From NCBI GenBank assembly GCA_016217725.1, contig JACRHB010000079.1:1-33296 (forward strand): a stretch of 33,296 bases of DNA, read 5' to 3'. The notes beneath the pieces were generated by a model that had not been told where the DNA came from, did no database searches, and saw only the letters and a list, made by a program, of their open reading frames with translations. Below, piece after piece: positions 1 to 33,296 of the stretch. The number at the start of each line of letters is the position of its first letter. The stretch's first letter is position 1. Made by a program: the position numbers and the translations under genes. This stretch comes from Nitrospirota bacterium. GTDB taxonomy: Bacteria; Nitrospirota; Thermodesulfovibrionia; UBA6902.

Positions 1-2
1 AG

Positions 3-142
3 CGCAGATTATCACAGATTTATTAAAAGCTTAACTGACTTTTGCCTTTCACCTTTTGGGTGAATATACAATATGTGCCTATCTCATTTATATCATTGTC
101 TTTATCTGTGAAATCTGCGGATGTAATGCCGTTTTTAGGTTT
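3..142. repeat. Palindromic repeat, family B, copy 1
   Basis: The left arm (3-19, cgcagattatcacagat) pairs with the right arm (104-119, atctgtgaaatctgcg) apart from a one-base length difference. The right end runs into atgccgtttttaggttt (126-142). The same right end, with a similar arm, recurs at 25829-25844 and, inverted, near 33135. It is an intergenic dispersed repeat and no coding function is seen in it. The remaining upstream sequence, 143-220, shows nothing I recognise. Confidence 0.6.
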
Positions 143-220
143 ATATGTTTGCTGAAAAACCTTCAGCAGATGTAGCTCATCCCGCGTAAACAGACTCTTT
201 CAATATCTGAAATCATCTAT

Positions 221-242
221 TGATGTCAAAATGATGACATCA
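221..242. promoter_or_regulatory. Dyad, candidate sigma-54 activator (enhancer) site
   Basis: TGATGTCA (221-228), a 6-bp spacer and TGACATCA (235-242) form a perfect 8+8 bp inverted repeat. Its centre is about 60 bp upstream of the -24 element at 293, which is a normal place for a bacterial enhancer-binding protein to bind. The symmetry is read directly; the role is inferred from position. Confidence 0.5.
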
Positions 243-292
243 TCCAAGCCCCCATCTTTCCCGCAACTGCCTGACAAATCAAATAATTTTAA

Positions 293-309
293 TTGGCATT
301 GAATTTGCT
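293..309 (+). promoter_or_regulatory. Sigma-54 (-24/-12) promoter
   Basis: TTGGCATTGAATTTGCT matches the RpoN consensus TTGGCACG-N4-TTGCW. The -24 GG (295-296) and -12 GC (307-308) are separated by exactly 10 bp. Transcription would begin near 320 and leave a leader of about 130 nt before the first gene at 453. It needs an ATP-dependent activator, for which the dyad at 221-242 is a candidate site. Sigma-54 control of exopolysaccharide loci is known (for example PrsR in PEP-CTERM systems). Confidence 0.6.
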
Positions 310-340
310 TTTTTATAAAAAGATAAATTTTAAAACAAAG

Positions 341-390
341 ACACAGAGGAAAATTACTGAATCCGTACTTCTTATATTTTTTCTCTGTGT
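341..390 (+). repeat. Leader hairpin
   Basis: acacagagga (341-350) is complementary to the ctctgtgt at 383-390 and its adjoining T run, apart from one extra G. The arms lie inside the predicted 5' leader of the first gene. A second short complementarity (gttcc 413-417 with ggaac 433-437) sits just before the ribosome-binding site aaggag (441-446). It may be a remnant of the same dispersed palindromic repeats or a leader structure. There is no T-run after the stem to suggest a terminator. Confidence 0.4.
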
Positions 391-452
391 TCTGTGGTGA
401 GAAAAATATTTTGGTTCCGGCGCGTCCGGGTTAGGAACAAAAGGAGAAAATA

Positions 453-2294
453 ATGCAGAAGCAGATGCTCCTTCATGATTATATACGCGTTATACTGCGC
501 CAGCGGTGGGTTATCCTCTGCTTTTTCAGCATATTTGTTACGGCTGTATTTATCGGCTCCATCAAGCAGACGCCTGTATACAGGGCTGTCTCAATCCTTT
601 TGATAGAGCCCATAAGTCCCAGGGTTATCTCGGTTCAGGAGGTCACCCCGATCAATACGGGGGATTCCTATGCTTACAAAGACTACTATCAGACACAGTA
701 TAAGCTGATAACCGGCAAAGAAGTCTTGAGGAGCGTGTCCGGGCTTCTCGGACCGGAAGGCAAAAATCCCGAAAGGGACAAATATTCCGCAGAGAAGCTT
801 ATAAAAATGATAAAGGTGTCGCCCGTAAAAAACAGTCAGCTTGTAGAGATCGGCGTTGAAGACACAGATGCCGGGACCGCTGCAAAAATAGCCAATTCGG
901 TTGCGGAAGAATATATCCGGCAGAACCTCGAGAGAAACGTGAAGGCCTCCAACAGCGCCGCGGAATGGCTTTCAAAAAAAATAGAAGAACAAAGACAAAA
1001 ATTAAAAGACGCCGAGGCGGCACTGCAGGAATACAGAGCCAGGTATAACATCAACATACTGCCTCAGGAAAAGGGAGAAAGCGCTGCGGAAGACATAAAG
1101 GCTCAATATGCGCAGCTTCAGGCCTTGTTTGCAAACTACTCCCAGCGCTACACGGAGGAGCACCCCAAGCTGGTCGAGCTTAAGGCGCAGATAAGCTCAC
1201 TGAAGAATAAGATCCACGGGCTGGAAGATTCCGATAAGGGGAATCAGGCGCTTGAATACAGGGTCCTTGAAAGGGAGATGCAATCCAACAAGCGTATGTA
1301 TGAGCTCCTGATGGAGCGTTTAAAGGAGATCGACCTGTCAAGCACCTTGAACGTCAATAACATCAGCGTTGTCGAGAGGGCGGAAGCGCCGGCAAAACCC
1401 ATACGTCCCGACCTGAAATTAAATACGCTTATCGCAGTGGTCCTGGGCTTAATAATCGGCGTAGGCTTCGGTTTTTTTGTCGACCGCCTCGACTCTACCA
1501 TAAAATCGCCGCAGGACGTGGAGCAGGTTCTCGAGTCCCGTTTTCTCGGAGGGATTCCGGGAGAGAAGGGCAAGGATGAGCGTAAGAAAGGCATGATGCT
1601 TCATATCCAGCCGCTGGCGACGTTTTCAGAGGCCTACAGGACGATCCGCACGGAGCTCATCAATGCGTTATTAAAAGACGGCCTTTCAAGCGTGCTGATA
1701 ACGAGCGCGGAGCCTAAGGCCGGCAAGACGATGACCTCCGCAAACATCTCAATCGCCCTGGCCCAAACCGGGAGCAAGGTCCTGCTTATAGACGGCGACT
1801 TGAGAAAACCCCAGATCCATAAGATCTTCAACGTGGACCGGAAATCGGGCTTGGCGGATTATCTGACGGAAGGCTCAAACCTCTCTCAACTTATAAAGGA
1901 CACCGAGGTTGAAAACTTAAAGGTCATAACCGCCGGCAAACCGCCTGTCAATCCTTCGGAGCTCATAAGCTCCGGAGCGATGAAAGAGCTGTTCAATTAC
2001 GTAAAACAGAGCTTTGACTTTATCCTTATCGATTCCTCCCCAGTCGCAAGCGTGACGGATGCCGTCATTATCGCGGATATGGTTGACGCCTCAGTCCTCG
2101 TTGTAAGGAGCGGCAAGGCCTTTATCCCCACCGTGACAATGGTAAAAGAGAAGCTGGAAAATTCCAATTCAAAATTATTGGGAACCATCCTTAATGATCT
2201 GAGCACTTATAACGATAATTATTATTCTTACAGGTACTATCGTTACTATGGAGAAGAAATGAAAAAAAGGAGGGTTAAGAGTAGGACTTCTTAA
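453..2294 (+). CDS. Polysaccharide co-polymerase / tyrosine autokinase fusion (Wzz-Wzc type)
   Basis: The protein (613 aa) controls chain length and probably export through cycles of tyrosine autophosphorylation at the inner membrane. The N-terminal Wzz domain has a first membrane segment at about residues 18-37, a long periplasmic part with a coiled coil (about 160-300), and a second membrane segment at about 325-345 preceded by the PxxP-type PAKPIRP. The cytoplasmic BY-kinase domain follows, with a Walker A loop in AEPKAGKT (about 419-426), Walker A' VLLIDGDLRKP (about 443-453) and Walker B FILIDSS (about 522-528). The C-terminal tail carries a cluster of eight tyrosines within about 15 residues, the usual autophosphorylation site. 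The Walker A loop has KA where most BY-kinases have GE, but GKT is kept. The ribosome-binding site aaggag is 6 nt before the ATG. It is the first gene of the locus and is likely driven by the sigma-54 promoter at 293-309. Confidence 0.93.
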   Translation: MQKQMLLHDYIRVILRQRWVILCFFSIFVTAVFIGSIKQTPVYRAVSILLIEPISPRVISVQEVTPINTGDSYAYKDYYQTQYKLITGKEVLRSVSGLLGPEGKNPERDKYSAEKLIKMIKVSPVKNSQLVEIGVEDTDAGTAAKIANSVAEEYIRQNLERNVKASNSAAEWLSKKIEEQRQKLKDAEAALQEYRARYNINILPQEKGESAAEDIKAQYAQLQALFANYSQRYTEEHPKLVELKAQISSLKNKIHGLEDSDKGNQALEYRVLEREMQSNKRMYELLMERLKEIDLSSTLNVNNISVVERAEAPAKPIRPDLKLNTLIAVVLGLIIGVGFGFFVDRLDSTIKSPQDVEQVLESRFLGGIPGEKGKDERKKGMMLHIQPLATFSEAYRTIRTELINALLKDGLSSVLITSAEPKAGKTMTSANISIALAQTGSKVLLIDGDLRKPQIHKIFNVDRKSGLADYLTEGSNLSQLIKDTEVENLKVITAGKPPVNPSELISSGAMKELFNYVKQSFDFILIDSSPVASVTDAVIIADMVDASVLVVRSGKAFIPTVTMVKEKLENSNSKLLGTILNDLSTYNDNYYSYRYYRYYGEEMKKRRVKSRTS

Positions 2295-2300
2295 CATGAA

Positions 2301-4184
2301 ATGCTCAGAGAATCTGCAATATCCAGGACTAATGATTTTTGCAGCAGGCTGATCGAATCCGGTATTTATTTCCTGATCTTTTTCACCCCCGTTGCGTACG
2401 GCGCCGTCCAGCCGTGGGCCGTCGCTGTTTTTGAAGTGACCGCAGCCGTAACAGCGCTGTTGTGGATCTTTAAAATATTCTTGAAGCGCAGGCTCAAGCT
2501 TATCCTTAATCCTGCAATAGCTGCAGCCTTTTTTTTCATCCCGTATGTCTGCATGCAGTTTGCCTTCCCGCTGAATAACGTGGACGGGAATAGCTCAGGC
2601 CGTGGAGCTTTCGGCTCCGTTTATCCCTGGGCCACCAAGACCGAGCTCCTGAAGGTTGTCGCTTATGCCATGATCTTTTTAGCAGTTACATGCACTGTAA
2701 GAACGAGAAGGCAGATTGTCAGAATATTGTCGGCGGTAACGGCGGCGGGCTTTATAACGGGCCTTTCTTTTTTAATGCGCTATTTCAGACTGGAGGCGCC
2801 GGGCAGCCTCGTAAACCCCGACCACCTGTCATGCTACCTGGGACTGATCATACCTGCATCGCTTGGACTTCTCTTTATGCCTTCGCAGGACCTTTCCATT
2901 TCAACGATCCGGGCCAAGCGCTTTCTGATTTTTACCTGTGTAATCGTTATGAGCGCCTCCCTGTTTCTCACCATGTCGCGAGGCGGCATGCTCAGCTTTA
3001 TATCTTCTTTTGTATTTATGGCGATCCTGGCCCGGAAGCGGGGCCTTGTCGCGGGAAGGGGATGGATTTTATCTGCGGCAATATTTATCGCCGCCACTGT
3101 CGCATGGCTGGGCGCCACGCCCGTTATCGAGAGGATAACATCCGTAAAGGCTGAGGTTGCTTCGCTCTATTTCGGCGGCAGGCTTCCCATATGGCAGGGC
3201 GCCGTGAATATTATAAAAGACTATCCGCTGTTCGGTTCGGGGCTCGGCACTTTCAACTACGTTTTCCCGGGGTATCAGCCCGCCTCGATTATGGACAAGC
3301 ATTATACCTATGCCCACAGCGATTTTTTAGAGCTCCTGTCGGAAACCGGCGTAACGGGCTTTACGTTATCCGTAATTTTCGGTCTGCTCTTTGCAGCCTG
3401 GCTGTTCCGTCGTTTTCAGATACGCGGCGACCCGTCCGTCCTGTGCCTCTCCGTCGGATTTTTCGGCTCCGCGGCGCACATATTTTTCCATTCATTCGTT
3501 GATTTCAGCATGCACATCCCCGCCGTCGCCATTTTAGTCACGATCCTTCTGGCGCTGTTCATCGTTACCCTTAATCTGAAGCGGAACACCGTATTGGCGG
3601 AAAACGTCGCCAGCCGCATATCCGATGGAAAACGGCGTATCGCACTTAACGGCTTTTGTCTTGCCGCTGCGGCATTTGCCGTTTTGTATATCATTGCATC
3701 CGTCAAGCCCGCTCTTGCCGAGCGTTACGCGCGGACGTCGGATCCGTCGAAGGCCGAAGGGACCCTTGTCAAGGCCGTTGACCTCGACCCGGGCAACGCA
3801 AAATACCATTATCAGCTCGGCAAGCTGTATTCGACACGGCCTGAGAAATATGCTCATGTGCAGGATATGCTTCATGAGCTCGGAAAGGCCGTTGAGCTCA
3901 ATCCGACCAACGGCAAATACCGCCAAAGTCTCGCGTGGACTTACGGCCAATTGTCCGACCTGCCGGAGCCGTCGTCCTTCACATATTCCCTGTCAACTGA
4001 GAAGTGCAGGGAATTGGCGCATAGGGAATTTCAAAAGGCAATTCAGCTGGAGCCTAATAACTCCTACCGATACCGGGCCTACGGGATCTGGCTGTCAGCC
4101 CATCCTTCAGAGGAAAACAAATCTCAATACGAGCAGACCGTCGCCTTAATGAATGAGGGGAAGGGGAGGACGGGAATTAAATGA
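2301..4184 (+). CDS. O-antigen ligase/polymerase-like membrane protein with C-terminal TPRs (Wzy/WaaL family)
   Basis: This 627-aa protein has about ten or more hydrophobic segments in its first 450 residues. It shows the O-antigen ligase (Wzy_C) pattern: an SRGG motif after a membrane segment (about residue 226) and a periplasmic loop with GSGLGTF followed by AHSDFLELLSETG (about 310-355). After the last membrane segment (about 455-470), a roughly 150-residue tail contains TPR-like units with typical DPGNAKYHYQLGKLY, NPTNGKYR and EPNNSYRYRAYG repeats, likely periplasmic. It either polymerises repeat units or ligates glycan; the TPR form is common in exopolysaccharide loci. The start is fixed by an in-frame TAA three codons upstream. 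The best Shine-Dalgarno (aggagg, 2268-2273) is rather far, so translation is probably coupled to the kinase gene. Confidence 0.85.
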   Translation: MLRESAISRTNDFCSRLIESGIYFLIFFTPVAYGAVQPWAVAVFEVTAAVTALLWIFKIFLKRRLKLILNPAIAAAFFFIPYVCMQFAFPLNNVDGNSSGRGAFGSVYPWATKTELLKVVAYAMIFLAVTCTVRTRRQIVRILSAVTAAGFITGLSFLMRYFRLEAPGSLVNPDHLSCYLGLIIPASLGLLFMPSQDLSISTIRAKRFLIFTCVIVMSASLFLTMSRGGMLSFISSFVFMAILARKRGLVAGRGWILSAAIFIAATVAWLGATPVIERITSVKAEVASLYFGGRLPIWQGAVNIIKDYPLFGSGLGTFNYVFPGYQPASIMDKHYTYAHSDFLELLSETGVTGFTLSVIFGLLFAAWLFRRFQIRGDPSVLCLSVGFFGSAAHIFFHSFVDFSMHIPAVAILVTILLALFIVTLNLKRNTVLAENVASRISDGKRRIALNGFCLAAAAFAVLYIIASVKPALAERYARTSDPSKAEGTLVKAVDLDPGNAKYHYQLGKLYSTRPEKYAHVQDMLHELGKAVELNPTNGKYRQSLAWTYGQLSDLPEPSSFTYSLSTEKCRELAHREFQKAIQLEPNNSYRYRAYGIWLSAHPSEENKSQYEQTVALMNEGKGRTGIK

Positions 4185-4663
4185 ACTGGTACGTTTTATA
4201 TACTAAACCGGGATGTGAAGACTCCGCAGCGCGTCTGATCAATAATATAGGCATTGAAACCTTCAGTCCCAAGATTAAAACAACCAGATACAGGAGAGGC
4301 GGTTTTAACGATATCATAGAGCCGCTCTTCCCGTCTTATATCTTTGCCTTTTTTGACGCGGAAAGACAGAGCCGCGCGCTCAAGTACACAAGGGGCGTAA
4401 GGTATATAATCGGGAAAGAAAACCCCTCGAGGGTCTTCCCCGAGATAATAGACGCCATAAAGGAGAGAATGAACGGAGACATCGTCACGCCGGTCCGGGA
4501 TAATTTCAGCAATGGAGACAATGTCTTGATAACGTGCGGCCCTTTCAAAGATTTCCACGGTATTTTTGAAAGATATATCCCCGGAAAAGAAAGGGCGATG
4601 GTTCTGCTTGAGGCCCTGCAATGCAGGCTGAACATATGTGACGGGTCAATCAAAAAGGCTTAG
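4181..4663 (+). CDS. NusG/RfaH-like transcription elongation factor (UpxY/LoaP type)
   Basis: This 160-aa protein has the NGN domain opening MNWYVLYTKPGCEDSAA that is characteristic of NusG paralogues. The NGN domain covers about residues 1-100, and a C-terminal KOW segment (about 108-135, GDNVLITCGPFKDFHGIF) follows. Specialised paralogues of this kind (RfaH, LoaP, UpxY) bind elongating RNA polymerase and let it read through pauses and terminators in long polysaccharide operons. Housekeeping nusG normally sits with secE and ribosomal genes, so the context here argues for a specialised paralogue. Its ATG overlaps the previous stop by 4 bp (ATGA), with ggagga 10 nt upstream. It is followed by a 180-bp gap holding a hairpin and an ops-like sequence, its likely loading site. 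Confidence 0.88.
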   Translation: MNWYVLYTKPGCEDSAARLINNIGIETFSPKIKTTRYRRGGFNDIIEPLFPSYIFAFFDAERQSRALKYTRGVRYIIGKENPSRVFPEIIDAIKERMNGDIVTPVRDNFSNGDNVLITCGPFKDFHGIFERYIPGKERAMVLLEALQCRLNICDGSIKKA

Positions 4664-4675
4664 ACGTTTTTAACG

Positions 4676-4687
4676 CTTAACGTTAAG
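4676..4687. repeat. Perfect 12-bp palindrome cttaacgttaag
   Basis: This self-complementary sequence lies 13 bp after the NusG-like stop codon. It is also enclosed by a short cgctt/aagcg pair (4674-4678 and 4691-4695). It could be a DNA-binding site or part of an RNA fold. Function is unknown. Confidence 0.35.
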
Positions 4688-4774
4688 AAAAAGCGAGCCG
4701 TCTTCGGGTTGACCGACATAACGTCACTTCAGGCATTTTTTAATGTCTGTGCGCATGATATATTTCTTAATCGG

Positions 4775-4795
4775 TCCTGTCATAAAATGACAGGA
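4775..4795 (+). promoter_or_regulatory. Leader hairpin before the ops-like site
   Basis: tcctgtcat (4775-4783) and atgacagga (4787-4795) form a perfect 9-bp stem with a 3-nt loop. No T-run follows, so it is not an ordinary intrinsic terminator. It could be a pause hairpin or an RNA recognition element. LoaP, a NusG paralogue, is known to need a leader RNA hairpin. Confidence 0.5.
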
Positions 4796-4798
4796 AAC

Positions 4799-4810
4799 GG
4801 CGGCAGCCTG
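4799..4810 (+). promoter_or_regulatory. ops-like element (candidate loading site for the NusG/RfaH-like factor)
   Basis: GGCGGCAGCCTG agrees at 10 of 12 positions with the E. coli ops sequence GGCGGTAGCGTG that recruits RfaH. It lies directly after the perfect hairpin and 34 bp before the first sugar-nucleotide gene. The substitution T6 to C affects a base that RfaH reads, so a diverged factor would be needed. GGCGGCAG alone also occurs by chance inside coding sequence near 3174 and 32290, so the position is the stronger argument. Confidence 0.4.
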
Positions 4811-4843
4811 CCTTGAAGGCGTCTTGAAGCGACTTAAATCAAG

Positions 4844-5713
4844 ATGAGGATTCTGATATTCGGCATTACAGGCATGTTGGGTCATGTCCTTTGGCTGGAG
4901 CTTAAGAAAGCTCACGAGGCCTTCGGCGCCGTGCGCGGTCCCAAGGAAAGGCTGAATATTTACGGCGCCGTTTATAAGAGCGACGCCGCCCATATTATCG
5001 ATAATACCGACGTATTTCATGAAGCGGCAATCGATAAAGCCGTGGACGTCTCGGAGCCCGAGGTGATAATAAACTGCATCGGCATTATAAAACAGGTCCC
5101 TGCCGCGCGCGACCCCGTTATTGCCATCGCCGTTAATTCGTTATTCCCGCACGTGCTCGCAAAAAAATGCAGTGAAAAAGGGATCCGCCTGATCCATATA
5201 AGCACCGACTGCGTCTTTTCCGGGAAAAAGGGCGGCTACGTTGAAACGGACCTGCCGGACGCCGAGGACCTGTACGGCCGCACTAAACTTCTTGGAGAAG
5301 TAACGGGTCCGAAATGTCTGACGCTCCGCACCTCCCTTATAGGACGCGAGCTGTCGGGAGCAAACGGGCTTCTTGAATGGTTTTTATCTCAAACCGGCAA
5401 GCGTGTTAACGGATACCAAAAGGCGATATTTTCAGGATTGACCACATACGCCATGTCAAAAGTTATGCGGGAGCTCGTCGAAAAACATCAGGCCCTTGAG
5501 GGATTGTATCACGTCTCGAGCGAGCCCCTTGCAAAGTATGACCTGCTCCACGGGCTGAAACGGAGGCTTTCACTGAACGTTGATCTCGTCCCGGACCAAA
5601 GCTGCGTCGTCGATCGAAGTCTTGATTCGACCAGATTCAGAGAAGCGACCGGCGCCGTCATCCCGTCATGGGATGAAATGCTCGAGGAGCTTGCGGCAAG
5701 GATAAGGCAATAA
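4844..5713 (+). CDS. RmlD-like NAD(P)-dependent sugar-nucleotide C4-reductase (UDP-L-FucNAc/L-QuiNAc branch)
   Basis: This 289-aa short-chain dehydrogenase/reductase has an N-terminal Rossmann fold (GITGMLG, residues 7-13) and the STDCVFSGKKGGY segment typical of dTDP-4-dehydrorhamnose reductases. Its catalytic Y144-x3-K148 lies in LYGRTK. RmlD normally works with RmlA, RmlB and RmlC, which are absent. The next two genes are instead of the CapE and CapG/WbjD types, so the likely substrate is the UDP-2-acetamido-2,6-dideoxy-4-hexulose made by the dehydratase. It lacks the extra cupin domain of CapF-type reductases (about 370 aa). This makes it closer to the WbvR type used for UDP-L-QuiNAc. No strong ribosome-binding site precedes the ATG. 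Confidence 0.8.
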   Translation: MRILIFGITGMLGHVLWLELKKAHEAFGAVRGPKERLNIYGAVYKSDAAHIIDNTDVFHEAAIDKAVDVSEPEVIINCIGIIKQVPAARDPVIAIAVNSLFPHVLAKKCSEKGIRLIHISTDCVFSGKKGGYVETDLPDAEDLYGRTKLLGEVTGPKCLTLRTSLIGRELSGANGLLEWFLSQTGKRVNGYQKAIFSGLTTYAMSKVMRELVEKHQALEGLYHVSSEPLAKYDLLHGLKRRLSLNVDLVPDQSCVVDRSLDSTRFREATGAVIPSWDEMLEELAARIRQ

Positions 5714-5733
5714 CATTTAATGGAGACCATAAG

Positions 5734-6795
5734 ATGATTTTTAAAGGCAAGAGGATTTTGATAACCGGAGGCACGGGCTCTCTCGGCAGAAAGCTCGTAA
5801 CGAGAATTCTGAGCGGCGAAAACGGCGTTCCCGCCGGGGTAAGGGTCTTTTCACGGGACGAAGCAAAGCAGCATCAGATGCGGCTGGAATACAAAAAATT
5901 AAAATCCGCCACAGATGAAATCATTTACAGAAATCTCCCTGAGGCGCTGGAATTTCAGATCGGGGACGTCCGCGACTTAAAGTCCGTTGCGCGGGCCTTG
6001 AAAGACGTCGATATAGTGATAAACGCCGCCGCGCTCAAACAGGTCCCGACGTGCGAATATTATCCCTATGAAGCGGTCAAGACAAATATCATGGGCGCAT
6101 ACAATATAGCGGCGGCTGTCGCTGAGCTGAAGACCCCGGTGGAGACGGTTGTAGGCGTGTCCACCGATAAGGCCTGCAAGCCTGTAAACGTTATGGGCAT
6201 GACAAAGGCGATCCAGGAGCGTGTTTTTATCGAGGCCAACATGCTGTGCCGGGACACCCGTTTCATATGCGTAAGATACGGCAACGTATTGGCGTCGCGC
6301 GGCTCGATCATGCCTTTATTCCATGATCAGATAAGGAGAGGCGGTCCCCTTACGATAACCTCCGGAGAGATGACCAGGTTCCTGCTCAGTCTCGAGGACG
6401 CAGTGGCTGCGATAATCGCAGCCGTAAGAACAGCCCAACAGGGTGAAACATTTGTGCCGAAAGCGCCTTCGGTCAGGATCACCGATGTTGCGGACGTGCT
6501 GATAGGCGGGAGGAAGATAGAAAAGAGGATCGTCGGCGTCAGGCCCGGAGAAAAAACCCATGAAGTGCTTATTTCAGAGGAAGAATGCCTGCGCACGGTT
6601 GATTACGGGGAGTATTATTCCATACAGCCCATATTGCCCGAATTGCGCAGTGTCAAGATCAAGAAACCCGTCTTGACAAAAGAATATTCTTCTATGGATA
6701 ATCTGCTGAGCAAAAAAGAGATCTTTGCTTTATTAAAAAAGAAAAAATTATTGGTAGACGACGTCAAGGGACCGACCGGAGAGATTCTGGCATGA
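5734..6795 (+). CDS. UDP-GlcNAc 4,6-dehydratase (5-inverting), CapE/WbjB/FnlA type
   Basis: This 353-aa SDR-family enzyme would convert UDP-GlcNAc to the 4-keto-6-deoxy-L-sugar nucleotide, the first step toward UDP-L-FucNAc or UDP-L-QuiNAc. The NAD-binding TGGTGSLG is at about residues 10-17. STDKA (143-147) is followed by M154-G-M-T-K158. The CapE/WbjB subfamily has Met where ordinary SDRs have the catalytic Tyr of YxxxK, so M154 is diagnostic rather than a defect. NAAALKQVP (about 97-105) is also typical of this subfamily. A ggaga ribosome-binding site lies about 9 nt before the ATG. It overlaps the next gene by 4 bp, which indicates co-translation. Confidence 0.87.
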   Translation: MIFKGKRILITGGTGSLGRKLVTRILSGENGVPAGVRVFSRDEAKQHQMRLEYKKLKSATDEIIYRNLPEALEFQIGDVRDLKSVARALKDVDIVINAAALKQVPTCEYYPYEAVKTNIMGAYNIAAAVAELKTPVETVVGVSTDKACKPVNVMGMTKAIQERVFIEANMLCRDTRFICVRYGNVLASRGSIMPLFHDQIRRGGPLTITSGEMTRFLLSLEDAVAAIIAAVRTAQQGETFVPKAPSVRITDVADVLIGGRKIEKRIVGVRPGEKTHEVLISEEECLRTVDYGEYYSIQPILPELRSVKIKKPVLTKEYSSMDNLLSKKEIFALLKKKKLLVDDVKGPTGEILA

Positions 6796-7883
6796 AGATA
6801 ATGACCGTCCTGGGCACCCGGCCCGAAATAATCCGCTTAAGCTTAATAATCAAGAAATTGTATAAGCATTGCAGCCACGTCCTGGTCCATACGGGACAGA
6901 ACTACGACGACAGCCTTAATAAGATCTTTTTCAGCGACCTGCAGCTCCCCGGGCCCGATTTCCACCTCGGCGTAAAAGCCGGGACGTTTGCCGGGCAAAT
7001 AGGAAAGCTGTTCATCGAATTCGAGAAAGTAATGCTGAAGGTCAAGCCGGATAAGATACTCATTTTAGGGGATACCAACAGCGGCCTGGTAAGCATTGCA
7101 GCCAGGCGGATGGGGGTTCCCGTTTACCACATGGAGGCCGGCAACAGATGCTTTGACGACAGAGTGCCGGAGGAAATAAACCGCAGGGTCATCGACCATT
7201 CAAGCAGCGTCCTTTTGCCTTACACGCACAACGGCAAGGAGAACCTTCTGAGAGAAGGCGTGGACCTGCGTAGAATTTACGTAACAGGCAATCCGATTTT
7301 TGAGGTCCTTAACGCCTGCGGCGAAAAAATAGAGGCAAGCGATATCCATAACAGGTTGAAATTACAACCGAAGAAATACTTCCTCGCCACCATGCACCGG
7401 GAGGAGAACGTCGACATTAAGTCCCGTCTTTCAAACATCTTGACTTCGCTTAATGCGCTTCAGGGAAAATATAAGCTGCCGGTAATATGCAGCCTGCATC
7501 CGAGAACGAAAAAAAGGATAAAGGCGTTCAACCTCGCCCCGGAGAACAAGGACGTGCGTTTCCTTGCGCCCCTCGGCTTTTCCGATTTCATCGCCCTTGA
7601 AAAAAAGGCTTTGTGCGTCATTACCGACAGCGGGACGGTGCAGGAGGAATGCTGCATTCTCAAAGTCCCCAACGTAACGGTGAGGGATACGACCGAAAGA
7701 CCGGAGACCCTGGAGGTCGGGAGCAACATCATAACGGGAAATGATCCGGAGGATATTTTGAATTGCGTTGAGCTGGCCCTCTCGGAAACAACGGAGTGGG
7801 AGATACCCGGGGAATATCTTATAAAGAACGTCTCTTCTACAGTAGTGAAAATAGTCCTGAGTTTTAAATATTCCCCTCTTTGA
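6792..7883 (+). CDS. UDP-N-acetyl-hexosamine 2-epimerase, WbjD/FnlC/CapG type
   Basis: This 363-aa non-hydrolysing 2-epimerase (GT-B fold) inverts C2 of the reduced UDP-6-deoxy sugar to finish UDP-L-FucNAc or UDP-L-QuiNAc. LGTRPEIIRLS is at the N terminus and HTGQNYDDSLNKIFF follows. HMEAGNRCFDDRVPEEINRR (about 113-132) has the CFD-RVPEEINR form of the WbjD/FnlC branch; WecB has a different sequence here. TDSGTVQEE (about 278-286) matches the UDP-binding loop. The 4-bp overlap with the dehydratase and the adjacent reductase complete a three-enzyme set. The last codons and the stop (7881-7883) lie in a C-rich palindrome, so the FKYSPL end is repeat-encoded. Confidence 0.9.
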   Translation: MKIMTVLGTRPEIIRLSLIIKKLYKHCSHVLVHTGQNYDDSLNKIFFSDLQLPGPDFHLGVKAGTFAGQIGKLFIEFEKVMLKVKPDKILILGDTNSGLVSIAARRMGVPVYHMEAGNRCFDDRVPEEINRRVIDHSSSVLLPYTHNGKENLLREGVDLRRIYVTGNPIFEVLNACGEKIEASDIHNRLKLQPKKYFLATMHREENVDIKSRLSNILTSLNALQGKYKLPVICSLHPRTKKRIKAFNLAPENKDVRFLAPLGFSDFIALEKKALCVITDSGTVQEECCILKVPNVTVRDTTERPETLEVGSNIITGNDPEDILNCVELALSETTEWEIPGEYLIKNVSSTVVKIVLSFKYSPL

Positions 7884-7976
7884 AAAAGAGGGGTTAGGGG
7901 AGATTTTGTAGAACGAAATTAAAAAATCCCCCCTTATTAAAAATCCCCCCTTGCCCCCCTTTACTAAAGGGGGGGG
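7873..7976. repeat. Composite C/G-rich palindromic element
   Basis: There are two perfect 9-bp hairpins: cccctcttt/aaagagggg (7873-7893, loop gaa) and ccccccttt/aaagggggg (7954-7974, loop act). The sequence around the first (hairpin, ttaggggagatttt) is roughly the reverse complement of that around the second (aaaatccccccttg, hairpin). The whole is therefore also a larger inverted repeat of two diverged copies. Neither stem is followed by a T-run. The 3' flank, ccacccgtaactga (7983-7996), is repeated inverted at 11671-11684. Confidence 0.6.
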
Positions 7977-8030
7977 TGATTACCACCCGTAACTGAATGA
8001 TTACGGTTTGATCGAATCTTCACGTTGACC

Positions 8031-9677
8031 ATGCTGCAAGCTCTACGCAGAAATGTTATTGCCGTCGTCACCTTCCTGCTGATCGCCTTAACTGCGTTTC
8101 TCTCCGGCAGGGCGATATTGAACAACCCCGGCATGAGCGTCAGCGGATGGATTTCCATAATTGCGCCTGCCGCTGCGGTATGCCTGGCCGTCGCCTTCAT
8201 AACAATGAACGTGCAGGCAGGGTCCGACCTTTCCGCATTGTTCAGCTTTTCCCGGCCCGGGATCAATAAGAAGACTTTACTTATAACCGCCGTCCCGGCT
8301 TCAGCCCTGGGCCTCCTGATTGTTTTAAATCCGTTTGATTTCATCATGCCCCTCTTTATAACTCTCAGCGGGGTCTTGTTTTCATTGTCGGTTTATATGC
8401 TTTTGAACCATAAGTCGCTCGACGCCGTAGGACTGCTTATGATCTCGCTTCCTTTTCTGACTTATGTAGAATACCAGACCGTGCGATGGAACGAAGGCTT
8501 CGGCTCTGATTGGATAACCATAAAGACGGCAATTATCATACTCTTTTCGATAATCTGGCTTATAGCCGATAAAATGCCCCGGGCCGCGTCTAAATTCAAT
8601 GCGCTTGTTTTGCTGTTTGTCCTCACGGTGTTTTGCTCCGCCCTTTTTTCATCCGACGTCGTTTTCAGCATGCAGCGGTGGCTGTTTGAAATAGTTTATC
8701 CGGTGATATTTTATTTCATCGCCTTAAACAGCATAAGCCGTGAAGAAGACACGCGGAAGTTTAAAAGTTATTTTTTGGCCGCTATTTTTGTCAACGTCAT
8801 ATTGGTCTTATATTATTTCTTAAAATACGGCGGATGGGACGTGTTAGGCGAATACGTCCTGAACGTGAGTTTTGCAGACGGCGTTCTTGTTGCAAACGTT
8901 TTAATAATTGCGATGCCGCTTGTTATCGCATCCCTTGTAACGGAACAGAAAAGGGGACTAAGGCTGCTGTATTACGCAATGCTTGCGTTAGGGCTGGCGG
9001 GCCTTGTCATGTCCTTTGCAAGAACGGCGCAGTTGAGTATGGCAATCGGACTTTCAGCCTTTGTATTCAACAAAAAAACGAGAAAGTATCTGATGTTTCT
9101 TCTAATCGCCTGCATTCTCCTTATCGCCTTCAATTCGGAAATATTAACTCCGTATTTGAGCAAGTATGAAGGGTTGACGTTTGAGGGCCTGGTCCACGAA
9201 TCATCTATGGAAAAGCGATATGAAGGATGGAAAGCGGCCCTGGATATGTTCAAAGACCACCCGGTAACGGGCGTCGGGATAGGCGGATATGTGCGGGAAT
9301 ATGCAAAATATGCGCCTGAATACTATGCCGAATACGCCCGTGGCTACGTCTCAATGATCTCAGCGCATAACATTTATCTCACTTATCTTGCCGAAACCGG
9401 GCTTTTGGGGGCCCTGCCGTTTTTGCTGATGCTTTCAACCATCACGGTCAAGGCCTTTCAGGCGGTCAGGCGCGGGGGAAAGGACAGCGTATTTAAGCAC
9501 TCCTTATTTATCTCCGTCCTGATATTTTCAATCAATAATCTTACCGACGGGATAACGTTCGCCTACGTTAAAGAGATAGACAAAGGAATGGCTTTCTGGA
9601 GTATCGCGGCCCTCATAGTGAGCCGTGAGCTGATCGAAAAAAATAAAGGCGCGCAAAATGTTAGACAAAATATATGA
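8031..9677 (+). CDS. O-antigen ligase/polymerase-family membrane protein (second Wzy/WaaL-like protein)
   Basis: This is a roughly 548-aa integral membrane protein with a dozen or so hydrophobic segments. The Wzy_C/O-antigen ligase signature is present: MSFARTAQL after a membrane segment (about residue 327) and a large periplasmic loop with GVGIGGYVREYAKYAPE, then SAHNIYLTYLAETGLLG (about 440-460) before a further membrane helix. It would use undecaprenyl-linked glycan at the periplasmic face, either ligating it to lipid A-core or polymerising it. It sits between the sugar-nucleotide genes and the ABC exporter. Because ABC-exported glycans need a ligase and not a polymerase, ligase is slightly favoured. 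An in-frame TTG at 8025 is possible, but the ATG at 8031 was chosen; neither has a clear ribosome-binding site. It overlaps the next gene by 20 bp. Confidence 0.8.
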   Translation: MLQALRRNVIAVVTFLLIALTAFLSGRAILNNPGMSVSGWISIIAPAAAVCLAVAFITMNVQAGSDLSALFSFSRPGINKKTLLITAVPASALGLLIVLNPFDFIMPLFITLSGVLFSLSVYMLLNHKSLDAVGLLMISLPFLTYVEYQTVRWNEGFGSDWITIKTAIIILFSIIWLIADKMPRAASKFNALVLLFVLTVFCSALFSSDVVFSMQRWLFEIVYPVIFYFIALNSISREEDTRKFKSYFLAAIFVNVILVLYYFLKYGGWDVLGEYVLNVSFADGVLVANVLIIAMPLVIASLVTEQKRGLRLLYYAMLALGLAGLVMSFARTAQLSMAIGLSAFVFNKKTRKYLMFLLIACILLIAFNSEILTPYLSKYEGLTFEGLVHESSMEKRYEGWKAALDMFKDHPVTGVGIGGYVREYAKYAPEYYAEYARGYVSMISAHNIYLTYLAETGLLGALPFLLMLSTITVKAFQAVRRGGKDSVFKHSLFISVLIFSINNLTDGITFAYVKEIDKGMAFWSIAALIVSRELIEKNKGAQNVRQNI

Positions 9678-10440
9678 GCTTGTAAGATATAAAGAGCTGC
9701 TCCTTAACATCACGCTGCGTGAGCTCAAGGTCAGGTATAAGCAGTCCGCGCTCGGCATATTCTGGGCCGTGCTCCAGCCGCTTTCGATGACGATAATATT
9801 TACCGTGGTATTTTCCCGTCTTGTAAAAATTCCGAGTGACGGGATCCCCTATCCGTTATTTTCTTACGCCGGGCTCCTGCCCTGGACTTTTTTAGCCACC
9901 TCATTGTCTTTTGCCATACCCAGCCTCGTCTCCAATTCCAATCTCCTGACAAAAATATATTTTCCCAGGGAGATATTCCCTATAGCTTCAATATTGGCGG
10001 CGTTTGTGGATTTCCTTATCGCGGCGGTAATTTTTTCAGCCGTATTAATTTTATATAAAGTCCGTCTTACCCCGAATATTTTTTATATAATGCCCCTGCT
10101 GCTCATACAAACGCTGCTGATCCTGGCGGTCTCATTATTCGCTTCGGCATTTAACGTTTACTATCGAGACGTAAAATATGCGCTGCCGTTCGTCATCCAG
10201 CTCTGGATGTATCTCAGCCCCGTGATTTACCCGGTGAGCTCCGTCCCTGAAAGGCTCAGGTCGATATATATGCTGAACCCGATGGCTTCGGTCATAGACG
10301 GATACAGGAGGACGCTGCTTTTAGGCCGCCCGCCTGACTTTTACTATCTCGGCCTGGCGGCGGTCGTCACGCTCATCATGCTGCTTTTATCCTATAAATA
10401 CTTCAAGAGCGTTGAGACGTCTTTTGCAGACAGGATCTGA
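9658..10440 (+). CDS. wzm: ABC-2 type polysaccharide exporter permease (Wzm)
   Basis: This 260-aa inner-membrane protein has the usual Wzm/KpsM/TagG layout: an amphipathic N terminus with ELKVRYKQSALGIFWAVLQP, then six hydrophobic segments. Other family hallmarks are PLFSYAGLLPWTFLA (about residues 65-79), the SNSNLLTKIYFPREIFP stretch (about 95-111), YRDVKYALPFVIQLWMYLSPVIYP, and a C-terminal NPMASVIDGYRR. With the ATPase that starts one base after its stop codon, it moves completed, lipid-linked polysaccharide across the inner membrane. The start lies 20 bp inside the previous gene, with an aaagg ribosome-binding site. Confidence 0.92.
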   Translation: MLDKIYELVRYKELLLNITLRELKVRYKQSALGIFWAVLQPLSMTIIFTVVFSRLVKIPSDGIPYPLFSYAGLLPWTFLATSLSFAIPSLVSNSNLLTKIYFPREIFPIASILAAFVDFLIAAVIFSAVLILYKVRLTPNIFYIMPLLLIQTLLILAVSLFASAFNVYYRDVKYALPFVIQLWMYLSPVIYPVSSVPERLRSIYMLNPMASVIDGYRRTLLLGRPPDFYYLGLAAVVTLIMLLLSYKYFKSVETSFADRI

Positions 10441-11637
10441 ATGAACGCCCCGGCAATAGAGCTGAACGCCGTCTCGAAGCAATATAGACTCGGCGAAAAC
10501 GGCTACCGCTCTCTAAGGGAGGATATCGCGGAGCTCTTTAGAAGGCGCCGTCACGAGCCACGGCTCTTCTGGGCGCTCAGGGATGTTTCCTTCGCGGTGG
10601 ACCGCGGCGAGGCCGTAGGCATCATCGGGCCCAACGGCGCGGGCAAGAGCACTATCCTTAAACTCCTTTCAAGGGTCACGAAGGCGACTTCAGGCGCTGT
10701 AAAAATAGAAGGGAGCGTCGGGTCCCTGCTCGAGCTTTCGGCGGGCTTTCACCCCGAGCTTACCGGCCGTGAGAATATTTACCTTTACGGGTCCATATTA
10801 GGCATGAAAAAAAGCCTGATAGATAAAAAATATGCGGAGATCGTAGAGTTCTCCGGGCTGGATCAATTCATTGATACGCCCGTCAAGAGGTATTCGTCCG
10901 GGATGTATGCGCGCCTGGGGTTTTCGGTATCCGCGCATCTTGATCCGGACGTCCTGCTGGTGGATGAAGTGCTCTCGGTGGGAGACTATGCGTTTCAGGA
11001 TAAATGCATTCAAAAGATGAAAGCTTACAGGGCTTCCGGCAAGACCGTCATATACGTGTCCCACAATCTTGATTCGGTGAGAAGCCTGTGCGGAAGGGCG
11101 ATCCTCCTTAAGGAAGGACGGGTGGGTTACGACGGAGAAGTGGAGAAAGCGATCTGTGAATATTATATGCATTCCTCTCAGGGACAGAGAGCAAGGCAGG
11201 ATCAAAAAGGGGCTTTCGAGATACTTGACAGGAAGCTCATCGATTCCCGGGGCAGGGCGTGCGTGATCGCGGATTCGGGTGAGAGGGTCCGCTTTGAGCT
11301 GACGATGAAGACGCAAGAAGAGATAAATGAGGCTTATTACGCCGTATTCATAAGACGCTCCGACGGCTTCGTGGTCTTTGACACAAGCTCGGACCTTTTA
11401 AACGGAATAAGATACGGTCATGGGAGAGCTGAGAAGCTTTCATTGAAATATGAGCTCTCAATTAATTTGCTGAAAGGCACGTATACCCTGGGCTGTAATA
11501 TTTTCGGCTCCCTCCGCGACGGCCCCGTTGAATGTCTTTTTTATGAGGACAATATCTTCGCGTTCACCGTAAAGGATAATATCTCCCACCAGGGGATCGT
11601 CAACATGAATGCAAAATGCTCCGTTGACGCATTCTGA
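10441..11637 (+). CDS. wzt: ABC polysaccharide exporter ATPase with C-terminal glycan-recognition domain (Wzt)
   Basis: This is a 398-aa ATPase. Walker A is GPNGAGKST (about residues 62-70), the signature YSSGM (about 149-153), Walker B VLLVDEVLSVGD (about 170-181), and the H-loop VIYVSHN. The ATPase ends near residue 245. A separate beta-rich domain of about 145 residues follows, the position and size of the Wzt C-terminal domain (PF14524-like). In the E. coli O8/O9a systems this domain binds the modified non-reducing end of the finished chain before export. This suggests the glycan here also carries a terminal cap. The two FkbM methyltransferases further down are possible sources, though no WbdD-like terminator is visible. 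Confidence 0.92.
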   Translation: MNAPAIELNAVSKQYRLGENGYRSLREDIAELFRRRRHEPRLFWALRDVSFAVDRGEAVGIIGPNGAGKSTILKLLSRVTKATSGAVKIEGSVGSLLELSAGFHPELTGRENIYLYGSILGMKKSLIDKKYAEIVEFSGLDQFIDTPVKRYSSGMYARLGFSVSAHLDPDVLLVDEVLSVGDYAFQDKCIQKMKAYRASGKTVIYVSHNLDSVRSLCGRAILLKEGRVGYDGEVEKAICEYYMHSSQGQRARQDQKGAFEILDRKLIDSRGRACVIADSGERVRFELTMKTQEEINEAYYAVFIRRSDGFVVFDTSSDLLNGIRYGHGRAEKLSLKYELSINLLKGTYTLGCNIFGSLRDGPVECLFYEDNIFAFTVKDNISHQGIVNMNAKCSVDAF

Positions 11638-11662
11638 GCCAAACATGAAAATTCAGACCTTG

Positions 11663-11807
11663 GTAACCCCTCAGTTACGGGTGGCAATAGTGCATGACAT
11701 TGTCATTCTGAGCGAAGCGAAGAATCTCAATACGTTAATAAAGCAGGAGATTCTTCGTCGCTTCGCTCCTCAGAATGACAGGGTATGCCCTGTAACTGAG
11801 GGGTTAC
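11663..11807. repeat. Two-tier palindromic repeat, family A, copy 1
   Basis: The outer arms gtaacccctcagttacggg (11663-11681) and cctgtaactgaggggttac (11789-11807) are complementary at 18 of 19 positions. Nested inside is a second hairpin, tgtcattctgagcgaagcga... (11701-11728) with its complement ending ...tcagaatgaca (11747-11780). The right inner arm has a small internal duplication. The inner hairpin recurs near 18.6 and 22.3 kb, each time inside different outer arms. The 228-bp gap 11638-11865 holds nothing else I can support. Confidence 0.8.
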
Positions 11808-11865
11808 AGACCTTGTTCGAGAGCTTGTTCAATTCGAGGACTTATCAAAGAAAGGCAATGCTGGG

Positions 11866-13020
11866 ATGAAGATCTGTTTTATAGGCTGGGGCGACAGCAT
11901 TCATACGCAAAGATGGATAAAATGGTTCAGGGATAAAGGACATGACGTTTATCTGATCACCGATCGTCCTTCAAATATGCCCGGGATCAAAGAGTATGAC
12001 ATTTCCTCCCGGCAGCATTATACGGGAAGCCGCCTTAAGAGATATTCGAGATTGGAATTCAATTCCTACGGCCTGCGCTCGCTCCTCAAGAAAATGAGAA
12101 TAGACGTGCTCAAGCAAATGCTGGAGATAAGAAAGCTTATCTCCCAACATATAAAACCCGACGTCGTCCATCTGCACACCTTGCTGTACCCGGCGTATTT
12201 AGGCGTTTTCAGCAAGGCCCGTCCTTTAGTGGTAACTATATGGAACGGGGATATAACCTGGAAGCAGGACTGGTCGCTTTTCAGAAAATTTGCAGTCAAG
12301 AAAGGCCTGGCGACGGCGGATCTGATAACGGTGGATTCGGATGAATTGAGAGAAAAGACCTTATGGTACGGAGACTACTCCGGCAAAACGGCGTTCATAT
12401 CTTTCGGGGTCGATACGAAAAGGTTTCATCCGGGCGCTAAGCCGTCCGACATAAGACAAAAGCTGAACATAGAGGCCGACGCCCCGCTGGCGCTGAGCAA
12501 CAGGAGCCTGGAAGATATATACAACATCGACGTGATCATCAAGGCGATACCGACGGTCCTGGCCGCCTTTCCCAAAACGATCTTCTTGTTTGCCTGGCAC
12601 AGCGCTTCGAGGAAGGCTTTTCTCATGGAATTGACGGAGCGTTTAGGCGTCATGGATAACGTAAGATTTATCGGCCGGATAAAACATGAAGAGCTGCCGC
12701 CGTATTATGCGGAAGCCGATATTTTCATATCCGTTCCCGGAGGAGATACTATCCCGATATCGCTTTTAGAGGCCATGGCCTGCGGCGCGGCCCCGATAGT
12801 AAGCGACCTTCCTTCTCTTAGAGAATGTATTACGGACGGCGTGAACGGATGTATCGTTCCGTTGAGAGACGCGGAGGCGACCGCGCAGGCGGTCATTAAG
12901 CTGCTGACGGACCATAGGCTGAGAGAGTCTTTTGTAAAAAGAAATTGTGAATGGGTGGTTCAACATATGGACTGGGATGCGAATATGCGAAAGGTTGAAG
13001 AATTGTATTATCGGCTGTAA
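11866..13020 (+). CDS. Family 4 (GT-B) glycosyltransferase
   Basis: This is a 384-aa cytoplasmic glycosyltransferase. The N-terminal acceptor domain begins MKICFIGWGDSIHTQRWIKW, includes DVVHLHTLLYP (about residues 103-113) and the VTIWNGDITW segment. The C-terminal donor domain ends with TIPISLLEAMACGAAPIVSD, giving the second Glu of the EX7E motif at E302. The first Glu position is Asp, a common variant. It transfers a sugar from a nucleotide donor to the growing lipid-linked glycan; the donor cannot be read from sequence. It is the first gene after the family-A repeat, and its stop is 2 bp from the next start. Confidence 0.85.
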   Translation: MKICFIGWGDSIHTQRWIKWFRDKGHDVYLITDRPSNMPGIKEYDISSRQHYTGSRLKRYSRLEFNSYGLRSLLKKMRIDVLKQMLEIRKLISQHIKPDVVHLHTLLYPAYLGVFSKARPLVVTIWNGDITWKQDWSLFRKFAVKKGLATADLITVDSDELREKTLWYGDYSGKTAFISFGVDTKRFHPGAKPSDIRQKLNIEADAPLALSNRSLEDIYNIDVIIKAIPTVLAAFPKTIFLFAWHSASRKAFLMELTERLGVMDNVRFIGRIKHEELPPYYAEADIFISVPGGDTIPISLLEAMACGAAPIVSDLPSLRECITDGVNGCIVPLRDAEATAQAVIKLLTDHRLRESFVKRNCEWVVQHMDWDANMRKVEELYYRL

Positions 13021-13022
13021 GA

Positions 13023-14180
13023 ATGTCAAAGATACTTTTCATATCGCACTGCGCGCCTCCCGCGCCCTTTGGTCCCTCGACGTTGTTCAGAAGACTGTTC
13101 AAATATTTTTCTCCGGATTCATACGTTGTCATGACAAGTAAATACGGGCCAGGCGAAACGGACAACAACGGCAGGCTGCCCTGCAAATATTATTATGCGG
13201 GCGAAAGCATTTTCAGAAACTATACAAGGTGGTCGTCCGTCAGGGAATGGCTTGACGTGGTCGGGATGGTAGCAAGGGGTCTTTCCGTAATAAAGAAAGA
13301 GAAGATCACGGCCCTTCTGACGCATCCGACCTCAGGGAATTTCCTGCTCGCGTCATATATCCTGCACAGGCTTACAGGCCTCCCTCTTTATGTGTATATA
13401 CTCGACCTTTACACCGCTTCACAGACTTACAGGATCAGGAAATTAATGTCCGCGCCTATAGAAAAGGCCGTTATGAAGGCGTCAAAAAAAGTCTTTGTAA
13501 TGAGCGAGACCCTTAAAGATCATTATGACGGCAAATACAATATCGACACAGCGCTCCTGCGTCACCCCGTGGAGCTGCCTTCCGACAATCCCGCCCCCGT
13601 TCTCAAAAATGCAGAAAAAAAGATTCACAAAAAAAAGACCGTTGTCTTTACCGGTATGATCTATGAGGCGCAGATGGACGCCTTGCGTAACCTCGCTGCC
13701 GCAGTAAAGGGAATGCAGGGAGTGGAGCTCCATATATATTCACAAAGGACGACAGCCAAATTATTAAGCCTGGGATTATCGGGAGCCGATGTCGTTCATC
13801 ATGGATTTGTCGAGGCTTCAAAAATGCCCGGGGTGCAGCGGGAAGCCGACGTCCTTTTTCTCCCGATGGCCTTTGAGAGCCCTTACCCCGAGATCATAAG
13901 GACGGCCTCTCCCGGGAAGCTTCCCGAATACCTTATATCACGGACGCCCGTGCTGGTGCATGCGCCGCAAGACGCTTATATCGCCTGGTACGCGCGAAAA
14001 TACGGGTGGGGGTTTGTAGTCGATAAACCGGACCCCGGTTTGCTGCGGGAGGCCCTAAGCGGCATCATGCGCGACGGCGCCCTGCGTGATCGCCTGATCG
14101 AAAATGCCTTGAATACGGCGCGGCTGCATGAGGCGTCAAAAGTTGCGGACGCCCTCAAAAAGGGCCTGGGACTTATCTGA
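13023..14180 (+). CDS. Glycosyltransferase, GT-B fold (GT4-like)
   Basis: This is a 385-aa protein. The N terminus, ILFISHCAPPAPFGPSTLFR, resembles the nucleotide-sugar/acceptor loop of GT4 enzymes. LYVYILDLYTASQTYRI and SKKVFVMSETLKDHY occupy the usual inter-domain positions. VVFTGMIYEAQMDALRNLA opens the donor domain. The C-terminal motif is FESPYPEIIRTASPGKLPEYLISRTPVLVHAP, read around residues 285-320. There, a KLPEYL element takes the place of the usual EALACG stretch. The 2-bp gap upstream and 8-bp gap downstream indicate the same transcript as its neighbours. Donor and linkage are unknown. Confidence 0.75.
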   Translation: MSKILFISHCAPPAPFGPSTLFRRLFKYFSPDSYVVMTSKYGPGETDNNGRLPCKYYYAGESIFRNYTRWSSVREWLDVVGMVARGLSVIKKEKITALLTHPTSGNFLLASYILHRLTGLPLYVYILDLYTASQTYRIRKLMSAPIEKAVMKASKKVFVMSETLKDHYDGKYNIDTALLRHPVELPSDNPAPVLKNAEKKIHKKKTVVFTGMIYEAQMDALRNLAAAVKGMQGVELHIYSQRTTAKLLSLGLSGADVVHHGFVEASKMPGVQREADVLFLPMAFESPYPEIIRTASPGKLPEYLISRTPVLVHAPQDAYIAWYARKYGWGFVVDKPDPGLLREALSGIMRDGALRDRLIENALNTARLHEASKVADALKKGLGLI

Positions 14181-14188
14181 TATTCATC

Positions 14189-15379
14189 ATGAAAATTTTG
14201 GTCATCGCAGACATCTATCCGTCAAAGGAAAATCCGGTGTCCGGCGTTTTCATAAAAGAGCAGGTGGAGCAGTTGAAGAAGCATCACATCGTAAGTGTGA
14301 TGGTGATTAACAGGATATTTATAAGAGTCGCGAGCGGCGCCTTTCTCAGGTATATTTTTCGAAAGGCATTTAATGCGGATAAAGCACGTGAGGAAGGCGT
14401 ATTCAGGGTTGAGTATCCCGTTTTCATTTTATTCGCTAAGCCTCTGCATATATTCAATGGGATATGCGCCTGTTTAACCGCATTTGCAAAGCTGAAAAAT
14501 ACGGGGTTCCGGCCCGAATTGATATATACCTACAAAACCTTTCCCGCCGGATATATAGGCTGGAAGATAGGAAAGAGGCTGGAGCTCCCGGTTGTCAATA
14601 TGGAATTCCAGGGGCCCTTCGCCGGATATTTTAATGAGCCGCGCCTCGGAGCCAAAGTCATCAAGACCATCAACAATATTGCTTATACGATATATACCGC
14701 GTTTCAACTTACAGAGCTGCAAGCTCTTGGCGCGAGGCCGGAAAAGCTGCGCCTGGGTTATTTCGGGGTTGATACCGATAAATTCTTTTTAGACCTGAAT
14801 GAGTATAAGAACAGACTGCTTGAAATCAAGGCCGGCAGGGTGAAATTGCTGGTTATAAGCCGGCTGGAAGAAAACAAAGGCATCAGATACTTGATAGAGG
14901 CAATGGAAATGCTCCGCAAGGAATTTCCGTACATTCAATTGAGCATCATAGGCCCTATGGATGAAGGGGGAGAAGCGCTGCTGGAGCTGATCGGGTCGAA
15001 AAACATGGGGGCTCATATCCTTTATAGCGGAGCCTGCAATAATGAGGAGCTGCCTGCCGTTATCGCCAAACACGACATCCTCGTGTCGCCAAGTCTTTAC
15101 GAGACGTTCGGGGTGACGATTATTGAGGCCCTTTCATGTGGAAAGCCGGTAGTCGCCACAAAGTGCGGAGGCCCCGAGGAAACGGTTACCGGAGAGGTGG
15201 GCCTTCTGGTCGAAAAGGCGGATCCTCAGTCCCTTGCAAACGGGATCAAGTGCGTTATCGACAACTATGAGAGATATGACCCTGAAGTGATCAGAGGCTA
15301 TGCCGTCGGGCATTTCAGCCAGGATATCGTCCTCGGGAATCTGAATAAGCTTTTTGAAGAAGCGGCAAGAGGCGGATGA
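14189..15379 (+). CDS. Family 4 (GT-B) glycosyltransferase
   Basis: This 396-aa enzyme starts MKILVIADIYPSKENPVSGVFIKEQVEQL, the classic GT4 opening with a GVFI acceptor loop. The donor domain carries LLVISRLEENKGIRYLIEA (about residues 213-231) and a complete EX7E motif in YETFGVTIIEALSCGKPVVA (about 303-322). It is an intact, typical family member, probably acting on undecaprenyl-linked acceptor at the cytoplasmic membrane face. It is 4 bp from the amidotransferase start. Confidence 0.87.
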   Translation: MKILVIADIYPSKENPVSGVFIKEQVEQLKKHHIVSVMVINRIFIRVASGAFLRYIFRKAFNADKAREEGVFRVEYPVFILFAKPLHIFNGICACLTAFAKLKNTGFRPELIYTYKTFPAGYIGWKIGKRLELPVVNMEFQGPFAGYFNEPRLGAKVIKTINNIAYTIYTAFQLTELQALGARPEKLRLGYFGVDTDKFFLDLNEYKNRLLEIKAGRVKLLVISRLEENKGIRYLIEAMEMLRKEFPYIQLSIIGPMDEGGEALLELIGSKNMGAHILYSGACNNEELPAVIAKHDILVSPSLYETFGVTIIEALSCGKPVVATKCGGPEETVTGEVGLLVEKADPQSLANGIKCVIDNYERYDPEVIRGYAVGHFSQDIVLGNLNKLFEEAARGG

Positions 15380-15383
15380 TTTA

Positions 15384-17285
15384 ATGTGCGGAATTGCCGG
15401 CATATTTAACTTCAACGGTAAAAGCGTTCATATGAACGCCGTAAAGCACATGACCGACAAATTATATCATAGAGGTCCGGATGATGAGGGCTTTTATCTT
15501 GACGGGAGGGTGGCGCTGGGACATAGACGCCTTTCCATTATCGATTTGAGTCCCGCCGGACATCAGCCTATGTGCAATGAGGACGGCGCGATCTGGCTGA
15601 CATACAACGGGGAGATCTATAATTATCAGGAGCTGACCTCGGAGCTTAAGGCAAAGGGGCACGTCTTCAGCTCGAGGACCGACTCCGAGGTCATCATCCA
15701 TGCATACGAGGAATGGGGAGCAGGGTGTCTCGGCAAATTCAACGGCATGTGGGCCTTTGCCCTGTGGGATTCAAGGAAAAAAGAATTATTCTGCGCAAGA
15801 GACAGGTTCGGGATAAAGCCGTTTTATTATTATCTTGATAAGGGCCGTTTTGTCTTTGCCTCGGAGATAAAGTCGATCCTTACGGATGAGACGATACCGT
15901 GTAAACCCGGGGGCCGGGTAATTTTCGATTTCCTCGCATACGAAAACAATGATTACATAGATCACGCCGAGGAAACGTTCTTCGAGCGGATCAAAAGACT
16001 GAGGCCCGCACATTATATGGTTGTTAAAGACGGAGAAGCCCGCGCCTTCCGATACTGGGAGCTCAACCCTGAAAAAAGGCTTGAGCGGATCCCGGATAGG
16101 GAAGCCGCGCAGAGGTTCTATGAGCTCTTTGAGGATTCGGTCCGTTTAAGACTCCGGAGCGATGTCCCGTTGGGCACGTGTCTCAGCGGCGGGCTGGATT
16201 CCTCATCGATCGTCTGCATCGCAAACAAGCTCATCTTTAAAAACGGCGTCAATCCCGCTGCCGTCGGTGAAAGACAAAAGACCTTTTCCGCGTGTTTTGA
16301 CGACAAGGCCTGCGACGAGAGGGAATTTATTAACGCCGTAATAGAAAAGACGAACGTAGAGACAAACCGCGTTTTCCCGAGGGGAGAGGAGCTGTTTGAG
16401 CTGGCCCCGAAGTTCATAGAAGACCAGGGTGAGCCCGTGGCCGGCACCAGCCAGTGGGCCGGATGGCTGGTAATGAGACTGGTTAAAAGTTGCGGCGTGA
16501 CCGTGGTGCTTAACGGGCAGGGGGCGGATGAGATCCTGGCCGGATACGGAAGTTATTTTCTTGCGAACTTTAAGGATCTATTCGCGGGACTAAGATTTCT
16601 TCGTCTTGCCAATGAGCTCAATAAGTATTCAAGATATCACGGTTATCCCAGGCCGTGGCTGGCAATGGATCTGATGAGGCATTTCGCGCCTTTTCATCCC
16701 TTCCGCTGGAAGCGGCGTTTGACCGGCGAAAAAGAGCCTGAGGCCTTCCCGCTGTGGCTGAACAGGGATTTTATCAAGGCTCATAAATATGATATATGCG
16801 ATGAAGTCAGATATGAAGGACACATGGATCAAAGTCTGTATCATTTTCTGTGCATTGAGCGATTGCCGTCCCTTTTGCGGTATGAGGACAGAAACTCAAT
16901 GGCCTTTTCAGTAGAGGCCAGATTGCCGTTTTTGGACTACAGGCTTGTGGAGTTCTGCTTCTCGCTGCCGTCGCATCAAAAGATCAGAGACGGGGCCGGC
17001 AAGCTCGTGCTCAGAAATGCGCTCAAAGGGGTTATTCCCGAAGTAGTCCGTGAGCGCATAAAAAAGGTGGGCTTTGACACTCCTGAGGCTTTATGGTTTC
17101 GCAGCGACTGCAGGAGACAGATAGAAGATATAATCAATTCAAAAAGCTTCAGGGAAAGGGGTTATTTTGACGCACCGGCGGTCGCCGCGCATTTCCGGAG
17201 CTTTGTAAACCGCGAGCCTGTGAACCCCCGGCCGATATGGAAGTATGTAAACACCGAGCTGTGGCTGAGAAATTTTTTTGATTGA
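15384..17285 (+). CDS. Glutamine-dependent amidotransferase, asparagine-synthetase (AsnB) family
   Basis: The chosen start gives MCGIAGIF, placing the catalytic Cys at position 2 after Met removal as the class II glutaminase domain requires; the open frame extends 10 codons further upstream but that cannot be used. HRGPDDEG and GHRRLSIIDLS (glutamine pocket, about residues 32-60) and a PP-loop LSGGLDSSS (about 267-275) mark the two domains. SVEARLPFLDYR (about 514-525) is also typical. The protein is 633 aa, longer than housekeeping AsnB (about 555) and close to members in exopolysaccharide and exosortase loci. In polysaccharide clusters such enzymes (WbpS-like) amidate uronic-acid carboxyls of the glycan or its nucleotide precursor. 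The substrate is inferred from context only. Confidence 0.85.
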   Translation: MCGIAGIFNFNGKSVHMNAVKHMTDKLYHRGPDDEGFYLDGRVALGHRRLSIIDLSPAGHQPMCNEDGAIWLTYNGEIYNYQELTSELKAKGHVFSSRTDSEVIIHAYEEWGAGCLGKFNGMWAFALWDSRKKELFCARDRFGIKPFYYYLDKGRFVFASEIKSILTDETIPCKPGGRVIFDFLAYENNDYIDHAEETFFERIKRLRPAHYMVVKDGEARAFRYWELNPEKRLERIPDREAAQRFYELFEDSVRLRLRSDVPLGTCLSGGLDSSSIVCIANKLIFKNGVNPAAVGERQKTFSACFDDKACDEREFINAVIEKTNVETNRVFPRGEELFELAPKFIEDQGEPVAGTSQWAGWLVMRLVKSCGVTVVLNGQGADEILAGYGSYFLANFKDLFAGLRFLRLANELNKYSRYHGYPRPWLAMDLMRHFAPFHPFRWKRRLTGEKEPEAFPLWLNRDFIKAHKYDICDEVRYEGHMDQSLYHFLCIERLPSLLRYEDRNSMAFSVEARLPFLDYRLVEFCFSLPSHQKIRDGAGKLVLRNALKGVIPEVVRERIKKVGFDTPEALWFRSDCRRQIEDIINSKSFRERGYFDAPAVAAHFRSFVNREPVNPRPIWKYVNTELWLRNFFD

Positions 17286-17289
17286 GGGT

Positions 17290-18552
17290 ATGAGCCGTCG
17301 CAACATCGTATTGATCGCTAATGAGCCGTGGGAGCATTTTACCTGGAGGAGACGGCACCATACGGCCTGGGCCCTGGCAAAGGATAACAAGGTGTTGTTT
17401 GTGGAGCCGCCGGCTTCGGTCAGCTCTCACTTAAGGGACGGGAATCTCAGTTGGAGGCAATTGCGCAATCTGGGCCGGTTGAAGCATCAGGGGAGGGGGC
17501 TTTATTCATTTTCCCCTTTTAAGCTTTTGCCCTTATCGCTTCCTTTTTCCGAACGCCTTGATCTTGACGCCTTGAACAAGAAGCTGATCTTTTCTCAATT
17601 GAAGCGTTATGCGCGGCGCCTGGAGATGGAAAGACCCGTGCTGTGGGTATTTTTCTCGGACCGGCAATATGAATATTACGGTCTGCTCGACGAAGTCTTT
17701 ACAGTCGGCGATATATACGATAAGTTCACGGCCCCTACGTGGGAAGGGATGCCGTCGGAATCCGTTGAGCGCCTCAGGCAAAAACAGGAGACGCTCCTCA
17801 GAAGGGCGGACGTTGTTTTTACGGTGTCGCAAGCGCTGTTTGATGAGCTGAGCGAAATGCACCGGAACGTTTATCTTGTGCCGAACGGAGTCGATTATGA
17901 AAGCTTCGAGAATTGCGACCTGTCGAGCCTTACCCCGGCCCTCCATTCAAGACTCAAAAAACCCGTTATAGGTTTTTTAGGCATGATGCATTACATAGTG
18001 GATTTTGAGCTCCTGGACCATATTGCGGAGAGGCGCCCCGAATGGACCTTGCTCTTGATGGGAAAGGACAATATTCATTGTGCTGCCGACCGTAAGGTCT
18101 TTAATAGGTTGAAAGCCAGAAAGAACGTGGTATGGCGCGGGGAGCTCGGCAGAAAGAACATTCCCGCTTTCCTCAAGCTCGTCGACGTCTGCATTATCCC
18201 GAAGAAAAGACTTGAGCTGAACCGTTATGCGAATTTCCTGAAGGTCTGGGAATACCTTGCGGCAGGCAAGCCGATAGTGTCGGTAGATGTTGGAACGCCT
18301 TTTGAATACCCGGAGCTCATCAGGGTTGCGGCCTCGAAAGAAGCTTTTCTCGAAAATATAGAGAAGGCTTTGGAAGAAGACCGCGGAGAAGGGCTGAGCG
18401 AGCGCAGAAGGAATATCGCAAAGGACAATTCATGGCGCAGCAGGGTGAAGCTGATGCTGGGGATCATCGACGGTGAAATGCAGACGCTGCCGGGAGATCG
18501 TGAAGCGAATAAGGATGAGCCTCTTGCAAAAGTCCAACCAATGTCACCCTGA
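17290..18552 (+). CDS. Glycosyltransferase (GT4-like), paralogue 1 of a three-member set
   Basis: This is a protein of about 420 aa. The N terminus, NIVLIANEPWEHFTWRRRHH, and the mid-section VLWVFFSDRQYEYYGLLDE, GDIYDKF, VVFTVSQALFDELS and VYLVPNGVDYESF match the pattern of the genes at 24476 and 27307. The donor-domain motif is NFLKVWEYLAAGKPIVSVDVG (read about residues 312-332). It likely adds one residue of the repeat unit. An upstream in-frame TTG (17278) is less likely than the ATG at 17290. The C terminus is unusual: the last 11 or so codons (EPLAKVQPMSP) and the TGA are read through the outer and inner arms of repeat family A, so the tail is probably not native. Confidence 0.8.
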   Translation: MSRRNIVLIANEPWEHFTWRRRHHTAWALAKDNKVLFVEPPASVSSHLRDGNLSWRQLRNLGRLKHQGRGLYSFSPFKLLPLSLPFSERLDLDALNKKLIFSQLKRYARRLEMERPVLWVFFSDRQYEYYGLLDEVFTVGDIYDKFTAPTWEGMPSESVERLRQKQETLLRRADVVFTVSQALFDELSEMHRNVYLVPNGVDYESFENCDLSSLTPALHSRLKKPVIGFLGMMHYIVDFELLDHIAERRPEWTLLLMGKDNIHCAADRKVFNRLKARKNVVWRGELGRKNIPAFLKLVDVCIIPKKRLELNRYANFLKVWEYLAAGKPIVSVDVGTPFEYPELIRVAASKEAFLENIEKALEEDRGEGLSERRRNIAKDNSWRSRVKLMLGIIDGEMQTLPGDREANKDEPLAKVQPMSP

Positions 18553-18650
18553 GCGAAGCGAAGGGTCTCATAACATACTGATAAATAAAGATTCTTCACT
18601 TCGTTCAGAATGACATAATCAACAATTTGCAGACTTTTGCAAGAGGCTCA
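18516..18650. repeat. Two-tier palindromic repeat, family A, copy 2
   Basis: The outer arms tgagcctcttgcaaaagtc (18516-18534) and gacttttgcaagaggctca (18632-18650) are perfectly complementary over 19 bp. Inside is the family-A hairpin, tgtcaccctgagcgaagcga... (18542-18569) with ...cttcgttcagaatgaca (18589-18615). The left arm is within the end of the upstream glycosyltransferase gene. The right arm contains gcaagagg, which serves as the ribosome-binding site of the downstream deacetylase (ATG at 18652). Confidence 0.85.
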
Positions 18651-18651
18651 G

Positions 18652-19653
18652 ATGAAAAGCTTTATCAGGCATATCATTCTTGATACGCAGGCCGTGCGCA
18701 TCCCCCTGAGATTTAAGAAGGGGATACTCTCAATACTCTGTTTCCACGGTGTGACAACGCATGGGCGTTTCTGCAAGACCGCCAATTTTGAGGGGCGTCA
18801 CGTGCATAAAGACGCCTTTAAGGATCTCCTGGAATATCTGTTGAAGCGCTTCAACCCGATCACACTTGAACAACTAACGGACTATTATTACGCGGGAAAG
18901 ACCTTGCCTGAAAATCCCCTCTTTATAACCTTTGATGACGGGTTTGCAAACAATTATCATCACGCCTTTCCAGTGCTGAAAAGCCTTAATTGTCCGGCGG
19001 TCATTTTCCTCTCCACGGGTTACATCGAAAATAGAACGGGCTTTTGGGTGGAGCGGCTGGAGTATTCTATTCACAATACAAAATTTGAAAGACTGAGGAC
19101 GTCGCTCTTGGATCACGACCTGGACCTTCCGCTCAACTCAAATGAAGAAAAAGAGACCGCTTACAGGACCATACTGAGGTTTTTGAAGGGCGGGTCCCGC
19201 CTTTCCGCGATAGAGGAGGCGGTCCGGCTTATCTGTGACCGTCTGGGCTTCCCCGCCCTAAGCCGCATAGATGGAAATGAAGATTACCGCTTTCTTACGT
19301 GGGATGAGGTAAAAGAGATGTCCGCGCACGGGATCAGCTTCGGGGCGCATACGGTCCATCACGTCAATCTGACCTTTGAAGACCTTGAAAAGGCGCGGTG
19401 GGAGACGCAGGCCTCAAAGCATGAGCTCGAAAGCCGTTTGGGCCGGGAATGCATCGCCTTCTGTTATCCTTACGGCCGCTCCGGCTATAATGACAAAATG
19501 GAAGCCCTACTTAAAGAGTCCGGCTTCAAGCTCGGTTTTCAGCTCGGCGGGAAATTGAATGACAGGGATACAAACCCCATGCTCCTGAACAGGATACCCG
19601 TCGGATGGGGCTCGCGGAAAGAAGACCTCTTCTGGCACATCTTAAGAAGCTGA
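18652..19653 (+). CDS. Polysaccharide deacetylase, NodB/CE4 family
   Basis: This is a 333-aa metal-dependent deacetylase. Motif 1 is TFDDG with the catalytic base and metal Asp at D95/D96. Motif 2 is H233-T-V-H-H237, the HxxxH metal site. A later CYPYGRSGYND (about 267-277) fits motif 3. These suffice for an active enzyme that removes N- or O-acetyl groups from a hexosamine residue. There is no clear signal peptide, so it may act on the cytoplasmic lipid-linked intermediate. A TTG 15 bp upstream is in frame, but the ATG has an agagg ribosome-binding site 5 nt before it. That site lies in the right arm of repeat copy 2. Confidence 0.88.
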   Translation: MKSFIRHIILDTQAVRIPLRFKKGILSILCFHGVTTHGRFCKTANFEGRHVHKDAFKDLLEYLLKRFNPITLEQLTDYYYAGKTLPENPLFITFDDGFANNYHHAFPVLKSLNCPAVIFLSTGYIENRTGFWVERLEYSIHNTKFERLRTSLLDHDLDLPLNSNEEKETAYRTILRFLKGGSRLSAIEEAVRLICDRLGFPALSRIDGNEDYRFLTWDEVKEMSAHGISFGAHTVHHVNLTFEDLEKARWETQASKHELESRLGRECIAFCYPYGRSGYNDKMEALLKESGFKLGFQLGGKLNDRDTNPMLLNRIPVGWGSRKEDLFWHILRS

Positions 19654-19665
19654 AAGGATCGCATA

Positions 19666-21066
19666 ATGCGCAAATTGGAGCGTCTCAAATATTACACCTA
19701 TCTGGTCAACCCGTTCATTCAAAAGAAATATCGTATCTGCAGGTCCTTTGCAAGAGACGCTCACGAATATTATGACTTTCTCGAAGGTTCCCAGTGGTGG
19801 ACGGCGGACAAGCTGAAGGAGTATCAGGACGAAAAGCTGAGAAAGCTCATCAACCACGCCTATATGAACGTGCCTTATTACAGAAAAATTTTCAGTCAGT
19901 ATGGAATCAAGCCGGAAGATATCAGGGTCTCCGAGGACCTTGTCAGGCTTCCGATCCTTACAAAGGATATCATAAGAAGGAATTTCCCGGACGGGATAGT
20001 GACGGGAAACGATGCAGATAAAAAAGACGGGGTATGGACTACCGGCGGCTCAACGGGAGAGCCTCTTAAGTTATATCCTGACATGAGAGCAAACAATCTT
20101 GTCTGGGCTTCTTTTTTCAGATTTTACCGGTGGCATGGCTACGAATGGGGGGACAGGGTCGCGATATTTTTCAGGCCGTTTTCCATTACGGATAAGCGCC
20201 CTTTACTCCACCGGTATCTGGACAGATTACAAAAGGGTCTTGTTCCTAATGTGAAGTATTATGACGGCTCCCGCCTGAAGGACGGCGACCTGGCCTTCGT
20301 TGTCGAGGACCTCATAAAGAGCAACATGCGGATCTTGAGAGGTTATCCCAGCACTCTTGCACGCCTGGCGGAATATTGCAGAGACAACGGTGTTTCTCTC
20401 AGGCCGAAATTCGTAGCGACTACGGGCGAGATCCTCTATGCACGGCAGAGGGATCTGCTGAGGAAAGTGTTTCTCTGTAACGTATACGACCACTACGGCT
20501 GCGCGGAGATTATGGGGGTAGCCTTTGAATGCGGCAGCGGCAGCGGGCTGCATCTCACCTCCGAGCACTGCGTTGTCGAGGTGGTTGATAAAGATGGAAA
20601 CATCCTTCCGCCGGACGATAAGGGGCTTTTGCTCATAACGGACCTTGACAATTACCGGATGCCCTTTATCAGATACATGGCCGGGGATGAAGGAAGCATA
20701 AAGAAGGAGCCTTGCGGCTGCGGTAGAAATCTTCCTTTACTGGATAATGTTATCGGCAGGGAGTGCGACATGATAAAAGGACTTAACGGGCGGATTGCAC
20801 ACGGTTTATTTTTCGTCACGCTGATGCAGGATGCACAATGGTTTGAGAGGTTTGCCGTTAAGGATTTTGAAGTGGTCCAGAGTGAACGGGACCATATAGG
20901 GATAACAATTGTATCCGAAGGCGAACCGGGTGACGACGACAAGAACAAGCTTATAACCCTCTGTCAGGAACATTTCGGCCGGATGAGGATAAGCCTGAAA
21001 TTTTGCGAAGAAATCCTCCGCACGCCGTCGGGCAAGAGAAGATATACCAGGTCGGAGATCGGCTGA
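19666..21066 (+). CDS. Adenylate-forming enzyme, phenylacetate-CoA ligase / CapK-like
   Basis: This 466-aa member of the PaaK-like branch of the ANL superfamily has the P-loop-like TTGGSTGEPLKLY (about residues 125-137). Other family motifs are YGCAEIMGVAFEC (about 275-287) and ITDLDNYRMPFIRYMAGDEG (about 325-344). KEPCGCGRNLPLLDNVIGR follows. PaaK proper activates phenylacetate, but homologues in capsule loci (CapK) have no settled substrate. Here it would activate a carboxylic acid for transfer to a sugar amine or hydroxyl, which could be one freed by the deacetylase just upstream. The ribosome-binding site aaagga lies 8 nt before the ATG. The substrate is unknown. Confidence 0.8.
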   Translation: MRKLERLKYYTYLVNPFIQKKYRICRSFARDAHEYYDFLEGSQWWTADKLKEYQDEKLRKLINHAYMNVPYYRKIFSQYGIKPEDIRVSEDLVRLPILTKDIIRRNFPDGIVTGNDADKKDGVWTTGGSTGEPLKLYPDMRANNLVWASFFRFYRWHGYEWGDRVAIFFRPFSITDKRPLLHRYLDRLQKGLVPNVKYYDGSRLKDGDLAFVVEDLIKSNMRILRGYPSTLARLAEYCRDNGVSLRPKFVATTGEILYARQRDLLRKVFLCNVYDHYGCAEIMGVAFECGSGSGLHLTSEHCVVEVVDKDGNILPPDDKGLLLITDLDNYRMPFIRYMAGDEGSIKKEPCGCGRNLPLLDNVIGRECDMIKGLNGRIAHGLFFVTLMQDAQWFERFAVKDFEVVQSERDHIGITIVSEGEPGDDDKNKLITLCQEHFGRMRISLKFCEEILRTPSGKRRYTRSEIG

Positions 21067-21069
21067 CAA

Positions 21070-22215
21070 ATGGCTCACGGGACAAAAGAAAGGATAAACG
21101 TCCTGCATATCATTGAGGCGTTGCCGTACGGCGGCGCGGAGAATCTTCTCCTGACCCTGGCAAGGAATATCGACAGGGACAGGTTTAATCTCCTCTTCTG
21201 CTGTTTGAGAAGCGGAGGCCCTATTGCGGACCAACTGAAAGAAGAAGGGTTTAAAGTGGTCTGTCTGAAAAACTACAGGATGCGGTTTTTCTATAAAAAG
21301 GTCAGGGACCTTATCAGGCTGATAAATGAGGAAGGCGTTGACGTTATCCAAACGCATTTAATAGAGGCTAACTTCTTGGGCCGTGTCAGCGCGTATCTTT
21401 CCAACGGCGCCGCTGTGTGTAAAACGGAGCATGCCTTTTTGCCCTTCTTATTTAAAGATTGCCGGATTAAACAAAAACTGTATCTGGCTGCGGACAGATT
21501 ATTGGACAGACTTTCCGACCGTATCATATACGTATCCGAATCCCAGAGAAACATTGTCAGAAAAGGGAAACATGATCCCGCCAGACACGTTGTCATTCAT
21601 AACGCAGTTGATGAAAAGAGATTTTCAGATCACAAACCGGTAAAAGAGGCGAGGGGCCTTTTGGGTTTTACCGATAAGGATATCGTTATCGGCACGGTTG
21701 CCAGACCGGTGCCGCATAAGGGACTTATCTATCTTATTAAAGCGGTTGAGGAGGCAAAAAAGAAACACGGAGACCTCAAGCTGCTCGTCATAGGGAGCGG
21801 ACCCGAAGAAGCCGGATTAAAAAAAGCGTCAAGGCCGTTGGGAAAGGACGTGTTGTTTTTGGCCCACAGGCCGGACGTTCCAGAATTAATGAAATCCATG
21901 GATATATACGTTCAACCGTCTTTTTGGGAGACATTCGGGATAACCATTGCAGAGGCGATGTTCTCCGGACTGCCTGTAATTGCCACCGACGTCGGAGGCA
22001 TACCCGAAGTAGTAGTGAGCGGAGAGACTGGAATTCTGGTGCCGGCTGAAGATTCAAAGGCCCTGACAAACGCCCTGTTTAAGCTGCTCGAGAACCCGGC
22101 GCTGGCAAAGAGCATGGGTGAGAGGGGAAGGGAAACAGCCGTCTCGAGATTTACGGGGAAGCGATACGCGGAAGAGATGGAAAGGCTTTATATCTCGCTT
22201 ATGGAGAAGCGATAG
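21070..22215 (+). CDS. Family 4 (GT-B) glycosyltransferase
   Basis: This 381-aa enzyme has NVLHIIEALPYGGAENLLLTL (about residues 10-30), whose GGAE loop is a GT4 hallmark. DVIQTHLIEANFLGR marks the end of the acceptor domain. VARPVPHKGLIYLIKAVEEA opens the donor domain, and there is a full EX7E motif in FWETFGITIAEAMFSGLPVI (about 281-300). DVGGIPEVVVSGETGILV follows. It is 3 bp after the PaaK-like gene, so probably co-translated with it. It is the last gene before family-A repeat copy 3. Confidence 0.87.
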   Translation: MAHGTKERINVLHIIEALPYGGAENLLLTLARNIDRDRFNLLFCCLRSGGPIADQLKEEGFKVVCLKNYRMRFFYKKVRDLIRLINEEGVDVIQTHLIEANFLGRVSAYLSNGAAVCKTEHAFLPFLFKDCRIKQKLYLAADRLLDRLSDRIIYVSESQRNIVRKGKHDPARHVVIHNAVDEKRFSDHKPVKEARGLLGFTDKDIVIGTVARPVPHKGLIYLIKAVEEAKKKHGDLKLLVIGSGPEEAGLKKASRPLGKDVLFLAHRPDVPELMKSMDIYVQPSFWETFGITIAEAMFSGLPVIATDVGGIPEVVVSGETGILVPAEDSKALTNALFKLLENPALAKSMGERGRETAVSRFTGKRYAEEMERLYISLMEKR

Positions 22216-22230
22216 CAAAATATCAGTTTA

Positions 22231-22370
22231 TTAAGAGCCTGTTGCACAAATACTCAATTTGTCATCCTGAGCGGAGCGAAGGATCTATTACCTCGCAGTA
22301 TTATGAGATTCTTCACTTCGTTCAGAATGACACAAAGCAATATTTTCAGGTTTGCGCAACAGGCTCTTAA
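22231..22370. repeat. Two-tier palindromic repeat, family A, copy 3
   Basis: The outer arms ttaagagcctgttgcacaaa (22231-22250) and tttgcgcaacaggctcttaa (22351-22370) are complementary at 19 of 20 positions, the exception being a G-U-compatible change. The inner family-A hairpin, tgtcatcctgagcggagcga... (22260-22286) with ...cttcgttcagaatgaca (22305-22332), is nested inside. The outer arms are related to those of copy 2 (gagcctcttgca / gagcctgttgca). It ends 9 bp before the next ATG. Confidence 0.85.
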
Positions 22371-22379
22371 GCAGGAAAA

Positions 22380-23222
22380 ATGATCTGTAAAATTTGTCGA
22401 TATATAGAGATATTCTTTCTGAATCCAGATGTTTTTTTCAAAAAAGCCATTTGGCTCATTTTAAAAAGAGTCACTCCATTACGCAAGGGTGTTGTTCAGG
22501 CTCAAATAGGCGGATACCGCCTTGATACAATTCCCTCCAGGAATTATTGGTGGAAATCAATGTACTATGGATACTGTGATGTTGAAATCCATTATAACAT
22601 CAAGAAATACTTAACCTCAGGAGGAATTTTTATTGATGCAGGAGCAGGCGTAGGCTATTTTTCAGCGATAGCATCCGAACTTGTCGGCATTTCAGGGCAG
22701 GTCCATTCTTTTGAACCGTTTTTACTGAATATTGAAGGGATTCAAAGAATGATAAAAAGCAATCCGAATTCCAATATTGTTTTGAATGGTTACGCCTTAG
22801 GTGTTGAGGACAGCATTCAAAATTATTATCTTAATAAAAACGTCAAGGGATTGAAGGCCTCGATGCATAAAAACTTTATTGAAAAGGTTGATGAAATATT
22901 TAAAGTCAAAACACAAAGGTTAGATACATATTTAAAAGAAAAAAATATAAGTAAGGTATCGTTGATCAAGATTGACGTAGAGGGATATGAATATAATGTA
23001 CTGAGAGGACTTGCCGGTTTCTTCGAAGGAACAACGTGCAGGCCGCCTATAATTTGTGAAATCAGTTTTCCTACTTTTGGCTTTTCACTCAGCGAATTAT
23101 ATGATTATATGAACGATTACGGATACCGGGCGTTTAATATATTCAACACCAGGAATAAGATTGATATACGATTGCTTTCTGAAATGACCGATGTGGTTTT
23201 CCTGCCGACAAACACGGAATAA
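22380..23222 (+). CDS. FkbM-family SAM-dependent methyltransferase
   Basis: This 280-aa protein has motif I as GIFIDAGAGVGYFSAIASE (about residues 81-99). The acidic HSFEPF follows at about 112-117. The FkbM hallmark LIKIDVEGYEYNVLRGL (about 198-214) contains the DVEG loop. Such enzymes O-methylate sugars in surface glycans. The coding sequence is noticeably A/T-richer than its neighbours (Lys AAA, Asn AAT and Ile ATT/ATA are frequent). The gene begins directly after a family-A repeat, so it may have been acquired separately. The ribosome-binding site is caggaa just before the ATG. Confidence 0.87.
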   Translation: MICKICRYIEIFFLNPDVFFKKAIWLILKRVTPLRKGVVQAQIGGYRLDTIPSRNYWWKSMYYGYCDVEIHYNIKKYLTSGGIFIDAGAGVGYFSAIASELVGISGQVHSFEPFLLNIEGIQRMIKSNPNSNIVLNGYALGVEDSIQNYYLNKNVKGLKASMHKNFIEKVDEIFKVKTQRLDTYLKEKNISKVSLIKIDVEGYEYNVLRGLAGFFEGTTCRPPIICEISFPTFGFSLSELYDYMNDYGYRAFNIFNTRNKIDIRLLSEMTDVVFLPTNTE

Positions 23223-23226
23223 GGTC

Positions 23227-24435
23227 ATGCCGTCGGACGCAAAGCAAAGAATAACGTATGTGCTGGGATCTTTTCCTTCCGGTATCCAGTCGTTTGTATT
23301 TAACGAGCTGAAAGAATTGTCAAAGCTGGGTTTTAATATTAATGTGTTTTCGGTCTATGGCAGACCGCAAAGCAACAATGACGATCTTAACTGGACATCA
23401 AAGACCTTATATGCAGAACCTCTCTGCTCCATCAAGATAATTTTTTCTCACCTGTATTTTATGTTGACAAAGCCCGGGACATATTTCCCGTTGTTAAGGG
23501 AATACAGGTCCTTCAGAGGCAAAGGTGTTTTCCTGAGATCAGCGTATTTTGCGAGACAGGCCGTGAAAAGGAATATAAAACATATTCATGCCCATTTTGC
23601 CTGGACTGCAACGGACGCGGCAAGGCTGATCTCAAAACTTTCAAACATAACATACAGCCTGACCGCCCATCAATCCGATATCAACCGATGTGCGGATGAC
23701 AATTTATACGAAAAATTAGAAGAAGCCAGGTTTATTTTTACGTGCACTAACGGAAACAGGGAATACCTGGGGAAGAAATACGGGAAAGACATCTATGATA
23801 AAACAGCCGCAATCTACCACGGTGTTGATCTTCAAACATTTAGGCCCGAGGCAAGCCGCGAGGTTCAGGATGTAGATATACTGGCAATCGGCAGCCTGAT
23901 CAGGGTGAAAGGCCTTGACTACCTTATCAGGGCGTGCGGGTTTCTGAAATCCCGTGGTCTTCGACTGAAATGCGTAATTGTGGGGAATGGTCCTGAAAAA
24001 GAATACCTTGAATATCTTATCTCGGAGCTCAATCTCAGGGACCTGGTTGAGATCAAAGAGCCGGTCCCTTACAGTAAAGTTCATGAACTTTATAACAAGG
24101 CCCGGATTTTTGTTCTGCCGGCAGTTGTAATTGACGGCGCTCCGCACGGCATACCCAATGTTTTGGCAGAAGCCATGGCAATGGGTCTTCCCGTAATCTC
24201 AAGCAATGTCCCGGATATTTCCGAATTAATAGAGCACGGCAGAAACGGCATACTCGTCAGAGAGAAAGACCCCGAAGCCCTTGCCTGGGCCATTGAAGGG
24301 CTGCTGAAGGACGAAAATAAACGCGACTATTTAAGCGCAATGGCAAGAGAGAAAATCGAATCGGAATTTGATGCAACGAAGCATATCCGGAGGATATCGG
24401 ATATTTTCCTCAGGGCCGCTTGCCGTGAGTCGTAG
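23227..24435 (+). CDS. Family 4 (GT-B) glycosyltransferase, WcaL/AmsK-like
   Basis: This is a 402-aa enzyme. The N terminus ITYVLGSFPSGIQSFVFNEL has the SFP...FVFNEL pattern of colanic-acid-type transferases. HIHAHFAWTATDAARLI and SLTAHQSDIN follow at mid-protein. The donor domain carries LAIGSLIRVKGLDYLIRAC and HGIPNVLAEAMAMGLPVISS, where His occupies the first position of the EX7E motif and the second Glu is kept. The ATG at 23227 was chosen over a longer frame from 23191 because it follows the previous stop and has an aagg site; the longer frame would overlap the methyltransferase by 32 bp. Confidence 0.85.
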   Translation: MPSDAKQRITYVLGSFPSGIQSFVFNELKELSKLGFNINVFSVYGRPQSNNDDLNWTSKTLYAEPLCSIKIIFSHLYFMLTKPGTYFPLLREYRSFRGKGVFLRSAYFARQAVKRNIKHIHAHFAWTATDAARLISKLSNITYSLTAHQSDINRCADDNLYEKLEEARFIFTCTNGNREYLGKKYGKDIYDKTAAIYHGVDLQTFRPEASREVQDVDILAIGSLIRVKGLDYLIRACGFLKSRGLRLKCVIVGNGPEKEYLEYLISELNLRDLVEIKEPVPYSKVHELYNKARIFVLPAVVIDGAPHGIPNVLAEAMAMGLPVISSNVPDISELIEHGRNGILVREKDPEALAWAIEGLLKDENKRDYLSAMAREKIESEFDATKHIRRISDIFLRAACRES

Positions 24436-24475
24436 CATGCATATTCTCATCTCGCAAACGTAAGAGGATGTCAAA

Positions 24476-25684
24476 TTGGGATATACCGTCGTTGCCATAA
24501 CAAATGAATGGGACATGTTCATGCGGCGGTACAGGAGTCTCTTTACCGAGCTGGAAAAGTACGACGACATCGACCATATCCTGTACGTGGAAACGCCCCT
24601 TACTCTCTACTCGTTTATCAGGTTTCTCTTCGGCAGGATGAACAGGCGGGACCGGGAGCGATGGAGCCGGGTCTTAAAAAAAGGGGTCGTTCATCGAGAG
24701 GGGAAAATATTCATCGTTACGCCGGTGGTCCCTTTCCCCTTTCTTTCAATCAACGCGCTCTTGAGATTCAACGTGTTCTGGCTGAACGAGCTGCAGCTCC
24801 ATCTTATCAGGAAGCTGAAAACGAAGCTGGGTTTTGAAGACGTGATCTTATGGATCAACCATCCCTATTTCCCCTCAAAGCTGGTACGTAAGGTAACAAA
24901 AAAACTGTTTTGCTATGACTTATGCGACGATTACAATGCAAAGGAGAAAGACGCGGCGAGTCTCATCGCAAAGCTCATAAGGGAGAATGACGCTTATTTA
25001 ACGGAGCAGGCCGATATCATGTTCGTTTCTTCAGAGAAGCTGTTTGAAGAGCGCTCTCCCGTAAATAAGAACGTCCACCGCGTGCCCAACGGGGTCCATA
25101 TGGATTTTATCAGGAGAAGGCTTCATTCCGTCAGGGAGCCGGCCGACCTGAAACACGTTCCGGGCCCGCGCCTCATATATATCGGGAACATTTCCGAAGC
25201 TGTAGACCTGGAATTGCTGCAATGGCTCGGCAAGGCCCGTCCCGGATGGTCTATAGTCATGATCGGCCCGGTGCGCGGCAGGGCGCTTGAACGGGAGCTC
25301 AGGAAGATAAACTCGGTACACCTTATGGGCGTCAGATCCTATGAAGAATCCATCGCATATCTGAAATTCAGCGACGTGGCTGTCATTCCATACAAGAGAT
25401 CGCCGTGGGCCCTGTCTATAGATTCCTTGAAAATATACAATTACATCGCTTCGGGGAAACCCGTAGTCTCAACGGAGATAGGAGGAAGCGAGGCCTTTCG
25501 CGGGATCATTTCCATAGGGAAAGACAGGGATGATTTTGTCCGGCAGATCGAAGCGGCGCTTAATGAGACCGGGGAAGAAGGCGCGCGGAGGGAAAAGCTG
25601 CAATGCGAGGTCCTTGCAGGGCATACGTGGCGGAAGCGCGCTGAAACGATCCATGACCTGATGCTGAAGCAATTGAACCTATAA
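24476..25684 (+). CDS. Glycosyltransferase (GT4-like), paralogue 2
   Basis: This 402-aa protein begins at a TTG. The aagagg ribosome-binding site 8 nt upstream fits, and the conserved VVAITNEWDMFMRRYRSL begins only a few residues in; the next ATG would delete it. VILWINHPYFPSKL, CYDLCDDYNAKE, IMFVSSEKLFEE and VHRVPNGVHMDF follow in order. SIDSLKIYNYIASGKPVVST is the donor-domain signature. These match the genes at 17290 and 27307 segment by segment, so the three are paralogues with probably different donors or acceptors. Confidence 0.8.
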   Translation: MGYTVVAITNEWDMFMRRYRSLFTELEKYDDIDHILYVETPLTLYSFIRFLFGRMNRRDRERWSRVLKKGVVHREGKIFIVTPVVPFPFLSINALLRFNVFWLNELQLHLIRKLKTKLGFEDVILWINHPYFPSKLVRKVTKKLFCYDLCDDYNAKEKDAASLIAKLIRENDAYLTEQADIMFVSSEKLFEERSPVNKNVHRVPNGVHMDFIRRRLHSVREPADLKHVPGPRLIYIGNISEAVDLELLQWLGKARPGWSIVMIGPVRGRALERELRKINSVHLMGVRSYEESIAYLKFSDVAVIPYKRSPWALSIDSLKIYNYIASGKPVVSTEIGGSEAFRGIISIGKDRDDFVRQIEAALNETGEEGARREKLQCEVLAGHTWRKRAETIHDLMLKQLNL

Positions 25685-25691
25685 AAAGCAG

Positions 25692-25844
25692 TTGGCCACA
25701 GACTAACACAGATTAAAAGCAATGAATTGAAAAGATATGAATGCTTCATGCTTCACCGGAAAGGTGATAAAAGAACTTATTACAAGTTACTTAATTATCT
25801 ATCATAGTCTGTGTAAGTCAGTGGCTAAATGCCGTTTTTAGGTT
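25692..25844. repeat. Palindromic repeat, family B, copy 2
   Basis: The left arm (25692-25714, ttggccacagactaacacag...) and right arm (25806-25828, agtctgtgtaagtcagtggc...) match at 19 of 23 positions as inverted repeats. The right arm is followed by atgccgtttttaggtt (25829-25844), the same end as in the copy at the start of the window. It fills most of the 183-bp gap between two genes. The stretch between the arms shows nothing I recognise. Confidence 0.7.
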
Positions 25845-25867
25845 GAAGAATTCAACGTGAGAGAACA

Positions 25868-27310
25868 ATGAAAGTACTGTTGATAAATCCGCCGTTGTAC
25901 GGCACGGGGTCGGAGCCGAGATTTCCGCTGGGCTTAGGCTATATCGCCTCCGTCCTCCGCGAGGACGGCCATAAGGTTCAGGTTGTGGACGCCAATGCAT
26001 TGAAGCTGCCGGAAGCGCGGATCGAAGAGCTTATAAATGCAGTCAAGTTCGACGCCGTGGGGATGACCGGTTTAATAACACAGTTCAAGCAGGTTCAAAG
26101 AACGGCTTCAATCATTAAAAACAATTCCGGCGCCGCGGTCGTTCTCGGGGGCGGACTTGCCAGCGCGGCGCCCGAGGTCGTTTTAAAGAAGACCGCAGTG
26201 GACGTGGTCGTGCTGGGAGAGGGCGAGGAAACGGCGTCGGAGCTGTTTAAAGCCCTTGAGAACGGAGCGGCGCTGCAAGAGGTAAAAGGCCTTTGCTTCA
26301 AAAGAGACGGCGGTTTTTTTAAGACGGCCCCGAGGGAGCCGCTCGAGAATATTTCATCCTTGCCCATGCCCGCATGGGACCTGTTCCCCGTGAGACATTA
26401 TTTCAATAACAACGTCATGTGCATGCCGAAGCGCAGGATGAGCATGCTTACAAGCAGGGGATGCCCGTATCATTGCGCCTTCTGTTTTCACGGAGTCTTC
26501 GGCCACCGGCACAGGGCGAGAACCGCTGAGAATATTTTTAAAGAGATCGCCCTGCTCCATGAGAAATACGGCGTCACGGGGTTTGTATTTGAAGACGATA
26601 CCTTTGTCCTGGACAAGAAAAGGGTTTACGGCTTGTGCGGGCTTATTACGGACAGCAGATTAAAGCTTCGCTGGACCTGCAACGCCCGGATAAATCTCGT
26701 AGACGCGGATCTGCTCGCGAAGATGAAAAAAGCGGGCTGCGTTGAAATATCCTACGGCATTGAATCAGGCAATCAGAAACAGCTCGAGAAGATCAAGAAG
26801 GGCATTACCGTTGAACAGGCTTATAAGGTCGTCGATATGACCCGAAAAGCAGGGATAATAACGCACGGCTTCGTGATGCTGGGCCTCCCGGGTGAAACAG
26901 CCGCGACGATAAAAGACAGCGTCAGCTTCTGCAAACGGGCGGGCATACCGGCGGAATTTACCATAATGACGCCTATCCCCGGCTCCCGGATATATCAGGA
27001 CGCCGTCGCGGCGAATATGATGAAGAGGAGCGTCGAGGACCTTGTCGAGAATTGGGGTTCATGGCTTGATAAGGTGCTGGTAAATTTAACGGAGCTGCCT
27101 GATGAGAAGCTGCTCGAAATGAAAAGGGCCGCGGAGCTGGAGATTTTTAGCAGCTATTATAAAAGGCACCCCGGGACCATCATTAAAATGCTTTTCCTGG
27201 AATTGAAGACCAACGGCTTTTTTGCCTTCTTCCACCGGTTGAAAAAGGGAGCAAAATTACTGATCCGCTCTCTAAAGGGACTCGGCTTAAGAGAGCGCCC
27301 CACGACATGA
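25868..27310 (+). CDS. Radical-SAM protein with B12-binding-like N-terminal domain
   Basis: This is a 480-aa protein. The N-terminal Rossmann-like domain (about residues 1-140) has VLLINPP, PLGLGYIASVLREDGHKV, GGGLASAAPE and VLGEGEE, as in the BchE/B12-radical-SAM family; the DxHxxG cobalt-ligand motif is not obvious. The radical-SAM core has C199-PYH-C203-AF-C206 for the [4Fe-4S] cluster. GIESGNQKQLEKIKKG (about 298-313) and MLGLPGET (about 337-344) are also typical. Such proteins methylate or rearrange unactivated carbons. In a glycan cluster a C-methylation or deoxygenation of a sugar or lipid carrier is possible, but the substrate is unknown. It overlaps the next gene by 4 bp. Confidence 0.83.
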   Translation: MKVLLINPPLYGTGSEPRFPLGLGYIASVLREDGHKVQVVDANALKLPEARIEELINAVKFDAVGMTGLITQFKQVQRTASIIKNNSGAAVVLGGGLASAAPEVVLKKTAVDVVVLGEGEETASELFKALENGAALQEVKGLCFKRDGGFFKTAPREPLENISSLPMPAWDLFPVRHYFNNNVMCMPKRRMSMLTSRGCPYHCAFCFHGVFGHRHRARTAENIFKEIALLHEKYGVTGFVFEDDTFVLDKKRVYGLCGLITDSRLKLRWTCNARINLVDADLLAKMKKAGCVEISYGIESGNQKQLEKIKKGITVEQAYKVVDMTRKAGIITHGFVMLGLPGETAATIKDSVSFCKRAGIPAEFTIMTPIPGSRIYQDAVAANMMKRSVEDLVENWGSWLDKVLVNLTELPDEKLLEMKRAAELEIFSSYYKRHPGTIIKMLFLELKTNGFFAFFHRLKKGAKLLIRSLKGLGLRERPTT

Positions 27311-28515
27311 ATTCAGATTTCGACATTGTAGCGTTCCTTTCCGTGGACTGGGCTCAATCCTTCAGGAGATACCTTTTCCTGGCGATGGCCAGGAACTGTC
27401 CGGACCGCAGGATATTATGCGTGCAGCGGCCCATATGCTTTTTTACGACCCCCATGCGTAACAGGAAAAAATTTATTTCCTGGTTTAAAAGAAAGGAACG
27501 GCTGAAAAGGGTGCTTGAGAACCTGTTCATCTATCAGCCTGTTTTTTTTCTGAACGACAACCTTGCCCCTTATGTGCCGGGGGCCGATAAATTGAACGGT
27601 AAAATGCTCTCATATCAGGTCTTAAAAAAAGTCGATGAACTCGGTTTAAGAAAAAATAACCTTGTGCTGTGGATATCAGACCCTATACAGGAAGACTATC
27701 TTGGTATCGTCAATGAGAAAAAAAGCGTCTATGACTGTTTTGATGACTATTTCGCTATCCCTGGAAACCCCATTATCAAGAATATTGAAAAGAACAGGTT
27801 AAGAGAAAAACACATCCTTGAGAACGTTGATATTGTACTGACCGTCTCTAATAAGCTGTACGAGAGCAAATCAAAGGTCAATAATAACACGTATATGGTC
27901 CCTAATGCGGCTGATACGGCCCTGTTCCTGAAGTCGTTCGACGAATCAACAGCAATTCATCCGGATATGAAGGGTATTCCGCATCCGATAATAGGATCGG
28001 TCGGCAATCTTAATCAGCGCATTGATTTTGGATTAATTAAGAATGTGGCGGTGAACCATCCGGAATGGTCTGTAGTGATAGTCGGCGACTGGTCAGGGGC
28101 TGATCCTGCTTTTGTGAATTCGGATCTGATAAAGGGCATGAAAAAAATGGACAACATCCACTGGATGGGACACCGGCCCATGGAGGTCCTGCCTAACTAT
28201 CTGAAGGCGTTTGATGTCTGTATTATTCCTTACGCGCCTGAAGACCCGTTCAACATCAGCTGTTCACCCCTTAAATTGTATGAGTACCTGGCAACAGGCA
28301 AACCCATCGTATCCACAAGATTACCTACTGTTGATGAATATTCTGATGTAGTACATATAGGTAATGATTATAAGGAGTTCGAAGAGGGGATAAGGCTTGC
28401 TCTGACGGAAAAGAACGGGTGCGGGGACAGGAGAATAAAACTGGCTTATAAAAACTCATGGGATAACAGGGCAAATGAGATATTTTCCATAATAGAAAAT
28501 AATGGGAAAATATAA
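27307..28515 (+). CDS. Glycosyltransferase (GT4-like), paralogue 3
   Basis: This 402-aa protein has DIVAFLSVDWAQSFRRYLFL at the N terminus. LVLWISDPIQEDYLG, VYDCFDDYFAIPG, IVLTVSNKLYESKS and TYMVPNAADTALF follow in order, then SPLKLYEYLATGKPIVSTRL at the donor site. It is the third member of the set with the genes at 17290 and 24476. The 4-bp overlap with the radical-SAM gene suggests both act at one step or on one residue. The 3' half becomes A/T-richer toward the following methyltransferase. Confidence 0.8.
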   Translation: MNSDFDIVAFLSVDWAQSFRRYLFLAMARNCPDRRILCVQRPICFFTTPMRNRKKFISWFKRKERLKRVLENLFIYQPVFFLNDNLAPYVPGADKLNGKMLSYQVLKKVDELGLRKNNLVLWISDPIQEDYLGIVNEKKSVYDCFDDYFAIPGNPIIKNIEKNRLREKHILENVDIVLTVSNKLYESKSKVNNNTYMVPNAADTALFLKSFDESTAIHPDMKGIPHPIIGSVGNLNQRIDFGLIKNVAVNHPEWSVVIVGDWSGADPAFVNSDLIKGMKKMDNIHWMGHRPMEVLPNYLKAFDVCIIPYAPEDPFNISCSPLKLYEYLATGKPIVSTRLPTVDEYSDVVHIGNDYKEFEEGIRLALTEKNGCGDRRIKLAYKNSWDNRANEIFSIIENNGKI

Positions 28516-28546
28516 GATTAAGTAAATTAAAGGGGAGCGGCGGGAA

Positions 28547-29467
28547 ATGGTCAACACTGTCCAGAACAGAATAAAAGATATCCTCCTTAAGAAGCTGGAT
28601 ATTAAACACATAAACTGGCTAAGAAGGCTGAAATGGTTCATCCTGAATAATTTTGCCGATGACCGGGAGACGATCGAAAAATTTTACTATGAGGAGCTGG
28701 AGGTCAGAATTTTGGAGAAAATTATTCCTTATCTGGCCGCAAAGTGTCCATTGCCGCCCGCTGTTATTGATATTGGCGCTAACGTCGGAGCGTATTCATA
28801 TTATCTTGCTGATATTATCAGGGAATTCCATGGACAATGCATCGGGTTCGAACCCAGGAGCGATATTTTTGAAAAACTTGTAAAAAATGTAAAAAAGGAT
28901 AATTTTATTGGGGAGCGGTCCGCCCTTTCTGACAGAACGGGGTCTGCCGACCTGCACCTGCCGGCAACTCACGAGAACTCGTCTTTAGTAAGTTTTGATC
29001 ATTTTGCGGGTTTTAAAACAGAGAGGGTCTCTCTCTCCACCCTTGATAATTATATTTCGTCAAGGCATATACCCTACAAGTCAATTATATTTATCAAAAT
29101 AGACGTGGAAGGGCATGAACTGGAGACACTCCGCGGAGGCAGGACGGCGATTTCCAGAGGCAAGCCGCTTATTTTATGCGAGTCTGAGAACAGACACCTG
29201 ATGCCGCAGAATAAAAACGTCAGGATGGTGATAGATCTCATGGAAGATATCGGGTACAGCGGCTATGTGATTTCAAAGAAAAGTTATAGATTATTGCCGA
29301 TAGCCCGGATATCCATTCCTCACGGCAAATCGACCCATAATGAATATTTCTATAATTTCTGGTTCCTCCCTGACAATATTTCATCAGGAAAACAAAAGAT
29401 CGAAGACATCCTGAACCAAATACATATGGAGAACCCGCAAATCATTTCTGGTCTGCCGGAAAACTGA
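28547..29467 (+). CDS. FkbM-family SAM-dependent methyltransferase (second copy)
   Basis: This 306-aa protein has motif I as VIDIGANVGAYSYYLADI (about residues 73-90), then CIGFEPRSDIFEKL (about 98-111) and FIKIDVEGHELETLRGG (about 182-198). A shorter ILCESENRH follows where family members have an ICE motif. A sugar O-methyltransferase is likely. It is only distantly similar to the FkbM protein at 22380, so the two probably modify different positions. A purine-rich ggggag site lies upstream of the ATG. It is also A/T-rich relative to most of the cluster. Confidence 0.85.
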   Translation: MVNTVQNRIKDILLKKLDIKHINWLRRLKWFILNNFADDRETIEKFYYEELEVRILEKIIPYLAAKCPLPPAVIDIGANVGAYSYYLADIIREFHGQCIGFEPRSDIFEKLVKNVKKDNFIGERSALSDRTGSADLHLPATHENSSLVSFDHFAGFKTERVSLSTLDNYISSRHIPYKSIIFIKIDVEGHELETLRGGRTAISRGKPLILCESENRHLMPQNKNVRMVIDLMEDIGYSGYVISKKSYRLLPIARISIPHGKSTHNEYFYNFWFLPDNISSGKQKIEDILNQIHMENPQIISGLPEN

Positions 29468-29468
29468 C

Positions 29469-30620
29469 TTGATAAACATACTTGTAGTCTCTCTTCAGGG
29501 GATCGGTGATACTCTGATGAAGTTATGCGCAGCTGAGAAGCTTATGGACCAATATCCCGTTAACTTGTCCGTAGCTGTTTCGAATAATGGTTCTCATGAA
29601 TTGGCGCTGGCACAACTTCCGGAAAGGCAGGTTTATATCTGGGACGAGTCTAAAGCTGCCGCAAAGAACATAATACGGCTCGGCAGGGCGCTGAGACACA
29701 CGTGTTTTGACAGGGTTTATCTGGCATATCCTTCCTATAAAAGAGAAGGAGTGATCGGACTGCTGGCAAGGGCCGGGGAAAAGAAAGTGCTTCTGGACGG
29801 CGCGGGAGACTGGAAATATTTCAGAAAAATATACAGATCAAAAAACCGGAAGCCTGCGAATATCCACGACATAAATGCAAACTATGCTCTTTTTGGAGTA
29901 GCAAGTCAGGGGTACCTTAACCCGGGTGGCATGTTCAACATGAAAGTCGAAAATGATTACAAGGATTACGCTGACAGTTTTTTTTCTGAAAGCGGCCTCG
30001 CAAGCAAATTCGTTATTGCCGTTCATCCCGGTGCAAACGGCGGCGGGAAACGCTGGGATCCGGAGAAGCTCATAAAATTATGCAGGGAGCTGAATGAGCG
30101 GTTTGCCTGCAGGTTCGTTATAGTCGGCGGAAGTGATGAACTGAAGCTGAAACAGACCGTTGCAAAGGGCCTTGGTGAAAACGCTGTTATGCTTAACTCT
30201 TCTACTCTTTCTCAGACAGCTTCAATAATACAAAGATGCGATCTTTTCATCGGTAATGATTCTGCGCCGATGCATATTAGCGCGATCCTGGGTGTTCCTG
30301 TGGCTGCGTTATGGAGTTACACTGATTTTCACAGAACCTCACCGTATGGTCCGGGGAATATTATAATCAGGAGAGCCTGCCGGTGCAGCCCCTGTTACTC
30401 TTCCAATGGAAGCTTCATGGACAACTGTGAATACGGAATGAAATGCATCAAAAACCTCGAATTAGCGGATGTTCTGCAGGTCATGTCGCACTGCATGGAG
30501 ATCATGCTCGATAAAAAGCGGAAGGTGAGTGCTGAAGATTTAAACTCGTTGAAGATTGACGGCATAGAGAGGGTATACGAGCTGGAGCACGGCTGTACGG
30601 TAGTTGATTTCAAAGGTTGA
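29469..30620 (+). CDS. Family 9 glycosyltransferase (heptosyltransferase-like)
   Basis: This 383-aa enzyme has ILVVSLQGIGDTLMKLCAAE at the N terminus, whose GxGDT loop is the GT9 signature. FVIAVHPGANGGGKRWDPEKL (read about residues 176-196) starts the donor domain. LFIGNDSAPMHISAILGVPV (about 258-277) matches the WaaF/WaaC-type D-x-G/S-P-x-H site. It would add a heptose or related sugar from an ADP- or GDP-activated donor. It starts at a TTG one base after the previous stop, which suggests translational coupling; no ATG lies nearby in frame. A CRCSPCYS cluster after the donor site (about residues 302-309) may bind metal or be structural. Confidence 0.85.
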   Translation: MINILVVSLQGIGDTLMKLCAAEKLMDQYPVNLSVAVSNNGSHELALAQLPERQVYIWDESKAAAKNIIRLGRALRHTCFDRVYLAYPSYKREGVIGLLARAGEKKVLLDGAGDWKYFRKIYRSKNRKPANIHDINANYALFGVASQGYLNPGGMFNMKVENDYKDYADSFFSESGLASKFVIAVHPGANGGGKRWDPEKLIKLCRELNERFACRFVIVGGSDELKLKQTVAKGLGENAVMLNSSTLSQTASIIQRCDLFIGNDSAPMHISAILGVPVAALWSYTDFHRTSPYGPGNIIIRRACRCSPCYSSNGSFMDNCEYGMKCIKNLELADVLQVMSHCMEIMLDKKRKVSAEDLNSLKIDGIERVYELEHGCTVVDFKG

Positions 30621-30798
30621 TACATTATCCAGGCTGCCCGGCCTGAGTAGTTCGGCTAAGCTCACTGTCGGATGGCAGTCCTGCTTGTTCTGAGTTTATC
30701 GAAGAAAGCAAAGTCGAACGGGTTGATGCACATGATTGAAACTCTCTGTGGTTAATCTTTCTTTTCATTTTATACAGAATCTATCTGCTAAGGGACTA
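30621..30798. other. Gap with degenerate repeat remnants
   Basis: This stretch has no supported gene. It contains pieces that look like worn palindromic repeats: ctgagtagttcggctaagct (30643-30662), gttctgagtttatcgaagaa (30689-30708) with gaac at 30717-30720, and ctctgtggttaa (30745-30756), which resembles the family-B arm. An open frame reads back to a TTG at 30736, but it is best explained by the start at 30799. Confidence 0.4.
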
Positions 30799-31929
30799 AT
30801 GGAGCAATTATTTTGGCTTTTAACGGCGGCGGTATTTTACGTTTACTTCGGATATCCGCTGCTCCTGTGGACGCTGCGCTCGCGCAAAAAAAACTTAAGC
30901 TATGAAAAGGACCATTACCCCGCAGTAACGCTCGTTATCGCCGCCCATAATGAAGAAAGCCTCATAGAGGGAAAGCTTGAGAACGTCCTGGCCGTCGATT
31001 ATCCGAAAGAGAAGCTGCAGCTCGTAGTCGCATCCGATGCCTCGACGGACGCGACAAACAATATCGTGAGAAATTATTCCGCCGCCGGCCTCGAACTGTA
31101 CGAGCAAAAAGAGCACAAAGGCAAAAGCGCGGCCCTGAATTACGTCGTTGAAAACACGGCAAGGGGGGAGATAATCATATTTAACGACGCCTCCGCAATT
31201 CTCGAAATGGACGCCGTCCGAAAGATCGTTTCTCATTTCTCGGACCCATCCGTCGGGGCCGCGGCAGGCAGGCTTTCTTTTAAGAGTGAGGCAGACTCCG
31301 CGATAACGCAAAGTCACGGCCTTTACTGGAAATATGAGGAATTTTTGCGTAACCGGGAGAGCGATATAGGGTATCTGCCGTTCGTATCCGGGGCCTTTTA
31401 TGCCATCCGCAAAAATTTATATACGACAGTGCCCGAGCACATGCCCGATGACAGCGTATCGCCCTTAGGAGTATATAAACAGGGCTATAGGGTTTGTTAC
31501 GCGAAAGACGCCGTAGCATACGAGACGGGCGCCGAAGACGCCGGCGGTGAATTCCGGATAAAGACCCGGGGCGTCGTGAGAGAGCTCAGCTCGATATTTT
31601 ATTTCAAAGAGCTGCTGACCCCCCTCAAATATCCGATGCTCTCGCTGGTATTGATCTCTCACAGGCTGCTGCGCTGGGCTGCGCCTTTAATGCTGATAAT
31701 TCTTTTTATGCTCAGCCTCCATCTTGCCGGACGTCCTTTTTACAAAATACTTTTATGGATCCAGGCCGTCTTTTACGGCCTTGCGTTATGCGGCTTCCTG
31801 ACGGGAAAGAAAGTTATGATTTTAAGTATGCCGTTTTATTACACGCTCGTCAATTTTGCCGCTTTGTGGGGCTTGATAAAATTCTTCTTCGGAGAAAAGC
31901 AGGCGACCTGGAAGCCGGTGAGACCATAA
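30799..31929 (+). CDS. Family 2 (GT-A) membrane glycosyltransferase
   Basis: This is a 376-aa enzyme. One N-terminal membrane segment (about residues 4-22) is followed by the GT-A domain, with VTLVIAAHNEESLIEGKL, VVASDASTDATNNIV (first Asp motif) and IIIFNDASAILE (DxD equivalent). FVSGAFYAIRKNLY follows, and three or so C-terminal membrane segments (about 290-370) anchor it. It resembles processive beta-glycosyltransferases and polyprenyl-phosphate glycosyltransferases. The ATG with an adjacent aaggga site was chosen over the TTG at 30736. It is 1 bp from the radical-SAM gene that follows. Confidence 0.85.
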   Translation: MEQLFWLLTAAVFYVYFGYPLLLWTLRSRKKNLSYEKDHYPAVTLVIAAHNEESLIEGKLENVLAVDYPKEKLQLVVASDASTDATNNIVRNYSAAGLELYEQKEHKGKSAALNYVVENTARGEIIIFNDASAILEMDAVRKIVSHFSDPSVGAAAGRLSFKSEADSAITQSHGLYWKYEEFLRNRESDIGYLPFVSGAFYAIRKNLYTTVPEHMPDDSVSPLGVYKQGYRVCYAKDAVAYETGAEDAGGEFRIKTRGVVRELSSIFYFKELLTPLKYPMLSLVLISHRLLRWAAPLMLIILFMLSLHLAGRPFYKILLWIQAVFYGLALCGFLTGKKVMILSMPFYYTLVNFAALWGLIKFFFGEKQATWKPVRP

Positions 31930-31930
31930 A

Positions 31931-33154
31931 ATGAAAATAGCCCTGATACAACCCAAAAGCTTCCACGCCTGGGAGGCCTTGAATCTGGGATACATCGCGT
32001 CCTTCGCAAGAAAGAACGGCTTTGAAGACATCAGGTTCTTCAGCGGTTTCTTTGACTCCGATGAAGAAATAGTCGCAGGCTGCCGGGACGCGGACGTCGT
32101 GGGCTTTTCCTGCACCTCCCCTCAAATGAAGCACGCCGAATATTTAGCCTCCAGGATAAAACGCTCAAACAACCATATCGTATTCGGCGGAGTGCATCCC
32201 TCCTGCGAGCCGGAGCGAACCCTTGAAAATAATGATATAGACGCCGTTGTCGCGGGCGAAGGCGAGCAGGCCTTCCTTGAGATATTAAAAGGCGGCAGGG
32301 ACCGGATAATAAAAAGGCCGTACGTTGAAGACCTCGACTCGCTGCCGTTTCCGGACCGGAGACTGATTAAGCAGGAGAGGAACATACAAACCGCTTACAG
32401 GGACAACGGCATCCGTATAGCAAGCCTTTTTTCGAGCAGGGGCTGCCCTTTTTCATGCGTCTTCTGCGCCAGCCATTCAGTCTGGTCGAGAAAGGTAAGG
32501 TTCAGGTCGGCAGACAATATACTCGAGGAATTCAAACAGGTCGTGGACGAGTTGAAGGTCGATTTCATAAAGTTCAGCGACGACACTTTTACGATAAAAA
32601 GGTCGCTTGTCGAAGAATTCTGCGTCAAAAAGATCGACCGGCGCATAAAAACGCCCTGGGCCTGCAACGTAAGGGTGGATATGGTCGATGAGCAGATGCT
32701 GAAGCTCATGAAGGAAGCCGGGTGCAGGGAGATATGGGCCGGCGTTGAAAGCGGCTCGCCGAGGATCCTGAAAGAGATGAACAAGAAGATAACGGTTGAG
32801 CAGGTGAGGCGCGTATTCGCGGCGTCCAGGGAGCTCGGGCTGATACGCAGGGCGTACATGCTTCTCGGCATGCCGGAAGAGACGCTTGAAGACATTAAAT
32901 TGTCCGAGGCGCTTGTGGACGAGATCAAACCCGACGTGGTGGGCTTTACGATACTCGCTCCTTACCCCGGCACAAGATATTACGAGCGCGGGCTTCACGG
33001 CGGCGTAGACTGGTCCGTGGTCGACGAATATGAAAACAGGATTACAAAGACCCGCGCCCTGAGCAATGAAGACCTGCATACGGAGCAAGCCCGGCTTGTA
33101 GAAAAATATCGGGCCGGCGTCGCATACAGGCATAAACCTAAAAACGGCAATTAG
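31931..33154 (+). CDS. Radical-SAM protein with B12-binding-like domain (second copy)
   Basis: This 407-aa paralogue of the gene at 25868 has the same order of parts. The N-terminal domain has IALIQP, NLGYIASFARKNG, GGVHPSCEPE and VAGEGEQ. The cluster ligands are C172-PFS-C176-VF-C179. GVESGSPRILKEMNKKITVE and MLLGMPEET follow, and APYPGTRYYERG lies near the end. The substrate is unknown; a sugar or lipid-carrier modification is inferred from its position beside the GT2 gene. The last residues (HKPKNGN) and the stop are read from an inverted family-B repeat end, so the native C terminus may have been replaced. Confidence 0.83.
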   Translation: MKIALIQPKSFHAWEALNLGYIASFARKNGFEDIRFFSGFFDSDEEIVAGCRDADVVGFSCTSPQMKHAEYLASRIKRSNNHIVFGGVHPSCEPERTLENNDIDAVVAGEGEQAFLEILKGGRDRIIKRPYVEDLDSLPFPDRRLIKQERNIQTAYRDNGIRIASLFSSRGCPFSCVFCASHSVWSRKVRFRSADNILEEFKQVVDELKVDFIKFSDDTFTIKRSLVEEFCVKKIDRRIKTPWACNVRVDMVDEQMLKLMKEAGCREIWAGVESGSPRILKEMNKKITVEQVRRVFAASRELGLIRRAYMLLGMPEETLEDIKLSEALVDEIKPDVVGFTILAPYPGTRYYERGLHGGVDWSVVDEYENRITKTRALSNEDLHTEQARLVEKYRAGVAYRHKPKNGN

Positions 33155-33162
33155 CCACAGAG
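33133..33162 (-). repeat. Family-B repeat end, inverted partial copy 3
   Basis: aacctaaaaacggcaattag... (33136 onward) is the reverse complement of the family-B right end, atgccgtttttaggtt plus gtggctaa, seen at 25821-25844. Only this end is present. After ccacagag (about 33161) the sequence changes to unrelated bases that lead into the transposase-like gene, so the repeat appears truncated by it. Confidence 0.6.
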
Positions 33163-33174
33163 ATGATATGTTAA

Positions 33175-33254
33175 AGTGTCAAGCTTTCCCTGAGAAGGAT
33201 AACATGTTATCCTTCAAAAGAGATAAACAATTAAAGGAGGGAAAGCATGACACT
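33175..33254 (+). repeat. Nested palindromes over the transposase start
   Basis: agtgtcaagctttccct (33175-33191) is complementary to agggaaagcatgacact (33238-33254) at 16 of 17 positions. The right arm contains part of the ribosome-binding site (aaaggagg, 33233-33240) and the ATG. Between the arms, aaggataacatgttatcctt (33195-33214) is a perfect 20-bp palindrome. In RNA the outer stem would hide the start codon. Confidence 0.75.
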
Positions 33255-33296
33255 AAATTATTTACCAAAAGATTATGACATATTCATAGGACTTGA
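33247..33296 (+). CDS. Start of a transposase-like gene, possibly IS110 family (partial)
   Basis: Only 16 codons are visible, MTLNYLPKDYDIFIGL, before the window ends. DIFIGL followed by a possible Asp resembles the first strand of the DEDD (RuvC-like) nuclease domain that opens IS110-family transposases (FIGIDVxK). A strong ribosome-binding site, aaaggagg, lies 6 nt before the ATG. The nested palindromes over the start and the truncated repeat beside it support a mobile element. The family call rests on very few residues and could be wrong. Confidence 0.45.
   Translation, partial: MTLNYLPKDYDIFIGL

What the first reader, a model, noticed from the sequence alone, without database searches (positions are those of the whole stretch)
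4181..4843. NusG/RfaH-like factor followed by its own ops-like leader, ahead of a 28-kb operon
The NusG paralogue is the third gene, not the first as usual for UpxY. It is followed by the only long gap in the first 7.8 kb. That gap contains a perfect 9-bp hairpin (4775-4795) and, 3 bp later, GGCGGCAGCCTG (4799-4810), which matches the E. coli ops site at 10 of 12 positions. The layout suggests a two-stage relay: the front module makes the factor, and the factor then licenses elongation through the sugar-nucleotide, export and glycosyltransferase genes. The leader seems to combine a LoaP-like RNA hairpin with an RfaH-like DNA site. I know of no description of this arrangement.
Basis: partly seen in the sequence, partly recalled or inferred. 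Interest (0 to 1): 0.75.

Follow-up and report, generated by a model that had tools for sequence, protein, structure and literature searches.

The report
RfaH-like gene with neighbouring ops hairpin signal
A Nitrospirota-like bacterium carries, inside a long sugar-coat gene cluster, a gene for an RfaH-type transcription helper and, just after it, a copy of the signal (ops with an RNA hairpin) at which E. coli RfaH boards RNA polymerase; about half of the related genes examined keep this pairing, so such a helper can be encoded next to its own likely boarding site.

Summary
In detail: a perfect 9-bp stem-loop (4775-4795), AAC, then GGCGGCAGCCTG (4799-4810), 135 bp after an RfaH-like gene. Of 33 RfaH-like loci, 18 carry GGCGGYAGCNYG beside the gene on its strand (15 after, 3 before); 0 of 14 other NusG-family loci do. 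In those 18 a stem usually ends 3 nt before the 12-mer (mean 5.2 bp, shuffles 2.35, 0 of 300 as high), with varying sequence. Of 13 non-adjacent sites chosen by sequence alone, 10 have such a stem. Of 20 new elements in other genomes of the phylum, 10 have an RfaH-like gene nearby on the same strand. Hairpin plus ops is already known as JUMPstart (Rfam RF01707) in gamma-Proteobacteria, so 'no description' is wrong for the element. What looks new is its conservation beside an rfaH-like gene in Nitrospirota, with free stem sequence and a mostly AAY spacer; published views hold that ops recognition arose late and link cis-encoded RfaH homologues to ops-independent recruitment. Best reading: an RfaH-type factor loads at its adjacent JUMPstart-like leader. 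Open: hairpin function, read-through or local promoter, fold-switching.

The parts
453..2294 (+). Wzc/Eps-type chain-length regulator with tyrosine-kinase-like ATPase domain; first ORF of 100 aa or more on the contig's + strand
   Evidence: Pfam PF13614, PF13807; TIGR01007 eps_fam 209 bits, above its cut-off of 108
2301..4184 (+). Wzy/O-antigen-ligase-like membrane protein with TPR repeats; overlaps the rfaH-like start by 4 bp
   Evidence: PF04932 E 7.6e-22
4181..4663 (+). RfaH-like NusG paralogue, 160 aa; equivalents of E. coli RfaH K10, T72, R73, E48, R138, I93 and F130 kept; H20, R23 and Q24 not
4756..4764 (+). extended -10-like TGATATATT, a possible local promoter (unproven)
   Evidence: not found by the simple -35/-10 scan
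4775..4795 (+). perfect 9-bp hairpin, loop AAA; in relatives conserved as structure rather than sequence
4796..4798 (+). 3-nt spacer AAC; AAY in 13 of 18 elements at rfaH-like genes and 15 of 20 new ones
4799..4812 (+). ops-like site GGCGGCAGCCTG plus CC; position 6 is C where most relatives have T
4844..5713 (+). RmlD-like NAD-dependent reductase, first gene after the element (33 nt on); no detectable Shine-Dalgarno
   Evidence: PF04321 E 4.8e-28
5734..6795 (+). PseB/FnlA/CapD-type UDP-sugar 4,6-dehydratase (below the curated cut-offs of PseB and FnlA)
   Evidence: PF02719 E 5.2e-90
6792..7883 (+). WecB-type UDP-GlcNAc 2-epimerase
   Evidence: TIGR00236 289 bits, above cut-off
8025..9677 (+). 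Wzy/O-antigen-ligase-like membrane protein
   Evidence: PF04932 E 2.4e-22
9658..10440 (+). ABC-2 type polysaccharide export permease (Wzm-like)
   Evidence: PF01061 E 1.8e-21
10441..11637 (+). polysaccharide export ATPase with Wzt C-terminal domain
   Evidence: PF00005, PF14524
11866..33154 (+). rest of the same-strand gene run to near the contig end; the first gene is a group-1 glycosyltransferase, the others were translated but not searched

Best explanation
4181-4843 is an RfaH-type module: a NusG paralogue encoded next to its own loading site. SHOWN by sequence: the protein is RfaH-like; the site is an ops-type pause sequence (GGCGGYAGCNYG) with a stem-loop whose base usually lies 3 nt (2-4) upstream; the pairing of such genes with such sites recurs across the group, and further copies of the site precede polysaccharide genes elsewhere in related genomes. 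INFERRED: RNA polymerase pauses when the RNA 3' end is at ops position 11; the displaced DNA strand shows G5 and the pyrimidine at position 6 to the factor; the factor loads, displaces NusG, blocks Rho, and stays on through the downstream genes. At that pause 14 nt of RNA (3-nt spacer plus ops 1-11) separate the stem from the RNA 3' end, so the stem would sit near the mouth of the RNA exit channel. The most likely role of the hairpin is to hold the polymerase at the site by resisting backtracking. Whether transcripts reach the site by read-through of the rfaH-like gene or from a promoter in the gap is not settled. Rough step confidences: factor acts at this site 0.8; hairpin selected as RNA structure 0.8; anti-backtracking role 0.35.
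For: Gene-site pairing: GGCGGYAGCNYG on the same strand beside the gene in 18 of 33 RfaH-like loci; the soft model R1, searched over the same loci, finds the same 18 and nothing else in them up to E 1. In the 30 whole-genome loci (101 kb) there are 16 same-strand and 0 opposite-strand sites; 0 in 14 other NusG-family loci (42 kb) and 0 in 32 Bacteroidota loci (455 kb). The exact 14-mer GGCGGTAGCYTGYC occurs in 14 of 30 genomes with an RfaH-like gene and 1 of 90 without (Fisher p 2.8e-9). Hairpin (G-U pairs allowed): mean stem 5.2 bp at a 3-nt spacer against 2.35 in shuffles, 0 of 300 as high (18 elements); 13 non-adjacent sites chosen by sequence only, 10 with a stem of at least 5 bp, 0 of 500 shuffles as high (two near-duplicate pairs among the 13). 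Stem sequences differ: 10 of 13 and 14 of 14 distinct arms. New genomes: 10 of 20 elements have an RfaH-like gene on the same strand, 8 of them with the element 80-206 bp after the profile match. Protein: equivalents of K10, T72, R73, E48, R138, I93 and F130 kept, no Rho-type IFG loop. Targets: 9 of 10 genes tested after cis elements are sugar-nucleotide or polysaccharide genes.
Against: Pocket residues H20, R23 and Q24 of E. coli RfaH are not kept in the window protein, and ops position 6, read base-specifically by E. coli RfaH, is C in the window. 15 of 33 RfaH-like loci have no adjacent site; two of them have one about 3.5 kb downstream, others only on another contig or none. Among genomes not used to build the model the R2-RfaH association is weaker: 3 of 14 against 2 of 90, p 0.017. 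The reversed 14-mer control also leans towards RfaH-positive genomes: 6 sites in 5 of 30 against 5 sites in 5 of 90. Two genomes have an element at E up to 1e-3 but only weak NusG-family hits; one of the two elements (L106) has no stem. Nine same-genus genomes lack the gene at E 1e-15. Four of the 18 elements have no stem of 5 bp at 2-4 nt. Pair counting on the model-fitted alignment was mixed: paired cells 46% (3 of 500 shuffles as high), covariation score 0.266 (2 of 500), but pairs with double changes and further pair types did not exceed shuffles (373 and 453 of 500), and a slide of -1 did as well or better on several measures. No experiment.
Confidence: 0.77

Rival explanations
1. Ordinary JUMPstart/RfaH acquired by horizontal transfer: the same gamma-Proteobacterial system moved into this group with its operons and has drifted; nothing mechanistic is new.
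For: Same layout (stem-loop, short spacer, ops) as RF01707; RfaH is the best NCBIfam model; patchy presence, 30 of 120 genomes, absent from 9 same-genus genomes.
Against: No RF01707 hit in window 4600-4900 up to E 10, nor in 9 loci (the window's own and 8 relatives) at the gathering score, where both E. coli leaders hit; hairpin sequence and spacer differ; the factor is encoded beside the site; E. coli RfaH is a long branch without starred support for its place, and elements also occur beside divergent RfaH-like genes in families labelled only 'same phylum'.
Confidence: 0.35
2. The hairpin is a protein-binding RNA element (LoaP-like) or a DNA operator, and the 12-mer is only a pause site; the factor reads the stem-loop rather than the non-template DNA.
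For: Stem conserved with fixed spacing; LoaP is reported to bind an RNA hairpin; H20/R23 pocket residues not kept.
Against: Stem and loop sequences vary while the ops core hardly does: in the 20 new elements found by the soft model, C3, G4, G5, A7, G8 and C9 are the same in 20 of 20, though the script that located the 12-mer allowed change at only some of these positions. An operator or specific RNA ligand would be expected to keep sequence.
Confidence: 0.12
3. The gap is mainly a promoter and leader for the downstream operon; the rfaH-like gene is a neighbour whose adjacency only reflects co-transfer, with the factor acting in trans.
For: GTTCA-N5-TGAACGCA block in 5 relatives, preceded by TATMTTA in 4; TTGACC-18-TATATT in L004; extended -10-like site in the window; non-adjacent element copies elsewhere in related genomes.
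Against: Compatible with, rather than opposed to, RfaH recruitment; in this genome the only R2 hit up to E 0.05 is beside the gene (53 of 608 first-look candidates were scored).
Confidence: 0.3
4. Chance or weak decay product: hairpin and 12-mer in this window are unrelated to the factor.
For: The 12-mer alone is at chance level in window and genome.
Against: Conservation of both parts and their spacing beside homologous genes.
Confidence: 0.03

Closest known systems
JUMPstart element (Rfam RF01707; Hobbs and Reeves 1994, title seen in a reference list only; Weinberg 2010 PMC2864571, passages)
   Same: Short stem-loop followed directly by ops, in front of polysaccharide genes
   Different: E. 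coli form has a 5-bp stem with conserved sequence and 1 nt before GGCGGUAGCGUG; here the stem reaches 9 bp with free sequence, the spacer is mostly AAY, ops mostly GGCGGYAGCCTGYC, and there is no RF01707 hit
E. coli RfaH with ops (Zuber 2018 PMC5995543, passages; Wang 2020 PMC7593976, abstract, passages and two sections)
   Same: Protein family, K10/T72/R73, autoinhibition residues, ops core C3 G4 G5 A7 G8
   Different: Encoded beside its likely site rather than alone; H20 and R23 not kept; position 6 is C in the window
Monomorphic RfaH homologues in or next to long operons, described as ops-independent (Tabilo-Agurto 2026 PMC13015549, abstract, passages and one section)
   Same: rfaH gene within or next to a long envelope-polysaccharide gene run
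   Different: Here an ops-type site recurs next to the gene, suggesting ops-dependent recruitment
UpxY of Bacteroides (PMC7819879 passages)
   Same: NusG paralogue inside a capsule operon
   Different: UpxY acts on a leader upstream of its own gene; the window protein scores below the UpxY cut-off; 32 Bacteroidota loci lack the 12-mer
LoaP (PMC12691694 passages)
   Same: NusG paralogue using a leader with an RNA hairpin
   Different: LoaP hairpin is UNCG-type and bound as RNA; here loop AAA and an ops-type site; score below the LoaP cut-off

Membership tests
RfaH (protein) | NCBIfam TIGR01955 equivalog cut-off (144.5 bits) | tested here: not met
   100.4 bits, but the best-scoring NCBIfam model
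RfaH (protein) | ops-contact residues K10 and R73 | tested here: met
   K9 and R71 of the window protein
RfaH (protein) | ops-pocket residues H20 and R23 | tested here: not met
   L and N in the window protein; variable in relatives
RfaH (protein) | Loss of Rho-contact loop I-F-G | tested here: met
   A-L-Q at the L145-I146-N147 columns
RfaH (protein) | Autoinhibition residues E48, I93, F130 (and R138, recalled) | tested here: met
   E, I, F (and R) in the window protein
RfaH (protein) | Alpha-helical autoinhibited C-terminal domain | tested here: inconclusive
   AlphaFold2: residues 104-160 under pLDDT 50 with 4 sequences; beta strands with 23 sequences, 19 of them from Bacteroidota
RfaH (protein) | Sequence-specific recruitment at ops | not testable with these tools
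   needs in vitro transcription
JUMPstart element | Stem-loop immediately followed by ops | tested here: met
   (ops 10 of 12 to the E. coli form in the window)
JUMPstart element | Match to RF01707 | tested here: not met
   no hit in 4600-4900 up to E 10; 0 of 9 loci (the window's own and 8 relatives) at the gathering score while both E. coli leaders hit
JUMPstart element | Lies ahead of polysaccharide genes | tested here: met
   window genes; 9 of 10 genes tested in relatives
UpxY | NF033644 cut-off (100 bits) | tested here: not met
   73.7 bits
LoaP | NF033641 cut-off (125 bits) | tested here: not met
   56.5 bits
LoaP | UNCG-type leader hairpin | tested here: not met
   loop AAA

The most novel reading that the evidence does not exclude
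A bipartite signal - a structure-only RNA hairpin set a fixed distance before ops - is an old part of RfaH recruitment rather than a gamma-Proteobacterial oddity, and ops-dependent loading was already in use by factors encoded beside their targets, before trans control evolved. The hairpin acts on the paused polymerase as a mechanical stop, and the base at ops position 6 (T or C) is matched by the factor's pocket (residue 20 is L or F in 5 of 5 proteins beside a C6 site and L in 1 of 21 beside a T6 site).
Probability: 0.3. Interest if true: 0.75.

Novelty: new variant of a known kind. Interest (0 to 1): 0.6.

Why it matters
Wang 2020 states that E. [quoted passage not shown] since then LoaP has been shown to use an RNA hairpin. 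Here many RfaH-like factors come with an identifiable ops-type site beside the gene, which makes their recruitment directly testable and bears on that order of events. The freely varying but position-fixed hairpin is comparative evidence that the stem-loop before ops is selected as structure, so its role at the ops pause can be asked.

Tried and rejected
Rejected: LoaP-like RNA recognition (loop and family score); UpxY membership (score, position); chance (controls). The model-fitted alignment A3 was a poor basis for pair counting, so a direct stem count against shuffles was used. AlphaFold2 did not settle the C-terminal fold. A scan for -10-like hexamers over 38 elements gave no common position. 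Base 6 against residue 20 is a lead only: the 5 C6 proteins form about 3 lineages. The genes tested after non-adjacent elements (10 proteins from 9 of the 20 fetched loci) and after cis elements (10 of the 15 loci with the element after the gene) were picked by hand; in L004 and L006 the gene tested follows a small ORF. Several weak R2 hits (L114, L115, L117, L118; E 0.0024-0.016) look like chance and are not counted as evidence.

Rows dropped before counts: one match (G055:C1) gave no locus; one opposite-strand 12-mer in L033; L119 (same site as L023) and L117 (no readable 12-mer) from the second set; 4 of the 24 new places were not fetched; L185 could not be parsed and is missing from the tree; L037, L040, L054-L056, L058 and L060-L066 are not in A6. 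The 18 elements were picked with a pattern that fixes most ops bases, so their invariance there is by construction.

Literature: searches. RfaH with Nitrospira found no paper; the main texts of PMC7593976, PMC7819879, PMC13015549 and PMC9247905 hold no word beginning 'Nitrospir' (the first look used a setting that could not have found it). The library is open-licence papers only, figures and supplements were not seen, so absence from print is not established.

Full report
WHAT IS THERE. The window is one whole contig, G000:C17, of a 2.77-Mb draft genome. ORFs on the + strand run from 453 to 33154. The third, 4181-4663, encodes a 160-aa NusG-family protein whose best curated model is RfaH, though below that model's cut-off. 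The same genome has a housekeeping NusG and a UpxY-like paralogue on other contigs. After the stop codon come 180 nt with a perfect 9-bp stem-loop (4775-4795), AAC, and GGCGGCAGCCTG (4799-4810), then 33 nt to an RmlD-like gene. Sugar-nucleotide, polymerase and export genes follow.

CHANCE IN THE WINDOW. Taken alone the 12-mer is weak: up to two mismatches to GGCGGTAGYNTG gives 9 sites, 10.2 expected. GGCGGYAGCNYG gives 8 sites in the whole genome against 10 for the reversed control. The window site has a 9-bp stem at 3 nt; the other seven have at most 4 bp at 2-4 nt.

CONSERVATION BESIDE THE GENE. RfaH-like genes at E up to 1e-15 occur in 30 of 120 genomes, own included, and not in the nine same-genus genomes; named relatives are Nitrospirae/Nitrospira assemblies. 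Of 33 loci examined (30 of the 31 places, plus L033-L035), 18 carry GGCGGYAGCNYG on the gene's strand nearby: 15 begin 59-193 nt after the stop codon and 3 begin 15-51 nt before the start of the protein match. A soft model finds the same 18. In the 30 whole-genome loci the count is 16 on the same strand and 0 on the opposite one; 14 other NusG-family loci have 0, and 32 Bacteroidota loci have 0. The 12-mer ends 21-82 nt before the next start codon in the 10 loci measured, of 15.

THE HAIRPIN. With the stem base fixed 3 nt before the 12-mer (G-U pairs allowed), the 18 elements average 5.2 bp against 2.35 in dinucleotide shuffles, none of 300 as high; at 0-2 nt there is no excess. Fourteen of 18 have at least 5 bp at 2-4 nt; four do not. 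Because a pairing model was used to find further sites, I repeated the test on 13 non-adjacent sites chosen by sequence alone: mean 5.15 bp, 10 of 13 with at least 5 bp, none of 500 shuffles as high. Two pairs of those 13 are near-duplicates, and the only one from a genome without an RfaH-like gene (G010) has no stem. Arms differ in sequence, 10 distinct of 13 and 14 distinct of 14; position 6 of ops is T in 30 and C in 8 of 38; the spacer is AAY in 28 of 38. The invariance of the other ops core bases in the 18 is partly by construction, since a pattern picked them. Pair counting on the model-fitted alignment was mixed: paired cells, double-change cells and covariation score exceeded nearly all shuffles (3, 1 and 2 of 500 as high), but two other measures did not, and sliding one arm by -1 did about as well, because the stem register varies there.

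GENOME-WIDE LINK. The exact 14-mer GGCGGTAGCYTGYC has 21 sites in 120 genomes (reversed control 11); 20 lie in 14 of the 30 genomes with an RfaH-like gene and 1 in the other 90, while the control has 6 sites in 5 of 30 and 5 sites in 5 of 90. The covariance model R2 hits at E up to 1e-3 in 19 of 30 against 2 of 90, but 16 of the 19 helped build it; outside those the figure is 3 of 14 against 2 of 90, p 0.017. The best out-of-sample test is the wider phylum: 36 of 295 genomes hit, own and earlier ones included. Of 20 new places fetched (of 24), 10 have an RfaH-like gene on the same strand within about 5 kb: 8 with the element 80-206 bp after the profile match, one just before the gene, one 2.7 kb after it; the other 10 have none in the stretch held, some cut by contig ends. 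Five of the ten belong to families listed only as same phylum, with more divergent proteins.

TARGETS. A sugar-nucleotide or polysaccharide gene was found in 9 of 10 genes tested after cis elements (the next gene in 8 loci, the first larger one in L004 and L006; no family for L011). Genes after non-adjacent elements include Wzy, an ABC-2 permease, flippases, epimerases, an aminotransferase, a glycosyltransferase, a B12-binding radical SAM protein and, in one genome, a phage-tail-sheath-like gene. In the window the rfaH-like gene has a strong Shine-Dalgarno and the first gene after the element has none; RfaH-controlled genes are reported to lack one (PMC7819879 passages), but some other window genes lack it too.

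THE PROTEIN. Equivalents of K10, T72 and R73 (ops contacts), E48, I93 and F130 (autoinhibition) and R138 are kept, the Rho-contact loop is absent, and H20, R23 and Q24 are not kept (roles from PMC5995543 and PMC7593976; R138 as a partner of E48 is recalled). Residue 20 is L or F in the five proteins beside a C6 site; beside T6 sites it is mostly R, M, S or N, with one L in 21. That is a lead, confounded by descent. AlphaFold2 was uninformative for the C-terminal domain with 4 sequences and gave beta strands with 23, mostly Bacteroidota.

MECHANISM. E. coli polymerase pauses with the RNA end at ops U11, in a state said to be biochemically distinct from hairpin-stabilised pauses (PMC11001881, passages); ops is a backtrack-stabilised pause (PMC6391919, passages), and G5 and T6 are read by RfaH on the non-template strand. 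The present elements keep the pyrimidine-G at 11-12 and the read bases, with T6 to C in the window; E. coli was tested with T6A, reported as a roughly threefold loss in vitro. By the spacing, 14 nt of RNA lie between stem and the U11 end, against 12 in the E. coli elements. I infer that the stem stands at the RNA exit and hinders backtracking; this is untested. Promoter evidence is mixed: five relatives share GTTCA-N5-TGAACGCA ending 39-46 nt before the 12-mer, preceded by TATMTTA in four; the window keeps only part of it and has an extended -10-like TGATATATT at 4756-4764.

AGAINST THE KNOWN. Hairpin plus ops is JUMPstart (RF01707; Weinberg 2010 reports a conserved stem-loop). The window element looks like it but does not score as one. 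The 2020 and 2026 analyses picture operon-borne relatives as having unknown or ops-independent recruitment. Recurrent ops-type sites beside such genes do not fit that picture simply, and that is the point of interest. I rate it a new variant of a known kind.

Noticed in passing
L111 (G020:C64), element near 1590 of the locus: A hairpin-plus-ops element (R2 E 9.8e-5) stands ahead of a gene with phage-tail-sheath domains, perhaps a contractile injection system operon, in a genome with only weak NusG-family hits to the window protein.
   Followed up: partly
L004, L006, L007, L033, L034, ending 39-46 nt before the 12-mer: Shared palindrome GTTCA-N5-TGAACGCA, preceded by a -10-like TATMTTA in four of the five. 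In L033 and L034 the next small ORF is a MarR_EPS regulator (TIGR04176, above cut-off), and similar frames by eye stand in the other three, so the palindrome may be that regulator's operator.
   Followed up: partly
G000:C56:3095-3493 (-): A UpxY-like NusG paralogue above its curated cut-off in the same genome; its targets were not looked at.
   Followed up: no
window 1-452: 452 nt at the contig start with no ORF of 100 aa or more and no R2 hit, possibly the true leader of the front genes.
   Followed up: no
window 4799-4810 and elements L033, L034, L180, L182, L189, L194, L196: ops position 6 is C rather than T in these 8 of 38 elements, including all but one of the six places fetched from the family labelled f28.
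   Followed up: partly
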